A stretch of DNA of 64,000 bases, taken from contig NZ_JACORU010000011.1 of the NCBI RefSeq assembly GCF_014297445.1, forward strand, positions 124,001-188,000, in the 5' to 3' direction. Origin of the DNA: Ramlibacter albus. Its GTDB lineage: Bacteria > Pseudomonadota > Gammaproteobacteria > Burkholderiales > Burkholderiaceae_C. The notes under the pieces are model-generated. The model did no database searches. It worked only from the letters and a program-made list of their open reading frames with translations, and was not told the origin of the DNA. Position 1 is the stretch's first letter. Each line of letters opens with the position of its first letter. Both the position numbers and the translations under genes were made by a program. Shown here in pieces: positions 1 to 64,000 of this stretch.

Positions 1-1730
1 TCGGACAGCCACTCCGGGGCGGTCTGCGTCCTGAAGGTGTTCACGTCGTCCTGCAACCCCGTCAACGCCTGGATGCGCGCCTGCACGCGGGCGAGGGTGC
101 GGTGCTTGGTTTCCACAGCGGCAGTGACTTCTTCGAGCTGCTTGGCGCGCTCATCCTGGCCCTTGGGCACCAGCTTCGCGCGATCCTCCCGGTCCACCTT
201 CAGCGCGCGCAGCGACTCGTCGCGATCTTTCACCAGCCTGGTCAGCCCTTCTTTTCGGGCGATCTCCGCATTGATGCCGTCGGTGGCGCGGCCCAGCGCG
301 TGGCGATGGCGATCTCGGGCATCGTGGGCGGCTTGCATTCTCATGGCCAACAAGGCGCCGAAGTCCGCGGCGTCGAGGCGGTCTTCCTCCGGATGCGCCT
401 CGAAGATCACACGCTGGATCTCGGCCACCAGCGAATCATCCAACCCTTCGGAAGAACACAGCTGCTCCACGAACTGCTGCGACAGATACTGGACGTGCGG
501 TGCGTCCAAGAACGTCTCGGCATCGAGCGATTCCAGCGCGTTGGACGTGCGTTCGTTGTTTTCCCATTCCAGCTCGGCGCTGGTCGATTTAAGGAACTTC
601 GCCGCGCGTCGCAGAAACGAGTTGGCACTCAAGCGCTCGGACACGCCGTAGGCGCCCATCGCGATGAAGTCGGCCAGGGCCGTCTTTCCGGATCCACGCG
701 CTCCGATGATCGCCACCATGCCGGCGTTGATGGGCACCTCGCACGGCCGCATCCATTGCGCGTCGGTTACATGGACCAGTCGGATCGCGTTGCCCGGCAG
801 GGCGCCCTGCGGCGGCGCTTCTCCGATATGCACACGCCCCTCTGGCTCGATCACGGCCTGACGCAGTGTGTCGAAGGTAAGGTCGCCATGAAGCCAGCAC
901 CGTCTCGCCTGATCTGGCAGGCCGACGCGATCGGCCGTGTGCGCGTCCGAACCGTGCAGGCAGGGCTTGCGGCCGCCCCACTTGGTTTCGAGGTCGTCGA
1001 GCGTCGCCGCACCTTTGCCGAGGTAAAACGCGACCTGCTTCGGGTTGGCCGAGAAGATGATGTCAGCGAACCGCTCGATGTTCTTGCGCGTTGCGGCCCA
1101 TTGGCCACCATCGCCTTGCAGGCCTGACGTCCCGTCGCTGCTCCCGCCGGAAACAGCCACCAGGCAGTTGTCTCGCAGCCACGCGCTGTCGTTGAATGCA
1201 TCCTGCAGCGCCGGCAGGCTGACCTTGAACTGGTTGATGCCTTCCCGGTAGGCTGCGGCGTCGTCCACCAGCGATGCGTTGAAAGCCCGGCCCAGGCGAA
1301 TGAGGTCCGGGCGGGTGCAGCGGAACTTCTCCTGTTGGTGAGGGAAGGTCAAACCGCTGAGGAATGCTTCGATGCGCTCCACGTGGTCCGGTGGCTCCGG
1401 CGAAAACAGCAGGTGCAAGTTGATGCCCGCGCCCTTCGCCGTCTCGATCGACAACCGGAACTCGACGTTCGGAAAGATCAGGCCGACGCCCTGCAGGCGG
1501 CCGCCCTTCTGGCGCTTTACGGTCTCCACGTAGCAGTCAATGCCGCAGTAGTCGGTGATGCCCAGCGCGCGGATCGGCGGCTCGCTTTTCTCGACCTTGT
1601 CGAGGAACTCGGGCCAGGGGTCGGCGCCGCTGTAGCCGTCGTTCAGGGCGGTGCCAGGTGCATGGATGTGCGGGTCCCAGCGATGCCAGGCGGAGCCGCG
1701 CGGATGGACTGTCTCGATTCCCTCTGCCAT
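1..1730 (-). CDS. TrlF-like PHP domain + AAA/SMC-type ATPase (partial, C-terminus outside window)
   Basis: The reading frame is open from an ATG at 1730 leftward to the window edge (576 codons), so the C-terminus is missing. The first ~290 residues look like a PHP phosphoesterase: an HIH motif near residue 21, a GITDYCG strand, and GSDAH further on are candidate metal ligands. An ATPase follows, with Walker A GARGSGKTA (Lys about residue 349) and then a charged, probably coiled-coil stretch, as in SMC/Rad50-like proteins. This PHP+ATPase layout matches proteins named TrlF-like. The family is found in variable genome islands and is suspected to be defence-related; substrate unknown. It is divergent from the AbiE-like pair, and the other neighbours to the right also look defence-related. 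Architecture is well supported; the family name less so. Confidence 0.75.
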   Translation of the reverse strand, partial: MAEGIETVHPRGSAWHRWDPHIHAPGTALNDGYSGADPWPEFLDKVEKSEPPIRALGITDYCGIDCYVETVKRQKGGRLQGVGLIFPNVEFRLSIETAKGAGINLHLLFSPEPPDHVERIEAFLSGLTFPHQQEKFRCTRPDLIRLGRAFNASLVDDAAAYREGINQFKVSLPALQDAFNDSAWLRDNCLVAVSGGSSDGTSGLQGDGGQWAATRKNIERFADIIFSANPKQVAFYLGKGAATLDDLETKWGGRKPCLHGSDAHTADRVGLPDQARRCWLHGDLTFDTLRQAVIEPEGRVHIGEAPPQGALPGNAIRLVHVTDAQWMRPCEVPINAGMVAIIGARGSGKTALADFIAMGAYGVSERLSANSFLRRAAKFLKSTSAELEWENNERTSNALESLDAETFLDAPHVQYLSQQFVEQLCSSEGLDDSLVAEIQRVIFEAHPEEDRLDAADFGALLAMRMQAAHDARDRHRHALGRATDGINAEIARKEGLTRLVKDRDESLRALKVDREDRAKLVPKGQDERAKQLEEVTAAVETKHRTLARVQARIQALTGLQDDVNTFRTQTAPEWLS

Positions 1731-2047
1731 GTGTTCTTCTTCGTGAGGTTGTCAGTGGCCCTCACATTTTGCAGCGTGGCGCGAAGCGCTCCTGGATGCG
1801 GCCGACGACGCGCTCGACGACGGAACAGCAGTAGGGCTGACACGCAGGGATTTGACCGTCAGGTCAAGCCGACGGCCGAGAAAATAGCTTTGGGATTGTG
1901 TCGATGCTGACGGAATGAGCCTCGAACGCGGCGGGCGGCATAGTCTCAAAGCCGCAAAGCTGGCCAACATCAGGGAAGTCGGACAGATAACCCACCTTCG
2001 CGTATAATATAGGTACTTTCTAATTAATACGATGTGCCTTATGTCAA
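1731..2047. other. Divergent intergenic region between trlF-like and abiE-like genes
   Basis: No convincing gene is seen here. The right half contains the promoter described separately and becomes AT-rich (around 2003-2040) compared with the GC-rich flanks. The leftward gene must also be transcribed from here, but I see no strong promoter for it. Confidence 0.6.
1980..2008 (+). promoter_or_regulatory. Sigma70-like promoter of the abiE-like operon
   Basis: A perfect TATAAT box at 2003-2008 is preceded, after a 17-bp spacer, by CGGACA at 1980-1985. Transcription would start near 2015 and run through the inverted repeats at 2048-2119. Confidence 0.6.
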
Positions 2048-2119
2048 ATTCGGCGCACGCCGAATATTGGCTAAATGGCGAATATTCGGAGAATCGTCTA
2101 TATTCGGCATATGCCGAAT
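2048..2119. repeat. Paired operator-like inverted repeats ATTCGGC-N4-GCCGAAT
   Basis: Two perfect inverted repeats with the same half-sites and spacer length occur at 2048-2065 and 2102-2119. A degenerate pair of half-sites in the opposite arrangement (GGCGAAT then ATTCGGA, 2077-2090) lies between them. They sit between the promoter and the gene's possible starts, and the second one overlaps the alternative start ATG 2111. AbiEi-type antitoxins are known to repress their own promoter through inverted repeats, so these are probably autoregulatory operators. Confidence 0.75.
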
Positions 2120-3184
2120 CTTCCAGATTCCTCCGTTGAGCAAGCCCTGCTGCCGAAGCTTGTGGACGCGCTTGACCAGGTTCCAGGTTTCGCCGTCGAG
2201 AAGCACATGATCGACAACCGCGAGCCCGATCACGACGCTCGGATCGAGCTGAACGCCGCCGGCCGGCCGATGGTCTTGCTGATCGAGTGCAAGCGAGAGA
2301 TCTTCCCGCTGCAGGCCCGCGAAGTGCTCTGGCAATTCCGGCACCACCTGCAAAGCCGTTCCGACGTCACCCCCTTCGTGCTGGCCGAGTCGATCACCGG
2401 GGCCGCGCGAGACCTGTTAAAGGCAGAGGGGCTGGGGTTCTTCGACACCACTGGCACGCTGTTTCTACCCGCCGACGGTGCATTCGTGTTCGTCGACAAG
2501 GGCCTGCCGAGATCACGCACAACGGGCGAGCGCAAGCTGTTCGCCCAGCGCCGATCGCAGGCGGTACACGCGCTGCTGCGCGAGCCTTCGCGTTGGTTCG
2601 GGGTGAGCGAACTGGCCCAGGCCGCCGACGTGGCGCCCTCCACCGCTTCGGAGGTTCTCGGCCTCTTGGACAAACTGGAATGGGTGAAGCACCGCGGCCA
2701 GGGCCCGGCCAAGGAACGCCAGCTCAGCGAGCCGTCGCAGCTGCTCGATGCGTGGGCGGCTGCCTTCGCCGCGGCAAAGCGCGAACCGCTGCAGCGCTAC
2801 TTCGTGCCGAAGCTCGGTTCGCAGGACCCGGAGCTGGCGATCGCCGCGGCATTCGAGAAGGCCAAGGTGCATTACGCCATCAGCCACGAGTCGGCTGCCC
2901 AGCGCTTCGCGCCGTTCCTCACCCACGTGGGAAAGGTTCGCATTCGTGTGGTGGCCGGGGTCGAGCTGCACGTCGCGAAGGCAGAACTGGGTGCACAGCG
3001 CGTGGACACCGGCTGGAACCTGGGCCTTTGGGAAGGGACCGAAGCGGACCTGATGTTCAGCGAGCGGATCGACTCGGCGTGGTTCGCCAGCCCATTCTTC
3101 GTTTACCTCGACCTCCTTCAAGCAGCCGAAGGCCGCTCGAAGGAAGCGGCCGAGCACTTGCGCAAGACGCGCATCGGATTCTGA
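2075..3184 (+). CDS. AbiEi-like antitoxin/transcriptional regulator (type IV toxin-antitoxin)
   Basis: 369 residues from ATG 2075, or 357 from ATG 2111, which lies inside the second operator repeat; neither has a good ribosome-binding site. The central part (VSELAQAADVAPSTASEVL) is a winged helix-turn-helix, followed by a C-terminal domain typical of AbiEi-like regulators. The N-terminal ~120 residues contain an acidic residue followed by LLIECKRE, resembling the ExK signature of PD-(D/E)XK folds. It lies 2 bp upstream of a nucleotidyltransferase gene, the usual antitoxin-toxin order of AbiE systems. It likely represses its own promoter through the ATTCGGC repeats. The pair assignment is good; the nuclease-like N-terminus is only a suggestion. 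Confidence 0.7.
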   Translation: MANIRRIVYIRHMPNLPDSSVEQALLPKLVDALDQVPGFAVEKHMIDNREPDHDARIELNAAGRPMVLLIECKREIFPLQAREVLWQFRHHLQSRSDVTPFVLAESITGAARDLLKAEGLGFFDTTGTLFLPADGAFVFVDKGLPRSRTTGERKLFAQRRSQAVHALLREPSRWFGVSELAQAADVAPSTASEVLGLLDKLEWVKHRGQGPAKERQLSEPSQLLDAWAAAFAAAKREPLQRYFVPKLGSQDPELAIAAAFEKAKVHYAISHESAAQRFAPFLTHVGKVRIRVVAGVELHVAKAELGAQRVDTGWNLGLWEGTEADLMFSERIDSAWFASPFFVYLDLLQAAEGRSKEAAEHLRKTRIGF

Positions 3185-3186
3185 AC

Positions 3187-4083
3187 ATGGCCACGAAACC
3201 CACCACGCTTGAGAGTTACACCGCCACCAGCCACACGCAGGACTGCGAGCGCGTGCTCGTGACGCTGCTGCGCGGGCTCGGTCCTTGGAAGGATTCGGTC
3301 TACCTGGTAGGCGGGCTCGTTCCCCGCTACCTTGTCGAAGGCCGTCCGCCGGCGGTGCCGCCGCACGCGGGAACCTCCGACGTCGACGTCGTGATCGACG
3401 TGACCATCCTCCTGGAAACCGAGGCGTATCACACGCTCGAGGAGAACCTGAAGAAGATGGGATTCGAACGCGGCGAGAACGACAAGCACCAGAAGGTGGC
3501 CTGGCGCTGGCAGACACACACCGACAAGGGCGCGCTGATCGTGATCGACCTGCTCACCGACGCACCGCAGCTCGCAGGCGGGAAAGTCGGTCCACTACCT
3601 ACCGACGGGAACGTGTCGGCGCTGAACATCCCGCACTCCTCCATCGTGTTCGACATGCACGAAGTCCGCGAAGTGCGCGCCGAGTTGCTCGGAGAGAACG
3701 GCGTCGCCGTCGAGAAAGTCCGGCACGCCGACCTGGTCAGCTTCACTTGCCTAAAAGCCTTCGCGTTCGACCAGCGCAACGAGCGCAAGGACGCCCACGA
3801 TCTGGTCTACTGCATCGAGAACTGGAAAGCCGGATTGGACGCGGCAAAGCAAATGTTTCGCGAACGTCTGGATGGGCCACACGGCGATGTGCTTCGCAAG
3901 TGCCTGGACATCCTGAAGGCGCGCTTCGCTGGTGACGCTCAGACGGAGGGATTCGCGAAGGATGGATGTGTGGCGGTTGCGAAGTTCGAGCTCACGGAGG
4001 TCGACGAGCCGGCAATCAAGGAAGCACGTGCGCTGCGTCAACGCGTCGTCGCTGATCTGGTGGAATCGTTTCTGAGAATGTGA
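3187..4083 (+). CDS. AbiEii-like nucleotidyltransferase toxin
   Basis: 298 residues starting at ATG 3187, directly after the antitoxin stop. The sequence has a nucleotidyltransferase signature: VGGLVPRYL near residue 36, then TSDVDVVIDV about 25 residues later, giving the GG...DxD arrangement that binds metal and nucleotide. AbiEii-type toxins are nucleotidyltransferases that modify a cellular target and are countered by the AbiEi transcriptional regulator. The tight coupling with the upstream gene supports that pairing. The C-terminal half is not recognisable beyond the general fold, and the target cannot be inferred. Confidence 0.7.
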   Translation: MATKPTTLESYTATSHTQDCERVLVTLLRGLGPWKDSVYLVGGLVPRYLVEGRPPAVPPHAGTSDVDVVIDVTILLETEAYHTLEENLKKMGFERGENDKHQKVAWRWQTHTDKGALIVIDLLTDAPQLAGGKVGPLPTDGNVSALNIPHSSIVFDMHEVREVRAELLGENGVAVEKVRHADLVSFTCLKAFAFDQRNERKDAHDLVYCIENWKAGLDAAKQMFRERLDGPHGDVLRKCLDILKARFAGDAQTEGFAKDGCVAVAKFELTEVDEPAIKEARALRQRVVADLVESFLRM

Positions 4084-4116
4084 CGCCAAACGGCGTCCCA
4101 ACGGCCAAGCCAACGA

Positions 4117-4932
4117 TCAACACTCGACTAGCCTGCGCCCGAGAAGCGGGTCAGGAATTCGCGTCGGATGATAGTGCTCCACGATGTGGTCCGCCGGCAA
4201 GGGCCGCCGCACTTCGATGCCTGCGCCGCGGCCTGGGGGCGGGTATTCGTAGTCGGGGTCCAGCAATCGCTCGAACAACGTCTCGATGGCCTGGCCGGCG
4301 AAGTCTGCGACCCAGTTGAACTCCATGTACTCCAGCGGGACGTCGCATGCAAAGACAGTTGGCTTCCCGAACTCCTTTAGGACTTGACGCCAGTCGCGCG
4401 GCGGCGGGAGATGTGCAGCGACACCGCACAAGAATTCGCTCCCGTAAAGGAGATAGTGTCCGCAGTGTTCCTCGAGAAACTCGCGGCCGGTCTCGAAGTA
4501 CAAGCGCCCTTCCCTGTACTTGAAGCCGACATCGGTGATTGCCTTTTCGAGCATCGCGGCATTGAGATCCGGGAAACGTCCCGAAAGAAAAATCTCGCTC
4601 GCGCGCCGGCGAGCTGAATCGGCCTCGAGAAGCGTCAGGCCGCGTTCATAGTACGTGGCAACATCGAGCGGCCGCGCCCCGTGGTAGCCACGAATCGCGT
4701 CGTAGCGATCGTGCAGGCGCATCGTCAAGTTCGACTTCATGTCGACCTCATAACCCCACACGCGTTCAACGATGTCATCGAGCCAACCAAGGTCGTCGCC
4801 CACGACATACTTCGGTGGCTTCGCCAGGAACGCACGCACAACCTGATCGTCGACCTCGGGCTCAAGCAGCTTGCGCACATCGTCCTTCCAGCTGTCCAAG
4901 TTCTCGAAGTGCCACACCCGTCTCTCGGTCAT
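4117..4932 (-). CDS. Hypothetical protein in defence-like region
   Basis: 271 residues, leftward, start ATG 4932. I recognise no domain. It is acidic, rich in aromatic residues, and appears soluble and globular with no membrane segment or signal peptide. It is convergent with the abiE-like pair and divergent from the DinG-like helicase gene, with ~106 bp between the two starts, so it may share a regulatory region with the helicase. Uninterrupted length and protein-like composition support a real gene. Confidence 0.6.
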   Translation of the reverse strand: MTERRVWHFENLDSWKDDVRKLLEPEVDDQVVRAFLAKPPKYVVGDDLGWLDDIVERVWGYEVDMKSNLTMRLHDRYDAIRGYHGARPLDVATYYERGLTLLEADSARRRASEIFLSGRFPDLNAAMLEKAITDVGFKYREGRLYFETGREFLEEHCGHYLLYGSEFLCGVAAHLPPPRDWRQVLKEFGKPTVFACDVPLEYMEFNWVADFAGQAIETLFERLLDPDYEYPPPGRGAGIEVRRPLPADHIVEHYHPTRIPDPLLGRRLVEC

Positions 4933-5038
4933 TTGAATCCTGCCGCCTGTGTATTGATCAGCGGGATTGTGACGTCACGACTGGATTTAGCTGACCGTGA
5001 TCGATTGACAGCACGTGTTGGCGTGGGAGACTGCTTGA

Positions 5039-7210
5039 ATGGACGATCTGGTTCAATCTGCACTTGCCGAGTACGACCGTGTTGTGGCCGCTGTGTCTGG
5101 CTACCGCGCGCGGCCTGGCCAGCGCGAGATGGTGTGCAGCGTAGCCCGCGCGTTTGCCACCGCAGATCTGCGCACGAACGAGCAAACACCATCATCGGAT
5201 GCCGAGAATCCAGTTCCTCCCCCTGCTCGTCGAATCGAAGTCATTTCCGCCGGAACAGGCGTGGGCAAGAGCCTCGCCTATGTGGTTCCGGGTGTTCATA
5301 TTGCGCGCGCGCGCGGCGTACCTCTGGTCGTGAGCACGGCAACGACAAGCCTGCAAGGGCAGCTTGTGGAGAAGGATCTGCCCGCTCTGTCGGCTGCGAT
5401 GGAGCGGCCGATCACCTTCGCCATCGCCAAGGGCCGCAACCGGTACCTCTGCCTGTCAAAGGCGTTGCGACTCGCGGGAGATGGGCCGACTGCCGATCTT
5501 GCGCTTGATCACGAGGACGATGACGTGTCTGCGCCGACAGCCGAGACGGCAGGGCGGCCGGCAAAAGCTGCAGCGAACGAAAGCCGCATTGAGTTCGTTC
5601 GGGTGCTGCAGGACAAGCTCGACCAGGGTTGGGATGGAGATCGCGACACGCTGCTAGAGCCTCCGCCCGCGGATCTCTGGGCACAGATCTCCGCGGAACA
5701 GACTACCTGTACCGCGCGGGGGTGTCCGCAGTTTCGCGATTGCGCGTACTACAAGGCCCGCGATCGACTGCGCGCAGTCGACGTCATCGTGGCGAATCAC
5801 AGTCTGGTACTCGCGGCGGTGGGGACCAAGATTCTTCCTCCCTTGGACGAAGCGCTCTGGGTCTTCGATGAGGGCCATCACCTGCCGCAGACCGCTGTCG
5901 ACCAATTCGCGGCCGAAGTCGACCTGACCGCACTGCGATGGATCGATCGACTGCCCCGGATCATCGACAAGGTGGCTGCTGGCCTCGACCACACCACCGC
6001 GAGGCCCGCCACTCAACCTGCACACGAGCTGAAGGCGGCTCTCAGCGATGTCGGCCGCCTCTTGTTTGACTTGTATTCGTCCGCTCTGAGCAAGGGCAAC
6101 ACGTATCGCTTCAAGGGAAATCAGCTACCCGAATTCGCGCTCGAACCGCTTCGACTCGCAAACGCGCAGGCTATCGCCCTCCTCTCGATCATGGACGAGC
6201 TGGTGACCGTCATCCGCGAGCGGATCCGTGATCGGCCTGAACACAAGGCGCTTTGGAGCACCCTTTTCGCTTTGCTTGGCGCGCATGTCCCGCGCCTGCG
6301 CGCCGTGATCGAAACTACCGACCTTCTGCTCGATGAAGAAGTGACTGCGACGACTGCGCGCTGGCTGTCGGCAACACCCTCTGTGCGAGGCGTCGCCATC
6401 AAGCTGCATGCCTGTCCCGTCCTGCCCGGCCCGCTGCTTAGCCGTGAGCTGTGGGACGCGACCCGTGCCGCCGTGGTGACTTCGGCGACGCTCACCACGT
6501 GCGGTTCGTTCAATTGGTTCTTGGAGGAAGCTGGGCTCGATCAGGACATCGCGGTCCAGACCCAGGCAGTCGCCAGTCCGTTCGATTACCAGCGGCAAGG
6601 TGAAGTCGTTGTCGTACGAACCGACGCAAGCCCGCGCCAGCGAGCTAACTTCCAGAGTGAAGTGTCGACGCGACTCGCCCACGATCTTCTCTCCGTAAAG
6701 GCTGGCGCGCTGTGCCTGTTCACCTCCAAGCAGCACATGGTCAACACATACGAGCAGCTACCCGACGGGTTGCGCGATCGTGTCCTAGTTCAGGGTTCCA
6801 GGGCGCGCGCATCCCTCTTGGCGTCGCATCGCAGCCAAGTCGAAGCTGGCGACCCATCAATTCTGTTCGGACTGCAGTCCTTCGGTGAGGGTCTCGATCT
6901 TCCTGGACGACTCTGCGAATACGTGTTCATCGCGAAACTGCCCTTCTCCACTCCAACTGATCCTGTGGGCGAGGCCCGCGCGGACTACGTGGAGTCCAGA
7001 GGCGGTTCCGCTTTTGACGAGATTGTGGTGCCGGAAGCTGGTGTTCGCCTGCTTCAATGGACCGGGCGCGGTATTCGAACAGAGAGTGACGAAGCAACCA
7101 TCGTGATCTACGACAAGCGGCTGACGCAGACTCAATTCGGCCAACGTATCCTCGGCGGGTTGCCACCCTACCCTGTACGCCAGCAGCCCAGCGCGTTTGG
7201 GGCAACGTGA
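5039..7210 (+). CDS. DinG-like XPD/Rad3-family ATP-dependent DNA helicase
   Basis: 723 residues, about the size of chromosomal DinG. Walker A is SAGTGVGKSLAY (about residue 75) and the helicase motif II is VFDEGHH. A Cys at YLCLSKA plus three in TTCTARGCPQFRDC give the four ligands of the XPD-type 4Fe-4S cluster. The C-terminal half has ALCLFTSK, SFGEGLDLPG and LLQWTGRGIR, the last being the QxxGRxIR motif. The enzyme should unwind DNA 5'-3'. DinG homologues act in repair and replication-transcription conflict, and CasDinG serves type IV-A CRISPR systems, but no csf gene or CRISPR array lies here. Its setting between defence-like genes suggests an accessory role. Confidence 0.85.
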   Translation: MDDLVQSALAEYDRVVAAVSGYRARPGQREMVCSVARAFATADLRTNEQTPSSDAENPVPPPARRIEVISAGTGVGKSLAYVVPGVHIARARGVPLVVSTATTSLQGQLVEKDLPALSAAMERPITFAIAKGRNRYLCLSKALRLAGDGPTADLALDHEDDDVSAPTAETAGRPAKAAANESRIEFVRVLQDKLDQGWDGDRDTLLEPPPADLWAQISAEQTTCTARGCPQFRDCAYYKARDRLRAVDVIVANHSLVLAAVGTKILPPLDEALWVFDEGHHLPQTAVDQFAAEVDLTALRWIDRLPRIIDKVAAGLDHTTARPATQPAHELKAALSDVGRLLFDLYSSALSKGNTYRFKGNQLPEFALEPLRLANAQAIALLSIMDELVTVIRERIRDRPEHKALWSTLFALLGAHVPRLRAVIETTDLLLDEEVTATTARWLSATPSVRGVAIKLHACPVLPGPLLSRELWDATRAAVVTSATLTTCGSFNWFLEEAGLDQDIAVQTQAVASPFDYQRQGEVVVVRTDASPRQRANFQSEVSTRLAHDLLSVKAGALCLFTSKQHMVNTYEQLPDGLRDRVLVQGSRARASLLASHRSQVEAGDPSILFGLQSFGEGLDLPGRLCEYVFIAKLPFSTPTDPVGEARADYVESRGGSAFDEIVVPEAGVRLLQWTGRGIRTESDEATIVIYDKRLTQTQFGQRILGGLPPYPVRQQPSAFGAT

Positions 7211-7358
7211 ATGAACGCCGTCCCAGCGCTCGCACGTCAGCAAGAACGATTTCCTGCTCCGCTCGGGCGTCTGGGGCGAAGGCAACGTCGTCGGTAACCG
7301 GTCTACGATAGGGGACCAAAAGCGCCGCGTCGAAGCTGCGGCATTAGCAGGAGGAGCA

Positions 7359-7907
7359 ATGCCGGCCGGAGAACGCGGAAAGTACGCTTTGACGAGCACG
7401 CAGATCGGCGTGATCGGTGAGAACGTGGTGGCGAATGCGCTGCTGTTGGCGTCCGGTGGCCGGCTTTCACCGTTCTACTCCATCGCGGACGACGACGGCA
7501 TCGACCTCCTCGTGTACGACAAGGAAACTGGCGTCGCGATTCCAGTCCAGGTCAAGACGCGTACGAAGACACTCAACAAGTCAGGCACGACGACCCCGGG
7601 AAGCGGAGTGCACTTCGAGGTCCGTGAGGCGGCGCTGCGCGAGTTCGACTACGCGCACCTGGTCGCAGTGCTCCTGCACGAAGACATGACCGAGATCAGG
7701 CGTTCCTGGCTGATACCGATGCCGGTCTTGCGCGGCGTCGCGAGGGTCGCCAAGGACAAGTTCGTCATCCGTCCGAATGCGGAACGATCGTCGCTCGATA
7801 AGTTCACGCCATTCCGCTGCAACTCACCAGCCAACCTGTCGGAGCGGCTCATCAAAACGGCCGAGCAACTTGCGGCGATATCCTCCAAGAAGAAGTCCAG
7901 CGCATAG
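7359..7907 (+). CDS. DUF4365-like PD-(D/E)XK nuclease-fold protein
   Basis: 182 residues with an excellent ribosome-binding site (AGGAGG, 7 nt before ATG 7359). The core GENVVANALL, DDDGIDLLVYD and VPVQVKTR-like segments give the E, D and QxK residues of a PD-(D/E)XK nuclease fold, the arrangement in DUF4365 proteins. Such proteins are found as stand-alone genes or fused to NTPases in defence loci. Substrate unknown. It is the first of three rightward genes (7359, 8043, 8500) that may form a unit. Confidence 0.65.
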   Translation: MPAGERGKYALTSTQIGVIGENVVANALLLASGGRLSPFYSIADDDGIDLLVYDKETGVAIPVQVKTRTKTLNKSGTTTPGSGVHFEVREAALREFDYAHLVAVLLHEDMTEIRRSWLIPMPVLRGVARVAKDKFVIRPNAERSSLDKFTPFRCNSPANLSERLIKTAEQLAAISSKKKSSA

Positions 7908-8042
7908 GAGACTGGAGGAACCGATGCTCCGCGAGCACTGGTGCCGGCGCTCACCCCGTCCAGCCCGCTGGTGACGCTCGCCGATGACAATTGCAAGCGC
8001 GGGAGTCGCCCGCAACTTTGGAAACCTCAAAGGAGAGAGTCG

Positions 8043-8468
8043 ATGGAGCTGAGCGCAATCTTCAAGACCGTGATCAAGAGCGACGCCGAGGACTGGCATC
8101 GCGTGTCGATGCAGACCGGACGAGAAGTCGCGTGCTGGCGGGGTGACGTAAACCTCCGAATCGAGACGTCGATCGACGATACCCATGTGCAGAACGACAA
8201 TTTCTTCGCAGAGTGGGCGAACAAGAACCCCGACCAAGGCGCGAAGGGGTGGTTCTACGACCTCTACTACAACTCGACACTGGTCCACCGATTCGTGTTG
8301 GTGTCGGTCGATGGCGCCCGGGCGTCGCTGCCACTGCCTCGTAGCGGAACGATGGACGTGCCGCAACTGACCTACCGCGTCGCCGAGATTTTCGACGCGG
8401 GCGGCTTGGGCGAGTACTTCCCCCGTTCAGGCTTGGTGGTGGAGAAGAACTACGTGGAACCGGACTGA
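8043..8468 (+). CDS. Hypothetical protein
   Basis: 141 residues from ATG 8043, preceded by AAAGGAGAG at a good distance. No domain is recognised. The protein is soluble, acidic and rich in Trp and Tyr. It lies between a nuclease-fold gene and a membrane-protein gene in the same direction, with 31 bp to the next start, so it is probably co-transcribed with both. Confidence 0.6.
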   Translation: MELSAIFKTVIKSDAEDWHRVSMQTGREVACWRGDVNLRIETSIDDTHVQNDNFFAEWANKNPDQGAKGWFYDLYYNSTLVHRFVLVSVDGARASLPLPRSGTMDVPQLTYRVAEIFDAGGLGEYFPRSGLVVEKNYVEPD

Positions 8469-8499
8469 GCGCGCATCGGTCATCCCGTACATTGGTGAG

Positions 8500-9789
8500 A
8501 TGAGCGATCCCGTCGGCCCAATCTCCAAGGTCCTAGAACTGGTGAGAAAGCTTCCGCTTTGGCTGTTTGCCGGCGTTGCACTCGCCTGCGGCATCCTGCT
8601 CAAGGCGGTTCCGGCAGCCGACCTTCCAACCGACGCGAGGCCGTGGATCGTCCTCTGTCTTGTAGTGAGCGGGAGCCTCGCCACTGCCAAAATCGTAGAG
8701 TGGGTGGTGTTCGCCATCAAAGCGGTGTACGCGCGCGCTACGGCACCGCCGGCGATCCACCTTTCACCCTGCCCGCATTGGGATTTCTGGACGATCGGCA
8801 AGGACGCAGACGGACCAACGACGCAGTTCCGCGTCGGTTTCCTGGCACGCAATACCTCGGACCAGCCTATCGCGCTTGTTTCCGCGAAGTTAGTTCGGCC
8901 CCGACTCGGCGTGACGTCGCACCATATCGATGTGATGGTTAAGAACGAGCGCACAGGGATGTCGGGCTCAGCGCGCACCGGCCACCTTGTAACCACGGAG
9001 GACCTCACGGAAGGTACGTCTCACGCTCTTCTCAAGGGAAAGCCGTGGTTCCAGAAGTTAGAGGACCCGCTCGTCGTTGTCGTCGAATTCACCGACGATC
9101 TCGGCCGCAAGTACAGGTTCAAGCGGAATGTACGAGGTGTCCCGCGCGCAAAGGCGAAGCCGGCACGCCCTCCCTTGGAACAGCTCGGCCAGCTCGCCGA
9201 GCCCGCCAAGACCGTGGCCGCTGTGCTTCAAGCGGAGCTGTCACGGTACGACCTAAACGGACGGCAGGGCGGAGGCTTGGGCAGCGTGCACCTCGTCCTA
9301 GACGGACGCGAATCTAAGCTGGGGACCGACTCCTGGACCTCGAACTCGCCCAAGAATCAGAGCCTGTGGCTCGGTGACGGCAGTGATGAACCAGCGGTGG
9401 TATCGGACAATGCAGACGCCCTCGTCGCGACGTACGACAAGCTGGAGGGACGCGACGACGAGCTTCCATTCTTCGATGCCTTGTTCGACCGCATGGGCGG
9501 GAACTACGCGCGTGTCGCGTACCTGGTCGTGCTTGTAGCGTTGCGTGTCGGTCAGCTGGAACGCGCCCTCGAGGCTGCCATTGAGAAGCTACCGGACGAG
9601 GATGGCGACGATCACGCGTTGAGCAACATTCAGATGCTGCTGAATGGCATGCTGAAGTTCCGGCATCAAGACTTCGGCGAAGAGGATCTCGACGCGGTGG
9701 AGTCCTTCGTCGGCCGCTTGAAGTCCCCTCCGACGCTGCGCATCCGAGACAAGGTCGCGTCGATTCGCGCGATTCGAGCAGCACATTGA
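8500..9789 (+). CDS. Membrane protein with SieB-like N-terminus
   Basis: 429 residues. Two hydrophobic helices (about residues 18-36 and 49-73) are separated by a short loop containing DARPWI. This two-helix layout with an RPWI-like loop resembles the superinfection-exclusion protein SieB. The remaining ~350 residues are predicted cytoplasmic, with no recognisable domain, so the protein is much longer than lambda SieB. An exclusion or membrane-sensing defence role is an inference from the N-terminus and from the neighbours. Confidence 0.5.
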   Translation: MSDPVGPISKVLELVRKLPLWLFAGVALACGILLKAVPAADLPTDARPWIVLCLVVSGSLATAKIVEWVVFAIKAVYARATAPPAIHLSPCPHWDFWTIGKDADGPTTQFRVGFLARNTSDQPIALVSAKLVRPRLGVTSHHIDVMVKNERTGMSGSARTGHLVTTEDLTEGTSHALLKGKPWFQKLEDPLVVVVEFTDDLGRKYRFKRNVRGVPRAKAKPARPPLEQLGQLAEPAKTVAAVLQAELSRYDLNGRQGGGLGSVHLVLDGRESKLGTDSWTSNSPKNQSLWLGDGSDEPAVVSDNADALVATYDKLEGRDDELPFFDALFDRMGGNYARVAYLVVLVALRVGQLERALEAAIEKLPDEDGDDHALSNIQMLLNGMLKFRHQDFGEEDLDAVESFVGRLKSPPTLRIRDKVASIRAIRAAH

Positions 9790-9817
9790 CCTGGCGTCCG
9801 CGTCGGCCCGCCGTGTG

Positions 9818-10351
9818 TTAGCAGCGCGACAAGGCCCGCCACGATGACTCCATGGTTCGGGGCAACCATCCTCGAAACAATGGTGTGAGCGCGTTCACGC
9901 GTTCCGTTGCAATGAACTGTCCGTGATCCTGCGCCACGACCAAAAGGATCTCCGGACGAAGCAACCACAGGTCGAGTGCGCTTCTCGCGCCCTGAACCAG
10001 CATGAGGGCCCCTACCCTACGCGTGCCCGTACAGTCATGCAGCGCATGCTCCATCTCTCGGCGGATGCAATCGAGTTGAACTGGTTCATCGAAGCCTGAG
10101 GGTTGAACGGACCCTTTGTTGTTTGAAGGCGGCCGAAGTCGCGCGAGAAGCCCACCGAACAACCGACTGAAAGCTTCTGACACGTGGCGATGGTTTCCCG
10201 CGGCGTGCTCCATCTCGCGGCCTGCAATCGCTGCGACAGGGAAGCGCTTCATGCCAGAACTCCTCGCATACCGTCCAACTGCCACTCTGTGGTAGCAGTC
10301 GCATGTGCTCCCTTCGCCTGCAGAAATTGTGGTTTGAGGATGGCGATCCAT
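9818..10351 (-). CDS. Possible hypothetical protein (weak)
   Basis: A leftward open frame of 177 codons from ATG 10351 with no recognised domain. It contains two similar stretches (REMEHAAGN and REMEHALHD), which hints at an internal repeat. The ribosome-binding site is poor, and the composition (many Arg, Cys and His) is less protein-like than neighbouring genes. It fills most of the 634-bp gap between the SieB-like gene and the recombinase-like gene; otherwise I see nothing in that gap. Confidence 0.3.
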   Translation of the reverse strand: MDRHPQTTISAGEGSTCDCYHRVAVGRYARSSGMKRFPVAAIAGREMEHAAGNHRHVSEAFSRLFGGLLARLRPPSNNKGSVQPSGFDEPVQLDCIRREMEHALHDCTGTRRVGALMLVQGARSALDLWLLRPEILLVVAQDHGQFIATERVNALTPLFRGWLPRTMESSWRALSRC

Positions 10352-10423
10352 CAAACAAGAAAAATTCCGATGCGCTGATCGATTTTCCTTGAGTCCTCGA
10401 ATTGCGTACTGCTTCCTGGAAGG

Positions 10424-12922
10424 TCAGATCGCGGGTTTCACTAGCGACAGTGCTTGGAGCGCAGCTTCGCGAACGGCAAGCACGCGATGCGCAAACGTAT
10501 GCCGCAGCCACTGTGCCGATGCCGCCAGGAAGAGCTGGCGCCGCTCTGCCATGTCCTCTCGGGTAGCAACTCGCGCAAAGAAGTCCTTCAGGATGATGGC
10601 GATCGAGCCACTTGCCAGCCGCCCCGTCAGATTCGGCTGGCGCGGCGCGTCCGCCGGTGTGAGGCCAGGGCCAGCCACATAAGCCTTGCGTCCTTCACGA
10701 AGGATCCCGATCGCCGGCGCGTCCTCGCGTGCGATCGCCGCGTAGCCTGCCGGCAGCACGCCTTCTTCGATCAGCCGCAAGCGGTCGGCGTAGTGAGCTT
10801 CCAGCGCGGCCAGGGTGCTGCGCATGAGCGGGATCTCGCGCACCTTGTTGCCCTTGCCGACCACGCGCATCTTCATGACGTCGGTCAGCTCGTTTGCGAT
10901 GCGCACCGGCTCGGGCGTGCCCAAGGTGAGGCGGTCGACCTCAGCGCGCCGCAGGCCCGACTCGAGGAACAGCGACAGGATCGCGCGCAGCCGCCGACGA
11001 AACTCGTCGTCGGGCATCGCCTCGAGCTCGCGGCGCATGGCCTGCAGGTCCTGCTCCGCGAAAGAGCGCCCCACGTCCATCGTCTGCGCGGGCTGCGGGG
11101 CGGGGGGTGCCGCTTCACCGGCGTCGCGCGCGCGCCGGTGCAACAGGCCGTGGGCCGGGTTTATGGCGAGGTATCCCGCCGCGTGCCAGGCGGCGTACAG
11201 CTGGCGCACCACGATCACGATCTGGCGTACCGACTGCTCGTCGAGGGGCCCGCGCAGCGGCCGCCAGTCCTTGGAGACGCGCAGCACCCGTTCGGTGGAG
11301 CACCAGTGCGCGGGCGGCTCGTACAGGAAGGTGACGAAGGCGTTGAGGTCGGTGGCTGACAGCGACGACAGCGCGCAGCGGCGCTCCAGCAGCGCCCAGA
11401 GCACCAGACGCTCGATCGCGCGCCATGTGACCTCCTGCGTGGCGGTCGAGCGCCTCTTGATCGTTCCCTGGAACCAGGCGATGAAGGCTTCGCGGTCGTT
11501 GTGCGCGTCCAGGGTGTTGATCGCGCCACCGCGGAAGCGCCCGTCCGCGCCCAGCAGCGCCGGTGGCCAGAAAAACTCCTCCAGCGGCACCAGCGCGTAG
11601 CTGAGCGCGGCGTCGGGCGCGCCGGCGAGCTCGCGCGCACGGCCCGCGAGCGCGAGCGAATCGTGCTTCTGCGCATGCGCGCGCGCGAGATCTGCGTGCC
11701 CGCGCGGCTGCACGAGCGCGAGGGTGCGCGCGCGCAGCGCCACGCCGATCGCAATTTCGTGCTGCGCGAGCCAGCCGACCAGGCGCAGCGCGCGCGCGCG
11801 GCCCAAGCCCGCCACACGCTCGTACCAGCGGTTGCCGTTGGCGTTGATGAAGGCCGCCAGCTGCGCCAGGGTGGTCACGCCATGGTCGGTGCGCAGCGCG
11901 GCACCCAGCTTCTCGCCGAACCACAGGGGTACCGGCGCGTCCGGGCCCGGCGCAACGGCCACCAGCGGCGCCAGCTGGTCGAGCATGGCTAGGCGGGCGT
12001 CCACCTGCAGCTTGTGGCGCGGCACCGGCGGGGGCGGTGCAGGCACTTCAGGCGATGCGTCTTTACGTTTTACGGAAATCGGCAGAACTTGGGCGGCGCC
12101 CAGCGCGGGCGCGGGCAGCAGCACCGCAAGCGGCGGCGGCAGCGCGGCGGCGGCCGGCCGCTCGGCCGCCTCGGGGTAGCGCTCCAGGTACAGCTCCATC
12201 AGCTCGGCCTCGCTGTACATGTCCTCGGGGAATTCGCTGGCGAACGCTTCGAGCGTTGGCAGCGCCGGCGCTGCGCGCGGCGCGGGCGCGGGCGCCGTTC
12301 TGATATCAGAGTTTGGGGATTCTGATATCCGAATCTCGGCCCTCTGAATTTCACTATCACAAGCAAAATCAACGACTTGCGCGGAGGCCGCTCCATGCGC
12401 ATCCGGTGCCGGCGAGTGCGACGGGTCGGTGGCTCGCTTGCGCAGCACCTCGATCTCGGCGACCACCGCCTTGCGCGTGTCGGCTGGCAGCTGCAGCTCG
12501 GGGCGGGCGGCGGCGTCGGCCAGGCGCTGCAGCAGCTGGCACAGGAAAGGGCGCGCGGCGCGGCCGTCCTGGTGCTCGTCGCCGGGCAGATACTGCAGCG
12601 CGGCGTTGCGCGGCTCGACGCCCTGGACCACCGCGCGCAGGAACGCCATCTCGCTGGAGGTGATCGGTGCGTTCTTGTGGGCCACTCTCGCAAGCGCCTT
12701 GGGTGGGCGGCCGCGGCGGCGCTTGATCGGCGCGGCTTCAGTGGCCTCGAGCGCGCCGCCCTCGTCGAAAGTGGTCAGGCGCCCCGAGTTGCCCGTGGCC
12801 ACGGTGCTGATCGGGGGGTTCGCATCCCTAGTGGGGGAGCTGCTGGGGGAGTTCGGCGCGCTACCAGGGGAGCTCAGGTCGCTACTGGGTGAGCTGGCGG
12901 CTGGCTCGGCGGTATTGGGCAC
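10424..12922 (-). CDS. Large tyrosine-recombinase-like protein, catalytic C-terminus apparently truncated
   Basis: 832 residues from GTG 12922. The N-terminal third is low-complexity (Ser/Pro then Ala/Pro-rich). A helix-hairpin-like region (LAAFINANGNRWYERVAGLG) matches the domain of large Burkholderiales integrase-like proteins. The catalytic domain has SGLRRAEVDRLTLG (first Arg), GKGNKVREIPL (Lys strand) and WLRHTFAHRV (HxxR region). It then ends within ~17 residues, without the LGH box or the nucleophilic Tyr seen in phage-type integrases. It may be an inactive remnant or use a partner in trans. It lies downstream of parB in the same direction, so a role in multimer resolution is possible. 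Confidence 0.7.
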   Translation of the reverse strand: MPNTAEPAASSPSSDLSSPGSAPNSPSSSPTRDANPPISTVATGNSGRLTTFDEGGALEATEAAPIKRRRGRPPKALARVAHKNAPITSSEMAFLRAVVQGVEPRNAALQYLPGDEHQDGRAARPFLCQLLQRLADAAARPELQLPADTRKAVVAEIEVLRKRATDPSHSPAPDAHGAASAQVVDFACDSEIQRAEIRISESPNSDIRTAPAPAPRAAPALPTLEAFASEFPEDMYSEAELMELYLERYPEAAERPAAAALPPPLAVLLPAPALGAAQVLPISVKRKDASPEVPAPPPPVPRHKLQVDARLAMLDQLAPLVAVAPGPDAPVPLWFGEKLGAALRTDHGVTTLAQLAAFINANGNRWYERVAGLGRARALRLVGWLAQHEIAIGVALRARTLALVQPRGHADLARAHAQKHDSLALAGRARELAGAPDAALSYALVPLEEFFWPPALLGADGRFRGGAINTLDAHNDREAFIAWFQGTIKRRSTATQEVTWRAIERLVLWALLERRCALSSLSATDLNAFVTFLYEPPAHWCSTERVLRVSKDWRPLRGPLDEQSVRQIVIVVRQLYAAWHAAGYLAINPAHGLLHRRARDAGEAAPPAPQPAQTMDVGRSFAEQDLQAMRRELEAMPDDEFRRRLRAILSLFLESGLRRAEVDRLTLGTPEPVRIANELTDVMKMRVVGKGNKVREIPLMRSTLAALEAHYADRLRLIEEGVLPAGYAAIAREDAPAIGILREGRKAYVAGPGLTPADAPRQPNLTGRLASGSIAIILKDFFARVATREDMAERRQLFLAASAQWLRHTFAHRVLAVREAALQALSLVKPAI

Positions 12923-13165
12923 GCCGTGAATTTATCACCTGTGCCCGCCTCTGTCATCTCTAGCGTTATCGCGGCGGAGGAAAAATGTTTTGGGGCTCTC
13001 TGGAGTCATGGCGCAAGGCCGTGCTGCCGCTTTGGAGATGTGAGATCCGTATTGTCCGTCAACCGCAGGCGCCCGTCTACAGGTGCTCGGGGCGTCAGCG
13101 AGCATGCACTTCGATGTCTGCCAAGAAGCTCCAACTAAGCCCCCTCCCCCGTCGGGCTCATACTG

Positions 13166-14152
13166 CTACGAGGCCAACGCGCCTTTGATCTTGGCAGCAA
13201 GCGTTTGTGATTGTTCAGCGGTGAGGCCCTTGAAACTCAGCTCGATGCGGCCGCCGTCTTCGAACGTCTTGATCTCGCCTTTGACGCCCGAGAAGAGAAC
13301 ATGCTCGGAGAGCCCCCGGGTACGTTTTACCGGCCCGTTTTCCAACTGCTTTCGACGAGCCGCAACGTCGCGGTACCCAAGATCATTCTTCACAATCTCG
13401 GCGACCAAATTCAGGGTCATCATCTCGGCGCTCGCGGCATCTTCTTTGGCAGCCGCGGCGAAGAACTCCCTAATGGCGTTCAGCATCCTGCCGGTGAGCA
13501 AGCTGGGAGCCTCCGAGAGCGCGACGACGATCTTCTGAGGCAGAACTCCCAACTGCATCGTGCGGCTTACTTCGTCTTCGCCCAGTCCGAGGGCACGCGC
13601 GATGGCGGCCTGGTTGGGGTACACCTTGCGTTCGATCAGTTCTTTCCAGCGGATGGCGTCGTCCAAGGCGGATCCGTCTTGGCGCTGCTTGTTCGCCGCC
13701 CTCGCCTCTTCATAGAGCTTTTGCTCGTCGGCTGGACGGGGCCGAATTTCGATACGCAAGGTCGGCGCCCCATTTGCCTTGGCACCTCTGAAGCGCGTCT
13801 CGCCTTCGATAAGAACGACATGCGAGCCATCGACATAACCGTTGGCCGCGGTGATCTGCCCATTCTCCTGGAGGGAGAGAGCCATCTCGTCGACCACCGA
13901 GTGTGGGTACAGCGCCTTCGGATTGACAGGATTTGACTTAATACGTCCTAGCGGGACATCGTAAGTCTGCCCGACCTCGTAGTCGCCTTGACCTTGGATC
14001 GATCCAAGGCTCGCCGCACCAGGCCCCGTCGCTGTTGCAGGTACCGCCTCTCTGGGATCAGCGAGCATCGGTGACGCAGCCGCTTGCGCGATCGCCTCGG
14101 CGACCTGACCGGGCGCGACCGGGCGCTTCTTGAACATGCTCGCCCCACTCAT
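13166..14152 (-). CDS. parB: Partition protein ParB
   Basis: 328 residues. The ParB/Spo0J core is visible: VPLGRIKSNPVNP at the start, then HVVLIEGETRFRGAKANG, equivalent to the IxGERR CTP-binding box. A helix-turn-helix follows (NQAAIARALGLGEDEVSRTMQLG). The C-terminal part is presumably the dimerisation domain. The gene overlaps parA by 4 bp (ATGA), so translation is coupled. A copy of the 16-bp parS-like palindrome lies inside its 5' coding region and encodes LGSIQG, and two more lie upstream of parA. Confidence 0.9.
   Translation of the reverse strand: MSGASMFKKRPVAPGQVAEAIAQAAASPMLADPREAVPATATGPGAASLGSIQGQGDYEVGQTYDVPLGRIKSNPVNPKALYPHSVVDEMALSLQENGQITAANGYVDGSHVVLIEGETRFRGAKANGAPTLRIEIRPRPADEQKLYEEARAANKQRQDGSALDDAIRWKELIERKVYPNQAAIARALGLGEDEVSRTMQLGVLPQKIVVALSEAPSLLTGRMLNAIREFFAAAAKEDAASAEMMTLNLVAEIVKNDLGYRDVAARRKQLENGPVKRTRGLSEHVLFSGVKGEIKTFEDGGRIELSFKGLTAEQSQTLAAKIKGALAS
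13992..14009. repeat. parS-like palindrome 1 (inside parB)
   Basis: CCTTGGATCGATCCAAGG, an 18-bp perfect palindrome whose 16-bp core CTTGGATCGATCCAAG is identical to the two copies upstream of parA. Its position in the parB coding sequence and identity to the other two support a ParB-binding centromere site. Confidence 0.8.
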
Positions 14153-14847
14153 TGCGTGACCTCCTCTTCGGCGACACGGCGGGTGATCTCGTCGAAAACC
14201 GCCTGCATCTCATCAACCGCCTTCTGCGAGCGATCTTTGCCTTTCAATTCATGGACGGCTCGACCGGTACGCCCCGTGGCCAGCCAGCTGCTGCGGTGAG
14301 CGATATGCGAATCGAACACCGGCACTCCTTCACCGATGAAGTACTCACGGAGCTGCTTCGTCGCCCTCGAATTTTCGAGATTCGAAACGCGGCTCAGCAC
14401 CACATATGCCTTCACCGGGACCGGGAGACTTCCAGGCGCCTGTGGCGGCCGGCGCAGATCCTTCAGATGATCGAAGACGTTCAGGGTCGACTCGATTTCC
14501 TGCTGGTCCGCTCCGCATGGCACCAGCACGATGTCGCTCAAGGAAGCGCATTCGAGCATCGTCCTGTAGTTCTGGGCACCGATATCCACCACGACGAGGT
14601 CGTACTTCGAAGAGAGGTTCTGGACCTCCTTCGCAGGGTTTGGCGGCAGAGCGAGAACTGGGAATTTCTTGAGTGTTTGGTCTTCGTCTTCGCCGCGGAT
14701 TCGCGACCAGCTGATCGCCGAACCCTGCTTGTCCGTGTCGAGCAGCACGACATCGACACCCTCTCGTGCCGCAATTGCGGCGATGTGCGTCGACAGGCGC
14801 GTCTTTCCGACCCCGCCTTTTTCCGCACCCACAGTGATCACAGCCAT
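14149..14847 (-). CDS. parA: Partition ATPase ParA
   Basis: 232 residues from ATG 14847, chosen because GGGAG lies 6 nt upstream and the protein then starts directly at the deviant Walker A (MAVITVGAEKGGVGKTRLS). An upstream in-frame start is less likely. LLDTDKQGSAISW and YDLVVVDIGAQ are the A' and B motifs. The short form lacking an N-terminal HTH is the type Ib plasmid class, in which autorepression is normally done by ParB. It forms an operon with parB; two parS-like sites lie just upstream. Confidence 0.9.
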   Translation of the reverse strand: MAVITVGAEKGGVGKTRLSTHIAAIAAREGVDVVLLDTDKQGSAISWSRIRGEDEDQTLKKFPVLALPPNPAKEVQNLSSKYDLVVVDIGAQNYRTMLECASLSDIVLVPCGADQQEIESTLNVFDHLKDLRRPPQAPGSLPVPVKAYVVLSRVSNLENSRATKQLREYFIGEGVPVFDSHIAHRSSWLATGRTGRAVHELKGKDRSQKAVDEMQAVFDEITRRVAEEEVTQ

Positions 14848-14954
14848 AAGTTCTCCCGATATAAAACGGTGCAATGTTCACACACACAACTGAAAAAGCA
14901 AAGGACGGCAAAGAAAAAAGGGCGTGAGATGTTTCGCGACGGCAACGCCGAGGT

Positions 14955-14974
14955 CCCTTGGATCGATCCAAGGG
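14955..14974. repeat. parS-like palindrome 2
   Basis: CCCTTGGATCGATCCAAGGG, a 20-bp perfect palindrome upstream of parA. It shares the 16-bp core with the sites at 13992 and 14993. The location suits both centromere function and ParB-mediated repression of parAB. Confidence 0.85.
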
Positions 14975-14992
14975 CCCGAGACCTAGCTAACC

Positions 14993-15008
14993 CTTGGATC
15001 GATCCAAG
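14993..15008. repeat. parS-like palindrome 3
   Basis: CTTGGATCGATCCAAG, 16 bp, centred 36 bp from palindrome 2. The near-integral helical spacing (3.4 turns) and identical core support a cluster of ParB-binding sites between rep and parA. Confidence 0.85.
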
Positions 15009-15040
15009 ACCAGTGGTCAAATCAAATAAAGGCTAATTTT

Positions 15041-15059
15041 GCCTAAATCGCGGTTAGGC
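15041..15059 (-). terminator. Weak terminator-like hairpin at rep 3' end
   Basis: GCCTAA and TTAGGC are inverted around 7 nt and overlap the rep stop codon (15054-15056). Reading leftward, the stem is followed by AAAATTAGCC then TTTATTT, so the U-run is not directly attached. It could attenuate transcription from rep into parA. Confidence 0.3.
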
Positions 15060-16574
15060 GGGCTCTTGCGACTCGGCGCGATCCAAGCGCCACGCCAGCC
15101 ATGCGTCGAAGCTTCTGTCCTCAGGATGGGCATAAAACTGCTCAAGGGTCGCCGGCCTTTCGTCAGCAAGCCATGCTCTTAAGCAGGCGAGGGCGCCAGC
15201 ATTCTGCGGAGTCCATCCCTTAGCAACGAGGATCCCCGCTCGCTTTCCAGCAGAACTGGATTCGAAGTCCGAAAGCAAGGGCGCTCGCTCCAACTCCGGA
15301 AGCTCGAAGAACCTGGCGCTGAACACTTGCGCCTGGTGCTTGGCGAACTCCTCTTTGCGGCGTTCGTTGCGAGCTGCAGCGAGGCGCGCAGCCTCTTGCG
15401 CCTTTGCCTCCGCCTCGATCTTGGTCACGTTGAGGTCGTCTTCGGCCTCACCGGTCGCTACGTTAGCGAGGATGCCGGTGAAGTACGCCTTCTTGTTGGT
15501 GATCGTGCGACTCTGGGCTTTGAGTCGCCCCTCGGCCGCTTTCAATCGAACGAGCGTCTCCGCGACGACCTCGAACGAATGCGCTTGGCTCAAGTCCTCG
15601 ACCTCCGAACTCGTGAACCCAAGGCTGGCGAGCACACGCAACACCTCATCGGGCCAAGTAACGGGTAGCCCCAATGACTCCTGCTTCTTCGGGACGAACT
15701 TGAACTGGAGTTTCGAGACACGCGTCCCCGAGCGCAACTCTTTCAATTCCAGGGTGTAGCCGAGCGCAGAAGTCTCGTTCACCCTATTGAGAGCATCCAC
15801 GAGGACTCGGCGCTTGAAGTCGCCATAGTTGACGACACGCTTGCCGTGAACGGGGTCATCAACGACGTACCGCGAATGGCCAATCAGCAGCTCGATCCAA
15901 GTGGCGGTGGGCAAAGCTGCGGTTACCTTCGCATGAGTGTTCACATACCGCCACGCGTTCTGATACAGCGCATACGCAGGTCCGGTGCTGAACCCGTGCA
16001 TTCGCTGCAGGCTCAACGTCGCCCAGTTACTGGGTTCGAGGAGGATCGCCAGGATCGATGGATCAATACTGAAGCGAATCAGGCCGCGGCGATGCCCCTT
16101 GCCATATCCGAGGGACGAAAGGAAGTGAGCCCTCATCTCCCATTCGACTTTCGAGTCTTCACCAACGATGTTCCATCGAAGGTCCATCTCGTAGAGCCGA
16201 TCGAGCTCCTCGTAGATGCGGACATAGTTCTTGCCGGGGATACCGGCCAACCTGGCCAAGTCGGTGACTCGTGTCTCGAAGATCGGAGAGACGCGCTCCT
16301 CGCAGATCCTCTTGATCAAACCATCGCGCTTGCGGCAGTCGATCAGCGCGACCAGAATGCAGGCGTCAAAGAGCCTGCGATTGTTCAAGCTCTGGTTGTG
16401 CTCGGCCTTGACGGGTACCGCGTGAATCGCGCTGACGGCTTTCCTGAAGCTTCGCAGCGTTTCAGGAATGATCAGGTCTTCGGTCGGAAAGAGCGCCGGC
16501 TGGTCCGTGGACCTGCGACGCATGTCGAAATCCCGGTCCCCGTCTTCGATGGCAAGCGATGATGGAACAGGCAC
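15054..16574 (-). CDS. Replication initiator, Rep_3 (RepB/Initiator) family
   Basis: 506 residues from GTG 16574; an ATG at 16523 after GGGACCGGGA is an equally possible start. The first ~300 residues contain two winged-helix-like segments (ACILVALIDCRKRDG...VTDLARLAGI and LYQNAWRYVNTHAKV...TWIELLIG), typical of iteron-binding Rep_3 initiators. A long charged helix (about residues 370-410) and a C-terminal extension follow, making it longer than classical RepA. It is transcribed away from a ~500-bp non-coding region with multiple GTATGC motifs, the expected position of its origin. Confidence 0.8.
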   Translation of the reverse strand: MPVPSSLAIEDGDRDFDMRRRSTDQPALFPTEDLIIPETLRSFRKAVSAIHAVPVKAEHNQSLNNRRLFDACILVALIDCRKRDGLIKRICEERVSPIFETRVTDLARLAGIPGKNYVRIYEELDRLYEMDLRWNIVGEDSKVEWEMRAHFLSSLGYGKGHRRGLIRFSIDPSILAILLEPSNWATLSLQRMHGFSTGPAYALYQNAWRYVNTHAKVTAALPTATWIELLIGHSRYVVDDPVHGKRVVNYGDFKRRVLVDALNRVNETSALGYTLELKELRSGTRVSKLQFKFVPKKQESLGLPVTWPDEVLRVLASLGFTSSEVEDLSQAHSFEVVAETLVRLKAAEGRLKAQSRTITNKKAYFTGILANVATGEAEDDLNVTKIEAEAKAQEAARLAAARNERRKEEFAKHQAQVFSARFFELPELERAPLLSDFESSSAGKRAGILVAKGWTPQNAGALACLRAWLADERPATLEQFYAHPEDRSFDAWLAWRLDRAESQEPA

Positions 16575-16613
16575 ATCGCAATGCTAACCGATGGCAGCGA
16601 AAGCAGACCGCTT

Positions 16614-17067
16614 GCCATCGATGGCGGGAGTATGCAGTTCTGCCATCTCTCGGTTCCAAGATGGGCATGAACAGTATGCGGAAAGGTTGGCAGACAGCAT
16701 CAGGTGCCATCGACAGTATGCAATTATGCGGAAAGCTGAGCTTAAACCGTTGATTTGAAAGGGAAAACCGCGACTGGAACATCCGGGATGTCCGTTGGAA
16801 CCCTTGAGACTCAGGAACATGCCATCTCTCGATTCGCGGCCAGCTTCAATGTTGTGGTGTTGTTTTTCTGGTTAATTCAGACAGAAAAAGCCATAAAACC
16901 GCGCACCGGCACCCCCCCGACGAGCCTGCATACCGCGCATACCGCGCATACCGTACGGCGACCCATGGCACCTTTGCATACTTTTCGGAAAGTGATTCAG
17001 TATGTGGAGCAGCTAAAGGACGAGTAACAGGGGCTCGCTGTATCGATGGGGGTATGCAAGAATATGC
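16614..17067. repeat. Iteron-like region, candidate replication origin
   Basis: Non-coding region upstream of rep. GTATGC or its complement occurs at 16630, 16674, 16716, 16929, 16938, 16947, 16976 and 17052, with near matches at 16999 and 17062. Two copies of TATGCGGAAAG lie 50 bp apart (16675-16685, 16725-16735). Three copies recur at 9-bp intervals (16929-16952). TGCCATCTCTCG occurs twice (16641-16652, 16820-16831) and GCCATCGATGGC is a 12-bp palindrome at 16614-16625. An AT-rich stretch at 16850-16900 could be the unwinding element. No DnaA box was identified with certainty. Confidence 0.7.
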
Positions 17068-17085
17068 GCCCGTACAGGCCATCAA

Positions 17086-17565
17086 GTGGATCCTCTCGAC
17101 CCGAAGCTCAACGCCATCGTAGGTGCCGCCGTCCGCGCACTGGTGGAAAGTGGCGCGGACGACGAGCGCATCGGGGCGTTCGCAGCTGCGCACCGCGTGA
17201 GGGTCGCTGAAATTCTGGGTCTGTCGCCCACGCCGGCCGGCCCCCCAGATCTGATCGACGTAGTGCGTGAGGCCGTTCGCGGGGTCTTGTCGGAGTCAGG
17301 TCTTGCAGCCAGGCCTGTTCGTCAAACTGCGAAGCGCGTGTTTGTCATGGTCGCGGGCAAGCGAACCTCTGTGACCGTCGATCCTCGGCTCTTCCAGAAG
17401 GTGTCCGAATTGAATGGCAGCGATGCCAAAGCGCAGGCAGTGATCCGCGACCTTGCGACCAAGGCGCCGGCAGATACGTCAAACCGTTCTGGCTGGATCG
17501 AAGAGCGGCTGATCGCCATCACGCAGCTCCCATCCCAACCGGCGCCTGCAGGTAAGCCGCACTAG
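17086..17565 (+). CDS. Hypothetical plasmid protein next to the origin
   Basis: 159 residues from GTG 17086, with no clear ribosome-binding site. The N-terminal part is helical (RIGAFAAAHRVRVAEILGL resembles a small HTH). The C-terminal part (RVFVMVAGKRTSVTVDPRLFQKVSELNG...RSGWIEERLIAI) resembles a ribbon-helix-helix pattern, a short strand followed by two helices. The GTATGC motif at 17052 lies directly upstream, so a DNA-binding regulator of replication or copy number is plausible but not shown. Confidence 0.5.
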   Translation: MDPLDPKLNAIVGAAVRALVESGADDERIGAFAAAHRVRVAEILGLSPTPAGPPDLIDVVREAVRGVLSESGLAARPVRQTAKRVFVMVAGKRTSVTVDPRLFQKVSELNGSDAKAQAVIRDLATKAPADTSNRSGWIEERLIAITQLPSQPAPAGKPH

Positions 17566-17574
17566 CGGCTTGAG

Positions 17575-18525
17575 TCAACTGGCGGCCAAGGCCTGGCGCC
17601 AGCCTTGCTTGTCGCTGAACTGCTGCCACGGCTCAATCTCGAGCACGTCGTCCCGGCCGAGGTCGGGCCACAGGCCAGCCTCGGTGCACGCCTTGAAGGT
17701 TGCAGCGCAGGATTGAAATTTCCGCAGTCCGTTCGCCATGAAGTTTTCGCCCGCGGTGAGAGTGCTGACCGAATGCGGCGCGGTGGTCTCAGTGGCAATG
17801 AACACGAAGGGGCGGGCTGACGTAGTGCCTTCGAACATCGCCCGAGCCAAGCTGTACATGAATGCCTGCAAGTCGTAGTGGAGATCGACGGCATCGCGAG
17901 CGAAGAGGTTCACCGCGCCATGGCGAGTCGACTTCAGGTCGAAATTCAGTTCAGGGTGGTATGCGTCGACACGAACCCGCATGCGCAAACCCGTCGTTGG
18001 CTCCGTGAAGTAGATCGTCGCCTCGGGAATCGACTCGTCAATGAACTTGCCGAGCGGCCGGCCCTTGAACAGGGTGCGCCGGATCTTCTCGACGACTTGT
18101 CGGGCGAGGGCAAACGTCGGCTCATCGAGGACGAGCTTTTCACAGTGGGCGAGCACGAACTCCTGGTACTCCTTCTTGCGTCCGTCAGCATTCCCGTGAA
18201 AGACCGCGAGCTCTTGCCCAGCGATCTCCGGTTGCAGGAGCAGCACGTGCAGCGCCGAGCCGAAGTCTTTCGCGCGCGACGAGGTGCCACATACGGCAAG
18301 TGAAGCCTGGAAGTGAGCTGGCGAGGTCAGCAACGGTTTCATGAGCGAGCAGCTCAATGCGTCGCGATCAGCGTGGTACTCGCTCGCCGCCATGTCCTTG
18401 AACATTCGTGTCCCCGCCGTCGCTCCGGCGATTCCATCCAGGCAGGCAGAGGAGGTCGGCGAGCCGCCGTCACCGATGACACCCGCAAGGGCTGCGTCGA
18501 GCGAGAGATGTTGATTCGAGTTCAT
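17575..18525 (-). CDS. RecE-like (exodeoxyribonuclease VIII) PD-(D/E)XK nuclease
   Basis: 316 residues from ATG 18525. SEYHADRDALSCSLMKPLL and FGSALHVLLLQPE match the N-terminal part of the nuclease domain of RecE-like proteins. The active-site elements are MRVRVDAYHPELN then FDLKSTRHGA (D...DxK), followed by YDLQAFMYSLA, the conserved QaaxY helix. These enzymes degrade one DNA strand 5'-3' and usually act with a RecT/Bet annealing protein. No such partner is recognised in the window. The gene is divergent from the unknown gene at 18670. Confidence 0.75.
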   Translation of the reverse strand: MNSNQHLSLDAALAGVIGDGGSPTSSACLDGIAGATAGTRMFKDMAASEYHADRDALSCSLMKPLLTSPAHFQASLAVCGTSSRAKDFGSALHVLLLQPEIAGQELAVFHGNADGRKKEYQEFVLAHCEKLVLDEPTFALARQVVEKIRRTLFKGRPLGKFIDESIPEATIYFTEPTTGLRMRVRVDAYHPELNFDLKSTRHGAVNLFARDAVDLHYDLQAFMYSLARAMFEGTTSARPFVFIATETTAPHSVSTLTAGENFMANGLRKFQSCAATFKACTEAGLWPDLGRDDVLEIEPWQQFSDKQGWRQALAAS

Positions 18526-18618
18526 GTGTTCAATTCCCAAACCATCACAACACGGAACTCGGGTGTGTCAAGGCCCGCAGCCGCCGCCAACGCACGCGGG
18601 TATGCAGTTTGGAGCGCC

Positions 18619-18646
18619 TTGACGTGCAAAGACCCCGTGCTACCTT
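18619..18646 (+). promoter_or_regulatory. Promoter of the 18.7-24 kb rightward genes
   Basis: TTGACG at 18619-18624, a 16-bp spacer, and TACCTT at 18641-18646, 24 bp before ATG 18670. A GTATGC motif like those of the origin region lies just upstream at 18600. Confidence 0.5.
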
Positions 18647-18669
18647 CAAAGCAAGGAAATATCGACTGC

Positions 18670-19605
18670 ATGAACCAACCCCTCGTTGCTCGCCCACAGC
18701 CGGAAGGAGACACCTCGAAGTGGCTCGTCGACGTGCAGGCGGCACTGCAATCCGGCGATGACGGCGCCCTGTGGCGCTTGGTCGACCAGCATCACGATCC
18801 CGCGGTCGCGCACCACAGCGTGGCCACCCTGGCTGCGCGCATTTCCTACCGCGTCGAGGGCAGGGCGCGCTTCTCGGAAATGTTCCTGCTCCCAGTGATC
18901 GACCAGCCTGGTGGAAAAGTCATCGGAGACGCCGTCGCGTTTCAGAACGCCGACTTCTGCATCAACGAGGCGCTGGATGGATGGTTGCCGCCCAAGACGA
19001 GAAAGACCGTATTCCGTGGCGTCCGTCCCTACGACTGGATTGGAGCTTGGCGGCCAACGGTGCTCCAGGGGCACTTGCACAGCACTGTTCCAGGATCCGA
19101 GCTCACCAAGCTCAATTTCCTGACCGAGACCATCGAGCTGCCGCCTGATGTCCCGAGGCTGGGCTTCGTCTGCATGGTGCTCACATCGGAGCGCGGGTGG
19201 CCCCAGCTGCCACCCGTCGATACGCTGCGCGACAACCGATTCAAGTCAGTTGTCTCGTTCGCCCTCCAGAACGGAAAGTCCGCGGCGCCCGTCGTTCTGC
19301 CGCCAGACCGCATGCAGTGCGCGGTGCCCGATGGGATCTGCCTGTGGCTGCATCAGATGCACCAGGTCGTGCCCATCACGGGATGGATCGCCTTGCCGCT
19401 GCAGGCCAGTTCAGATGTGGTGAAGATCACTCTCGCGCTCGCCAGTGAGGATGTCCCCTTCAGCCAGTTCACGTTGCGGAAACATCAACTGGGAATGCAG
19501 GGCCTGGACGAAGTCCTCGCAATGCTCAACGCACTTGCTCCGATGCTCGACCAGCCGATGGACATCCCATCGAAACGCGCGATGACGACGCTGGACCTGA
19601 CATGA
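18670..19605 (+). CDS. Hypothetical protein
   Basis: 311 residues from ATG 18670 with AAGGAA upstream; the frame is open further upstream but that part overlaps the divergent nuclease gene and is not coding-like. No domain is recognised, and there is no membrane segment. By position it would be where a recombinase partner of the RecE-like nuclease might lie, but I see no RecT, Bet or Erf signature. It begins a run of same-strand genes reaching to the TraB-like gene. Confidence 0.55.
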   Translation: MNQPLVARPQPEGDTSKWLVDVQAALQSGDDGALWRLVDQHHDPAVAHHSVATLAARISYRVEGRARFSEMFLLPVIDQPGGKVIGDAVAFQNADFCINEALDGWLPPKTRKTVFRGVRPYDWIGAWRPTVLQGHLHSTVPGSELTKLNFLTETIELPPDVPRLGFVCMVLTSERGWPQLPPVDTLRDNRFKSVVSFALQNGKSAAPVVLPPDRMQCAVPDGICLWLHQMHQVVPITGWIALPLQASSDVVKITLALASEDVPFSQFTLRKHQLGMQGLDEVLAMLNALAPMLDQPMDIPSKRAMTTLDLT

Positions 19606-19649
19606 GGCTCTTCCATGTTGTCATGAGTGGGACCTAGAGGACACCACCC

Positions 19650-20651
19650 ATGAACCTGAACCACATTGCATGTCACCCGCACGCCGTCGGCTTCATCAAA
19701 GTCGCATGCGAGGAAGTCTCACACGATGGCGCCATTCGGACCACCAACGCGTTTCTGGTGACATCCCGCGAGCACGAGTCGGTGCACGAAGGGACCACTG
19801 TGCCCAAGCTCGCCAAGCATCCGGTTTCTGCGCGCCTGGAAGAGGGGGAAGGCGAGGAAAGGGCCGTACGCGAGATTCCGATCAGGATGTTCTTCAATTC
19901 GACGGACAAGGCCCTCTCCATTCGCTATCAAGCGTATTCGCAGGCGTCCCGCATGCCCGCGTGCTCCGGCGATGGCAAGAACGCGCGTCGCCTCACGCGC
20001 GCAGCCGACTTGACTCCCACGTTTCAGGACCGGGCATGCCCTGGGCCCGAGTTGTGCGACCTTGTCGCCAGTGGCGAAGTGACATGCAGCCGGCAGGTGC
20101 GCATGCCCGTTCAGATCGTCGGCGAGGGCGACGGCACCACGGTATTCGAAGTTCGCACCGGTTCGCTGAATACGTTTCGAGCTCTGAAAGCTCAACTGAA
20201 GCTGATCGAAGGTCGGTTTGTCGGCCTGCGCCACGTGCCATTGAAACTCACGCTCTGGCGAGCCAGCAATGAAGCCAGTGGGTACCAGCCCTTCAGCCTC
20301 ATGCAACTGCAGATTGCGGCGGCGAGCGACATCGAGGCGATGGCACAGGCCAAGACCGCGCGGCAAGAGCTTGCAGACGCTGGGATCAATGACGACGTTG
20401 ACCGCTTCATGACAATCGAGGATTCCGAGGTCGAGACGTTCACGCGTGCGGCCGTGGACTTTCCCGCTGTGAGCGAGTTCTACGCGACTGCGGATTCCGG
20501 GCGCCGCGCCGGTGCCGAGCCGGTGACGCACACAGCCTTGTCGAATCGCGGCAGCGCAGTCGCCGCCACCCAAGGCGCGAATGCTGCAATCGCGAACCTT
20601 GTGAGTCAGGCGCAACTCCCTGAGCCGCAGATGGAAGACATACCGTTATGA
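19650..20651 (+). CDS. Cys-rich plasmid/ICE protein, Gp3/recombination-directionality-factor-like
   Basis: 333 residues. IPIRMFFNSTDKALSIRY is followed by a Cys cluster (PACSGDG, ACPGPELCD, VTCSRQ, about residues 105-150) that looks like a zinc site. FEVRTGSLNTFRALKAQL and GLRHVPLKLTLWRA follow. The same layout occurs in phage Gp3-like and ICE proteins annotated as 'hydrolase or metal-binding'. The C-terminus is Ala-rich and probably flexible. It overlaps the next gene by 4 bp (ATGA). The family link is from memory of the pattern; whether it binds DNA or controls a recombinase is unknown. Confidence 0.5.
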   Translation: MNLNHIACHPHAVGFIKVACEEVSHDGAIRTTNAFLVTSREHESVHEGTTVPKLAKHPVSARLEEGEGEERAVREIPIRMFFNSTDKALSIRYQAYSQASRMPACSGDGKNARRLTRAADLTPTFQDRACPGPELCDLVASGEVTCSRQVRMPVQIVGEGDGTTVFEVRTGSLNTFRALKAQLKLIEGRFVGLRHVPLKLTLWRASNEASGYQPFSLMQLQIAAASDIEAMAQAKTARQELADAGINDDVDRFMTIEDSEVETFTRAAVDFPAVSEFYATADSGRRAGAEPVTHTALSNRGSAVAATQGANAAIANLVSQAQLPEPQMEDIPL

Positions 20652-21568
20652 GCAACGAGGCCATCACGCGTCTAGTCGTCGGTGACCGCTATGCGCTCAC
20701 TCTCGGTCGACCCGTGGAGCAACGAGTGCGGACGAATTCAACCTCGGCGCTGATCTGGAAGAACGGAGAGTGGGTCGCCGCTGGCGCGCTCGCGGGCGTG
20801 GCGCGGTTGATGCGGCCAAGCCGCGGCGGCAGCACTCTTCGTCTCCCAGTCGGGGTCAAACCGATTGGAGCGGAGCGACAACCCGGTCGGAGGTGGCCCA
20901 TGCAGGTCGCTGCGATCGGGCTCTTGGTCGTCGCGGCCGTGGGGTCCGTCGCGGTTCTTCGCCAACCTTCCAGCGAGCCTGCGCTTCCCATCGTTCCTAA
21001 GGCGGAGCATCGACAGTCGGTGCGCGTCGTCACCTCACCCTACGGCACCACGCAAGACACACCCGAGGCGCAGCGAACCGAAGGTGGCCCGCTCCCCTCC
21101 ACGCTACCTCTTGCCGCACCGATCGCCTCGCAAATGCCTTCTCGGCCTGCGACTGTCAGCCCTCCAGGCGCGCCAGCCGCGCCGCGCACACCTGAAAAGG
21201 ATGCTCGCCCAGCCGCGGTCGTGCTGGACGAGGGGCCTTCCGTCAAAGGTTCGGTTGCACCTCACCCACCTGCAGCCGCACCTGCGACCACGTCTTCGGG
21301 TTCGGGTTCCGACAGGGCGAAAACGCAATTGCCTTCGAAGGTCGCCGAGAAGGCTGCGGAGAAGCCATCTTCATTGCCCACCGTTCGCGGCGGCGGCCTC
21401 GTGGCGATTACGCCGGATGGTCGGTCGGCGGTCTTCACCAATCCCTCGACGCGCATGCCGCAGCAGTTCCGCGTCGGTGAGCAGCTTCCGAACGGGGAAA
21501 CTGTTCGTTCAATCGACTACGAGAAGGGCAGGGTGGTCACCACTGCCAAGGAGTACGGCCTTGAGTGA
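20648..21568 (+). CDS. Single-pass membrane protein with Pro-rich linker and PilP/GspC-like tail
   Basis: 306 residues. A short cytoplasmic N-terminus (~85) precedes one hydrophobic helix (MQVAAIGLLVVAAVGSVAVL). A long Ala/Pro/Ser-rich stretch (about 105-240) comes next, then a small C-terminal domain (GGGLVAITPDGRSAVFTNPS...FRVGEQLPNGETVRSID). That order, with a Gly-containing beta-rich end, resembles inner-membrane alignment proteins such as PilP or GspC, so a periplasmic scaffold is likely. It overlaps the bactofilin gene, whose start codon lies within its last codons. Confidence 0.45.
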   Translation: MSNEAITRLVVGDRYALTLGRPVEQRVRTNSTSALIWKNGEWVAAGALAGVARLMRPSRGGSTLRLPVGVKPIGAERQPGRRWPMQVAAIGLLVVAAVGSVAVLRQPSSEPALPIVPKAEHRQSVRVVTSPYGTTQDTPEAQRTEGGPLPSTLPLAAPIASQMPSRPATVSPPGAPAAPRTPEKDARPAAVVLDEGPSVKGSVAPHPPAAAPATTSSGSGSDRAKTQLPSKVAEKAAEKPSSLPTVRGGGLVAITPDGRSAVFTNPSTRMPQQFRVGEQLPNGETVRSIDYEKGRVVTTAKEYGLE

Positions 21569-21962
21569 GAAAGACAACGCAGAAGACTTGATCATCGACC
21601 CCCATGCGATGAACATCGTGAACCGGGTCGCACCGGGTTCGAATTGCGCGGGCAAGTTCACCTACGAAGGGGGCGTGCTGGTTCAAGGGCGCCTCGAAGG
21701 CAGCATAGAGGTCACCGGTGGTCCTCTGGTCCTGATGCCTGAGGGCGAGATCGTCGGCGACATCAATGTCAAAGGCGAGGCGTACCTCTTCGGGACGATC
21801 CTCGAAAAAGCACCGGGTGAGATGAGCGAAGTCGACGTCAACGATGCCGTCTTCCTAGCGAATTCGCTTAAGGCCGACGCAAACATCACGGCGGGGGCGA
21901 TCAAGTCATACGAGGGAGCGCTGGTGAATGGCCGTATCCGAACGGTCCGCCGACAGGCCTGA
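21561..21962 (+). CDS. Bactofilin-family polymer-forming protein
   Basis: 133 residues from TTG 21561, supported by AAGGAG at 21548-21553 with a 7-nt spacer; the start overlaps the upstream stop. The body has regular short-strand repeats (GVLVQGRLEGSIEVTGGPLVLMP and the following GDINVKGEAYLFG), the right-handed beta-helix pattern of bactofilins (DUF583). Bactofilins form membrane-associated filaments that scaffold envelope processes. Placement between a PilP-like membrane protein and a TraB-like transfer protein suggests it organises an envelope structure used in transfer. Confidence 0.75.
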   Translation: MSEKDNAEDLIIDPHAMNIVNRVAPGSNCAGKFTYEGGVLVQGRLEGSIEVTGGPLVLMPEGEIVGDINVKGEAYLFGTILEKAPGEMSEVDVNDAVFLANSLKADANITAGAIKSYEGALVNGRIRTVRRQA

Positions 21963-22725
21963 AACGGGGTCGCCCGTCAGCGGCGGCTATCTTGCGCAGC
22001 TTCTACGCGACCGCGGCTATCCCGCGCCCACTGCACGCATGGCGCGAGCGTATGTCGAGAGCCTTGGTGCGAATGGCAGATCAGAGCTCGAAGCACTGAT
22101 GCGCGCGCTGTCCTTCGGGACGGAAGCGACAAGCGATGTGACGACGTTGCTCGACCGCATCAATGCGTTGGAAAGCAGCGCCACTCTGGCCGCACCGTCG
22201 GAACGGCCGGTTCTGCCTTTGGCCCGAAAGCCGACCCGACGTGCGCCTGACCTGGCGCTGCTGCGCCAGCATGGTCTCCATGCTTACGCAAAGGCGGGCG
22301 CAGCGAAACTAGAACTGGATGTGCTCCAAATACACGGCGATGAACCGGCCACCTATACGGTGCGCCTTGACGTCGCCCCGTCACGTGCAGGTTCATACGA
22401 CTGGGCCAGCAAGATCATCTTCCAGTTCACGTTGCGGGAACTGCCGATGCTGGGTGCATTTTTGCTTGGCTACACGGCAAGCAAGGCCTTCTCTGCTCGC
22501 AACCACGGCAAAGGCGGTACCAAGGCACTGCTGATCGAGGACCAGGGGGCGCATCACTTCCTTCGCGTGAACGAGGTCGGAAACGGTCAGGTGGCGATGC
22601 CGATCGCGCCGGCCGAGATCTTCGGCCTTGCCCAACTCGTTCTGACGGCTTTGGCGCTGAACCGGCCGGCCGTGCCCCCAGAGGCGACCCTGGAGCTGCT
22701 TCGACGCGTTGGAGGGTCGATGTGA
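21928..22725 (+). CDS. Hypothetical protein of the bactofilin-traB operon
   Basis: 265 residues from ATG 21928, overlapping the bactofilin gene by 35 bp and the traB-like gene by 4 bp, so translation is coupled on both sides. No domain is recognised. The C-terminal half (YDWASKIIFQFTLRELPMLGAFLLGYTASKAFSARNHGKG) is like a plasmid protein of unknown function. No signal peptide is seen; the moderate hydrophobicity around residues 165-185 may be a buried helix. Confidence 0.6.
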   Translation: MAVSERSADRPETGSPVSGGYLAQLLRDRGYPAPTARMARAYVESLGANGRSELEALMRALSFGTEATSDVTTLLDRINALESSATLAAPSERPVLPLARKPTRRAPDLALLRQHGLHAYAKAGAAKLELDVLQIHGDEPATYTVRLDVAPSRAGSYDWASKIIFQFTLRELPMLGAFLLGYTASKAFSARNHGKGGTKALLIEDQGAHHFLRVNEVGNGQVAMPIAPAEIFGLAQLVLTALALNRPAVPPEATLELLRRVGGSM

Positions 22726-23990
22726 CGCGAGTTCTGCGGTTCGCGGCGGGTGCGCTTCTGGGTATCGCGATCGGCACCCTTGCGTGGGGTGAGGGGCGAG
22801 TACCTCTCCTCGCCGTTCTGCTGCCGTTCGCGCTCACGTTGTGCGCGACGCGCGCACAGGCATTTGCGTTCGCTTTCGGTTATGCGTGCGGAACTCTGCG
22901 CTACGTAGCGCCTTTCATAGCGGGCTGGTTCGACGGAAACCTGTGGATCGGCTTCGGAGCGCTATGTATCTACGGTTTGATGAGCGGCGCCGTGTGGTGC
23001 CTCGCCTGGAGCGAGTCCACATCCGGACTGCGGAGAGGTGCCGTCGTGGTGGCGGCATGGACCATTGCGCTCCTACCGCCTGCTGCACCCGGCGTCGCTG
23101 GCCATCCGGTGATCGCGATGGGGTACCTGTTGCCTGGCTCCGGGTGGTTCGGGGTGCTCGTCAGCATCTTGATGCCGGCCGGATTCGTCTGGGCATGCGC
23201 GCAAAGCCGCGTTCCGGTTGCAAGCCAGCGCGTAGGTGCGGTTACCGTTGCCGTCGTGCTTGTGGCTTGGGGCTTCACCTTGGGTGTGCCCTCCAGCTCG
23301 AGCACAGCGCACGGCGTATATGCCATGAGGACGTCGTTCGGTGCCTTGCAATCGCAAGACGATGCAATCTCTCGCATCGAAGCGATGGGCCGCGAGGGGC
23401 GTCCGCCGGGAGCAGTCGCCGTGATCTGGCCGGAAAGCATCATCGGGCGCTACGACACAGCGTTGTATCCAGTGCTGAAGCTGGAACTCCTGAGCCCTTC
23501 GCAATCCGTGGGAATCGCTCAAGTCGTGGGCATGGACATTCCGCTGCCGGGAGATCGCCTGCAGAACAGCGCGATCGCGTTCTATCCGGACGGGAGCGCC
23601 GCAACGGCGACGGCACGGCAGCCGGCACCGGTATCGCTCTGGAAGCCATGGCGCAGCGACAAGACGTTCATCGCAGACTGGACCAGCAGCAACATGCTCG
23701 CCCTCGGCCAGGGCGACCGTGCGGCGGTGATCTTCTGCTACGAGGAATACATGCCGGTGCTGTACTTGATCAATGAGCTGCGCGATTCGCCGACGCTCTA
23801 CCTCGCGGTCGCGAACACGTGGGCAGCACGCGAAAAGGGCGCGGCGGAAGTGCAACGACTGCACTCCTTTGGGATGGCAAGGCTGTTCGGGCGCCCGTAC
23901 TTGAAGGCGGAGAACCGGCCCCGGCCTGCCAGCGGGGCGCTGCAGGTATCTCCTCCGGCAGCCGCGGCCTCAGCACCGCCCCTCCCGTAA
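22722..23990 (+). CDS. TraB-like conjugal transfer protein (membrane + nitrilase domain)
   Basis: 422 residues. About six hydrophobic helices fill the first ~195 residues. A carbon-nitrogen hydrolase-like domain follows, with catalytic-site candidates in AVIWPESI (Glu), a Lys in the middle and AAVIFCYEEYMP (Cys). This apolipoprotein N-acyltransferase-like layout is that of TraB from Ti-type conjugative plasmids, a gene that enhances transfer and whose substrate is not established. It ends the operon beginning at 18670; the next gene has its own promoter. Confidence 0.75.
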   Translation: MTRVLRFAAGALLGIAIGTLAWGEGRVPLLAVLLPFALTLCATRAQAFAFAFGYACGTLRYVAPFIAGWFDGNLWIGFGALCIYGLMSGAVWCLAWSESTSGLRRGAVVVAAWTIALLPPAAPGVAGHPVIAMGYLLPGSGWFGVLVSILMPAGFVWACAQSRVPVASQRVGAVTVAVVLVAWGFTLGVPSSSSTAHGVYAMRTSFGALQSQDDAISRIEAMGREGRPPGAVAVIWPESIIGRYDTALYPVLKLELLSPSQSVGIAQVVGMDIPLPGDRLQNSAIAFYPDGSAATATARQPAPVSLWKPWRSDKTFIADWTSSNMLALGQGDRAAVIFCYEEYMPVLYLINELRDSPTLYLAVANTWAAREKGAAEVQRLHSFGMARLFGRPYLKAENRPRPASGALQVSPPAAAASAPPLP

Positions 23991-24025
23991 CCCGCCTCCT
24001 ACTCGGTGCGAGTGGACGTGATCGC

Positions 24026-24054
24026 TTGCCCGTGTTCCCGCCTCATCTGAGAAT
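24026..24054 (+). promoter_or_regulatory. Repeated-type promoter, copy 1 (PRTRC parB)
   Basis: ATCGCTTGCCC with -35 TTGCCC at 24026-24031, a 17-bp spacer and GAGAAT at 24049-24054. The same ATCGYTTG start and spacing precede the genes at 27170, 43321 and 46765. Confidence 0.55.
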
Positions 24055-24113
24055 CACTGCGCCTACCTCTTTCTGAGGTGCTCGTGCCACGCGCACGACC
24101 AAAACACCCCGAC

Positions 24114-24160
24114 GGGACCCATGTCCCGAGCGGGCCATGGAATTCCCGTCTCTCTTGGAG
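24114..24160 (+). promoter_or_regulatory. Structured 5' leader, copy 1
   Basis: Four complementary arms are in series: GGGAC 24114-24118, GTCCCG 24123-24128, CGGG 24131-24134 and CCCG 24145-24148, then GGAG at 24157-24160. Pairings 1:2 with 3:4, or 2:3, are mutually exclusive. It is one member of the leader set described in the findings. Confidence 0.55.
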
Positions 24161-24165
24161 ATTCC

Positions 24166-25944
24166 ATGGCAAATGAAGCAGAAGTCCTGGAGCGGCCCGC
24201 GCAAGCGGGAGCCGCGCAGGCCGAGCCCGACATCTACGTGAAGTGCGGGCTGATCGACGAGGGCTTCAACTACCGCCGCAAGCGGAGCCCTCAAAAGGAC
24301 GCCGAGCTGCGCGCCGACATGAAGCAGCGCGCTGCAGGGGATCCTCGCAACGCGTTGATCTACCCGGTGCTGCTGCGCATCCTCGACAACGGGCGATTCC
24401 AGCTGATCGCCGGCGGCCGCCGCACGCGCCAATTCCGCGAGGAATGGGGCGACGAGGCCGAGATCCGCGCCCGCGCCCGTCGCATGACGGACGTGGAAGC
24501 GACTGCCCTGATGATGGCGGAGAACGGTGGTCGCGAAGACCCGTCCGTGATCGAAGACGCCGAAGGCGCGGCCCGCATGCTGGGCTACTGCAACGGCGAC
24601 AAGGACGAAGCTGCGAGCCGGCTAGGTTGGAAGCGCGAGAAGCTGGACAAGCGACTTGCACTGATGAACGCCCACCAGGCTGTGCGTGACGCCTACCTCG
24701 AGGAAAAGATCCACCAAGGCCATGTCGAGATCTTCGCTGCGCTCCGCCAGGATGTGCAGCAGGTCGTGATCGAGAAGATCCTCGCTCACGGCAAGGTCCC
24801 AACCGTGGAGCAACTGAAGACACTTGCCGAACAGGCGCTCCTGAGTCTCGAGGCGGCGATCTTCGACAAGACCGCGTGCTCCGGCTGCCAGTACAACACC
24901 GGCTTCCAGCAGGCCATGTTCGAGCAGAGCTTCTCCGGAAGCCGATGCACGAACAAGGAGTGCTACACGAAGAAGACGGAAGCCGAGCTCGAGGTCCGCA
25001 AAGCGCAGCTGGAGGAAACCTACCAGGTCGTTCGAATCGTGCGTCCCGGCGACAACTCCACCGTCATCGCCCTGAGCGCGACGGACGGAAAGCGCCCGGT
25101 CGGTGCAGAGCAGCTGACAGCGTGCCGCACGTGCGGGGACTTCGGCGCCTGCGTGTCGGGGGTTCCCGACTCGCTGGGTAAGGTGTACCGCGGCGTCTGC
25201 TTCAACAAGCAGTGCAACGACGAGAAGGTCGCAGCGTTCCGCGCGGCGACACAGCAACCGTCGGCGCCGAGTTCGGAGACCAGCGCACAGGCGCCAGCGG
25301 AAGCGGGTGCAGGCGCGAGCGAAGCCAAGAGCGGTGCAGCGCCATCCACGAAAGCGGAATCGGCATCGGCCCCCAAGGCGAGTCCGAACAGCGTCCGCAA
25401 TCAAATCCGCGAGTACCGCGAGGGAGTGTGGCGTGCCGTCTACCAACGCGCCGTGCTGAAACTTCCCGTGAAGGACAGCCGCGCGCTGCTCGCGGCGTTG
25501 ACCGCACACCACTCGTCCTACCTGGACGGAAAGGCCGCGGTCGACGCAGCAAGCAAGCAGATCGGAAGCGACCTGCCCACGATCTGCACCAACACGAAGA
25601 AGCAGCTCGCCGCGTTTTTGCCGCTGGACCAGAACCAACTGGCCATCGTCCTGCAGCACCTGCCGGCATTCGTGAGCAGCAGCATGCCCATCGGAGACAT
25701 CGTCGGCTACTTGAAGGCGCTGGACATCAAGCTGGAGCAGCACTGGCGCGTCAACGAAGCGTTCTTCGACGTCCTGACCAAGACTGAACTCGACGCCGTG
25801 TGCGACGAGATCGGCTTGGCGAAGGCAGCTGGCAAGACGTACACCAGCCTCAAGAACGGCAGCAAGAAGGACTTCGTCGCCGGAATGCTGAAGGTCGAAG
25901 GCTTCGAGTACCTCGGGGCCATCCCCAAGCTGATGCGCTGGTAA
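24166..25944 (+). CDS. PRTRC system ParB-family protein
   Basis: 592 residues from ATG 24166 (GGAG 5 nt upstream; an in-frame ATG at 24121 lies in the leader hairpin). The ParB-like core has LIAGGRRTRQF near residue 85, ALMMAENGGREDPSVIEDA, and an HTH (ASRLGWKREKLDKRLALM). A zinc-type domain follows, with CSGC, CTNKEC, CRTC and CFNKQC pairs between about 237 and 350. An Ala/Ser-rich linker and a helical C-terminus complete it. This is the ParB-related member of PRTRC (ParB-related, ThiF-related cassette); it is distinct from the partition ParB at 13166. Its DNA target is unknown. Confidence 0.85.
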   Translation: MANEAEVLERPAQAGAAQAEPDIYVKCGLIDEGFNYRRKRSPQKDAELRADMKQRAAGDPRNALIYPVLLRILDNGRFQLIAGGRRTRQFREEWGDEAEIRARARRMTDVEATALMMAENGGREDPSVIEDAEGAARMLGYCNGDKDEAASRLGWKREKLDKRLALMNAHQAVRDAYLEEKIHQGHVEIFAALRQDVQQVVIEKILAHGKVPTVEQLKTLAEQALLSLEAAIFDKTACSGCQYNTGFQQAMFEQSFSGSRCTNKECYTKKTEAELEVRKAQLEETYQVVRIVRPGDNSTVIALSATDGKRPVGAEQLTACRTCGDFGACVSGVPDSLGKVYRGVCFNKQCNDEKVAAFRAATQQPSAPSSETSAQAPAEAGAGASEAKSGAAPSTKAESASAPKASPNSVRNQIREYREGVWRAVYQRAVLKLPVKDSRALLAALTAHHSSYLDGKAAVDAASKQIGSDLPTICTNTKKQLAAFLPLDQNQLAIVLQHLPAFVSSSMPIGDIVGYLKALDIKLEQHWRVNEAFFDVLTKTELDAVCDEIGLAKAAGKTYTSLKNGSKKDFVAGMLKVEGFEYLGAIPKLMRW

Positions 25945-25964
25945 GCCGCAGCGAACAAAACCAA

Positions 25965-25987
25965 GCACCGCCGCAGGCCGGCGGTGC
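25965..25987 (+). promoter_or_regulatory. Intercistronic hairpin before PRTRC E
   Basis: GCACCGCC and GGCGGTGC form an 8-bp stem with a 7-nt loop in the 65-bp gap between the PRTRC parB and E genes. It ends 22 nt before ATG 26010. No U-run follows, so it more likely affects mRNA stability or translation than termination. Confidence 0.45.
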
Positions 25988-26009
25988 CCCTCCACGAAGA
26001 GAGAAACCC

Positions 26010-26534
26010 ATGAAATTGATCCAGCCGTTCGCGGCGCTCATTCAAAACGGCGTCGAGCTGACCTTCAGGCTGAAGGCGGCCGGCGACACCAACATCCAGA
26101 TGGACATCCTGCCCACGGGCAAGGACTCCAAGACGGGCGTCGCCCTGCCGCCGAAGGCACTGATCGGCACGGCTGCCGAATTGGATGCAAGCCTCGAGGA
26201 ATACCTCGGGAAGTACGCGGCCTCGGTCACCACCATCGCAGATGTGGTCGCCAAGGCGGACGAGGAGTTGCAGGCGGTCGAGAAGGCCTCCTCCGACGCA
26301 GCTCGCAAGGCAGTGGAGGACAAACGCAAGACCGGCAAGAGCGGCAGCGCGAAGACCTCCAGCACAACGAAGACGAAGAGCACCGACAGCGGCCTCATCG
26401 ACGATGTCGGCGGTGACGACGACGACGATGAAGGCACCACGCTGAACACCACGTCGACGCCCCCTGCAGCGGCTCCTGCCGCTGACGGTGCCGCCACGGG
26501 TGACGCCCTCAGCAAAGAGCTGTTCATCCTGTGA
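26010..26534 (+). CDS. PRTRC system protein E
   Basis: 174 residues. The N-terminal half (LIQPFAALIQNGVELTFRL...MDILPTGKDSK...PPKALIGTAAELDASL) matches the conserved part of PRTRC protein E. The remainder is a Lys/Ala helix followed by a flexible Thr/Ser/Asp tail containing a run of five Asp. Function is unknown. It sits between ParB and the ubiquitin-like protein C in the standard PRTRC order. Confidence 0.8.
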   Translation: MKLIQPFAALIQNGVELTFRLKAAGDTNIQMDILPTGKDSKTGVALPPKALIGTAAELDASLEEYLGKYAASVTTIADVVAKADEELQAVEKASSDAARKAVEDKRKTGKSGSAKTSSTTKTKSTDSGLIDDVGGDDDDDEGTTLNTTSTPPAAAPAADGAATGDALSKELFIL

Positions 26535-26541
26535 GGTCCAC

Positions 26542-26955
26542 ATGAAAGTTGTCGATATCACCCGGGTGTTCAAGTACAACGGCGTCACGCTGCCCGATCC
26601 CAGTCCGTCGCTCGGTCCCGACCAGGTGCGCGAGTTCTACTCGACGCAGTACGGCGAGCTGCTGAACTCCGTGGTCGAAGGGCCTGTGACGAAAGGCGAA
26701 ACCGCCACCTACACGTTCACGCGTGCGGCGGGGTCGAAGGGCGCGGCCCGCCCAGCCTTGCAGCCCGCGGCGGACCTGATCAAGCAGGCATTCGCCGGCC
26801 AGGCCAACCGGCTCACCATCGAAAGCCTGCTCGCGCAGGCTGAAGGCGGGCAACAGGGGCGAGCGGCAGCGCTGATCGCGGACGTCGTTCGTCGCGCATC
26901 AACAACCTCTCCTCCGATGACGATGCCAGCCCAGGCGTTCGGCATCTGGGGATAG
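26542..26955 (+). CDS. PRTRC system protein C, ubiquitin-like (Prok_Ub), with C-terminal extension
   Basis: 137 residues. The first 67 (VDITRVFKYNGVTLPDPSP to YTFTRAAGSKG) match PRTRC protein C, classed as a bacterial beta-grasp ubiquitin-like protein. Family members usually end close to the GTKG-like motif, here GSKG at residues 64-67. This one continues ~70 more residues (Ala/Gln-rich helical). If the GSKG glycine is the conjugation point, the extension would have to be removed, for which the JAMM peptidase of PRTRC A is a candidate. A strong terminator follows. Confidence 0.8.
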   Translation: MKVVDITRVFKYNGVTLPDPSPSLGPDQVREFYSTQYGELLNSVVEGPVTKGETATYTFTRAAGSKGAARPALQPAADLIKQAFAGQANRLTIESLLAQAEGGQQGRAAALIADVVRRASTTSPPMTMPAQAFGIWG

Positions 26956-26972
26956 GACCACAACCATCCGGG

Positions 26973-27011
26973 AAGCCCCGGCCGCACACAGCGGCCGGGG
27001 CTTTTCGCTTT
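26973..27011 (+). terminator. Rho-independent terminator after PRTRC parB-E-C
   Basis: GCCCCGGCCGC (26975-26985) and GCGGCCGGGGC (26991-27001) form an 11-bp stem with an ACACA loop, followed by TTTTCGCTTT. It separates parB-E-C from F-B-A-ThiF, which has its own promoter. Confidence 0.85.
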
Positions 27012-27025
27012 CTGAACCGCATCGT

Positions 27026-27054
27026 TTGCGCACGTCCTGCGGAAGCGGCAGACT
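27026..27054 (+). promoter_or_regulatory. Repeated-type promoter, copy 2 (PRTRC F)
   Basis: CCGCATCGTTTGCGC with -35 TTGCGC at 27026-27031, a 17-bp spacer, and CAGACT at 27049-27054. It shares CCGCATCGTTTG exactly with the promoter at 43174-43185 and lies just after the terminator at 26973. Confidence 0.5.
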
Positions 27055-27080
27055 GGCGTTGTTTTCGCATTTGCGGACAC

Positions 27081-27163
27081 GCGCGGGATCATGTCCCGCG
27101 CAACACAAACCCCTCGGGAACCCTCGTCCCGTTGGGGCATCGGGTTTCCCGCTTCAAACGGAG
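27081..27163 (+). promoter_or_regulatory. Structured 5' leader, copy 2
   Basis: A perfect 8-bp stem (GCGCGGGA 27081-27088, TCCCGCGC 27094-27101, loop TCATG) is followed by CAACACAAACCCC and a four-arm segment: CGGGA 27115-27119, TCCCG 27127-27131, CGGG 27141-27144, CCCG 27148-27151. GGAG at 27160-27163 is the ribosome-binding site. Confidence 0.55.
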
Positions 27164-27169
27164 AATCCG

Positions 27170-28270
27170 ATGTCATTCATCGAATCGCCGCCGCCCTTTG
27201 CGGCGGACGGCTGCTTCTCTCTTCCCACGATCGACGCTGCGGTGCCGGTCAGTCTCACCCGGGATCAGCAACGGGTGCGGACGCTCGCGCATCTGGCTCG
27301 GGCATCTGCTGCGCACGGCATTCCGCTTCCCAAGGGCAACTTCGCCACGATGGAACAGGTGGTGGCCGCGCAGTGGTCTCAGTACCTTTCAGAGGCCGCG
27401 GGCCCGCACGCGCATGCGATCGCAGGCCAGCCGACGCTGGAGGTTCAAGACGACAAGCTGTCCTTGGTGATCGGCGCCGACAGCAGCCTCAATTGCTTCC
27501 GGCTCAAGCCCGTCGTTGAACGGCTCGAAGGCGTACTCCCCGGGCTCGGGTGGTACGTCAACAAGGTGCTACGCGACGCGAGTTGCCACGGCCACAACAT
27601 GTACGACATGAGCTGCGTGCAGTTTCTGATCCATCACTACGCGATGGAGATGGACGAGTTCACCGACGAGTCGTATGCCAGGGTCTTGATGCAGGACAAC
27701 GGAGAAGAACCCCCGGAGACGATCTCGCAAGAGATGCTCGACAAGATGCGCGAGGAGTATGCATTTTGGCCGTCGCAGATGGCCGAGGACGTCGACGGAT
27801 GGGTGCACCTGATCTGCGGCACTGCTGGAAAGAAAGCGGAGCGAAAGCCCGCTCGCTTGTCCGAAGCCGGTGCCCGGGCCTGGGCAAAAGCGAACCCTGC
27901 GCATCCGGACCTTCAACTTGTATCGTGTGCGCTTCGGCTGGCGGGTCTCCTGAAAAAGGACGATCGCTCGTTCTGCTGGTACGCGGCACACAAAGACGAC
28001 GACACCGATTGCATCGGCGCCGCATGCTTTGTCGCTTGGGACGACCCGAACCTGCTGTTCGAGGCCATCTCGCACCACGAGCAGAACCAGTACCAAAGCG
28101 GACAGGCGGTCGAAGCCTTCGCCCGCTACGTGCTCCCGCTGCATGACGAGCCGACCCGCGATGAACTCGCGGCGCTGGTGAAGTCCTGCAAGCGCTACTT
28201 CCAACGATGGGCACTCCTTGCGGAGCTCCTGTCATTTTTCCCAACTACCGACGACGACGATGAAACTTGA
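27170..28270 (+). CDS. PRTRC system protein F
   Basis: 366 residues from ATG 27170, with GGAG 6 nt upstream. The sequence fits PRTRC protein F: an N-terminal beta-rich part (ADSSLNCFRLKPVVERLEGVLPGLGWYVNKVLR) and a helical C-terminal part ending in an acidic tail (TTDDDDET). Its role is unknown; in PRTRC loci it is always near the E2-like protein B and may take part in the same conjugation pathway. It overlaps protein B by 11 bp. Confidence 0.8.
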   Translation: MSFIESPPPFAADGCFSLPTIDAAVPVSLTRDQQRVRTLAHLARASAAHGIPLPKGNFATMEQVVAAQWSQYLSEAAGPHAHAIAGQPTLEVQDDKLSLVIGADSSLNCFRLKPVVERLEGVLPGLGWYVNKVLRDASCHGHNMYDMSCVQFLIHHYAMEMDEFTDESYARVLMQDNGEEPPETISQEMLDKMREEYAFWPSQMAEDVDGWVHLICGTAGKKAERKPARLSEAGARAWAKANPAHPDLQLVSCALRLAGLLKKDDRSFCWYAAHKDDDTDCIGAACFVAWDDPNLLFEAISHHEQNQYQSGQAVEAFARYVLPLHDEPTRDELAALVKSCKRYFQRWALLAELLSFFPTTDDDDET

Positions 28271-29033
28271 AGTGGTCAACGAAGGCGATAGCTATGCCTT
28301 GAGCGCAGCTGTTCTGATCTACACCAATTCGCATCGGCAACACGCGTTCGCGAGCAAGCACGAAGTCGTCACCCTGGATCTTGGTCCGGGGCCGACACCG
28401 AGCATTCGTCCCGGAACGCCGTTTACCGACGACGACTACCGTACGCTCGTTCGAGCGCTGGCGCCCAAAGAGCAGCCTCGCATGCAGTGGAACGATCCCC
28501 GCGTTCTCGCGAAGGGTCTGGGCCGCGTCGTGTGGTGGTCTCCGCCTCAACGCCGCAGCATGTTCTTCAAGTGCAGCTCGCACGCGGGGAATGCGTTCGA
28601 AGCACGGGGCATCGCTCCGACACCCGGCCTGGTCTGGATGGGCACGCAGCAAGAGCTGTATGTCTGGGCCTACCGCGGCAACCAACCGCCCACGCGCGAC
28701 ACGCCGCTGTGCCAGGCGCCATTCTTCAATGTCTGGGCTCGTGGCCAGGTCTGCCTGGGTAACGCCGTCCTGCCACCCGAAGACCAGCGTGACGATCTGG
28801 ACAAGTGGGAGCGCACCTTCTTCGGATCGCGCTTCACCCACCCGAATTTCACCCAGCCGGATCGGCTGACGGTGGGCATCAACCCCATCCAGTTCTGGAA
28901 GAACCAGATGGCCAAGCCGTCCAAGACCTTCCCCGAGAAGGTCCTGTACGACCTCAAACTGCGCGTCAAGGATCTCCTCGACGCCGACCTTGCGAGTGTG
29001 GCTGCTATCGGCACCGCACGAGGAGAGTTCTGA
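28260..29033 (+). CDS. PRTRC system protein B, E2-like (Prok-E2 family D)
   Basis: 257 residues from ATG 28260, inside the end of the F gene. The segment RRSMFFKCSSH...PGLVWMG...LYVWAY...PLCQAPFFNVWARGQVCLGN contains the conserved pattern of PRTRC B. This family has been proposed to have an E2 ubiquitin-conjugating fold; the Cys residues in PLCQAP and GQVCLG are candidates for the thioester position, but I cannot tell which. Translational coupling with F and A supports a shared pathway. Confidence 0.8.
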   Translation: MKLEVVNEGDSYALSAAVLIYTNSHRQHAFASKHEVVTLDLGPGPTPSIRPGTPFTDDDYRTLVRALAPKEQPRMQWNDPRVLAKGLGRVVWWSPPQRRSMFFKCSSHAGNAFEARGIAPTPGLVWMGTQQELYVWAYRGNQPPTRDTPLCQAPFFNVWARGQVCLGNAVLPPEDQRDDLDKWERTFFGSRFTHPNFTQPDRLTVGINPIQFWKNQMAKPSKTFPEKVLYDLKLRVKDLLDADLASVAAIGTARGEF

Positions 29034-29653
29034 TGAGCATCGACGAAGCCATCCAGCGGGCATTCCCACTGGTGGCTGTACCAACCGCGAGCGCGACGCC
29101 GCCTGCTACGTGCAGCGGCATGCGCTTCCTCGCAGGACGCAGCGGCGTCTACCGCGAGATCAACCTGCCGTGGATTCGCATGGTCCACTGCGTAGCACCT
29201 TCCTCACTTCCGCTGCCGTATGGCGGCGTGGACGAGTGCATCGAGCTGCGCTGCGGTTCCATTCCGGGTCACCTGATCCGGTCCTTCATGGAGGATGCCA
29301 AGAAGGCGTTTCCGCACGAGGCTGCCGCAGCGTTTCTGTGGAACGATCAAACCTTTCAATGGCGCTACGCGCGACGGGAGAGCTTGTTCGCATCGTCGGA
29401 CGCGCTTCGGTATGCAGAAGTGACGCCCTGGGAAGGGGAACACCTGGTGGTCGACGTGCACAGCCATGGCCGACACGACGCGTTCTTCTCCGAGGAAGAC
29501 GACCGCGACGATGCGGGCGCGATGAAGATCAGCCTGGTCGTGGGAAACCTCGATCGCGAGCTTCCTTCGTCGAAGATGCGGCTCTGCATGGCGGGCCACA
29601 CAATTCAGCCGGCCTTTCTGGGAGCTGATGGCACTGTGGGGCTTGCAACATGA
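29033..29653 (+). CDS. PRTRC system protein A, JAMM/Prok-JAB isopeptidase
   Basis: 206 residues; ATG 29033 overlaps the stop of B (TGATG). The C-terminal half carries a canonical JAMM zinc site: H143-S-H145, seven residues, S153, two residues, D156. A Glu further upstream would complete it. Prok-JAB proteins remove or process ubiquitin-like proteins, so this is the likely processing or deconjugating enzyme for protein C. It overlaps the ThiF gene by 4 bp. Confidence 0.85.
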   Translation: MSIDEAIQRAFPLVAVPTASATPPATCSGMRFLAGRSGVYREINLPWIRMVHCVAPSSLPLPYGGVDECIELRCGSIPGHLIRSFMEDAKKAFPHEAAAAFLWNDQTFQWRYARRESLFASSDALRYAEVTPWEGEHLVVDVHSHGRHDAFFSEEDDRDDAGAMKISLVVGNLDRELPSSKMRLCMAGHTIQPAFLGADGTVGLAT

Positions 29654-30522
29654 CGGGGCCGCACTCGCACCGCCTGCCGGCCAAGCTGTTGTCAAGCAGG
29701 GTGAACGTGCTGCTCGTGGGCGCCGGAGGAACCGGCAGTCGAATCCTCGAGCGGCTGGTCTGCCTTCACCGTGCACTGATCGCCAAGGGGCATCCCCACG
29801 GCCTTCAGGTCACGGTCGCTGACCCGGATCGAGTGTCGCCGGCGAACATTGGGCGCCAAGCCTTCTACCGCAGCGACATCGGCTGCTTCAAGGCCGACGT
29901 GCTCGTCAACCGCGCGAACATGGCGTTGCAAGGGGCCAAGTGGACCAGCATCCCTGCGAAGGTCGATACACGTTCCGGCATGGAGAACGTCGACCTCGTG
30001 ATCGGCGCCGTCGACAACCGGTCAGCGCGTCTGGGAATCCTGCGCAGTCTCGAAAACTGCTTCGGCGGTGTGCGGTACTGGCTGGACACCGGCAATCGTT
30101 CCGACGACGGCCAAGTGGTGCTTGGGCAGGTGCCGTCGCGCAAGCGTGAGACCGACGACAAGTTGCGTCTCCCTCACGCCGGCGAGCTCTACCCCGAGCT
30201 GATCGACCCAGCTGCAGAGGATCCCGATGAGGGGCCATCCTGCTCACTGGCCGAGGCACTGGAGAAACAGTCGCTCTTCATCAACCCTACCGTCGCGGAC
30301 TTCGCGATGGCCATCGTCTGGAACCTGTTCACGCAGGGCCAGATCGACACGCACGGCGCGTTCATCAACCTGCGACGGATGATGGTCACGCCGCTGAAAG
30401 TGGACCCTGAGGTCTGGACACGATTCGGCGTCGTCCGTGATGGGCGGCGGCACACGGTGACCCGACCTTCGGCGAAGGCAAGACCTCATGGCTCGACACG
30501 ACGCAAACGCGCGGCGGCCTGA
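29650..30522 (+). CDS. PRTRC system ThiF-family protein, E1-like adenylating enzyme
   Basis: 290 residues. VLLVGAGGTGSRI (about residue 24) is the nucleotide-binding glycine loop, DPDRVSPANIGRQ holds the acidic and NxxR residues, and DLVIGAVDNRSAR is the later Asp-containing motif of ThiF/MoeB/E1 enzymes. It would adenylate the C-terminal Gly of the ubiquitin-like protein C. Last gene of the cassette; a bidirectional terminator follows. Confidence 0.85.
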   Translation: MTGPHSHRLPAKLLSSRVNVLLVGAGGTGSRILERLVCLHRALIAKGHPHGLQVTVADPDRVSPANIGRQAFYRSDIGCFKADVLVNRANMALQGAKWTSIPAKVDTRSGMENVDLVIGAVDNRSARLGILRSLENCFGGVRYWLDTGNRSDDGQVVLGQVPSRKRETDDKLRLPHAGELYPELIDPAAEDPDEGPSCSLAEALEKQSLFINPTVADFAMAIVWNLFTQGQIDTHGAFINLRRMMVTPLKVDPEVWTRFGVVRDGRRHTVTRPSAKARPHGSTRRKRAAA

Positions 30523-30548
30523 GCAGCAACATCAACGAACAGTACGAG

Positions 30549-30578
30549 GGGCCCGCGCAAGCGGGCCCTTTGTCATTT
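30549..30578. terminator. Bidirectional terminator between thiF-like and uvrD-like genes
   Basis: GGGCCCGC and GCGGGCCC form an 8-bp stem with a GCAA tetraloop (30549-30568), followed by TTTGTCATTT. The flanking genes converge on it. Confidence 0.8.
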
Positions 30579-30592
30579 GCGGAGGCCAGAGA

Positions 30593-32386
30593 CTAACTGG
30601 CGTCGGAGGGCGCTTCGCTGGAGCTGCGAACCGCCTCGACGAGCGCCTGTTCCGTGTGGCGCGCTTGGATCTTCGCCTCGAGCAATGCCGTGTGCGTGCG
30701 ACCGCTTGTCCAAGCGACGCAGCAGTCGCGCGCGCGAGTCAGCGCGACGTAGTAGAGGCGCCGCTCGGCCTCCGGATTGATCCCCGACCCGTCGTCCTCG
30801 TCGTTCGCATCGATGATGTGCACCGTGCGGAATTCCAGCCCTTTTGCTCCGTGCATCGTCATCAGCGTCAAGGTGGCGGCAGACTCCCGGTCCTTGCGTT
30901 GCACAAGTCGCAGCCGCTCCGAGAGCGTGTCGCGCAGGTCGGCCAGGATGGACGAGCACAGTGTCACGAGCTTCTTGCTGTGATCTGATTTCGTCCATGA
31001 AGCGTATTGCTCGCCGACGTCGAGGATGACCTCACGCACCGAGCCGTTGCGTGCGTCGGATAGCTGTCGCCGCCAGTAGGCGCAGTGCTCGGAAAGTTTC
31101 TGCAGGAATTTGATGTCGGTGGCGTCAGCGTCGAGGTTCGGCACCTGGCCATCCAGGAACGGGCCGGCATTCCCGCCGAGGGCGAACAGCAGGTCTCGCC
31201 GCACACTGTCAGCGACGTTCCGCATTTGCAGCACCGGCAGCAAGCCGGTGGGCACGCCATCGACCAGCATTTGGAGAAAGGCGAGGTAACCTGCGATCAC
31301 CGCCTGCTGCCAGATCGACTGGCCGATGCGACGGTACGGAATCCCGCGCACACGAAGCACCATCTCCAGCTGGTCGAGCGACCGGTTCACGCGAGCAAGA
31401 ACGGCGGCGTCTCCGTGCTGCTGGGGGCAGCTTGCGATGAGGTTCGCGAGTGTGGCGTTCTGATCCTCAGGTCCGGAGCAGTTGAATGCCGCGAGCACGC
31501 CTCCGCGGCCGCGGCGCGCGACCAGATGCTTGCCCAGGCGGCGACGGTTGTTCGCGATCATTGTCGCTGCCGGCCCGAGAATCTCCGCCTTGCACCGGAA
31601 GTTGTCTCCCAGCTCGATCCGGTGAGCCCGAAAGGTGTCCAGAAAGGAGCGCATGCCTTCGTAGCCGAGCGCGTTGCGCCACTCGTAGATGCTCTGATCG
31701 TCGTCACCCACGATCGTCACCCGGCAGCCGGCCCGGGCATGCGCGAAGATCCACAGGCGCTGCAGGTCGTCGGTGTCCTGGCCCTCGTCCACCAGCATGT
31801 CGGTGAAGGGTAGGGGAGCAAGGGCTCCGGAGTCGGCTTTCATCGCGCAATCGCGCATCACGCTGTAAAGGTCTGTCTGCCCGGTCGCCGACAGCAGCTC
31901 GCGGTACCGTTCGATCACCGCCATTGATTTCTCGTGTTGCAGGTCGACGTTGTCCTGATCCACGCTGTACATGAAGCGCTCGAAGTCGTGTTGGACCTCG
32001 GGCCACTCCTTTTTCGTCACGCCCGCGGAGAAGGTCGCATCGCGGAACAGAACATCCTGCGTGCTGGGGCTCAGCACCTTCACGCGAGGACCGCCCCGGC
32101 TCAGGTGGCGGATGGCGAGGCTGTGGAACGTCGCGACGATCAGCCGATCCTCGCCAGGCATCCGCAGCTCGGCGGAGCTGAGCGACTTGGCCAGGCGCTT
32201 GCGCATCTCCTCGGCGGCCTCCTTGGTGAAGGTCACCATCACGAGCGAGCGGGTGCGATCACGCAGGATGCGCGTCGCTTTCTTGACCGACGTGGCGGTC
32301 TTGCCGGAGCCAGGGCCCGCGACGATCAGGAGATGGCCGTCAAAGGCAACAGCCTCCTGCTGCGTCGCGGTGAGTTTGGATGCCAT
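30593..32386 (-). CDS. UvrD/Rep-family superfamily 1 DNA helicase
   Basis: 597 residues from ATG 32386. It has LTATQQEAV (Q motif), VAGPGSGKTATSV (Walker A), LVDEGQDTD (motif II), VTIVGDDDQSIYEWRNA (motif III), LMTMHGAKGLEF and YYVALTRARD (motifs V-VI). It should unwind DNA 3'-5'. At ~600 residues it is shorter than UvrD and seems to have compact 1B/2B domains. It is co-directional with, and 38 bp downstream of, the unknown gene at 32425. Confidence 0.9.
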   Translation of the reverse strand: MASKLTATQQEAVAFDGHLLIVAGPGSGKTATSVKKATRILRDRTRSLVMVTFTKEAAEEMRKRLAKSLSSAELRMPGEDRLIVATFHSLAIRHLSRGGPRVKVLSPSTQDVLFRDATFSAGVTKKEWPEVQHDFERFMYSVDQDNVDLQHEKSMAVIERYRELLSATGQTDLYSVMRDCAMKADSGALAPLPFTDMLVDEGQDTDDLQRLWIFAHARAGCRVTIVGDDDQSIYEWRNALGYEGMRSFLDTFRAHRIELGDNFRCKAEILGPAATMIANNRRRLGKHLVARRGRGGVLAAFNCSGPEDQNATLANLIASCPQQHGDAAVLARVNRSLDQLEMVLRVRGIPYRRIGQSIWQQAVIAGYLAFLQMLVDGVPTGLLPVLQMRNVADSVRRDLLFALGGNAGPFLDGQVPNLDADATDIKFLQKLSEHCAYWRRQLSDARNGSVREVILDVGEQYASWTKSDHSKKLVTLCSSILADLRDTLSERLRLVQRKDRESAATLTLMTMHGAKGLEFRTVHIIDANDEDDGSGINPEAERRLYYVALTRARDCCVAWTSGRTHTALLEAKIQARHTEQALVEAVRSSSEAPSDAS

Positions 32387-32424
32387 GGATCGAGGGCGCG
32401 CGCGTCAACGCGTGCGCACCGGCC

Positions 32425-33354
32425 TCAAGCCGCAGCACTGGGCACGGGTTCGGCGCCGGCCGGCGAGGCCGCGCCTTCCGTTCCCGCGCCTGCCTCGGGC
32501 GGCTTGCGCTTCGCCGGCTGGCGCTTGGCGGCCTTGCCAGCAGCCGTTGATTGGGCGGCGGCGGCGTCGATCATCGCGGCGGCTTCGTCACCGGTGGCCG
32601 CGGGGCCGTCTTCGTCGTCTTCCACGGCCGCGTTCGCCGCAGCGCCATGCTGCTCGACGGCTTCGACGAGTCGCGGGTCCAGCGGAGTGCCGGCATTGCG
32701 CTGCTCCTGCATGACGCGATGTGCTTCGCGATACAGTTTGATCACCTCGGCTTGAAGCACCGAACGGAAGGCGCGAACGGCCTTCTTCGAGATCGCCTCG
32801 GCCTCTGCTCGTTGAGACGAGGTGAGAACACCGAACATGTTCGCGGTGCCCGCCAGCAGGTAGACCTTCTCCAGGAGCCGGAGCGCGTCGAGGTACTCGT
32901 TGGCGTGAGCCGAGATGATGGGAACGTCCTTGACCATTGCGTTGGGCCACATCGACGTATCCAGGCGGTGGCCTTGGGGATCGAGCAGGTTCTGCATCCG
33001 GTTGATGTAGTTCTGCATCAGGATCTTGATGTTCTCCAGCTTCTTGGTAAGCAGGTCGCTGTAGCGCTGGAGAATTTCCTGGTTGAACCCGCGCCAGGTG
33101 CGGTACTGATATTCGAGGAACAGGTTCCGGGCGACGAAGGCGTAGTCCTTGCGGTAGAAGCGCGCGGCCACAGGGCACTCGAAGGTCTGATCCTCGCGTA
33201 CGACGTAGGGGCTTGCCAGACTCCGCACGAACGGCTCGCCGAAGGTCTCCACGAGGGCCCGATGCCAGCGCGTGGCGCGGGCGGACTGGGTGGCCTGGAC
33301 TTGGCCGGAATCGGCCGTTGCGGTACCGACAGGGGTCGGATTGGGATCAAGCAT
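32425..33354 (-). CDS. Hypothetical plasmid protein, possibly of the DUF1845/AcaB group
   Basis: 309 residues from ATG 33354 (GGAG 6 nt upstream; the longer open frame has a poor start). The central ~170 residues are helical (NLFLEYQYRTWRGFNQEIL...NIKILMQNYINRMQNLL) with long charged helices. The C-terminal 75 residues are Ala/Glu then Lys/Pro-rich and probably disordered. Helical plasmid proteins of this kind occur in IncC/ICE elements and include regulators, but I cannot assign it firmly. It heads a two-gene leftward unit with the helicase. Confidence 0.45.
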   Translation of the reverse strand: MLDPNPTPVGTATADSGQVQATQSARATRWHRALVETFGEPFVRSLASPYVVREDQTFECPVAARFYRKDYAFVARNLFLEYQYRTWRGFNQEILQRYSDLLTKKLENIKILMQNYINRMQNLLDPQGHRLDTSMWPNAMVKDVPIISAHANEYLDALRLLEKVYLLAGTANMFGVLTSSQRAEAEAISKKAVRAFRSVLQAEVIKLYREAHRVMQEQRNAGTPLDPRLVEAVEQHGAAANAAVEDDEDGPAATGDEAAAMIDAAAAQSTAAGKAAKRQPAKRKPPEAGAGTEGAASPAGAEPVPSAAA

Positions 33355-33928
33355 CGAACTCTCCAAGTGAATGCAGGAATTGCGCTGCAACGACTCTATG
33401 AAGGGTTCGGCTCCGAACGGCGGGTCGCAACGTACCTGCAACTGGTCAAAGCCACCGGAAAACTGCGTCGACACATCGGAGATGCTTCACGGTGCGCGGT
33501 GTGGACCGCGTCGGTTGCGCCCGCGGAGGGCGCCCCGCATAATCGGCGCGCCGGTCGGATTCCGACTGGCGGTGCACCTGGGACACTTGAACTTTCCGAG
33601 GCATAACTGGCCAGCCGCGACGGCGGGTGGCGACCCTTCACCGAAGGGATAACAACTACAAGACGACTGCCGAAGGCAGTCCATGGGGGGCGCTGTCGCG
33701 CCCTGTCCATGCTCGATTTGCGGGCAAGACGTGACGGCATTGACCGTGCCGTGACGTCTTTCTCGACGACAGTCGGAAAAGGCAGCGAGCAATCGCTGTT
33801 GCATGCCTTGTGCATGCCTCTACCAACGGTGGAATCGCGCTTCGGCACGACCCACCCTATTCCCAACCCACGCGGGCGTTCAGATGCCCGCTGGGTATCG
33901 TCGCTCGCATTTCCTTCCTGGAGACCCC
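33355..33928. other. Divergent intergenic region with several hairpins
   Basis: No convincing gene is seen in these 574 bp, although short frames are open on both strands. Dyads include GACTGCC-GAA-GGCAGTC (33664-33680), GGGCGC-TGTC-GCGCCC (about 33688-33703) and a TGCATGC...TGTGCATGC repeat near 33800. A leader-type stem GCGGGC/GCCCGC (33872-33877, 33886-33891) precedes the gene at 33929. It must contain promoters for both directions, but none is clear. Confidence 0.5.
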
Positions 33929-34135
33929 GTGAGCGACAACGTGAAGTCCTGGATGTTTGCAGCCATGTACTTCGTGGCTGCTGCAGCTGTCATCCTGTTC
34001 CTTTGGCGGCCCGAAATGGCTGCCGTCTGGTTCTGGGGCGAAATGTTCCTTCTGCTCGCCATCTTCTTGGCAGCAGTTGGCTACTCGCACCGGCAGAAGC
34101 AGCTCGAGCACAACGGGCAAGTCGCACCGACCTGA
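33929..34135 (+). CDS. Small two-helix membrane protein
   Basis: 68 residues from GTG 33929, with CTGGAGACCCC upstream. Two hydrophobic helices (about 8-26 and 30-50) are separated by RPEMAAVWFWG; the C-terminus is polar (HRQKQLEHNGQ). The strong ribosome-binding site and leader hairpin support a real gene. No family is recognised. Confidence 0.6.
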   Translation: MSDNVKSWMFAAMYFVAAAAVILFLWRPEMAAVWFWGEMFLLLAIFLAAVGYSHRQKQLEHNGQVAPT

Positions 34136-34285
34136 CGGTCGACGCACTGCGTCCGCATGGGTCCCTCTGGGCTCCATTCCCTTGGCGTGTCGCGATTCGC
34201 GCACGCCTCCCTCAACATTACCCACGGGCAAGCTCTTCGCCCGTCGGCGATGCGCCTGTACGTGGATTCCGATCTCGGAGTCAAC

Positions 34286-34417
34286 ATGAAAAAGGCAGCT
34301 TCCATCCTCGTCGTCATCGCGGCAGTGACGGTCACGTTCTTCGGAACCGGCACCGCCAAGGGCGGCAGCGCGACGCTCAATGCGCGCGCGGCCGTTCTCG
34401 AAGCGGCGTTGAAGTGA
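34286..34417 (+). CDS. Small single-helix protein
   Basis: 43 residues: MKKAASILVVIAAVTVTFFG followed by a short polar tail. It looks like a signal peptide or membrane anchor. CTCGGAG lies just before ATG 34286, and a stem ACGGGC/GCCCGT (34224-34229, 34239-34244) precedes it, as for neighbouring genes. A GC-rich hairpin (about 34422-34440) follows the stop. Confidence 0.5.
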   Translation: MKKAASILVVIAAVTVTFFGTGTAKGGSATLNARAAVLEAALK

Positions 34418-34593
34418 GACACGGGGGGCTCCGCCCCCCGAGTTCTCCGCTCTTCGATCAGCCTTTTGGCGTCACGATTGCAAAGTGCCCCCACAGCGGG
34501 GACGTTTCGCAATCCTCGATGTCACATCGAGCGAGCCAGCCTTAGCACTGGCACACACCTCTGCGGCGCCTGCCGCAGTCATCAACCCCGAGC

Positions 34594-34622
34594 CGGGACC
34601 CACGTCCCGACAAGGGACGTCC
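34594..34622 (+). promoter_or_regulatory. Structured 5' leader, copy 3
   Basis: Arms CGGGAC 34594-34599, GTCCCG 34604-34609, GGGAC 34614-34618 and GTCC 34619-34622 allow 1:2 or 2:3 pairing, and are preceded by CATCAACCCC. This is the clearest example of three near-identical alternately complementary arms in the window. Confidence 0.55.
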
Positions 34623-34644
34623 TGGCCCAAAGCTGGAGACCACG

Positions 34645-34701
34645 ATGAACCCCATCTGCGTCTGCTTCCGGGAGGAATCCCATGCAGGCCGAGGCGCGTG
34701 A
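34645..34701 (+). CDS. Possible 18-residue leader peptide
   Basis: A short frame (MNPICVCFREESHAGRGA) starts at ATG 34645 with CTGGAG upstream and ends at 34701, overlapping the start of the next gene (34682) by 20 nt. It lies directly after the alternating-arm leader. A regulatory leader peptide or coupling ORF is possible; alternatively the ATG is not used. Confidence 0.3.
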   Translation: MNPICVCFREESHAGRGA

Positions 34702-35410
34702 CGCGCGCCCCTTTCAGCTGCACCTCTCCCTTTTCGAGCCTCACGAGATCAACGCGTGGCTTGAGGAGGAATGCCGCCGCGAGCGGCGCCTTGAGCAACG
34801 ATCAAAGGAGCGTCCCAGACGTTTCTGGGTCAGGACCGACACCGCAACGCGGAATCTGTTCGACTCGATCGACCTTGCACTCCTGCATGCGCCCCTCGGG
34901 GGGCCGCAAGACGGCAACGAGCTCAACAGCGAATTGGACCCCCTCGGCGATGAGGCGGCCGCTGCCGAAACTCTCCACTCCCCGGACGCTGCGTCCGAGG
35001 AGTGGTCAGACGGTGCGGTCGACCAGTTGCACGAAGCGGTCCTTCACTACTCGCTGAAGGCGCTGCAAGCACGCGGCAACGGTGCAGAAAAGCGCGAGAT
35101 CCTGCAGTGGATCTTCGCCCCCGAACCGATGGTGATCCAGCAGCTCAACGCTGCAGGCGCCGTCGAGGAGGTCGCCCTCCCTCAACACCTCACCCCGTTC
35201 TCATTCGAGCGCTGTTGCCGCATTTGCAGGCTGCGCTCGGAAAACCTGATGGATGGCCTTAGGCCCATCCTCGACGAGATGGGCCTTGGAAACTTCTTTA
35301 ACGAACTAGCCAATGGACGCAACAACCCAAACTACCCAAGCAGCTGCAACGTCAACGGTCGAACCCAAGACCAAGATGTACCGCCTGCGCGAGACCTTCA
35401 ACCTGCCTGA
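34682..35410 (+). CDS. Hypothetical protein upstream of cobS-like gene
   Basis: 242 residues from ATG 34682, with GGGAGGAA 6 nt upstream. No domain is recognised; it is acidic and helical (EEWSDGAVDQLHEAVLHYSLKAL...REILQWIFAPEP) with CCRICRLR near residue 180. Its last 98 bp overlap the cobS-like gene in another frame, unusually long for an operon overlap. Either its C-terminal ~30 residues or the first ~20 of CobS may be dispensable. Confidence 0.55.
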   Translation: MQAEARDARPFQLHLSLFEPHEINAWLEEECRRERRLEQRSKERPRRFWVRTDTATRNLFDSIDLALLHAPLGGPQDGNELNSELDPLGDEAAAAETLHSPDAASEEWSDGAVDQLHEAVLHYSLKALQARGNGAEKREILQWIFAPEPMVIQQLNAAGAVEEVALPQHLTPFSFERCCRICRLRSENLMDGLRPILDEMGLGNFFNELANGRNNPNYPSSCNVNGRTQDQDVPPARDLQPA

Positions 35411-36359
35411 CGTACCCGAGGCTGCCGAAATTCCGGGCTTTGAACCCGGGCTGCCGGGCGTGCCCAAGGTGAAGCCGTACGTGTTCGACAAAGAGCGGCT
35501 GCGCCAGCTGACGATGTTCTATATCGGTGGCTTTCGCGCGCTGATGCTCGAAGGCGACCCGTCGGCCGGAAAGACTTCGTTCGTGGATCAGTTCCACGCG
35601 CGGATGAATATTCCGCTGCACAAGGTGCCGTGCTCCGCGTCGACGACGGCGCAACAGCTGATTGGGCAGTTCCTGCCGAATCCCGAGACGGGCAAACTGG
35701 TCTGGATTCCCGGTCCGGTCACCCGCGCAGCGCTTGACGGCACCTCGGTGCTTCTTGACGAGTGGAACCTGGTCGATCCCGGAGAGGCCGGCGGCGTGAA
35801 CATGCTGCTCGAGGGCTACTCCTGGACCATCCCGGAGACCGGCGAGATCATCGTGCCGAAACGCACGACGCGATTCTTCGCTACCCAGAACGCCGCGGAC
35901 AGCAAGGCGCTGGTGGCGGGACGAAACCTGCACGATGTCGCAAGCGAAGACCGCTGGTCGTACATGGAGGTGGACTTCCTGGACCCGGTCCTGGAACAGA
36001 ACCTGATCGTCAACGAACTCGTCGAGGGACGAATCCCGCAGCAACTTGCGACCCACTTCGCGCAGATCTGCGTGCAGGTGGCGAACAAGGTGCGCAGAGC
36101 CTTCCGCGGCGAAGACGAGACCGACCCGCAACTGGTAGCTCTCGCCGACGCCATCGACAAGCCGCTGTCCACGAGAGCCGTGTCGCGCTGGGCCAAGTAC
36201 GCCGTGATGTACACGGGCGTGTTCAAGGCGAACAAGGAACAGCGAAGCGGACTGCACTACGGCATTCGCCAAGCGGTGCGCATGTCCCCGACGATGGCGA
36301 TGGCCGTCAACGACATGATCACGATCGTCGCCGGCTTCGACGAGCGCACGGCGTCATGA
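35313..36359 (+). CDS. CobS-like MoxR-family AAA+ ATPase
   Basis: 348 residues from ATG 35313 (a second in-frame ATG at 35376 would avoid most of the overlap). Walker A is EGDPSAGKTSF (about residue 80), Walker B SVLLDEWNLVDPG, and sensor region RFFATQNAAD. This resembles the CobS subunit of cobaltochelatase and the CobS-like genes of IncC plasmids and SXT/R391 ICEs, where no cobalamin role exists. MoxR ATPases act with VWA-domain partners, here probably the CobT-like protein at 44435. It is 4 bp overlapped with the next gene. Confidence 0.85.
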   Translation: MDATTQTTQAAATSTVEPKTKMYRLRETFNLPDVPEAAEIPGFEPGLPGVPKVKPYVFDKERLRQLTMFYIGGFRALMLEGDPSAGKTSFVDQFHARMNIPLHKVPCSASTTAQQLIGQFLPNPETGKLVWIPGPVTRAALDGTSVLLDEWNLVDPGEAGGVNMLLEGYSWTIPETGEIIVPKRTTRFFATQNAADSKALVAGRNLHDVASEDRWSYMEVDFLDPVLEQNLIVNELVEGRIPQQLATHFAQICVQVANKVRRAFRGEDETDPQLVALADAIDKPLSTRAVSRWAKYAVMYTGVFKANKEQRSGLHYGIRQAVRMSPTMAMAVNDMITIVAGFDERTAS

Positions 36360-37087
36360 GCGTGGTCTACAACGTCTACACGCACCCGACACAGGGCGCG
36401 TGGGGCTTCAGCGCGCTCAACGCGCAAGGCCTCGTGGCCACCGCTTTCATCGACCCCACGACGGGTTCGGTGTCCGTCAAGGACCTGGAGCCGCTGAAGG
36501 TCGCGCCGGCGATCCAACGTCTGGTCCGCAAGGGCTTTACCAAGGTCGTCCACGGCAAGTACCTGCATGTGGTGACCCGCGAGGGCGCACGCTTCGGTGA
36601 ATTCGTCGTGAAGCATCCCGACCTCGGCGAGCACTTGGGCGTCGAGTGCGTGATGTTCGCAGGCGTGCCCGCCGAGACCGACATGGCTGCCGTGGCATCC
36701 GAATGGACATCGCGACTGGCTGAAGCAAGCGGCGGAGACGTGGCGCGAAGAACGTGGCTGGAACACGTGGCCGCGGTGAGCACCTACGTGCCCGTGTTCG
36801 CTTCCGGTGATGCGCATGCCGCGCTGCTGGTGGCGCAGTGGGCGCGCGAGAACAACCTGGTCCTCATGGCCAACAAGGGCACGCTGCCGATCGGTGCGCC
36901 GCAAGAGCGACGCTACGAGTGGCGAACGTTCCTGAGGGAGTGGCTCGATCCCGCTGGCGTCGATCGCGCTTTCGCAGAGCTGGACTGGCCGTTGGCTGGC
37001 GCGCTCAGCGTCGAACCCGAGGCGAAGGCCTCGGACAAACCCAATGACGCCGGCCTGCTTGCGATCGCGCAGCAGGCGGCCTTCTAA
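36356..37087 (+). CDS. Hypothetical protein of cobS unit
   Basis: 243 residues; ATG 36356 overlaps the cobS-like stop. The N-terminal 80 residues (WGFSALNAQGLVATAFIDPTTGSVSVKDLEPLKVAPAIQRLVRKGF) have WGR-like beta features but lack clear motifs. No family is assigned. Coupling to CobS suggests a joint function. Confidence 0.55.
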   Translation: MSVVYNVYTHPTQGAWGFSALNAQGLVATAFIDPTTGSVSVKDLEPLKVAPAIQRLVRKGFTKVVHGKYLHVVTREGARFGEFVVKHPDLGEHLGVECVMFAGVPAETDMAAVASEWTSRLAEASGGDVARRTWLEHVAAVSTYVPVFASGDAHAALLVAQWARENNLVLMANKGTLPIGAPQERRYEWRTFLREWLDPAGVDRAFAELDWPLAGALSVEPEAKASDKPNDAGLLAIAQQAAF

Positions 37088-37099
37088 AAGGTAGGAAAC

Positions 37100-38077
37100 A
37101 TGGAAGACATTCTTGCGGTCTTGTGGATGCTCACGAAGGGCATCTTCAAGATCATTGGGCACGGCATCTACGGTACGTGCAGTTTCGTGGTGAAGACGTT
37201 TGCACCACAGAAGAAGCTGCCTGCCGCGGAGCCGGCGGCAACGCGCGCACCAAAGGTCGAGGCAGGTCAAGCTGCGGAGATCGAGGTGCCGGTGATCCAG
37301 ATGGACCCGCTCGGAGAGACGGGGCCGTCGACCATCATCCAAGCAAGTCCTTTCGAGGTCGCAGACCGGATCGTCGGCGTTCGCCTGGAGCCTGCCGTCG
37401 GCATCATCCACCTGCGTGTGTACGGTGCCGCGCGTGTCGTCAAACGTGACCTGATCATCCACGAGCCGCAGTTGAAAGCGCTGATGCAAGGTCGCCGTCA
37501 CGCATTCCCGGATGCGCCGTACGATCCGAAGGAAGGCCTCGAGGCCATCCGCGAGGAAACGATCGCGCTGGCCGAGAAGCTGATCAACGAACTGGGCAAC
37601 CGATCCGTCAAGGGAGCGAAAGCGCCGCGCAAGGACTTCACACCCTCGCGGACTGAAGCTCCGCGCGAAGCAGTGCAACCGCCGCCGAGCGCGCGTCAGA
37701 GCGTGCCCCAGGCTGTTGCACAGCCAACAACACCGCACGTCGCGGCCCCTGTCCCGTTGCAGGGCCATGTCGTCGCACCACGAATCAAGACCGGATTGAC
37801 CTACGTCGGAACACTCGTCCGGGCGGCTGCGGAAACGCAGTCACCCCCGGGCCGGATGCCGTTCGAGGTCTTCACCGCCACGCTGCAGCTGGACAACGGC
37901 GCAGAGATGGCCCTGCGCGGCGCGGAGCTGGAGCGAGAGCTTTCAGCGAATCGTTGCCGCGTCGGAGAGCGGGTCGCGATCACGCCGATGGGCAAGGTCC
38001 CCGTGGACCTGGCCAACGGCGAGCAAGGTGCGAAGAACCTGTACAGGGTTCAGAACATGGGGAAGACTGAAAAGTGA
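37100..38077 (+). CDS. Hypothetical protein with C-terminal domain seen in plasmid relaxase/KfrB-type proteins
   Basis: 325 residues. A short amphipathic N-terminus (ILAVLWMLTKGIFKIIGHGI) may associate with the membrane. A conserved middle domain (residues ~65-160) and an Ala/Pro/Gln-rich linker follow. The C-terminal ~80 residues (TYVGTLVRAAAETQ...LDNGAEMALRGAELERELSANRCRVGERVAI) resemble the small beta-rich domain at the ends of plasmid relaxases and KfrB-like proteins. It overlaps the SSB-like gene (GTG in its stop). Confidence 0.45.
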   Translation: MEDILAVLWMLTKGIFKIIGHGIYGTCSFVVKTFAPQKKLPAAEPAATRAPKVEAGQAAEIEVPVIQMDPLGETGPSTIIQASPFEVADRIVGVRLEPAVGIIHLRVYGAARVVKRDLIIHEPQLKALMQGRRHAFPDAPYDPKEGLEAIREETIALAEKLINELGNRSVKGAKAPRKDFTPSRTEAPREAVQPPPSARQSVPQAVAQPTTPHVAAPVPLQGHVVAPRIKTGLTYVGTLVRAAAETQSPPGRMPFEVFTATLQLDNGAEMALRGAELERELSANRCRVGERVAITPMGKVPVDLANGEQGAKNLYRVQNMGKTEK

Positions 38078-38532
38078 TCCTCATCACCGTCAGCGCCCGG
38101 CTCGCATTTCAACCGGAGCTCAAGCTGCTGCCAGGCGGAGGAAGCGTCTGCGAGTTTCGACTGCTGGACACCCGGTTCGCCAAGGGTGAAGAGCACGTCG
38201 AGGCCGTGACCTTCTTCTGCTACGACGCGCTCGCGGAGGAGTTTTGCGAGAAGTGCGAGAAGGGGCAGCTGATCGAGGCTGGTGGCCACCAGGAAACGCA
38301 GAGGTACATCCCGAACGGCTCTCAGGAAGAGCGCACGGTCGTGAAGTACCGGATGGCTTGGTTCAAGCCGGGTCCGCGTCCGCGAGGGCAGGGCGGGGAT
38401 GCGAAGGCTCCCCCCCAGCCGCAGCGTAACGAAGCGCCAGCGAGCCGCCGAGCGCAGCAACAGGAACGTAGTCGGCCTTCCGGGGCGTCCACGCAACGCA
38501 GGGACGAATCCTCGAAAGACGGATTCTTCTAG
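38074..38532 (+). CDS. Single-stranded DNA-binding protein (SSB-like)
   Basis: 152 residues from GTG 38074, overlapping the upstream stop. The first ~105 residues (VSARLAFQPELKLLPGGGSVCEFRLLDTR...EAVTFFCYDALAEEFCEKCEKGQLIEAGG) form an OB-fold with the strand order of SSB. A flexible Pro/Gln/Arg-rich linker leads to the C-terminal SSKDGFF, similar to the acidic-aromatic tip through which SSB recruits partner proteins. The sequence is divergent from chromosomal SSB. Confidence 0.7.
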   Translation: MILITVSARLAFQPELKLLPGGGSVCEFRLLDTRFAKGEEHVEAVTFFCYDALAEEFCEKCEKGQLIEAGGHQETQRYIPNGSQEERTVVKYRMAWFKPGPRPRGQGGDAKAPPQPQRNEAPASRRAQQQERSRPSGASTQRRDESSKDGFF

Positions 38533-38548
38533 GCACATCAACACCCGC

Positions 38549-38590
38549 CGGGGCAACGTCCCCGCGCGGGACTTGCCTCCGGCAATCACG
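38549..38590 (+). promoter_or_regulatory. Structured 5' leader, copy 4
   Basis: CATCAACACCC then CGGGG 38549-38553, CCCCG 38560-38564 and CGGGA 38567-38571. Pairings 1:2 and 2:3 compete. It precedes the small gene at 38601. Confidence 0.5.
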
Positions 38591-38600
38591 GAGCAACAAC

Positions 38601-38834
38601 ATGTGCACGGCACAAGATCTCACCAATGAGGTGAAGGCCTTTCAACGAAGAACGGGCCAGGAGACCATGCTGGTCATCGTCGAAGGTGACGATCAGCAGA
38701 TTCGCGGGCTGCACCACGTCGGATTCGATCCGGCGCTGGGACTGCTCGTGGACGGTCGACCGCCATCGGTCGCCTGGTACCAGCATCTGGACTCGTTCCG
38801 GGCGCTGGACGCGGCACCCGCCGTTCTCCACTGA
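38601..38834 (+). CDS. Small hypothetical protein
   Basis: 77 residues from ATG 38601, with ACGGAG 7-12 nt upstream. No domain is recognised. It is acidic with alternating strands and helices (ETMLVIVEGDDQQIRGLHHVGFDP). It follows an alternating-arm leader similar to those of other genes here, supporting it as a genuine gene. Confidence 0.5.
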   Translation: MCTAQDLTNEVKAFQRRTGQETMLVIVEGDDQQIRGLHHVGFDPALGLLVDGRPPSVAWYQHLDSFRALDAAPAVLH

Positions 38835-39228
38835 ACCACCAGCCGCGGCCGCAGCGCGCGGACGCGATCGCTGGACAGCCCCCGGGAGGACTCACAAAAT
38901 CCCCTGCAAGCCACCTCGTGTGCCTTGCGGAAAGTGCCTCGTGAAATGGTGCTTTCCGCAAAGTTCACCACTCCTTCGGGAGCCGAAGCGGAGCTGGAAC
39001 ACCGCGCCCGACAGGGCATCTCCAGCCACTAACAGCCGCGCTTCCTTGAGGGGCGCGGCGAACGCGGGCCCAGTCGCCCCGTTTGCCTAGCAGCCATGGA
39101 CCCGCACCGCGGGCGCGTGGCCACTAGCGCGCCCCTCAAGCCCATCTTGTTTTTTTGCTTGGAGCAGCTGCGCACCCGCATGGGCAGCAGTTCCAAGGTT
39201 CATCCATCCCCCCAAAGGAACCGTTCCC
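38835..39228 (+). promoter_or_regulatory. Long structured leader of the nrdAB genes
   Basis: 394 bp without a gene. It contains a 10-bp inverted repeat TTGCGGAAAG/CTTTCCGCAA (38925-38934, 38952-38961) whose arm matches TATGCGGAAAG of the origin region. A second, 13-bp perfect stem CTTGAGGGGCGCG/CGCGCCCCTCAAG (39045-39057, 39128-39140) encloses ~70 nt with smaller hairpins and is followed by TTGTTTTTTT. This could be an attenuator or an uncharacterised RNA element controlling nrdA. I do not see the B12-box of a cobalamin riboswitch. Confidence 0.55.
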
Positions 39229-41952
39229 ATGAAAAATGACATTCTCAACGTCGCCGTCGTCAAACGAGACGGCAACACCGTCGCTTTCAACGCGGCGAAG
39301 ATCACAACCGCGATCACCAAGGCCTTCATCGAAGTCAAGGGCAAGGACGCGGCCTCTGCCATGCACCACTACGCCTCGTCCGTTACGGACGAGGTGGTGA
39401 AATCGATCCTGCGGCGTGGCCACGCGTCCATCGGGATCGAGGACATCCAGGATCTGGTGGAGCTGCACCTGATGCGTAGCGAGCACTTCGACGTCGCGCG
39501 CGCCTACATCGTGTTCCGCAGCCAACAGGCGAATCGCCGGGTGCCGTCGGAGCCGCAGGACCACGCGCTGAGCGTCGTCGGCGACGATGGCAACATCGTC
39601 ACGGTCGACATCAAGCAGCTTGCCGAGCGCATCCGCGCTCACGCACAAGGGCTCGAAGTCGATGTCGATGCGGCTGCGCGGCAGGCGTTGCGCGACCTGT
39701 ACAACGGCTGCAGCATGGCCGATGTCCGCAAGGCCCTCCATGGTGCCGCCCGGACACTCATCGAAGTCGACCCGGCGTACTCGAAGCTGGCCGCCAGGCT
39801 GGTGATCGCCGATCTGCACGCCGAAGTCCTGGGCGACGCCGTTCACCAGATGAGCGATGACGAGGCGTCGGCAGCTGCATTCGTGTCCGGCATCCGTGCC
39901 GGCGTGGAAGCAGAGCTGCTCGACCCGCAGATGCTTCAGTTCGATCTCGACCAACTCGCTTCGGCGATCCGGGCCGAGCGGAACGCGCAGTTCGAGCTGC
40001 TGGGCATCCAGACGCTCTATGACCGCTACCTGCTGCATGTGCAGAAGCGCCGCATCGAAGCGCCGCAAGGCTTCTTCATGCGGATTGCCATGGGGCTCGC
40101 GTTGCGGGAAGTCGATCGCGAAGCGAAAGCCATCGAGTTCTACAACCTGCTGTCGTCGTTCGACTTCATGACGAGCACGCCCACGCTGTTCAACTCGGGC
40201 ACGCTGCGGCCGCAACTTTCCAGCTGCTTCCTCACCACGATTCCGGACGATCTGGCCGGGATCTATGAGGGCATCAAAGAAAACGCGCTGTTGTCGAAGT
40301 TTGCCGGTGGACTGGGTAACGACTGGACGCGCGTGCGCGCGCTCCGCTCCCACATCAAGGGAACCAACGGCGAGTCGCAAGGTGTCGTGCCCTTCCTGAA
40401 GGTCGCGAACGATACCGCCGTGGCGGTCAACCAGGGCGGCCGCCGCCAAGGCGCCGTCTGCGGGTACCTCGAAACGTGGCACCTCGACATCGAAGAGTTC
40501 CTCGAGCTGCGCAAGAACACTGGCGACGATCGTCGCCGGACCCACGACATGAACACGGCCAACTGGATTCCGGACTTGTTCATGAAGCGGGTGATCGAGC
40601 AAGGCAACTGGACGCTGTTCACGCCGAGCGAATGCCCCGACCTGCACGAGCTCTACGGCCGCGCGTTTGAGAAAGCGTATGTCGCCTACGAAGCGAAAGC
40701 TGCGCAGGGCCAGGTTGCCAACTTCAAGGTGATCCCGGCCGAAGTTCTGTGGCGCAAGATGCTGACGATGCTGTTCGAGACGGGCCATCCGTGGATCACG
40801 TTCAAGGACTCTTGCAACGTCCGCAGTCCGCAGCAACATGCCGGCGTGGTGCACTCGTCCAACCTGTGCACCGAGATCACGTTGAACACCAGCGATGGCG
40901 AGATTGCCGTGTGCAATCTGGGATCCGTGAACTTGGCGCGCCACATCAAAGGCGGCGGGCTGGACCTCGAGAAGCTGCAAGCTACCGTCAAGACGGCAAT
41001 GCGGATGCTCGACAACGTGATCGACATCAACCTCTACACGGTGAAGAAGGCGCGCGACAGCAACCTTCGGCATCGCCCGGTCGGCCTCGGCGTCATGGGC
41101 TACCAGGACGCGCTGTTCGAGCTGCGCCTGCCTTTCGACTCCGAGGAGGCGGTGCAATTCGCAAACGCATCGGCCGAGGCACTGTGCTTCTATGCCTATT
41201 CCGCTTCGGCGGACTTGGCGCGGGAACGCGGCGTCTACTCCACCTTCAAGGGATCGCTGTGGGACCGTGGCGTGCTGCCGCAGGACTCGCTGGCCATCCT
41301 CGCGGAGGAGCGCGGAAGAAGCATCGCGGTCAGCGTGTCCCCGTCCATGGACTGGGACGCCCTCAGGTCGAAGATCGCAACCCACGGGATGCGCAACTCC
41401 AACTGCGTGGCGATTGCGCCAACTGCAACGATCGCCAACATCGTCGGCGTCGACGCGTCCATCGAGCCGAAGTTCGGCAACCTGGCCGTCAAGTCCAACC
41501 TAGCCGGCGAATTCACCATCGTGAACCGCCAGCTGGTGGCCGACCTCAAAGCCCGCGGCCTCTGGGACGCAGCGATGCTCGTCGAGTTGAAGCACTTCGA
41601 CGGCTCGGTGCAACCGATCGACCGCGTTCCTGCGGATCTGAAGGCGCTCTACAAGACGGCGTTCGAGATCGACACGCTGAAGCTGATCGAAGCCGCGGCC
41701 GTTCGCCAAGTGTGGATCGACCAGGCTCAGTCGCTCAACATCTACATGAAGGGCGCCTCGGGCCGGAAGTTGCACGAGACCTACATGGCCGCGTGGGACA
41801 AGGGCCTGAAGACCACTTACTACCTGCGCACCACCAGCGCCTCCCAAGCCGAGAAGGCGACGGTGGACGCGGGCGCGCTCAACGCAGTCAGAACGCAGGA
41901 GGCTGGCAAGGCCTGCCGGATCGACGATCCGACCTGCGAGGCCTGCCAGTAA
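39229..41952 (+). CDS. nrdA: Ribonucleoside-diphosphate reductase alpha subunit, class Ia
   Basis: 907 residues, long for NrdA. An N-terminal ATP-cone ([24 protein letters not shown]) is followed by a second region (~120-215) before the catalytic barrel. Catalytic residues are QLSSCFLT (Cys about 331), SNLCTEI (Asn 545, Cys 547, Glu 549) and VCNLGSVNL (Cys about 562). The C-terminus ends DPTCEACQ, the CxxC relay pair. It reduces ribonucleotides to deoxyribonucleotides with NrdB, 47 bp downstream. A plasmid copy would support its own replication or transfer synthesis. Confidence 0.93.
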
Positions 41953-41957
41953 CACAA

Positions 41958-41998
41958 ACCCCCGGTTCGGCGCTTCGGCGCCGGACCAGAAAGGACAC
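41958..41998 (+). promoter_or_regulatory. Intercistronic hairpin before nrdB
   Basis: CACAAACCCC then GGCGC-TTCG-GCGCC (41969-41982), a UUCG-closed stem within CCGG flanks, then AAAGGAC before ATG 42000. It shares the CACAAACCC start with the leaders at 27100 and 43250. Confidence 0.5.
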
Positions 41999-41999
41999 C

Positions 42000-43067
42000 A
42001 TGCTGCTCGATGAGCACACCTTCAGCGCAACGACAGCGCCATCCTCGCCCGGCCGGGTGAGGGCCGCCGACAAGCGCATCATCAACGGACGGACCGACGT
42101 CAACCAGCTCGTGCCGTTCAAGTACAAGTGGGCGTGGGAGAAGTACCTCGCCACCTGTTCGAACCACTGGATGCCGCAGGAAGTGAACATGGCACGCGAC
42201 ATCGCCCTCTGGAAGAGCCCGTCTGGGCTGTCCGAGGACGAGAGGCGGATCATCAAACGCAACCTCGGGTTCTTCGTGACCGCCGACTCACTTGCGGCCA
42301 ACAACATCGTGCTGGGCACTTACCGCCACATCACGGCGCCTGAATGCCGGCAGTTCCTGCTGCGGCAGGCGTTCGAGGAGGCGATTCACACCCATGCCTA
42401 CCAGTACATCGTGGAGTCCCTGGGGCTCGACGAGTCCGAGATCTTCAACGCGTACCACGAGGTGCCTTCGATCCGGGACAAGGATGCCTTCCTGATCCCG
42501 TTCATCGACGCGATCATGGACCCGAACTTCCACACCGGCACGCCGGAAGCCGACCAGAAACTCCTCAAGAGCCTGATCGTGTTCGCCTGCCTCATGGAGG
42601 GGCTGTTCTTCTACGTGGGGTTCACGCAAATCCTCGCGCTGGGACGGCAGAACAAGATGACCGGTGCCGCGGAGCAGTACCAGTACATCCTGCGCGACGA
42701 GTCGATGCACTGCAACTTCGGCATCGACCTGATCAACCAGATCAAGATGGAAGAACCGCATCTGTGGACTCCCGCTTTCAAGGCGGAGATCCGCAGCCTG
42801 TTCCAGCAAGCGGTCGACCTCGAGTACCGCTATGCGGAGGACACCATGCCTCGCGGCGTGCTCGGCCTCAACGCGTCGATGTTCAAGACCTACCTGCGCT
42901 ATATCGCCAACCGGCGCGCGGCGCAGATCGGGCTTGAACCACTGTTCGCGGGTGAAGAGAACCCGTTCCCCTGGATGAGCGAAATGCTCGATCTGAAGAA
43001 GGAACGCAACTTCTTCGAGACCCGCGTCATCGAATACCAGTCCGGCGGCTCGCTGTCCTGGGACTGA
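42000..43067 (+). CDS. nrdB: Ribonucleoside-diphosphate reductase beta subunit, class Ia
   Basis: 355 residues from ATG 42000. The ferritin-like core is complete. In [14 protein letters not shown], Glu127, His130 and Tyr134 have the spacing of E. coli Glu115, His118 and radical Tyr122. RDIALWKS supplies the first Asp, and DESMHCNFG the later Glu and His ligands. It houses the diferric-tyrosyl cofactor and forms the active holoenzyme with NrdA. Confidence 0.93.
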
Positions 43068-43075
43068 GCAACATC

Positions 43076-43149
43076 GGCGCCTTGTGCGCCACAGGCCCTT
43101 CCATCGGAAGGGACCTGTCTTGAGGCCTGCAGGTCAGGCTTCAAGACAG
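43076..43149 (+). terminator. Multi-hairpin region after nrdB
   Basis: Three stems follow nrdB: GGCGCC...GGCGC-like at 43076-43090, GGCCCTTCC-ATC-GGAAGGGACC near 43094-43115, and CTGTCTTGA/TCAAGACAG (43115-43123, 43141-43149). No strong U-run is seen, so termination may be Rho-dependent or the stems may protect the mRNA end. Confidence 0.4.
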
Positions 43150-43181
43150 GTAGTGCGCTGCCGGCGGCCGGACCGCATCGT

Positions 43182-43210
43182 TTGTCAGGTCGCCGAAGCG
43201 AAACTACAGT
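43182..43210 (+). promoter_or_regulatory. Repeated-type promoter, copy 3 (DUF3150 gene)
   Basis: CCGCATCGTTTGTCA with -35 TTGTCA at 43182-43187 (5 of 6 consensus), a 17-bp spacer and TACAGT at 43205-43210. The best-scoring of the four promoters sharing ATCGYTTG. Confidence 0.65.
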
Positions 43211-43268
43211 AAGGACGTTCGGTCCATCCGACGGCAGGGCTCGCCTCTGCACAAACCACTTCACCCAC

Positions 43269-43315
43269 CCGGGAACCAGCTTCCCGGTGGGGAGCCGGGT
43301 TCCCTTCACATGGAG
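43269..43315 (+). promoter_or_regulatory. Structured 5' leader, copy 5
   Basis: Arms CCGGGAA 43269-43275, TTCCCGG 43281-43287, CCGGG 43295-43299 and TTCCC 43300-43304, then TGGAG at 43311-43315. The 7-bp first stem differs from other copies by compensating changes. CACAAACCAC lies upstream. Confidence 0.55.
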
Positions 43316-43320
43316 AACCC

Positions 43321-44388
43321 ATGGATACCTCACAAATCAAACGCAGGGACGCCCACGGGCTGATCTGCGTTACCTTGGACGTCCATCTGTGGTCGGGCCG
43401 CAAGCGCCTTCGCAAGGAAGCGCTGTTGGCCAAGAACCCCGAGTTCAAGGACCTCCCCCCCGAGTCGCTCGCGACCCTCGGGTCGATCAAGATCGCCGAC
43501 CCTGACGATCTCGCTCCCTTCACGCGCCTGAAGCGCGAGGCCGAAAAGCTGCTGAACACCAGCGGCCTCCCGTTCCTCGGAACGACAGGCATCCCCGAAG
43601 GCAAACTGGATCGCGTGTACGCGGGCCTGGTGGAAGTCAAGGCCAAGTTCGATGAACGCCGGCACCAGCTCCACCGCAACTTCGAGAACCGTGTTCAGGA
43701 GTGGCGCAACAAGGACGACAACGGTCGCTGGGCGCACCTGATCAACGATATTCCGACCCCGGAATACGTCGCTGGCCGGCTTGCGTTCGGGTTCCACCTG
43801 TGCCGCGTGTCGGCACCGAGCGGCGAGGATGCGAACCCCGCCAACGTGCTGTACGGAAAGCAGGTCACCGGGCTGAAGGGCGAGCTCTTCGCTGACGCAG
43901 GACGTGAAGCTCGAATCCTGATGGAGCGCTACCTCACCGGTCGCGATTCCAACGGTGCAGTTCGGCCGCGCGAGAAGATCACGCAGAAGACGCTGGGGCC
44001 CTTGCGCCGTGTCGCCGACAAGCTCCGAAGCTTCAGCTTTCTGGACAGCTCCGTCGGACCGATGGCCGCGGTGGTCGAGCATCTGCTCGCACTGCTGCCG
44101 AAGGACGGTCCCATCGAGGGCGTGCACCTGGTCCACATCTGGGCGCTGGCACGCACACTGGCGAACGAGCGCGCTGCCGAGGAGGCGGCCGCAATCGCCC
44201 TCCAGATGGAGTCGCCCAGCCTGGCTTTCGAAAGCATGCTGTCGAAGGCCGGCGACACCGTGAACCCGCCAGCAGAACCTCTGCTGGCGCCGCGACCGCC
44301 TGCGCCCGCACCCACCTCGCAACCGCAAGGCGGAGGCGGACAGGCTGTCGTCGACGACGATGCACCCGCACTCGTCGGTCTCTTCTGA
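43321..44388 (+). CDS. DUF3150 family protein
   Basis: 355 residues from ATG 43321 (GGAG 6 nt upstream). DAHGLICVTLDVHLWSGRKRLRKEAL at the N-terminus and the helical middle (YAGLVEVKAKFDERRHQLHRNFENRVQEWR) match DUF3150. In IncC plasmids and SXT-type ICEs this family lies between CobS-like and CobT-like genes; here it lies directly before the CobT-like gene and 7 kb from CobS. It probably links the ATPase and VWA proteins; function unknown. The C-terminal ~40 residues are Pro/Ala/Gly-rich. Confidence 0.8.
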   Translation: MDTSQIKRRDAHGLICVTLDVHLWSGRKRLRKEALLAKNPEFKDLPPESLATLGSIKIADPDDLAPFTRLKREAEKLLNTSGLPFLGTTGIPEGKLDRVYAGLVEVKAKFDERRHQLHRNFENRVQEWRNKDDNGRWAHLINDIPTPEYVAGRLAFGFHLCRVSAPSGEDANPANVLYGKQVTGLKGELFADAGREARILMERYLTGRDSNGAVRPREKITQKTLGPLRRVADKLRSFSFLDSSVGPMAAVVEHLLALLPKDGPIEGVHLVHIWALARTLANERAAEEAAAIALQMESPSLAFESMLSKAGDTVNPPAEPLLAPRPPAPAPTSQPQGGGGQAVVDDDAPALVGLF

Positions 44389-44392
44389 ACCC

Positions 44393-44420
44393 GCACGGGT
44401 GGCCTTCGGGCCATCCGTGC
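44393..44420 (+). promoter_or_regulatory. Leader hairpin before the cobT-like gene
   Basis: A 12-bp stem with one G-U pair and a TTCG loop fills 44393-44420 and ends 14 nt before ATG 44435. It occupies most of the 46-bp gap to the previous gene. Confidence 0.55.
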
Positions 44421-44434
44421 ATCAAGGAACCACC

Positions 44435-46504
44435 ATGAACTCAAAAGCGCGTGAAGCGATGCGCTTCATTGAGGCATTCCTCTCGCTGCTGCTCGACAAG
44501 CGCGTCCCTGTGAACTGGGGCAGCCACGCCGGCATGTCCTGCGAGGGCTCCATCACGTTGCCTACGCCCGTAACCGGCGACGACGCGGAAGTGGCGTTGC
44601 TGACGCGGCTGGCCATGCACGAGGCAGGTCACGTCGAAGAAACAGAGCAGGGCTACAGCGACAGACTCACTGCCGAAGAAGTCGGCGTGTTCAACGTGCT
44701 GGAGGATCCTCGAATGGAGGCGGCGCGCTGCAACAAGTATCCCGGTGCCTCGATTCTGCTGAGTCGGGGACTCGGCGAGATGCTTCGAACGCTACGCGAC
44801 AAGGTGCTGTCCAACGAAGGCAGCACTGTGGACGCGTGGCGGATCGATCTGCTGTTGCGCAGCTTTCTGGCTGTAGCGCCGCATGCACCGATCCGCGAAC
44901 ATGCCGGCGACATCCTGAACGGCCTGGCGCCGCACATCTCCGATGCCCAGCGTCACGCGATCGACGGTGCGCTACCGATCGTGGCTACGCTGAAGTCGAG
45001 CCGAGAGGCCGAGTCGCTCGCCACGTCGATCGTGAAGCAGCTGCGCGAGCCTGAGTCACCGCCTCCACCGCCTCCTCAGGGCGATAACGGCGGCGACGAG
45101 TCCGAAGACCAGGGCGAACGTGAGCCGAGTGCGTCAGACGGCGGCGAGCCAGGCGATGAACAGCAGTCCAACCCCGATCAGGAGCCAGAAGATGGAAACG
45201 ATCAGGGAAATGAAGACGCCGACCGTGACAGTGGTACGGGGGCGGAACAGAAGGACGCTGAAGCACAGGGCTCCGAACAGGGAGGCGCGCAGGAGCCACC
45301 AAGCGATGCGGAAGAATCCTCTGATTCGCACAAAGGCAACGACGGGTCACAGGGTCAGGGATGGCCAGCTGAAAGCGATCCGCAGTCCAGCCGGCCCGCA
45401 GCGACCGAAGCGGACGCGGCACATCAGGAGTCGACCGCCCCGGACCAAGCCAGTTCTTCATCCGGGTCTACGATCGGCACGGAGTCGAACGAGGCACCTC
45501 AGGGGTTCGAACAAGAATCCGGTGTCCAGACCATCGACCTCGGCACATTGCTGCGCGAAGCCCTGGTGGAGCGCTACGGCGTAGCCCAGGAGAACGAAGC
45601 CCTCCAGCCGCTGCCGACCGATGATCGGGACGTGGAGCGGCTTGCTGCGGTTCTCGCGGCCGCGGACCCGACCGAGACGGCAGAACAGCTGCTCGAGCAG
45701 GCGCTCGTCGCCCTTCAGGGGACGGAGGACGCCGAAAAGGGCGAAGCTGGCCCTTCGGCCGGGATGTCGCTGGCACCGCAGGCGACGGGAGGCTTGGCAA
45801 TCGACACACGCCTCCAGGGCATCCAGGCCAAACTGGCGACTGTGCTGCAGCGAGAGTTGCAGGAACGGCGACGCAGGCCTCGACGCCTCGCGTACAGCGG
45901 AGAGTCGATTGCCGCGGCGCGCTACTGGCGCCTCGAGCAGTTGGGCGACACCAGAGTGTTCATCAAGCGCAAGCCCGTCACGGGGATCGATTGCGCTGCG
46001 ACGATCGTGATCGACTCGTCGATCAGCACGAAGCCGTTCTTGCACGTGTCGCTCGAAGTCGCCGTCGCGTTCAGCCTGGCGCTTCAGCGCCTCGGCGTCC
46101 GGACGAAAGTCGTGCGCTTCCCGGGCGTGGAGACGGTGACGGAGACGTTGCAACGCTTCGGTGAACCGGCCCGCGTCTGCGTCAAGCGAATCGCGGATGT
46201 GGGCGCCGGCGGAGGAACACCGATGGGCGCCGCAGCAGCGATGGAGCTACCGCTTCTGCTGGAGCAGCGCAAGCTGAAACATGTGATGGCGTTCATCACC
46301 GATGGACAGGCGCGGGATCACGAGCTGTTGCGTGGAACCTTGCGGTCGGCGGCAGACGCTGATGTCCTGGTGGTTGGCGTCGGCATCGGCTATGACGTCA
46401 GCGCGTATATCCCTCAGAGCGTACGCATTCAGAACGTCGCGGAACTGCCGGCCGCCCTGGAGCGGCTTTTCCGCGAGAGCATCGGCGCAGTTCTTGCCGC
46501 ATGA
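44435..46504 (+). CDS. CobT-like VWA-domain protein with HExxH motif
   Basis: 689 residues from ATG 44435. The N-terminal domain holds MHEAGHVEE (about 61-69) followed by GVFNVLEDPRMEAARC, the HExxH...VLED arrangement seen in MoxR-associated CobT-like proteins; whether it is a working metallopeptidase is not shown. A ~150-residue acidic Glu/Gln/Ser-rich linker follows. The C-terminal VWA domain has the MIDAS residues: VIDSSISTK (DxSxS, about residue 525), GAGGGTPMG (Thr) and ITDGQARD (Asp). It likely works with the CobS-like ATPase and DUF3150. The partner set occurs in IncC and SXT elements. Confidence 0.82.
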   Translation: MNSKAREAMRFIEAFLSLLLDKRVPVNWGSHAGMSCEGSITLPTPVTGDDAEVALLTRLAMHEAGHVEETEQGYSDRLTAEEVGVFNVLEDPRMEAARCNKYPGASILLSRGLGEMLRTLRDKVLSNEGSTVDAWRIDLLLRSFLAVAPHAPIREHAGDILNGLAPHISDAQRHAIDGALPIVATLKSSREAESLATSIVKQLREPESPPPPPPQGDNGGDESEDQGEREPSASDGGEPGDEQQSNPDQEPEDGNDQGNEDADRDSGTGAEQKDAEAQGSEQGGAQEPPSDAEESSDSHKGNDGSQGQGWPAESDPQSSRPAATEADAAHQESTAPDQASSSSGSTIGTESNEAPQGFEQESGVQTIDLGTLLREALVERYGVAQENEALQPLPTDDRDVERLAAVLAAADPTETAEQLLEQALVALQGTEDAEKGEAGPSAGMSLAPQATGGLAIDTRLQGIQAKLATVLQRELQERRRRPRRLAYSGESIAAARYWRLEQLGDTRVFIKRKPVTGIDCAATIVIDSSISTKPFLHVSLEVAVAFSLALQRLGVRTKVVRFPGVETVTETLQRFGEPARVCVKRIADVGAGGGTPMGAAAAMELPLLLEQRKLKHVMAFITDGQARDHELLRGTLRSAADADVLVVGVGIGYDVSAYIPQSVRIQNVAELPAALERLFRESIGAVLAA

Positions 46505-46626
46505 CTTACCTCACGCATGGGCCTACGGGTCCGTGCGTGCCCCCTCCGGGGGGCTTCTTCAGTTGCCTCGGGAACGATGCGCGGCGATTGAAGAAGCCTT
46601 CTGCACGTCCACCTGGACCTGATCGT

Positions 46627-46655
46627 TTGCCAGGGTTCGCAAGGCCTTTGACAAT
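46627..46655 (+). promoter_or_regulatory. Repeated-type promoter, copy 4 (primase)
   Basis: GATCGTTTGCCA with -35 TTGCCA at 46627-46632, a 17-bp spacer and GACAAT at 46650-46655. The transcript would have a ~105-nt leader before ATG 46765. Confidence 0.55.
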
Positions 46656-46712
46656 GGCATCGATTTCGCAATTGCGAACTCGCAGCCTGAAGTGGCTGCA
46701 TCACCCACCCAA

Positions 46713-46762
46713 GGGGAGCACCGCCCCGAAGGGGACGGTTGTTGCCCGAGTCCGAAAGAGAG
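46713..46762 (+). promoter_or_regulatory. Structured 5' leader, copy 6
   Basis: GGGG 46713-46716, CCCC 46724-46727 and GGGG 46731-46734 give competing stems, after CATCACCCACCC. The ribosome-binding site is a weak GAAAGAGAG. Confidence 0.45.
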
Positions 46763-46764
46763 AC

Positions 46765-47844
46765 ATGAGCGACGACAAACAAGAGGCCCGCCGCCGAAAG
46801 GAGGAGGCCTCGCGACTGGCGGATGGCCGATGGCCGGCAATCTTGTCCGCCGCAGGCATGCCAGACCAGTTCTTCAGGAAGTCGCACGGGCCCTGCCCTT
46901 TCTGCGGCGGCAAGGATCGCTACCGCTGGAGCGAGAAGTACGGCGGCGTGTGGTACTGCAGCCATTGCACCGTCGATCGCTACGCGGACGGCTGGAGCAT
47001 GCTGATGAAGCACATGGGTTTCCGCTTCTTCGGCGACGCAGTGGACCACGTGCTGGAGCACTTCAATGGCGCGTCCGGAAGGCGCGAACGGGCCTACCCA
47101 GCTGCATCGCAGACCGCGGATCCCAAAGCGCAACTGGAGCGAAACATCAACCGCATGAAGGCGATCTGGGACGCTGCGCGACCCGTGACCGCCGGAGACC
47201 CGGTGGACCGGTACATGCAGATGCGAGTCCCTGGCATGGCGATCGAGCACCAGATGCTCCGGTTCCACCCTGCGCTGGACTACTGGGCGCCTCCGCAGGA
47301 AGTTGATGGAAAGCCCGTGTTGCTGGGGAAGTTCCCTGCGATGGTGGCCAAGGCTTTCAATGTCGACGGAGAGTTCGTGCAGATCCACAAGACCTATCTG
47401 ACGCCGGAAGGCTTCAAGGCGGAAGTGCCCGTCGTGAAGAAGATGGAGCGCGGGGTCGGCGCGAGCGCGTTCTTCGTGCCAATGATGGCCGTGACCGGCG
47501 ACACGCTGGGCATCTGCGAAGGGCTGGAGACCGGCTGGGCGGCCGCGATGTTCAGGGGCATCCCGGTGTGGCCATGCCTCACCGGCGGGTCTATGGCGGG
47601 CTTCCAGCTTCCAGAGTCGCTGCTCGACACGGTCAGTCGCGTGGTGATCTTTGCCGACAACGACGAGCGCAAGCCCGTAGCTGCACAAGGAGGTACCAAG
47701 CTGCGCTGCGCCGGCAGCTTCTACGCTGAGCAAGCCGCGCAACGAGTTCGAGCGCAAGGCAAACGCGTCCTCATCGTGAAGGCGTTGCGCGTGGGCACGG
47801 ACATGGCAAACCAGTGGGAGTCGCGAGCAGCGGTCCCGGCATAA
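46765..47844 (+). CDS. DNA primase with zinc-binding and TOPRIM domains
   Basis: 359 residues from ATG 46765; the longer open frame upstream covers the leader and is not coding-like. HGPCPFCGGKDRYRWSE...GVWYCSHC gives a four-Cys zinc ribbon near residues 33-57. The TOPRIM part has GICEGLETGWAA (catalytic Glu) and RVVIFADNDER (DxD). It should synthesise RNA primers on the transferred or replicating strand. It lacks a helicase domain, so it resembles the short plasmid/P4-like primase type. Confidence 0.85.
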   Translation: MSDDKQEARRRKEEASRLADGRWPAILSAAGMPDQFFRKSHGPCPFCGGKDRYRWSEKYGGVWYCSHCTVDRYADGWSMLMKHMGFRFFGDAVDHVLEHFNGASGRRERAYPAASQTADPKAQLERNINRMKAIWDAARPVTAGDPVDRYMQMRVPGMAIEHQMLRFHPALDYWAPPQEVDGKPVLLGKFPAMVAKAFNVDGEFVQIHKTYLTPEGFKAEVPVVKKMERGVGASAFFVPMMAVTGDTLGICEGLETGWAAAMFRGIPVWPCLTGGSMAGFQLPESLLDTVSRVVIFADNDERKPVAAQGGTKLRCAGSFYAEQAAQRVRAQGKRVLIVKALRVGTDMANQWESRAAVPA

Positions 47845-47854
47845 CGAAAAGTGG

Positions 47855-47892
47855 AGGGGGCACGCCGGAAGGCGGCCCCCTTTCGCTTTTTC
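47855..47892 (+). terminator. Terminator after primase
   Basis: AGGGGGC...GCCCCCT with an inner GCC-GGAA-GGC stem, followed by TTTCGCTTTTTCG. The downstream sequence matches that after the terminator at 27001 (TTTTCGCTTT). Confidence 0.8.
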
Positions 47893-47919
47893 GGCTGCCG
47901 CGACGAGCAAATTGGCAGG

Positions 47920-47966
47920 ACCTCGCCTAAAGGCCAGTTACCACGGGCCAGCACGGTCCCTACAGT
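47920..47966 (+). promoter_or_regulatory. Lux-box-like site 1 and promoter of the 48024 gene
   Basis: The 20-bp element ACCTCGCCTAAAGGCCAGTT (47920-47939) fits the CT-N12-AG lux-box frame. Overlapping and downstream are -35 TTACCA (47938-47943), 17 bp, and -10 TACAGT (47961-47966). The box abuts the -35, the usual place for a LuxR-type activator. The whole 46-bp arrangement recurs at 53732-53777 with most positions conserved. Confidence 0.6.
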
Positions 47967-48023
47967 CCGTTTTCGCGAGAGCTCCATCGTCTCGCCCCCC
48001 GCACACTACCTGGTCCCGATCTC

Positions 48024-48395
48024 ATGGAAGCGTTTGCCGAGCACGTATGTAGAAGCGCCCCAGCCAGTCGTCTCAGCGCGGCCCTTCGACGCGTGCGGCT
48101 AGCTTTTCCTACCGCGCGCGTCGAGGACATCGAAGGCGAGGAAACGGGTTTTCCCGGTGCGCGCGTCGTCATGCCTAACGGGATGGACGTCGTCGTCGGC
48201 GTCGATCTTGATCGCCCCGGAGACTTGTTCGAAGTGGTGAGGCTTTACGTGCGCGGAGAAAGGGCCAAATACGACTTCGAATTGACCTCTGCCAATGGGT
48301 TCGCGTCGACCGACAAGCTCACCGACGGCGCGTTGCTCAAGGTCTTGGGTTGGTACGCGGCGGCCGATATCGGCCTGATGGCCGCGGGCACATAG
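48024..48395 (+). CDS. Small hypothetical protein under a lux-box-like promoter
   Basis: 123 residues from ATG 48024. No domain is recognised; the C-terminal 60 residues (GDLFEVVRLYVRGERAKYDFELTSANGF) look like a compact alpha/beta fold. It is convergent with the diiron-enzyme gene. The upstream element makes it the clearest candidate target of the LuxR-type regulator at 51303. Confidence 0.55.
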   Translation: MEAFAEHVCRSAPASRLSAALRRVRLAFPTARVEDIEGEETGFPGARVVMPNGMDVVVGVDLDRPGDLFEVVRLYVRGERAKYDFELTSANGFASTDKLTDGALLKVLGWYAAADIGLMAAGT

Positions 48396-48425
48396 GCCTC
48401 CTGGCTTTTTTTCGCAGAAGGCGGA

Positions 48426-49094
48426 TCACGTGCTCGGGAGAGGATGGCTCAACGCAACGTGCTCGATGATTTGTCCGGTAAGGAACAACGTGGTGCGAGC
48501 GACTGTCTTCACGAGTTGCTGCTGATCAGGCGTTTCAGCGAAGCGGGCAACAGCATCCGTCACCTGTTGCATGTGATCCTCGTCCGCCAGAGCGTGCGAG
48601 CCGAAGAACGTCATGTGCTTGGGCTCGAGCGAGAGATCTGCTTTCGCCTTGGCGAGCATCTCGCCGAAGTGCGCATAGGATCCTTCGGCCCAGAAACTGT
48701 AGCCCAGGCGCGGGACCGGGCCGTAGCGGAGCGACACGTAATACAGGTAGCCGATGAGCGCTTCGGTCGCTGGGTTGGGGGGCGGCAAAGCCTCGCCATC
48801 TCGCAATACCCCCAACGCGCGCAAGTCGTGGGTGACCATCCGTTCGTGCCCGAGCTCCTCCGCCGCATGCCGATAGACAAATTTCAGCAGTGCCTCGGGT
48901 GCTTCCACGAACGCAGTCACGGCCTGGTTCATGCTGTTGTGGCGGGTGTAGTGATAAACCTGCACGAGGAAGTCCCGGTACAGGTCCACGCTGACCGGTG
49001 CACCCATCACGCGGCGCGCGAAGTTGCCAGCCTTGATACGGGCCCACTCCTCGGCGACCAGTTCATGTAGTTCGTTGATGAAACCGGTATTCAA
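48426..49094 (-). CDS. Haem-oxygenase-like diiron (iron-containing redox) enzyme
   Basis: 222 residues from TTG 49094 (AAGGA 7 nt upstream). HAAEELGHERM (ExxH) and ADEDHMQQV (ExxxDxH-like) give metal-ligand candidates of the haem-oxygenase-like oxidase/oxygenase fold, and VYHYTRHNSMNQAV is the conserved N-terminal helix of the 'iron-containing redox enzyme' group (PF14518-like). Such enzymes act on fatty acids, amino acids or N-oxidised metabolites. In this cluster, next to a membrane histidine kinase and lux-box-like sites, it is a candidate signal-making enzyme; that is inference. It probably forms an operon with the gene at 49152. Confidence 0.65.
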   Translation of the reverse strand: MNTGFINELHELVAEEWARIKAGNFARRVMGAPVSVDLYRDFLVQVYHYTRHNSMNQAVTAFVEAPEALLKFVYRHAAEELGHERMVTHDLRALGVLRDGEALPPPNPATEALIGYLYYVSLRYGPVPRLGYSFWAEGSYAHFGEMLAKAKADLSLEPKHMTFFGSHALADEDHMQQVTDAVARFAETPDQQQLVKTVARTTLFLTGQIIEHVALSHPLPST

Positions 49095-49151
49095 TTTCGT
49101 TCCTTCGTGCTTTCTAGCCGTTCACGGCTCTGTGATTATCCCGAGCGCGAC

Positions 49152-50015
49152 TCATGACCACTCGTGCCGGCGCTGTTGCGATGCAAGCCACGTGTCATAG
49201 GTCGATGCGGATTTGATGGATGCCGATTCGCATTGCAGTTCCCATGTCCAGACGCCAAAGTCACTGTCCCCGAGGGGCTGCCACGCTCGCTCTTGGACGT
49301 AGGTAACGCCTTCGGGCAGCCGAGCGTGCATGTGTCGTTCGGCAAAGGCGAGCCAGCGCACCCCGCCGTCACGCTGGAGGGTCAACGCACCGAATGGCTC
49401 CGCCAGAATGACGTAGTCCTGTCCCCAGCGACGCAGTCTCTCCTGCAGCGCGATAGTCACTTGTGGGAAGCTGAGTGTTTCGCGGAGGGCCGGTGGGAGC
49501 TCGCCCACCCAGCTCAATGCCAAGCGATGGTCGGCAACCGAAAGCGCGTCGATCAGCCGTGCGGGTAGGTGTGCCAGGTCATCGAGAGCGACGGTCGCGT
49601 CCACGTGCACGTCGTTGCGCGCAGCGCCATCCACCACAACCCGCGCGCCTTCCCATCCCTCTGTCCTGTCTTGAAGCCAGGAAATATCGGGTTCGTGGCC
49701 AGTTCCCGAGCCCACGATGCACGCCCGAGTCAATTCGAACCTTTCCGTGTACTTTGCCCAATACCTCAGGATCGCAGGCACGAGCTCTGCGCCGCGGGCG
49801 GCGTGAGCTACAAGTTCAGCCCTTGCGTGTTCGTGTGCAACGCGAAAGCTGTGTTCGAGGCGAAGCGCGCGCTGCGCGGTTTTTTCGTCTTGGGCGAAGG
49901 TGACTACCCATTCCGCCGGCAAGGCGTCAGAAATAGCCTGCCGGATGCCGGAATCCGGGTGGACCACGAGGATGACGCCGGGTTGGCCGACGAGCGGGAT
50001 ATCGGGAGGGTGCAT
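49152..50015 (-). CDS. Hypothetical protein with degenerate receiver-like N-terminus
   Basis: 287 residues from ATG 50015; the open frame extends to TTG 50072, inside lux-box-like site 2. The first ~45 residues (GVILVVHPDSGIRQAISDALPAEWVVTFAQDEKTAQRAL) resemble the start of a response-regulator receiver, but the paired acidic residues are HP and the phosphoacceptor is not visible. The middle (LTRACIVGSGTGHEPDISWL, ARVVVDGAARND) has Gly-rich nucleotide-binding-like features that I cannot assign. It lies 57 bp upstream of the diiron-enzyme gene in the same direction. Confidence 0.5.
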   Translation of the reverse strand: MHPPDIPLVGQPGVILVVHPDSGIRQAISDALPAEWVVTFAQDEKTAQRALRLEHSFRVAHEHARAELVAHAARGAELVPAILRYWAKYTERFELTRACIVGSGTGHEPDISWLQDRTEGWEGARVVVDGAARNDVHVDATVALDDLAHLPARLIDALSVADHRLALSWVGELPPALRETLSFPQVTIALQERLRRWGQDYVILAEPFGALTLQRDGGVRWLAFAERHMHARLPEGVTYVQERAWQPLGDSDFGVWTWELQCESASIKSASTYDTWLASQQRRHEWS

Positions 50016-50063
50016 TTGCAGGAGCGTGCCCCGGGGAGTGTCCGGCGGGCATAATTTGAGGGA

Positions 50064-50083
50064 AACTGGCAAAAAGGCTAGTT
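50064..50083. promoter_or_regulatory. Lux-box-like site 2
   Basis: AACTGGCAAAAAGGCTAGTT is the most symmetric of the three sites (AACTGGC and GCTAGTT around 6 bp) and fits CT-N12-AG. It lies 49 bp upstream of ATG 50015 (leftward unit) and ~230 bp before the receiver-domain gene (rightward). The rightward -10 at the conserved distance is TAATGC (50105-50110); the leftward one is GACACT. The direction is therefore open. Confidence 0.6.
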
Positions 50084-50309
50084 CCAGGCGAATTGATGAC
50101 GGGGTAATGCCCTGGTCGCGACGTCATGAGAGGGAGAGGGGCTGAGCAAAGTCCCCGGCGCGCACGTATTTGCGGCATACCAAGTCACTGGTTTCGCCCG
50201 CGAACGCGCGTGCGATGCTCTGACAGAGTCGGGGCGGGCTGCCCGTCTCGCGTCGCCTGCCCGGGCAGGCCTACGACATCTCTCGATGGGGCGGACGGAT
50301 CATCGTTTT

Positions 50310-51293
50310 ATGAGCACATCGCATTTCCTCAAGCCGCTGCGGGTGGACTGCCGCTTCGTGTTTATCGACGACTCGATGGATTACTTGGACACCATCAAGA
50401 TGGTGCTCAAGCGCGGCCCGACGGCGGCCGCAAGCTTTTACGACAGGCCGGACACTCTCGATCCTGTTTTGCACGAAAACGCCTTGCGCCTGGAGCGCGA
50501 GAGGTCCCTGCTGCACGGAATCGCAGTCGCACAGGATCCGGAGCAGGAAGGCGCTGCTGCAGTTCTCGCCTTGAAGTACTTCGCGAGCAAATGGCGTCGG
50601 GACATCATCGGCGTGCTCGTCGCCGACTTCGACATGCCGCTCGAGCGGGGCGACCTTTTCTGCAAGAGGCACAAGGCGATCGGTCTTCAGCGCGTCCTTT
50701 TGACCGGCAAGGCCGACCAGTCGCAGGCAATTAATGCGTTCAAGGACAGGCAAATCGAGGACTTCATCGCCAAGAACGAGCAGCGAACGACTGTCGATGC
50801 GAGTGGCAAGTCAGTGCCGGTGCCGTTCCTGGACATCCTGCGATCAGAGTTGGAGCGCCAACCAGCTTTGTCAGCGGAGCTTCGAGGCGAGCCGCTGATG
50901 CCGGTGCTGGACCGGATCGCCGCAGAAAACAAGGTGCTGCAGACCGCCGCCGCGGCGGACTCGCTGCGTCTGCTGCTCGATGAGTATCGGATTTCCGAGT
51001 ACATGATGCTGGGGTTTCCTTTGGGGATTCTTGGGCTCAGCGCGGACGAGAAGGCCTATTGGTTCCAGATCGAGACCGCGGAGAGCAAGGTATCGCAGCT
51101 GGAGGTCTCCACGGGCGATGTTGCCGATCGCGTGAGTCGGGGCGAAACCGCGTTGAACTTCAGTTGGATGGCGCAACTAGGTCACGAGCCAACTGAGGTT
51201 CCTCTGCGTGCGCTCTCAACCGAGCCGTATCTGGCCGTGGGGGTGTGTTCGCTGGACAACCTTCCCCCAGATCTTCACCCTGCATTCAAGTAG
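50310..51293 (+). CDS. Response-regulator-like protein with receiver domain
   Basis: 327 residues from ATG 50310 (ATG 50286 also possible). The receiver has FVFIDDS (acidic pair), VLVADFDMPLERGD (phosphoacceptor Asp), RVLLTGKAD (Thr) and EDFIAKN (Lys). An insertion of ~50 residues lies between the first two elements. The C-terminal ~200 residues have no recognised output domain and no HTH. It begins the unit 50310-51303-52298, which ends with the membrane histidine kinase, so the two are probably partners. Confidence 0.7.
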   Translation: MSTSHFLKPLRVDCRFVFIDDSMDYLDTIKMVLKRGPTAAASFYDRPDTLDPVLHENALRLERERSLLHGIAVAQDPEQEGAAAVLALKYFASKWRRDIIGVLVADFDMPLERGDLFCKRHKAIGLQRVLLTGKADQSQAINAFKDRQIEDFIAKNEQRTTVDASGKSVPVPFLDILRSELERQPALSAELRGEPLMPVLDRIAAENKVLQTAAAADSLRLLLDEYRISEYMMLGFPLGILGLSADEKAYWFQIETAESKVSQLEVSTGDVADRVSRGETALNFSWMAQLGHEPTEVPLRALSTEPYLAVGVCSLDNLPPDLHPAFK

Positions 51294-51302
51294 TCCTTGT
51301 CC

Positions 51303-52301
51303 ATGGACCTGCCCCGCCAGCATCGTCATCAGGTCGACCACAGAGGTGAGTCGTTCCTGGTGTGCTGCGAGCGCGCTGGGGCTGCAATTCGTGTCTGGGT
51401 CGAGCGGACGTCCGGCACTGATAGGGACCGGATAGTCTTGGCCGACGGACATACCCATGCTCCCGACAGCGCGGACGTTCGCAACGAGTTCGCAATCTTG
51501 GCGGACAACGCCCTCGGCGTTGCTGAAGAAGTTGCGATGTCGAGTGGCCTATTCCATCGAACCGGCCGCTCTGTGCAGGCTGGTGCTCGATTGCTCGCGG
51601 TCTGGGGGTTTAGCTCGTCGTCTCCGTTGCGGATTCGCGCACCTGGCGAGGCCGACACGCGACCCGTCAGGGATCCCTTCGGACTCGTCGGCAAAGACGT
51701 CCACGCCGTGATGAGGTTCTTCGAAGAGTCCGTACGCATTTTCGGTGTGAGCGGAATCGCCGTCACGGGGCCTGACGTGGCGTCGGATGATCCCGATCGG
51801 CGGACGCTGGTCGCTGCGTCGCCGCAGGCTCTTGGGGAGGTCGACCCGGCGTACCTTGTGACGAACGAGCGGCGTATGCACCCCGCAGCCGAATGGGGGC
51901 CGCTCGGCGACTGCCCCTACGTCGGAGCGCTGGCCCTTGCGCAGTTCGGATTCGAGGTGTGGATTTCGGTGCGCATTTCTCTCATGGACGGGCACTACTA
52001 CGAGGTGATGATGTTTGGCTCAGCGACGCTCTCCGAGGGTGCGCACGCTCAACTCGCGGCGGCAACTGGATTCAACATGATCGCGCCGCTGCGGCGCGCT
52101 GCCGTTGCTTCGCTAAAAATCTCGTCGCGCGAGCTGGAGGTCCTCCGTCACGGTGCCATGGGCGTCAAGGAGACGGCGGAATTGCTCGGGCTGACGATCA
52201 GCACGGTCAAGTTTCACCGGGACAACATTCGCAGAAAGATCGGCGGTGAAACTACGTGGCAAACATACCTCCGCGCGCAAAAGCTCGGGGTGTTTGATTG
52301 A
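51303..52301 (+). CDS. LuxR-type HTH transcriptional regulator
   Basis: 332 residues from ATG 51303. The C-terminus (KISSRELEVLRHGAMGVKETAELLGLTISTVKFHRDNIRRKI) is a clear LuxR/GerE DNA-binding domain. The N-terminal ~260 residues may be a ligand or partner-binding domain, but the Trp/Tyr pattern of acyl-homoserine-lactone sensors is not obvious. It is the likely binder of the three lux-box-like sites. It overlaps the histidine-kinase start by 4 bp if TTG 52298 is used. Confidence 0.8.
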   Translation: MDLPRQHRHQVDHRGESFLVCCERAGAAIRVWVERTSGTDRDRIVLADGHTHAPDSADVRNEFAILADNALGVAEEVAMSSGLFHRTGRSVQAGARLLAVWGFSSSSPLRIRAPGEADTRPVRDPFGLVGKDVHAVMRFFEESVRIFGVSGIAVTGPDVASDDPDRRTLVAASPQALGEVDPAYLVTNERRMHPAAEWGPLGDCPYVGALALAQFGFEVWISVRISLMDGHYYEVMMFGSATLSEGAHAQLAAATGFNMIAPLRRAAVASLKISSRELEVLRHGAMGVKETAELLGLTISTVKFHRDNIRRKIGGETTWQTYLRAQKLGVFD

Positions 52302-53698
52302 GCGGTCACGACGAATCTTTGATGGCGAGCAACATGCGCAAGCTGTTCCAGGGCTATGTCCGATACCACCAGAACGGACCCAACATGCTCCGGTACATGG
52401 GTTGGTTTGGGCTGCTGGCCTATCCCGCCTTGTACGCCCTGCGCTTTTACAAGTCGGAGCCGGTCTATGACGACCTCTGGTTGAGACTCGTCAACGGTGG
52501 GCTCTGCCTACTGCTGCTACAAAAGGGCTGGCCGGAGAGTCTGAAGCGCTACTACATGCATTTCTCGTATGTGGCGCTGATCATCATGTTGCCGTTCAGC
52601 ATGGTGTTCGTGGGGCTACAGAACCAAGGCGGGACCGTCGCTGTCGCGAACGCGATGATGGCGATCTTTCTCGTCTTGCTGCTCACCGACTGGCGCAACA
52701 CCATCGTGTCCGTGCTGATTGGTGCAGCGCTCGGCGTCGCAGCTTATCTCCTGCTCAACCCGAATCCGGTGCGGCCGCGCGACTACATCGAGCGTATTCC
52801 GGTCGTGGTTGTCATGTCGATCGCAGCCACGCTCATCAAACTCGCGTTGGAGAAAACAACGGCGGAGCGCACCACGCGCCTCGAGCGTCAACAACGCGAG
52901 GGTCGCGTTGCTGCTTTGCAGGAGACGGTGGGGTTTCTGGCGCACGAATTGAACACGCCTCTGTCGGAGGTTCGCCTGCTGGTCGGTGGTGTCCGCGACA
53001 TGTATGTGAAAGGCCCTGACCCTGAAGGCGCTCGCGTGGATAGGTTCGAGGTAGATGAAGCGGGCGATGTGCTGAAAATGCTGGAGCGGATCGAGAAGCG
53101 TGCAAGCTATTCGCAGGATCTGGTCCAACGTCTGATGCGGTCGGCATACCATCACCGCTACGACGGTGGCCCGCAGGAGCTCACGGCGTCGAGCTTGGTG
53201 CAGTCCCTGCTTGAGAACTATCCTTTCCCGGACGACAGGGGCGCCGGTTTCGTCGATGTAGTGACGGTCACTGACTTTGTCTTGCAGGGATCCCGTGAGC
53301 TCCTGTACCTGGTTCTGTCCACACTCACACAGAATTCGCTGCTCGCTTTAAAGGGGCAGCCGTCGCCGCGCCTGGTCATCGAAATCATCGGCAATGGCGT
53401 CGGTCAGCCGGGCGGCATGATTCGCGTCACCGACAACGGGTGCGGTGTCCCACCTGATCTGATCTCGAAGCTCGCGAAAGAAGCCGTGCCAAGTGGCTGG
53501 AAGGAAGGACACCGTGGCGGAGGCATGGGGCTGATGTTCGCGCAGCGCGTGCTGGAGGCGAACGGCGGCAACGTCAGTGTCGAGTCGATGGCGGGTAAGG
53601 GCACCAGCGTCACTTTGACGTTCCGCGGTGGTGCTGGCGGCTCGGTTGGTGCCAACGTGCGCCAGTCGCATACACCGACCAACCAGTCGGAAGTCTGA
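52298..53698 (+). CDS. Membrane histidine kinase, CqsS/LqsS/PhcS-like
   Basis: 466 residues from TTG 52298, or 458 from ATG 52322. About six hydrophobic helices (residues ~30-185) form the sensor; RYMGWFGLLAYPALYALRF and the second-helix region resemble the CqsS-type sensor of quorum kinases. The HisKA segment is TVGFLAHELNTPLSEVRLL (His about 213). The ATPase part has LVLSTLTQNSLLAL (N box), RVTDNGCGVPP and EGHRGGGMGLMFAQRV. It ends without a receiver. It probably senses a small hydrophobic signal and passes phosphate to the protein at 50310. Confidence 0.85.
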   Translation: MSGHDESLMASNMRKLFQGYVRYHQNGPNMLRYMGWFGLLAYPALYALRFYKSEPVYDDLWLRLVNGGLCLLLLQKGWPESLKRYYMHFSYVALIIMLPFSMVFVGLQNQGGTVAVANAMMAIFLVLLLTDWRNTIVSVLIGAALGVAAYLLLNPNPVRPRDYIERIPVVVVMSIAATLIKLALEKTTAERTTRLERQQREGRVAALQETVGFLAHELNTPLSEVRLLVGGVRDMYVKGPDPEGARVDRFEVDEAGDVLKMLERIEKRASYSQDLVQRLMRSAYHHRYDGGPQELTASSLVQSLLENYPFPDDRGAGFVDVVTVTDFVLQGSRELLYLVLSTLTQNSLLALKGQPSPRLVIEIIGNGVGQPGGMIRVTDNGCGVPPDLISKLAKEAVPSGWKEGHRGGGMGLMFAQRVLEANGGNVSVESMAGKGTSVTLTFRGGAGGSVGANVRQSHTPTNQSEV

Positions 53699-53730
53699 CA
53701 ACGCCGGGACGCCCGGATTTTTCTTTCGAA

Positions 53731-53777
53731 ACCTCGCCAAAAAGCCAGTTTTCGACGGTCAGTGCTACTCCTAAAGT
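53731..53777 (+). promoter_or_regulatory. Lux-box-like site 3 with promoter pointing into the antisense of the CI-like gene
   Basis: ACCTCGCCAAAAAGCCAGTT (53731-53750), then a weak -35 (TTTTCG, 53749-53754), 17 bp and -10 TAAAGT (53772-53777). It matches site 1 across 46 bp. Rightward transcription starting near 53784 would run through 53905-54660 antisense to the CI-like regulator gene. GGAGG at 53833-53837 with ATG 53845 could begin a short peptide. Confidence 0.55.
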
Positions 53778-53904
53778 TCAGCCAACTCAGGAGCGGTCGC
53801 CAATGTGACTCCTCCGCCTTTCAATCCAGCCCGGAGGCATGTCGATGATCGTCGTTGAATCGCGCTACCCCCGTGTCTCTCGCGCCAACACGGTGCCGAG
53901 GAGT

Positions 53905-54660
53905 TCACGCGCTTCGGTTGCGGCCGATTTCGCGTGCCAGGGTTTGGGCGAACTGAAGTCGCAGGAAAAGGGCGCGGATGTTCTGATTGCCGGCGCGCCC
54001 ATGGAACACGACGTGGGGTACGTCACGTTCTTCATCATGCCGAAAGACGGCATGCCGATCAGTGCACTCCGTGCACTCCAGCAGGTCGAATCCAGCGTCG
54101 CCCTCGAACAAGTAAAGGCGTCCAAGGGTGACGTCGGTCGACTGCACCGGCGCGGAAACCACCAGGTAGTCACCGGCGGCGATTCCGAATCCCATGGGCA
54201 CCTTGGCCACGTGGTACATCAAGCCCGCGAGCTCGCTGGCTGGGACATGCGCCTCAGAGGGGAATCGAATGGCAATGCTCTCGCCGGGGCCGATTGGCTT
54301 CACGACTACCGTGTCGGGCGGAAGTGCTTCCGCACGATGCTCGTCGAGGAAATAGCCCGGAGGTCTCCTGGTGATGTCGCACAGCGCCATCAACTGCTCA
54401 TACGACGGCATGCAGTGGCCGCCGAGAAGCTGGGTTGCGGTTTCAATGTCGGTCGGAATCGAGATCGACATGTTCACAGAGAGCTGGCGTGCACGTTCCG
54501 TGCGCTGGACAGGGTACGTGATCGCGTCGAGAGCGACCGCAAGCCGCATTGCGAAGCGGCGCTGCAGACGCTGCATCCCCTCCAGCTTGCTGCTCAAAGC
54601 CATCATGTTGTTGTCATTCGCCCCAGGTCCGAAGACCGGCTTTCGGTCCGAGTCGATCAT
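53905..54660 (-). CDS. Cro/CI-like (XRE-family) regulator
   Basis: 251 residues from ATG 54660; ATG 54606 is an alternative, and the open frame reaches 54924 but the first ~88 residues are not protein-like. An HTH region spans RFAMRLAVALDAITYPVQRTER...DIETATQLLGGHCMPSYEQLMALCDITRRPPGYFLDE, the XRE pattern with the PGYFLDE tail. The C-terminal 150 residues hold a beta-rich domain with CTECTDRH. No LexA-type Ser/Lys dyad is evident. It is divergent from FlhD/FlhC-like genes, as SetR is near SetCD, so it may repress them. Confidence 0.65.
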   Translation of the reverse strand: MIDSDRKPVFGPGANDNNMMALSSKLEGMQRLQRRFAMRLAVALDAITYPVQRTERARQLSVNMSISIPTDIETATQLLGGHCMPSYEQLMALCDITRRPPGYFLDEHRAEALPPDTVVVKPIGPGESIAIRFPSEAHVPASELAGLMYHVAKVPMGFGIAAGDYLVVSAPVQSTDVTLGRLYLFEGDAGFDLLECTECTDRHAVFRHDEERDVPHVVFHGRAGNQNIRALFLRLQFAQTLAREIGRNRSA

Positions 54661-54941
54661 GAGCGCGTGCTGCCCGCTCGGGTGTTTCGGCAGCGGGTGA
54701 GTGTATCGGCATGCACGACTGGCCCGCGGCTCGTGAAGCGTCCTTGGGTTCGGGTGAACCCGATGCAGCTTCCAAGCCAACTCATGTCGTGAAATTTTGC
54801 GCACATGCTCGGTTAGGTCCAACTGCCACCTGCTAATTTTGACAGGTAGTAGTTTTGGGTAAGTGACAAGTTCCTGTAACGTGCGAGACAGCCGGTAGTT
54901 TGCGTCAAAACAGTAACAGGCCAATCTTTCAGAGGTTTTAC
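54661..54941. promoter_or_regulatory. Divergent control region between CI-like and FlhD-like genes
   Basis: TTGACA at 54839-54844 is a perfect -35, with only a weak -10 at 54860-54867. TAGTTTTG/TAGTTTG direct repeats and a TTGACAGG...CCTGTAAC inverted repeat (54839-54880) are candidate operators. The region is relatively AT-rich compared with its neighbours. Confidence 0.45.
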
Positions 54942-55541
54942 GTGGAAGTCAGCTTCAAGTCGGACTCTCTCAGGCACTTACCCACCCCTTCTCGAGCGGT
55001 GCGGATGGAGAATAGCAGCGCCCTCATGCGGCGGTGGAACCTGCTCCAAAGTGGTGCGCTGGACGATCCGCGGGTGGTGAACCGCTGGTTTCCCGGTCAA
55101 CGGGACATCCTTGAAATTCTCCAAGTCCTGACCCTCCCCGAAGTCGAGCGGATAGCGGATTGCGGCGTGCCCCTGTTCGGGTTGCAGCTGCGCTGCACGG
55201 ACTTCGTCCTGGACGCTTATGCCGCGAGACAGGTGACCGATCCGATGGAGCAGGGCGCGGTGCAGGAGTCGTTCATCGCGTTGATGGCTCGACTGGACTG
55301 TGTCCGCACCTGCTTCCAGCAAGCGTGCCTCACGTTCAATCTCACGTACGCAGAGGCGGCCTGGCTCCAACGCTTTTGCGCCCACGAGCTGCAAGCGCTG
55401 GCGCACGATCCGTCCATGCAGTTGACCCCATTGGTCAGCACCGAATTTTTCGTCGCATCTGCAACCCGCACGTTCACGAGCGTCCAGCGCTCGGTGCTGG
55501 GGTGTGTCTCGCGGCGGGCGAGGCCGGCCCTCGCGCACTAG
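54942..55541 (+). CDS. Putative FlhD-like conjugation activator subunit
   Basis: 199 residues from GTG 54942, selected because AGAGG lies 6 nt upstream; an ATG at 55005 is the alternative. The sequence is helical with several Cys (DCGVPLFGLQLRCTDFVL, LDCVRTCFQQACLTF). It has no strong FlhD signature and is longer than FlhD (~116), but it lies 20 bp upstream of an FlhC-like gene, the arrangement of flhDC, setDC and acaDC. The assignment rests mainly on this context. Confidence 0.4.
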   Translation: MEVSFKSDSLRHLPTPSRAVRMENSSALMRRWNLLQSGALDDPRVVNRWFPGQRDILEILQVLTLPEVERIADCGVPLFGLQLRCTDFVLDAYAARQVTDPMEQGAVQESFIALMARLDCVRTCFQQACLTFNLTYAEAAWLQRFCAHELQALAHDPSMQLTPLVSTEFFVASATRTFTSVQRSVLGCVSRRARPALAH

Positions 55542-55561
55542 ATAGCTTCAAGGACACTCTC

Positions 55562-56251
55562 ATGAAACTTGGATTGCCTGCGCTGTCAGGAAGGGCGCTC
55601 GCCTCACGCACCAGCAGAGGAATATTTGAAGACGCTGCCTGGGAGGAGCGCTTCGAGACGCTGATTCGGCTCACGTCGCGCACGTCCCTCATCATCGAAC
55701 TGACGGGCACGGACCTGACCGAGCGCACCATCAAGAACCTCGTCGACAAGCGTCTCGGGGAATGGGGCCAGACAGCCATTCGCCCACGGGGCAATGGACG
55801 CTGCCCAACGAGCTCGACTTTCCTGCCCACGAAGGTAGAACGCTTCGATGCCGCCTACCTCTCAGCGCTCTACTTTGGCAGGCGTGGCCCTGGAGAGTTC
55901 TCGGAAGTCGAGAGCAACCTCGGTCGCGCGTTGGATCGGTTGATCGAGGCGTTCCTGCGTTACCGCGCGGACCTGTATCCCGACCCGACGATCGAGCCTC
56001 GGTTGAACTTCGAGTCGTTCTGCTTGCTGATCAAGGGCATCCGCGCGAACGAGATCGAGCTTCGCAATTGCCCCGATTGCGGTTCTCGGCATCCGTGGCA
56101 CAGCGGCTTGGCCGGCCACCCCGTATGCCCGGTTTGTGCGGTGCTGGACCTCCGAATGGGGGCTGCACAGCGGGAGATCGAGGCACGCATTCGCGAACAT
56201 CGCAGCCAGAGCCGCACCCATTCGGCCGCTCGCGAGCTCGTCGCGCACTAG
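55562..56251 (+). CDS. FlhC-like transcriptional activator (SetC/AcaC-type)
   Basis: 229 residues from ATG 55562 with AAGGA 8 nt upstream. TERTIKNLVDKRLGEWGQTAIRPRGN resembles the DNA-contacting helices and short linker of FlhC. RFDAAYLSALYF and LNFESFCLLIKGIRANEIELRNCPDCGSRHPW...VCPVCAVLD follow, the last being the FlhC-type four-Cys zinc site (CxxC...CxxC). In IncC plasmids and SXT ICEs the FlhC-like proteins AcaC/SetC, with AcaD/SetD, activate transfer genes. The transfer genes start directly downstream. Confidence 0.7.
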   Translation: MKLGLPALSGRALASRTSRGIFEDAAWEERFETLIRLTSRTSLIIELTGTDLTERTIKNLVDKRLGEWGQTAIRPRGNGRCPTSSTFLPTKVERFDAAYLSALYFGRRGPGEFSEVESNLGRALDRLIEAFLRYRADLYPDPTIEPRLNFESFCLLIKGIRANEIELRNCPDCGSRHPWHSGLAGHPVCPVCAVLDLRMGAAQREIEARIREHRSQSRTHSAARELVAH

Positions 56252-56263
56252 CGAATCGTCCTG

Positions 56264-56287
56264 CAACGCACGCGCGCGCGTGCGTTG
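56264..56287. promoter_or_regulatory. 24-bp perfect palindrome before the TraI-like gene
   Basis: CAACGCACGCGC and its exact complement form a 24-bp palindrome, followed by GATGCC and an AGAAAATTCC element just before ATG 56329. The arm CAACGCAC...GTGCGTTGGATGC recurs before the virB11-like gene (61409-61438). Confidence 0.65.
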
Positions 56288-56328
56288 GATGCCCCAGCCG
56301 CGCGGGGCGTCGGCCAGAAAATTCCTGA

Positions 56329-58176
56329 ATGGATTTTCAGTGGCTGCGCCGGCTCATCGCTCCTCCTTCCGCTGCTCCGACGGAGGCCGTGACCTCGCAG
56401 CCTGCGAGAGCGGCCGGATCATCGGCGCGGCTGCAATACCCCCCTGCGGACACCGGCCTGCCGATCTTGGACGCTTCCGAGATTCTCTCCGCCAACCAGC
56501 AGTTGCTCACGCGCCTTCATTTGCACGCGGCTGTGGAAGAGGCGCAGTTTGAGCGCCGTTTCAGGGCCCCGCTTCGTCGCCTCGCCGAGCACATCAACAC
56601 GCTACCAGCAACGGCGAGTGGACTATTCGCCGGAGAGATGGGGCTGTTTCGCGCATGCCTCGAACTCGCATTCTTCTCGTTCCAGAGCTCCGATGGTCGG
56701 ATCTTCACCGGTGCCGAAGGCGTGGAGCGGCGCCACTCGCTGGAGGCTCGCTGGCGTTACCTGTGCTTTTTGGCAGGACTCTTTTTCCCACTGGGCCGCA
56801 GCCTTGACTTGATGGCAGTTGCCGCTAGCGACGGGGCTGTGTGGAAGCGTCACTTTGGAGGCGTCACGGACTGGGCGCGGGCCAGCGGTGTCGAGCGATT
56901 GTTCGTTTCGTGGGGCAGTGCAAGCGGCGATGCCGAAATTGGGCCAAGCCCCGCAGCCGTCGCCCTGGTGCCCACCGTGGTGGGCGCCGAGAACCTCCAG
57001 ATGCTCCATGACGGTGAGGGCGAACTCGTCACCGCGCTCTACGCGCTGGCGGCGGGTGGAACAGGCCCATCGCGTCTAGCGTACCAAGTCGTCTCCGGAA
57101 CCTGGGAGCGTGTCCAGCGCCGCGAGGACGCGCGGCGGCCGCAGGCGTTCGGGCGGTTGCTGGCCGGCTCCCACCAAGGCCCATATCTGATCGGTGCTGT
57201 GCGCGCGCTCATCGAGTCGGGCGCCTGGAAGGTCAACGAGTCCTGCCTTCGAGCGGACGCCAAGGGGCTTTACCTCCTGTGGCCAGATGCGGCGCCGAGC
57301 GTCATCGGATACGGTAAGGCGCGAGATTATGCGGGGTGGCCCGACGATGCGCCGACGCTCTCGGCGCTGATGCGCGCGGCCGGCATCCTTGACAGCGATG
57401 CGGGCGACATGGGGATGGTGGAGGTCGTTGATGAGCACGGCGAGATCAAGCCGGGCGTCAAATTCGCCAACCCTCTTGCGGTGCTCGAGGACTACGATCC
57501 CGACCAGTTCGCCCGCGCACCTGCGAGTTTGGACGAAGTTGTGCGCGCTGATCCGATCGCGCAGGCCGAGCAGCAACAGGCGGCCCCCCCAAAAGAGACT
57601 CGCTCGAAGAAGCGCGCCGCAGCGGAGAAGGTCGCCGCATCCGCGCCCACGACCGCGCCGGAGGCACAGGACGTAGAGGAAGCCGAGCAGCCTGCAGTTG
57701 ACGCTGGCAAACCGAGCGCTGACCCAATCGAGCAGACGGGCGCTGGGTCGCAATCCGCCGCCACCGGAGTGCCCTCCTTGCAGGAGATGGCCAGGCAGCA
57801 GTCGAAGCCCGAACGCCTGGTCGAAGCCGCGGAGGTGCGCTACGCCGACCTCGTGCCCGAAGACCTCCGGACAGATATCGGTTCTGCGCTGCAGGTCGAG
57901 CGGCTCGGCAAGGTCATCAAGGCGTGGCGCGAGCGTCCGGAAAACTCGGATTCCATGCGCCGTATCGACAACGGCGCGGCGATCTCGTTCAAGTTCCTGT
58001 CCGAATTGATCCACGAGGTGCCTAACTGGTTGGAGGCGCTGGCCAGAACGGGATTGATCCACTCACCGCGTGCGACGCCGGGCATGCGCATCCAGAAGGT
58101 TTCGATTCCTGAGGGCCGCCCTGAAGTGCAAGCCGTGGTTCTCTCCAATCTCGCGTGCAAACGGCTCGGACTCTGA
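56329..58176 (+). CDS. TraI-domain (MOBH relaxase-like) protein lacking catalytic residues
   Basis: 615 residues. An N-terminal TraI_2-like domain spans about 60-260, where LPATASGLFAGEMGLFRACLELAFF (about residue 92) corresponds to the His-rich LPAS.HHH..GGL..HSLEVA segment of MOBH relaxases. FLAGLFFPLGRSLD (about 147) corresponds to LAGLLHDIGK. The His and Asp residues are replaced, so activity by the known mechanism is unlikely. An Ala/Glu linker follows, then a C-terminal winged-helix-like part (VLSNLACKRLGL end). The stop overlaps traD. Confidence 0.7.
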   Translation: MDFQWLRRLIAPPSAAPTEAVTSQPARAAGSSARLQYPPADTGLPILDASEILSANQQLLTRLHLHAAVEEAQFERRFRAPLRRLAEHINTLPATASGLFAGEMGLFRACLELAFFSFQSSDGRIFTGAEGVERRHSLEARWRYLCFLAGLFFPLGRSLDLMAVAASDGAVWKRHFGGVTDWARASGVERLFVSWGSASGDAEIGPSPAAVALVPTVVGAENLQMLHDGEGELVTALYALAAGGTGPSRLAYQVVSGTWERVQRREDARRPQAFGRLLAGSHQGPYLIGAVRALIESGAWKVNESCLRADAKGLYLLWPDAAPSVIGYGKARDYAGWPDDAPTLSALMRAAGILDSDAGDMGMVEVVDEHGEIKPGVKFANPLAVLEDYDPDQFARAPASLDEVVRADPIAQAEQQQAAPPKETRSKKRAAAEKVAASAPTTAPEAQDVEEAEQPAVDAGKPSADPIEQTGAGSQSAATGVPSLQEMARQQSKPERLVEAAEVRYADLVPEDLRTDIGSALQVERLGKVIKAWRERPENSDSMRRIDNGAAISFKFLSELIHEVPNWLEALARTGLIHSPRATPGMRIQKVSIPEGRPEVQAVVLSNLACKRLGL

Positions 58177-60128
58177 TGGCTGAACGAAAAAGATTCGAGC
58201 AACTACTTCGGCCCGCCTACGAAGCGCGGGCCGGCGTCGTCTGGGCATTCGCGAGCGTGTGGATGTTCGGGATCACGATCGCGTTCAATGCTTCGAAGCC
58301 GGCGCTGCTTGGGTGCGCAATGCTCGCCCTGGTGATGGGCGCGCTGCGAATCTTTGCTGCGCGGCGGCTGCTGTTCTACAAGCTCGCCCTTTCTGGTAAG
58401 CCGGTAGTCGTGATGCCGGCAATTCGAATGCGCGACGCGATGAAGGACCTGCAGGACAACCTCTGGCTGGGCTGGGGCTACAGGTGGGAGCCGAGGCACA
58501 CGCAACGCGCCTTCGAAGTCATGAAGCGCGACCTCAATGAAATTTATCCGCCGAGTTGGTGGCTGAAGTGGATCGGCCGCGACGATCCGCGGAAGGCAAA
58601 GGGATTGCCCTGGATCCACGGGCTCGACATGGGTGAGCGAGACGTGGTGCTGCCTTTCGACACCCTGAAGGGTCACTGTGCCGTGGTGGCCACCACAGGC
58701 GCGATCAAGACGCGTCTCGCGGCCCTCGTGATCTTCCAGTTGGCGATGCGGGGCTGCTGCGTCATCGTGATCGACCCGAAAGGCGACAAGGACCTGCGCG
58801 AGATCTGCCGGCAAGCAGCGGTCCTGTCCGGTGATCCCGGACGATTCCTGATGCTGCATCCTGCGTTCGCTAGCGAGAGCGTCAGGCTCGACCTGATCAA
58901 GAACTGGGATCGGGTTTCTCAAGTTGCCTCGCGTATCACGATGGTCCTGGACAGCCAGGAGGCCGACAACTTCAAGGAGTTTTGCTGGATGGCCGTGCAT
59001 CGCATCACGAATGCGATGAAGTACGTCGGTCGGCGAGTGTCGGTGTACACGCTGAAGACGGCGATGGAGTCACGAAGTGCGGTTGAGCACCTCACGTCGC
59101 TCGCACTGAAGAAGTTCTTCGGCGAGGACTGCCCGCAGCTGCAGGATGCGCTCGAGCGCCAGGTCAACGCGTTGGCGGCACAGGCATCTGGCCGCAATCC
59201 GCCCAAGGGCATCGTAGAGACCGGCAGCATCGAGCTCACGGCAATGATCAAGGTCTTCCAGGAGATGGTCCCCGAGCACGAAGACGATGCGCGTCAACGT
59301 GGCTTGCCGGTCAAGCCCGAAGAGCTACGTGGTCTCGTCGCCATCTTGGAAGCGAACCGTGAATGGTTCGGAAAGATGATCATCTCGATCACGCCGCTCC
59401 TGACCAAGCTGACGACCGATGATCTTCGCGATCTGCTGTCGCCGGACTACGACGACATCGACGATCCGCGGCCGATCATGGACATGAAGCGGATCGTCGA
59501 GGGCAACCATATCTTCTACCTCGGGTCGGACACCATGGCCGACGAATCGGTGGGCCGCGCGATGGCGACCATGGTTCTGGCCGATGCTGCCTCAGTCGCT
59601 GCGGAGATCTACAACTACGAAGAGCCCGGGCACGCGCGTCGGCGCGAGATACACATTTTCAATGACGAGGCCGGGGACGGCTTGGGCAACCCCGCGATCC
59701 AGCTCGCGAACAAGGGGCGGGGCGCCGGCGTGTTCATGTGGTTCCTGTTTCAGACGTTCAGCGACATCGTTGACCGCTTCTCCGGCAATGTCCATCGCGC
59801 GAAGAAGCTCATCGGAAACGTGAACAACTTGATCGTCGCCGCGACCCAAGATCCGGACACGATGAACTTGATCATGGACAAGTTGGGTGAGACGAGCATC
59901 TTGATCCAAGGCCAGTCGACAGGAATTGGGTCAAAGACGGAGGACGTCGGGCTGGAATTCTCCGCAAACTCGAGCACGAACATCAGTGAGCGCGACAGGG
60001 AGATCTTTCCGCGCTCGTTGTTGCCAAGCTTGCCAGACCTCCACTACATCGGACTGTTCAATCGCGGGGAGCTGGTCAAAGGGCGGATTCCCGTACTCAC
60101 CGCGCGAGGCCACGAACAAGAATCATGA
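58176..60128 (+). CDS. traD: TraD-like type IV coupling protein with altered Walker A
   Basis: 650 residues from ATG 58176, overlapping the TraI-like stop. Two hydrophobic helices near residues 22-65 anchor it. VIVIDPKGDKDL is an intact Walker B. Walker A reads ATTGAIKT (172-179) where GxxxxGKT is expected, so both glycines are lost while the Lys-Thr remains. IHIFNDEAGDGLGNPAIQLANKGRGAGVFMWFLFQTFSDI is the TraD/TraG core. It should link the DNA-processing complex to the secretion channel. Confidence 0.8.
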   Translation: MAERKRFEQLLRPAYEARAGVVWAFASVWMFGITIAFNASKPALLGCAMLALVMGALRIFAARRLLFYKLALSGKPVVVMPAIRMRDAMKDLQDNLWLGWGYRWEPRHTQRAFEVMKRDLNEIYPPSWWLKWIGRDDPRKAKGLPWIHGLDMGERDVVLPFDTLKGHCAVVATTGAIKTRLAALVIFQLAMRGCCVIVIDPKGDKDLREICRQAAVLSGDPGRFLMLHPAFASESVRLDLIKNWDRVSQVASRITMVLDSQEADNFKEFCWMAVHRITNAMKYVGRRVSVYTLKTAMESRSAVEHLTSLALKKFFGEDCPQLQDALERQVNALAAQASGRNPPKGIVETGSIELTAMIKVFQEMVPEHEDDARQRGLPVKPEELRGLVAILEANREWFGKMIISITPLLTKLTTDDLRDLLSPDYDDIDDPRPIMDMKRIVEGNHIFYLGSDTMADESVGRAMATMVLADAASVAAEIYNYEEPGHARRREIHIFNDEAGDGLGNPAIQLANKGRGAGVFMWFLFQTFSDIVDRFSGNVHRAKKLIGNVNNLIVAATQDPDTMNLIMDKLGETSILIQGQSTGIGSKTEDVGLEFSANSSTNISERDREIFPRSLLPSLPDLHYIGLFNRGELVKGRIPVLTARGHEQES

Positions 60129-60751
60129 ACACCACTGTCATTTCCATTGGGCACAAACGCTCCCGGGGTTCCGAAACGCGCAACGCGATCGCGGAAGGTG
60201 AGGTCATCTGGCCGGTGAGCGACCTGCCCGATCAGAAGCAGACCGGGCAGTGGCTGAACGAGACGATCGCCGGCAAGCCTTATGAAGGAATCGCGCTCTC
60301 CTTGTGGACGCACCATCCGAACTTTCGGCTGGCGACGGAAAAGCTGGCGGGCTTCATCACGCCGAGGTGGCCCGCCGCGAATGGCGAGCCGCTGCTGGGC
60401 GTCGCAGTAGAGCGCGCCGCCCGAGCAGCGGAAGAAGCGATCGACCGCGCGCAATCGTTCGAAGGCCGCGTCGTGGGCGTGTACCTGTATGGCCTCGCGA
60501 GCATTGTGGAAGACGTGGCAAAGCTCTCGATCCGCGGGATCGACCGCGATGGTGCATCTCGCGGGTGGGAGTACTTCTCGGTTCCGCTCCTCCAATGGGC
60601 GCGCGGACATGGTATCGAGCAGCTGCTCGTGCGCCAGATTCCGGGGTCGCCCGCGTCCGTCTTGCTGCACGGACTGCGCAATAGCCTGATCGCGCATATC
60701 GCCAGCGCGACCGACGCGGGTTGTCTTGCCAAGTACGCCCCACACGGTTGA
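60125..60751 (+). CDS. Hypothetical conjugation-operon protein
   Basis: 208 residues, overlapping traD by 4 bp (ATGA). No domain or membrane helix is recognised; the sequence is Ala/Arg-rich with a compact alpha/beta look. The position between traD and the DUF4400 gene corresponds to small genes of unknown function in SXT-like transfer operons. Confidence 0.6.
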   Translation: MNTTVISIGHKRSRGSETRNAIAEGEVIWPVSDLPDQKQTGQWLNETIAGKPYEGIALSLWTHHPNFRLATEKLAGFITPRWPAANGEPLLGVAVERAARAAEEAIDRAQSFEGRVVGVYLYGLASIVEDVAKLSIRGIDRDGASRGWEYFSVPLLQWARGHGIEQLLVRQIPGSPASVLLHGLRNSLIAHIASATDAGCLAKYAPHG

Positions 60752-60753
60752 CC

Positions 60754-61392
60754 ATGAAGAACTCCCAGCATCTCGGATTCTGGTTGCTGCTTGCCGCGCT
60801 TGGATTCTTCATCGCGCCTATGCTGCGGACCACGGACGAAATGGACTCCTTCCTGCGTACGGAAGTTCAGCAAACGCGGCTTGCGATGGGCGACCGGCTG
60901 GGCGGTCTTGTGACGTCCGTTGCCAACGGCCTCTTTTCCAACACACCACTGGCAATGCTCGCGGGCGAACTGAAGGCGGCGCAGCACACGAAGGCCGAGC
61001 AGGAGTTGGGCGCGCGAGTGGCTGGCCCAGTGGGGGAGTTCGCGTCCCAGGTTCACAACGGCTATCTCAAGCGCATGGTGAAACAAGCCTACGTCGTAGC
61101 GATGCGCTTCGCCATCGTCGTTTTCTGGCTTGTCGCGCTGCTGCCCGTCTTTGTGGCGGCCGTCTATGACGGGCTCATGCTGCGCAGCGTGAAGCTCGCC
61201 GAATTCGGGTCCATGCGTCCTGCAACCTTCACCCTCGCCGGATTGATCGTTATCCCGGTCTTGGCTTTGCCGCTCCTGTATCTCACGCTACCGTTCCATA
61301 TGTCACCACTGCTTGCGCCGGCGTGGGCCGCACTTGTGGCGCTCCCGCTGTCGTTGCTGGTATCCAACTCGCAGCCGCTCTTCGGCCGCTGA
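60754..61392 (+). CDS. DUF4400-family membrane protein
   Basis: 212 residues. Four hydrophobic helices: 8-25, about 118-138, about 160-180 and 185-205. A cytoplasmic or periplasmic stretch with QQTRLAMGDRLGGLVTSVANGLF lies between helix 1 and 2. The layout matches DUF4400, an integrating-conjugative-element membrane protein family that usually follows traD. Its function is not known. Confidence 0.65.
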   Translation: MKNSQHLGFWLLLAALGFFIAPMLRTTDEMDSFLRTEVQQTRLAMGDRLGGLVTSVANGLFSNTPLAMLAGELKAAQHTKAEQELGARVAGPVGEFASQVHNGYLKRMVKQAYVVAMRFAIVVFWLVALLPVFVAAVYDGLMLRSVKLAEFGSMRPATFTLAGLIVIPVLALPLLYLTLPFHMSPLLAPAWAALVALPLSLLVSNSQPLFGR

Positions 61393-61408
61393 TCGAGCTG
61401 CTCCCGCT

Positions 61409-61434
61409 CCAACGCACATCCAAGCGTGCGTTGG
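61409..61434. promoter_or_regulatory. Hairpin before virB11-like gene, related to the one at 56264
   Basis: CCAACGCAC (61409-61417) and GTGCGTTGG (61426-61434) pair around 8 nt and are followed by ATGCGG and CACAGAATTTCAGG directly before ATG 61475. Both this and the palindrome at 56264 are preceded by TTCGGCCGCT. Confidence 0.6.
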
Positions 61435-61474
61435 ATGCGGATGCTGACGCGAATGTCCGCCACAGAATTTCAGG

Positions 61475-62470
61475 ATGGACGCATCGACGACTTCAAACCG
61501 CTTGGCAACCGCGAGCACGCGTGTTGGGTACAAGTCGCAGATCCTTTCCCAGATCATGGACACCCTCGGGTCCATCCGCCAGGTCTTTGACGACCCGGAC
61601 GTGAACGAGATCATGATCAACGCCCCGAACGAGGTGTTCATCGCCAAGAACGGCCGAAACGTCCGTTTTCCGGTCACGCTGTCCAGAGGCGAGATCGAAG
61701 CGGCTATCACCTTGATCGCCGCGCTCGTGACCAAGGAAGTCGGCGAGAAGTCGCGCTCGCGCATCTTGTCAGCGCGTCTCCCCGGTTTCCGGGTCGAGGC
61801 CATCCTTCCGCCGGTCGCCGTAAATGGGCCGTCCATGTGCATTCGACGGCACGCAGCGCGGGTCTTCACTTTGGAGGAGTACGTCACGCAAGGCGTCATT
61901 TCCGAGAAATACGCGCAGATCCTTGTGGACGGCGTCTCCAAGCGAGAGACGTTCCTGGTGGTAGGCGGCACGGCATCCGGAAAGACCACGTTCCTCAATA
62001 CCGCGCTGTCCCTCATCCCGAAGGAAGAACGGCTGTTCGTGATCGAGTCCGTCCAGGAGCTCCAGATTCGGGCGGAGAACCACGTGCTGGTCGAGTGTGA
62101 CGAGGAGCATGGTGTCACACCTCGGAAAGCGGTTCGGACAGCCATGCGGTACGCGCCAGGTCGAATCTTCATGGGTGAGCTGCGTGGCCCCGAGGCCTAC
62201 GACTGGGCGGATGCGGCGAACACCGGCCATCCGGGTGGCGGCGCGACGATTCACGCGAACAGCGCCACGCGCTCGCTTCCACGGCTTGAGAACCTGATGC
62301 TGATGGCGAACATGGGCATTCCGTACGAGCCGCTGCGGGCACTGATCGCAGAGACCGTGCAGCTCGTGTTCTACATCCAGCGCGAAGGCAAGGTGCGGAC
62401 GGTCTCCCAGGTGAGCCGTCTTCATGGGTACAACCGCGCGAGCGGCGAGTACGAGATCGAAACATTCTGA
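61475..62470 (+). CDS. trbB: VirB11/TrbB-type conjugation ATPase
   Basis: 331 residues from ATG 61475. An N-terminal domain (VFDDPDVNEIMINAPNEVFI) precedes the RecA-like domain with Walker A VGGTASGKTTF (about residue 164), VIESVQELQIRAENHV (Asp box region), RIFMGELRGPEAYDW (Walker B region) and GATIHANSA (His box). A hexameric ATPase at the cytoplasmic base of the type IV secretion system. It heads the trbB-C-D-E order of trb operons. Confidence 0.9.
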   Translation: MDASTTSNRLATASTRVGYKSQILSQIMDTLGSIRQVFDDPDVNEIMINAPNEVFIAKNGRNVRFPVTLSRGEIEAAITLIAALVTKEVGEKSRSRILSARLPGFRVEAILPPVAVNGPSMCIRRHAARVFTLEEYVTQGVISEKYAQILVDGVSKRETFLVVGGTASGKTTFLNTALSLIPKEERLFVIESVQELQIRAENHVLVECDEEHGVTPRKAVRTAMRYAPGRIFMGELRGPEAYDWADAANTGHPGGGATIHANSATRSLPRLENLMLMANMGIPYEPLRALIAETVQLVFYIQREGKVRTVSQVSRLHGYNRASGEYEIETF

Positions 62471-62491
62471 TTTTCAACCCCGGAGAGTTCA

Positions 62492-62863
62492 ATGCAAGCC
62501 AACCTGATCCAGATTCCCGCAGTGCCCGCGTTCGGCCGCGGAAGCGCCTTCTACCTCGCCGCGGTCGTGCTGATCGTTCTGGCGCTCATGTCGCCCGGCG
62601 GCGCGCATGCGGCTGCGTTCGACATCCCGTTCCTTCAGGAGTTCGGCTGTCCGATCATCCAATGGATGAAGGGGCCGCTCGCAGTCTTCATCTTCATCGC
62701 GGTGATCATCGCCGTGTGCGTGATGGGGATGATCATGAAGATGGACTGGAGCCGCATCATCTCCGTCGCCATCATCTTCGGCATCCTCACCGGCTTGGGC
62801 GGCTTCCTGGCGAACAACAGCTACATCCAGCGAGTGACCGGCCTGTCGGCCTGCCTGCAGTAA
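62492..62863 (+). CDS. trbC: VirB2/TrbC-type conjugative pilin
   Basis: 123 residues. A hydrophobic signal ends with GGAHAAAF, a good cleavage site (about 40/41). Two further hydrophobic helices (about 60-85 and 90-110) fit the mature pilin, with an end at VTGLSACLQ. CGGAGAG lies before ATG 62492. The gene is directly between virB11 and virB3, as in trb operons. Confidence 0.85.
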   Translation: MQANLIQIPAVPAFGRGSAFYLAAVVLIVLALMSPGGAHAAAFDIPFLQEFGCPIIQWMKGPLAVFIFIAVIIAVCVMGMIMKMDWSRIISVAIIFGILTGLGGFLANNSYIQRVTGLSACLQ

Positions 62864-62866
62864 GAC

Positions 62867-63172
62867 ATGGCGTCGCGCAGCAGTCCGTTCCACGCAGCGC
62901 TGCATCGTCCGCGCCTCATCCTGGGCGTCGAGAAGGGGTTTTTCGCTGGGCTGGTGATCGCAGGAACGATGTTCCTCGGGCTCCACCTCTACTCGGGATT
63001 CTTCTTCTTGCCCCTCTTCTTCCTGATCGGGCGATGGCTCTCGAAACGCGACGACCAGTTCGTGGCGCTGCTGTTGCGGTACTTGCAGGAGGGGCATGTC
63101 TTCGACTCGACTCCCCGCACGACCGATAGGCAGGAAAGAGCGCGCGGCTGGGGTCGTGACCTTCCAACATGA
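62867..63172 (+). CDS. trbD: VirB3/TrbD-like membrane protein
   Basis: 101 residues, starting 3 bp after the pilin stop. HAALHRPRLILGVEKGFFAGLVIAGTMFLGLHLYSGFFFLPLFFLIGRWL has the Arg-Pro start and two close helices of VirB3/TrbD. The C-terminal tail is charged. It normally assembles with VirB4 at the inner membrane. Confidence 0.85.
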   Translation: MASRSSPFHAALHRPRLILGVEKGFFAGLVIAGTMFLGLHLYSGFFFLPLFFLIGRWLSKRDDQFVALLLRYLQEGHVFDSTPRTTDRQERARGWGRDLPT

Positions 63173-63184
63173 CGAGGATCTCAG

Positions 63185-64000
63185 GTGCTGACGTTTGAAG
63201 ATTTGTTCACGAAGCCTCGGCGGGCGGCCCGGAGCTTCGCCGAGCTGCTGCCGTGGTTCGGGCTCGTGGCGCCTGGCCTAGTGCTTTGCAAGGATGGTTC
63301 ACTGCTTGCCGGCTTCGAGTTCAGCGGCGACGACGTGGAGGGCAAGGAAGACTTCGCGGCCGATCAGCGCATCGAACTCCTGCAGAACGCGCTTCGCACG
63401 CTGACGGACCGCTGCACCTTGTGGACGTTCCAAGAGCGTCGCTTCACGAGCGGCTATCTCGACAACGAGTTTTCGAACCCGGTGGCGCGACTGATCGACA
63501 GGCAATGGGAGAAGGCCTGCGGGCAGCGCAGGAACGCTCGCCTGCGCCAAACCATGTACCTGGGCTACAACTTTCCCAACCGGTCGGAAGCGTTCTTCGA
63601 GGCCGTCGGCTCGGCGCTTCGGGAGTCGGATGGCCGCGTACTCCCTGCGTTCACGCAACTAGTGCGGCAGCGCCTGAGCGAACGTGGCGCACTCTCGCGC
63701 GTGAGAGGTCAGCTGGGTGACATGGCTCACGAGTTCGAGAAGATCATTTCGGACTTCAGTGGCGTGGTGGACCGGGCCATAGGCTTCCATCGGCTCATTG
63801 AAGGCGAGCTGCTGGGCGAACTGTACGGCCGGGCGAACCTCGCGTCTGCGGGTGGTCCAGTTGATCCGCCGGACCTCGACCAGCTTGCCTACCTGAACAC
63901 GCTGTTGGCCACGGACGACGTCGATCGACAGCACGACCTGTTCCGATTCCGCGGCCCCAGCAAGACGGTATGGGTTGGCGCGCTTTCGACAACAGGCACG
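63185..64000 (+). CDS. trbE: VirB4/TrbE-type ATPase (N-terminal part, runs off window)
   Basis: 272 codons from GTG 63185 (GAGG upstream, after TGA of trbD) to the window edge, still open. The N-terminal non-ATPase domain is present: ARSFAELLPWFGLVAPGLVLCKDGSLLAGFEFSG, then LRTLTDRCTLWTFQERR and DQLAYLNTLLATDD, as in TrbE/CagE. The Walker motifs would lie beyond the window. Confidence 0.85.
   Translation, partial: MLTFEDLFTKPRRAARSFAELLPWFGLVAPGLVLCKDGSLLAGFEFSGDDVEGKEDFAADQRIELLQNALRTLTDRCTLWTFQERRFTSGYLDNEFSNPVARLIDRQWEKACGQRRNARLRQTMYLGYNFPNRSEAFFEAVGSALRESDGRVLPAFTQLVRQRLSERGALSRVRGQLGDMAHEFEKIISDFSGVVDRAIGFHRLIEGELLGELYGRANLASAGGPVDPPDLDQLAYLNTLLATDDVDRQHDLFRFRGPSKTVWVGALSTTGT

Follow-up and report, generated by a model that had tools for sequence, protein, structure and literature searches.

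A plasmid block of Ramlibacter albus as a candidate rewired Lqs/Jqs-type quorum-sensing circuit

Introduction

The synthases that serve quorum-sensing receptors of the CqsS class are, to our knowledge, PLP enzymes and a methyltransferase. Haem-oxygenase-like diiron enzymes (HDOs) are known from other pathways, such as those of leudiazen and valdiazen, which are HDO-dependent. In the Ralstonia PhcBSRQ system, an LqsR-family regulator, PhcX, is attached to the circuit, according to PMC10653808. The closest relatives of the locus described here are the Lqs, Jqs and Cqs systems, whose receptor half, as described in PMC3376566 and PMC3566124, matches that of the locus.

The locus lies in a 64,000-nucleotide stretch of a Ramlibacter albus contig (NZ_JACORU010000011.1, positions 124,001 to 188,000), which is referred to in its entirety as the window. 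A previous sequence-only reading had regarded its gene combination as one not known to be a described quorum system. This does not hold for the receptor half, which is of the Lqs/Jqs/Cqs type. The open-access titles and abstracts among the matches listed include none on a diiron/FeeM/CqsS combination, nor any on a LuxR box before lqsA. The same reading had proposed that related plasmids be searched for the gene set; a search at the DNA level for plasmids carrying the block gave no match. Comparison of the predicted genes and promoters suggests that the block is, on balance, a rewired Lqs/Jqs-type quorum-sensing circuit carried by a conjugative element.

Table 1 Features of the block (positions in the window)
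Feature	Position	Strand	Remarks
Terminator-like hairpin	47866-47885		Upstream of dyad 1; from a scan not above chance
Dyad 1, candidate LuxR-type operator	47920-47939	+	ACCTCGCCTAAAGGCCAGTT; -10 TACAGT at 47961-47966
P123, small protein without assigned function	48024-48395	+	Downstream of dyad 1
Haem-oxygenase-like diiron enzyme (HDO)	48426-49094	-	TTG start, AAGGA ahead
LqsR-family response regulator, degenerate receiver	49152-50015	-	Phospho-Asp replaced by Gly; ORF extendable to 50072
Dyad 2	50064-50083	.	AACTGGCAAAAAGGCTAGTT; divergent region separating the minus-strand operon (regulator, diiron enzyme) from that on the plus strand (regulator, LuxR, kinase)
LqsR-family response regulator with phospho-Asp	50286-51293	+	Structure and family profile match
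LuxR-type regulator, 334 aa	51297-52301	+	GerE, 27.9 bits
Chimeric CqsS-type membrane histidine kinase	52298-53698	+	HATPase match; tree of sensor and core
Terminator-like hairpin	53704-53716	+	Directly 3' of kinase gene; scan found 8 against 6.5 expected, weak alone
Dyad 3	53731-53750	+	ACCTCGCCAAAAAGCCAGTT; -10 TAAAGT at 53772-53777; directed antisense across the 53905-54687 ORF, then towards transfer genes
Regulator-like ORF (judged by eye)	53905-54687	-	Antisense to dyad 3 transcript; extendable to 54924

Proteins of the block

The proteins that the sequence-only reading had assigned to the block proved to be real, with matches to PF14518 for the diiron enzyme, GerE for the LuxR-type regulator and HATPase for the kinase; the receiver match lies below the Pfam cut-off. 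The kinase was found to be a chimera, since sensor and core correspond to different chromosomal genes, of two types that lie next to each other: the sensor forms a clade with the hybrid kinases of the chromosomal C12 kinase locus of this genome and of Ramlibacter (support 100/100), and the core forms one with three receiver-kinases (support 100/99). The pair of membrane kinase and receiver-kinase at C12 and in Ramlibacter is reminiscent of PhcS/PhcR. Both sensor and core can be aligned with synthase-linked kinases, to which the protein is homologous, the comparison being with the kinases of relatives. Once the copies in its own genome are set aside, eight synthase-adjoining kinases (L069, L072-L078) rank among the best matches of the sensor (E 1e-27 to 1e-17) across 399 genomes of the order. 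Relatives occur on four Polaromonas and Rhodoferax plasmids and, next to an alpha-hydroxyketone autoinducer synthase, in same-family chromosomes.

With regard to the two LqsR-family regulators, the one that retains its phospho-Asp matched the solved structure 6sy9, that of Legionella LqsR, at E 4.9e-9 over residues 21-166 when the protein was used alone, and the profile of the family matched it over its full length at E 2.2e-41. The degenerate regulator gave no Pfam match above the cut-off.

The LuxR-type regulator comprises about 125 extra N-terminal residues, a region related to lqs-linked LuxR proteins, and the GerE HTH. Over its residues 127-331 it is 28% identical to a LuxR from an intact lqs locus, and no other close relative was found in 300 genomes of the order, where all matches were at E 1e-6 or weaker. 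Pfam detected no PF03472 autoinducer-binding domain in this protein, in L065 or in L066, whereas L068, a more distant member of the family, has one at E 7.8e-8. The family profile aligns mostly with the HTH of solved LuxR proteins, and past the HTH in CviR. AlphaFold models reached a mean pLDDT of 33.8 for the LuxR-type protein and of 52.5 for P123, too low for use. P123 has a homologue with 52% identity at the C12 locus; among 299 same-family genomes it occurs in this one alone, in two copies, and a P123 pattern scan of the genome contigs gave 72 matches and no relative. At C12, the ATG of P123 lies only 11 nt past the -10. The regulator-like ORF beyond dyad 3 showed no informative family match.

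Dyads and promoters

All three 20-bp CT-N12-AG dyads reported earlier are present at their positions. Dyads 1 and 3 are identical at 18/20 bases, and a pattern built from the two, drawn post hoc, is expected to match 0.03 times per window. A triple was defined, with thresholds set when the dyads were already known, as three dyads with at least 5/8 half-site pairs within 6 kb, one pair agreeing at 18/20 or better and the remaining dyad at 15/20 or better. Not one such triple arose in 200 simulated windows, but 29 of the 200 had at least one pair of that quality, so that the pair by itself is weak proof. By the same test, the real window holds a second triple, at 13991/14955/14991. Across the whole genome, perfect matches to the pattern built from dyads 1 and 3 are confined to these two; dyad 2 has two mismatches, a score equalled at two further places. 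At up to three mismatches, the genome gave 19 matches, five of which are dyads 1-3 themselves counted on one or both strands, against 28 for a backwards-pattern control. The same threshold gave 28 matches against 24.9 expected in L020, which is the chance level. In L027, 14 matches were found against 5.6 expected, one with two mismatches and the others with three.

Dyads 1 and 3 stand at either end of the block, share one orientation and are separated by 5.8 kb, and their likeness continues to some extent past the dyad, as would be seen if they were not operators but direct repeats that arose when the block was inserted or duplicated. This origin is very improbable, as dyad 2 is internal, in a divergent promoter region, and the combination of a dyad and a -10 at 21 nt recurs at homologous promoters of other loci. 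The equal distance between dyad and -10 noted earlier for sites 1 and 3 was borne out: TACAGT and TAAAGT each begin exactly 21 nt past their dyads, a lux-box-like arrangement that is absent at site 2, where the hexamers 21 nt out are weak in both directions (GACACT and TAATGC). At a fixed place, a hexamer that agrees at 4/6 or more and includes A2 and T6 occurs with a frequency of 0.0026. A scan with the sigma-70 consensus found 0 promoters against 1.5 expected, and the -10 argument therefore rests on comparison between loci. The geometry of site 1 is common to the chromosomal P123 and acyltransferase promoters. At C12 and the Ramlibacter operon (L134), a -10 of at least 4/6 lies exactly 21 nt from the family box in three of four promoter directions, the C12 desaturase direction being without this spacing; the frequency of such a -10 at a fixed place in those loci is 0.004 to 0.006. 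None of 16 hydroxyketone synthase promoters has a -10 at offset 21.

The family box itself, CCTGTCA-N4-TGACAGG, is of the CT-N12-AG type; of 19 LuxR-linked loci, 15 carry it upstream of the hydroxyketone synthase at up to two mismatches, 12 of the 15 being perfect. It was also recovered de novo in 18 of the LuxR-linked loci. A perfect box precedes the Ramlibacter operon (0.02 expected at two mismatches). At C12, a box with one mismatch precedes the acyltransferase, and another, with two mismatches, separates P123 from the desaturase (0.06 expected). The window has a copy of the box with two mismatches at 54829, which was discarded because the number of matches there with three mismatches or fewer corresponds to chance (3 against 2.56 expected). 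As a box of this type precedes the synthase in relatives and the box-to-minus-10 geometry recurs, the assignment of the dyads as putative LuxR-type operators is supported. The plasmid dyads agree with the family box at only 8/14 fixed positions, so that their binding by the LuxR of the block is something we infer; it is nevertheless quite likely that this protein binds all three as class II activator sites.

Signal synthesis

The sequence-only reading had found no luxI and had proposed the diiron enzyme as signal synthase on this ground. There is indeed no luxI inside the window, but a LuxI/LuxR pair is present on the same contig, which disproves the wider statement that the element has none. 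The luxI gene (C3:120305-120847), the only PF00765 match of the genome (E 7.6e-36), lies 3.2 kb outside the window and 51 kb from the block, and adjoins a LuxR gene (C3:121458-122177, PF03472 and GerE) and an LqsR-family regulator. The presence of these three genes would also fit the dyads being lux boxes of this AHL-type LuxR and the block being part of a LuxI/LuxR regulon. We consider this improbable: no 20-mer in the 20-kb luxI stretch exceeds 14/20 to any of the three dyads, the best dyad upstream of luxI differs in sequence, and both perfect genomic matches to the dyad pattern fall inside the block.

No LqsA/CqsA-type synthase was found in the block, nor in this genome with NF005526 (E 1e-20) or the synthase of a relative (1e-5), a negative for which no related enzyme serves as internal control, as the bioF search was also empty. 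Matches to NF005526 were obtained in 97 of the 150 genomes and in 8 of the 14 controls. A hydroxyketone synthase above the cut-off is encoded by 21 of the 150 genomes from the same family, among which is one from the same genus.

The diiron gene follows that of the degenerate regulator by 57 bp on the same strand, and its product matches PF14518 at E 1.8e-20 and the solved relative 3dde at E 2.9e-38. At 61% identity, it corresponds to the gene that opens the Ramlibacter operon (in Ramlibacter rhizophilus), in which a diiron enzyme, a FeeM-like acyltransferase and two kinases follow in this order. This operon made the diiron enzyme likely to be a member of the circuit, and the view of it as unrelated cargo, once preferred, was dropped; the joining of diiron enzyme and kinase in an operon is known from this one genome. 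In five other contexts an acyltransferase-like gene adjoins the diiron gene, clearly in L134 and L016 and weakly in L015, L017 and L138. The cut-off of 27 bits for PF21926, the family of FeeM-type N-acyltransferases, was exceeded by L134 (29.2), L135 (30.6) and L016 (35.0), and not reached by L017 (17.4) or by the L061 fragment of this genome (17.7), whose chromosomal acyltransferase is split across two frames; L015 gave no match. The other four diiron contexts have no annotated kinase nearby or, in L138, one 2.2 kb away that lacks a CqsS-type sensor match, and the enzyme may accordingly belong to general metabolism. Given the LuxI/LuxR pair on the contig and the acyltransferase-like neighbour elsewhere, the argument from a missing luxI to the diiron enzyme as synthase is unsupported, and the acyltransferase-like neighbour appears the likelier condensing enzyme of the two.

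The plasmid kinase might instead eavesdrop on alpha-hydroxyketones from neighbours or congeners, the diiron enzyme being unrelated metabolic cargo. This would account for a genome in which no synthase was found while 21 of 150 in its family have one, for the eight synthase-linked kinases among the next relatives of the sensor, and for a chromosomal coaX locus that keeps LuxR and RR, with a perfect box just 3' of the RR gene, but has neither kinase nor synthase. We still regard it as rather unlikely, as the Ramlibacter operon unites the diiron gene with the closest sensor relative behind a family box, and the window sensor clusters with those of C12 and Ramlibacter, in whose stretches no hydroxyketone synthase was found. 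The clear acyltransferase neighbour in only two of five contexts and the eight synthase-linked relatives weigh towards eavesdropping, and against both our best explanation and the broader reading discussed below.

Discussion

The proposal of a quorum-like circuit is supported as far as signalling is concerned, by Lqs/Jqs-type parts and a shared box, with a putative ligand and a putative route of synthesis. In the rewired circuit, LuxR-bound dyads would switch on P123, the minus operon with the degenerate regulator and the diiron enzyme, and the plus operon with regulator, LuxR and kinase, the last giving LuxR feedback on itself. An evenly balanced proposal is that a hydrophobic acyl-derived signal acts on the kinase, which would hand phosphate on to the intact regulator, with the degenerate one as a non-phosphorylated competitor or scaffold. 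More tentatively, the diiron enzyme could help make or tailor the signal with a FeeM-like acyltransferase, which is here chromosomal, beside the parent-type kinases. It is speculative, and unlikely, that the dyad 3 transcript, antisense to a regulator-like gene near transfer genes, couples the signal to conjugation.

A broader and rather doubtful reading is that HDO and FeeM-type acyltransferase, the latter produced through programmed -1 frameshifting on a conserved A7 run, form an undescribed synthase for the CqsS receptor class under the same LuxR-type box as the hydroxyketone synthase of relatives. The conjugative element would have captured the oxidase, a one-piece receptor kinase formed by fusion and its own version of the box, and thereby opened a channel, private or parasitic, that is linked with the signalling of the host. 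If so, oxidase and acyltransferase would add a signal-synthesis module to this receptor class. A LuxR-type regulator would be connected with clusters of the Lqs type by a box that can be defined, making questions of ligand and regulon testable, and a mobile element would carry a fused receptor built from two chromosomal gene types.

With LqsA-LqsS-LqsR and JqsA-JqsS-JqsR, the block has in common the kinase and LqsR-family regulators. Unlike them, it has no synthase in block or genome among those searched for, and exhibits a chimeric kinase, a LuxR-type regulator with dyads of its own, a degenerate second regulator and a diiron enzyme. A GerE regulator, CT-N12-AG dyads and class II-like spacing at two of the three sites are shared with LuxI/LuxR systems; in contrast to these, the block is without LuxI, the one on the contig standing beside another LuxR, and its LuxR has a ligand domain that Pfam does not recognise. 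In contrast to PhcBSRQ, the plasmid has a single fused chimera in place of the kinase pair. Finally, MboA of the mangotoxin pathway is a distant sequence relative of the diiron enzyme (E 0.0004), whereas the kin of the latter differ from HDO pathways in having an acyltransferase-like partner.

Chimeric kinase and LqsR-family regulators

The CqsS-type kinase of the quorum-like block of the window is, judged by its sequence, a chimera of two chromosomal gene types. Its sensor shares 47% identity with a hybrid kinase on the chromosomal contig C12 of the same genome (next best in the set then compared, 32%) and 46% with the sensor later found in Ramlibacter rhizophilus, while its catalytic core shares 46% with the receiver-kinase adjoining the C12 hybrid kinase (next best, 32%). 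In the sensor tree, the window, C12 and Ramlibacter hybrid kinases form a clade (support 100/100). In the core tree, the window core groups with three receiver-kinases (100/99) and the hybrid-kinase cores form a separate clade (100/99); the tree-building left out the sensor of a MAG locus (missing data) and L022 (no H-box), and drew a program warning of long branches. The three receiver-kinases group together without the window core (96/88), which is therefore no recent copy from C12. The sensor type is rare: apart from the two copies of this genome (E <1e-110), matches came from 13 further genomes of the 399, none stronger than 1e-27. Eight of these weaker-matching kinases sit in loci with a synthase of the alpha-hydroxyketone type, which speaks for a hydroxyketone-like ligand.

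Both receiver proteins of the block belong to the same family, whose profile matches the solved response regulator 6sy9 (E 2.2e-41), which we take to be Legionella LqsR. Among 32 members compared, the phosphorylated aspartate is absent only from the minus-strand protein; phosphotransfer would take place within this kinase/regulator circuit. The regulator profile matched in 103 of 399 genomes of the order, many matches being to the receiver domain alone, and counts of this kind depend on evenly drawn genome samples. Among plasmids, relatives occur in Polaromonas (three plasmids) and Rhodoferax (one); three of these four plasmids are typed as MOBH and conjugative, an adjoining kinase is present in two of the four, and a LuxR gene lies nearby in two of the four. 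One Polaromonas plasmid also carries kinase remnants about 12 kb from the regulator gene. For the window LuxR, used as the sole query, no close relative was found in 300 genomes.

Coordinates of the features discussed
Feature	Location	Remark
Dyad sites 1, 2 and 3	window 47920, 50064, 53731	CT-N12-AG
Second palindrome triple	window 13991, 14955, 14991	strong; around TTGGATCGATCCAA
P123	window 48024-48395 (+)	
Diiron enzyme	window 48426-49094 (-)	
LqsR-family regulators	window 49152-50015 (-), 50286-51293 (+)	
LuxR-type regulator	window 51297-52301 (+)	
CqsS-type kinase	window 52298-53698 (+)	
Ribonucleotide reductase large chain	window 39229-41952	full-length
luxI	C3:120305-120847	E 7.6e-36
LuxI/LuxR pair and LqsR-family regulator	C3:120305-122177 (L020 16305-18177)	
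Dyad upstream of luxI	L020 16907	20 bp; 9/10 pairs
Perfect family box	L062 8601	contig C23
Split acyltransferase	L061 12397-11757	own genome, C12
Split acyltransferase	L134 9342-9976	Ramlibacter
Gene row with diiron enzyme	L015 3509-12153	Pseudomonas syringae plasmid
GNAT-like/diiron/DUF3419 row	L017 8299-11197; L138 7797-10310	Deefgea; further genome
Kinase remnants	L018 8657-9663	46% identity to window kinase core

Dyads and the family box

All three dyads located by the sequence-only reading were confirmed in the sequence. In a broad-threshold test a comparable triple occurred in 0 of 200 simulated windows, and the real window held a second triple; at least one pair as similar as sites 1 and 3 appeared in 29 of 200. 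The pattern of sites 1 and 3 has no other perfect match in the genome. Site 2 and two further places each deviate from it by two mismatches, and the genome-wide total of 19 matches is lower than the 28 of a reversed-pattern control. The hexamer TACAGT or TAAAGT lies 21 nt past sites 1 and 3. Site 2 occupies a divergent region, with a regulator gene and, 57 bp on, the diiron gene on its minus side and the regulator-LuxR-kinase operon on its plus side.

Palindromes common to the regions upstream of the synthase were sought in 18 LuxR-linked family loci, leaving the window dyads out. The top palindrome, CCTGTCA-N4-TGACAGG (the family box), fits CT-N12-AG and had a mean match of 15.2/18 against 11.4 in one shuffled set. 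With at most two mismatches it is present in 15 of the 18 loci (12 perfect), in 15 of 19 when L068 of another family is included, and in one of four synthase loci without LuxR; with three mismatches allowed, 48 matches were counted in the 342 kb that these synthase loci comprise. A perfect box lies upstream of the Ramlibacter diiron operon, and C12 has one with one mismatch before the acyltransferase and one with two between P123 and a desaturase. Box and geometry are conserved: a -10 element (at least 4/6) stands exactly 21 nt past the box, the distance of window sites 1 and 3, in three of four C12/Ramlibacter promoter directions (acyltransferase, P123 and diiron, not desaturase). The C12 P123 element, TAAAGT, is identical to one of the two window hexamers; start sites were guessed, and this P123 ATG lies just 11 nt past its -10. 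The synthase promoters differ, with a -10 at 21 nt in 0 of 16 and TTCAAT-like hexamers at 29 in 12 of 16. As the window dyads agree with the family box at 8 of 14 fixed positions, we read them as a diverged version, putative sites that the plasmid's own LuxR-type protein would bind.

Diiron enzyme and acyltransferase

On C12, a GNAT gene, the hybrid kinase and the receiver-kinase are followed by a fatty acid desaturase and a P123 homologue (52%). Searching genome contigs with the sensor gave two loci: R. rhizophilus, with diiron enzyme (61% identical to that of the window), GNAT, hybrid kinase and receiver-kinase as consecutive genes, the single genome in which diiron enzyme and kinase were seen in one operon, and the MAG, with GNAT, hybrid kinase and, 7 kb further, receiver-kinase. 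The FeeM N-acyl amino acid synthase model was reached by three of six GNAT genes tested; that of our genome, scored as two fragments, fell below it.

As in Ramlibacter, the FeeM-like acyltransferase of this genome is spread over two reading frames, with a -1 shift at one and the same GAAAAAAAGAG run, which is the sole A7 in 20.5 kb of the Ramlibacter locus. An error of sequencing or assembly may explain the split, but finding it at the same run in two genomes where AAA makes up 5% and 8% of lysine codons argues against one; a programmed frameshift is possible.

Few genomes of the order carry the diiron subfamily (2 of 399 at E 1e-30). No acyltransferase-like gene lies beside the window diiron gene, the nearest counterpart in the genome being on C12. 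Such a gene accompanies the diiron gene in five other contexts: clearly in Ramlibacter and Agarilytica, and weakly in a single P. syringae plasmid out of 23 Pseudomonas records, in Deefgea and in one further genome, these weak calls being sub-threshold Pfam scores or matches to our own profile, partly built from those same genes. The diiron enzyme, together with the acyltransferase, may take part in making or tailoring the ligand. The earlier proposal of the diiron enzyme as candidate synthase of a putative ligand is better supported than by its original argument.

The P. syringae plasmid row, annotated as LuxR, anthranilate synthase genes, CoA ligase, a hypothetical (weakly GNAT-like) gene, diiron enzyme, flavodoxin and transporter, resembles a small biosynthetic cluster. 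The row of weakly GNAT-like gene, diiron enzyme and DUF3419 gene is a second setting of the enzyme; adenosylmethionine decarboxylase is annotated with it in Deefgea, and L138 is similar by eye.

Carrier contig and LuxI

The draft genome (6.15 Mb, 39 contigs, completeness 99.68%), which judged by its named relatives probably belongs to Burkholderiales, includes contig C3 (214,510 bp; window, bases 124001-188000). Because C3 carries a TraI_2 relaxase, a TraG/TraD-type coupling protein and a T2SS/T4SS ATPase but no exact terminal overlap of at least 25 bases was seen, it is safely called a conjugative element and is likely a plasmid. It also carries a ribonucleotide reductase large chain.

The one LuxI match in the genome lies on C3, separated from the window start by 3.2 kb and from the block by 51 kb. 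Its neighbours are a LuxR that has an autoinducer-binding domain (E 6.2e-27) and a third member of the LqsR regulator family. The 20-kb surroundings of luxI hold no match to the three dyads above 14/20; a dyad of different sequence lies upstream of luxI.

Comparison with hydroxyketone systems

The PLP enzyme found near such regulators is an alpha-hydroxyketone-type autoinducer synthase per NCBIfam, all four enzymes tested exceeding the model cut-off of 428 bits. In this genome, the coaX locus on C23 keeps LuxR and regulator; neither kinase nor synthase was found in the surrounding 16 kb, nor a synthase anywhere in the genome. Just after this regulator gene, about where relatives carry the synthase gene, lies a perfect family box. 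A bioF search gave no match in this genome and matches in 8 of 14 control genomes. Clusters of lqs genes have been reported from Polaromonas and Burkholderia, and the LuxR passages of that paper mention no linked LuxR gene (PMC3376566). Among 150 genomes of the family, 21 had a synthase above the cut-off, and LuxR, kinase, regulator and synthase stood together in 18 of these 21 loci, 12 of the 18 having coaX as well as a metallo-beta-lactamase-like gene at their flanks.
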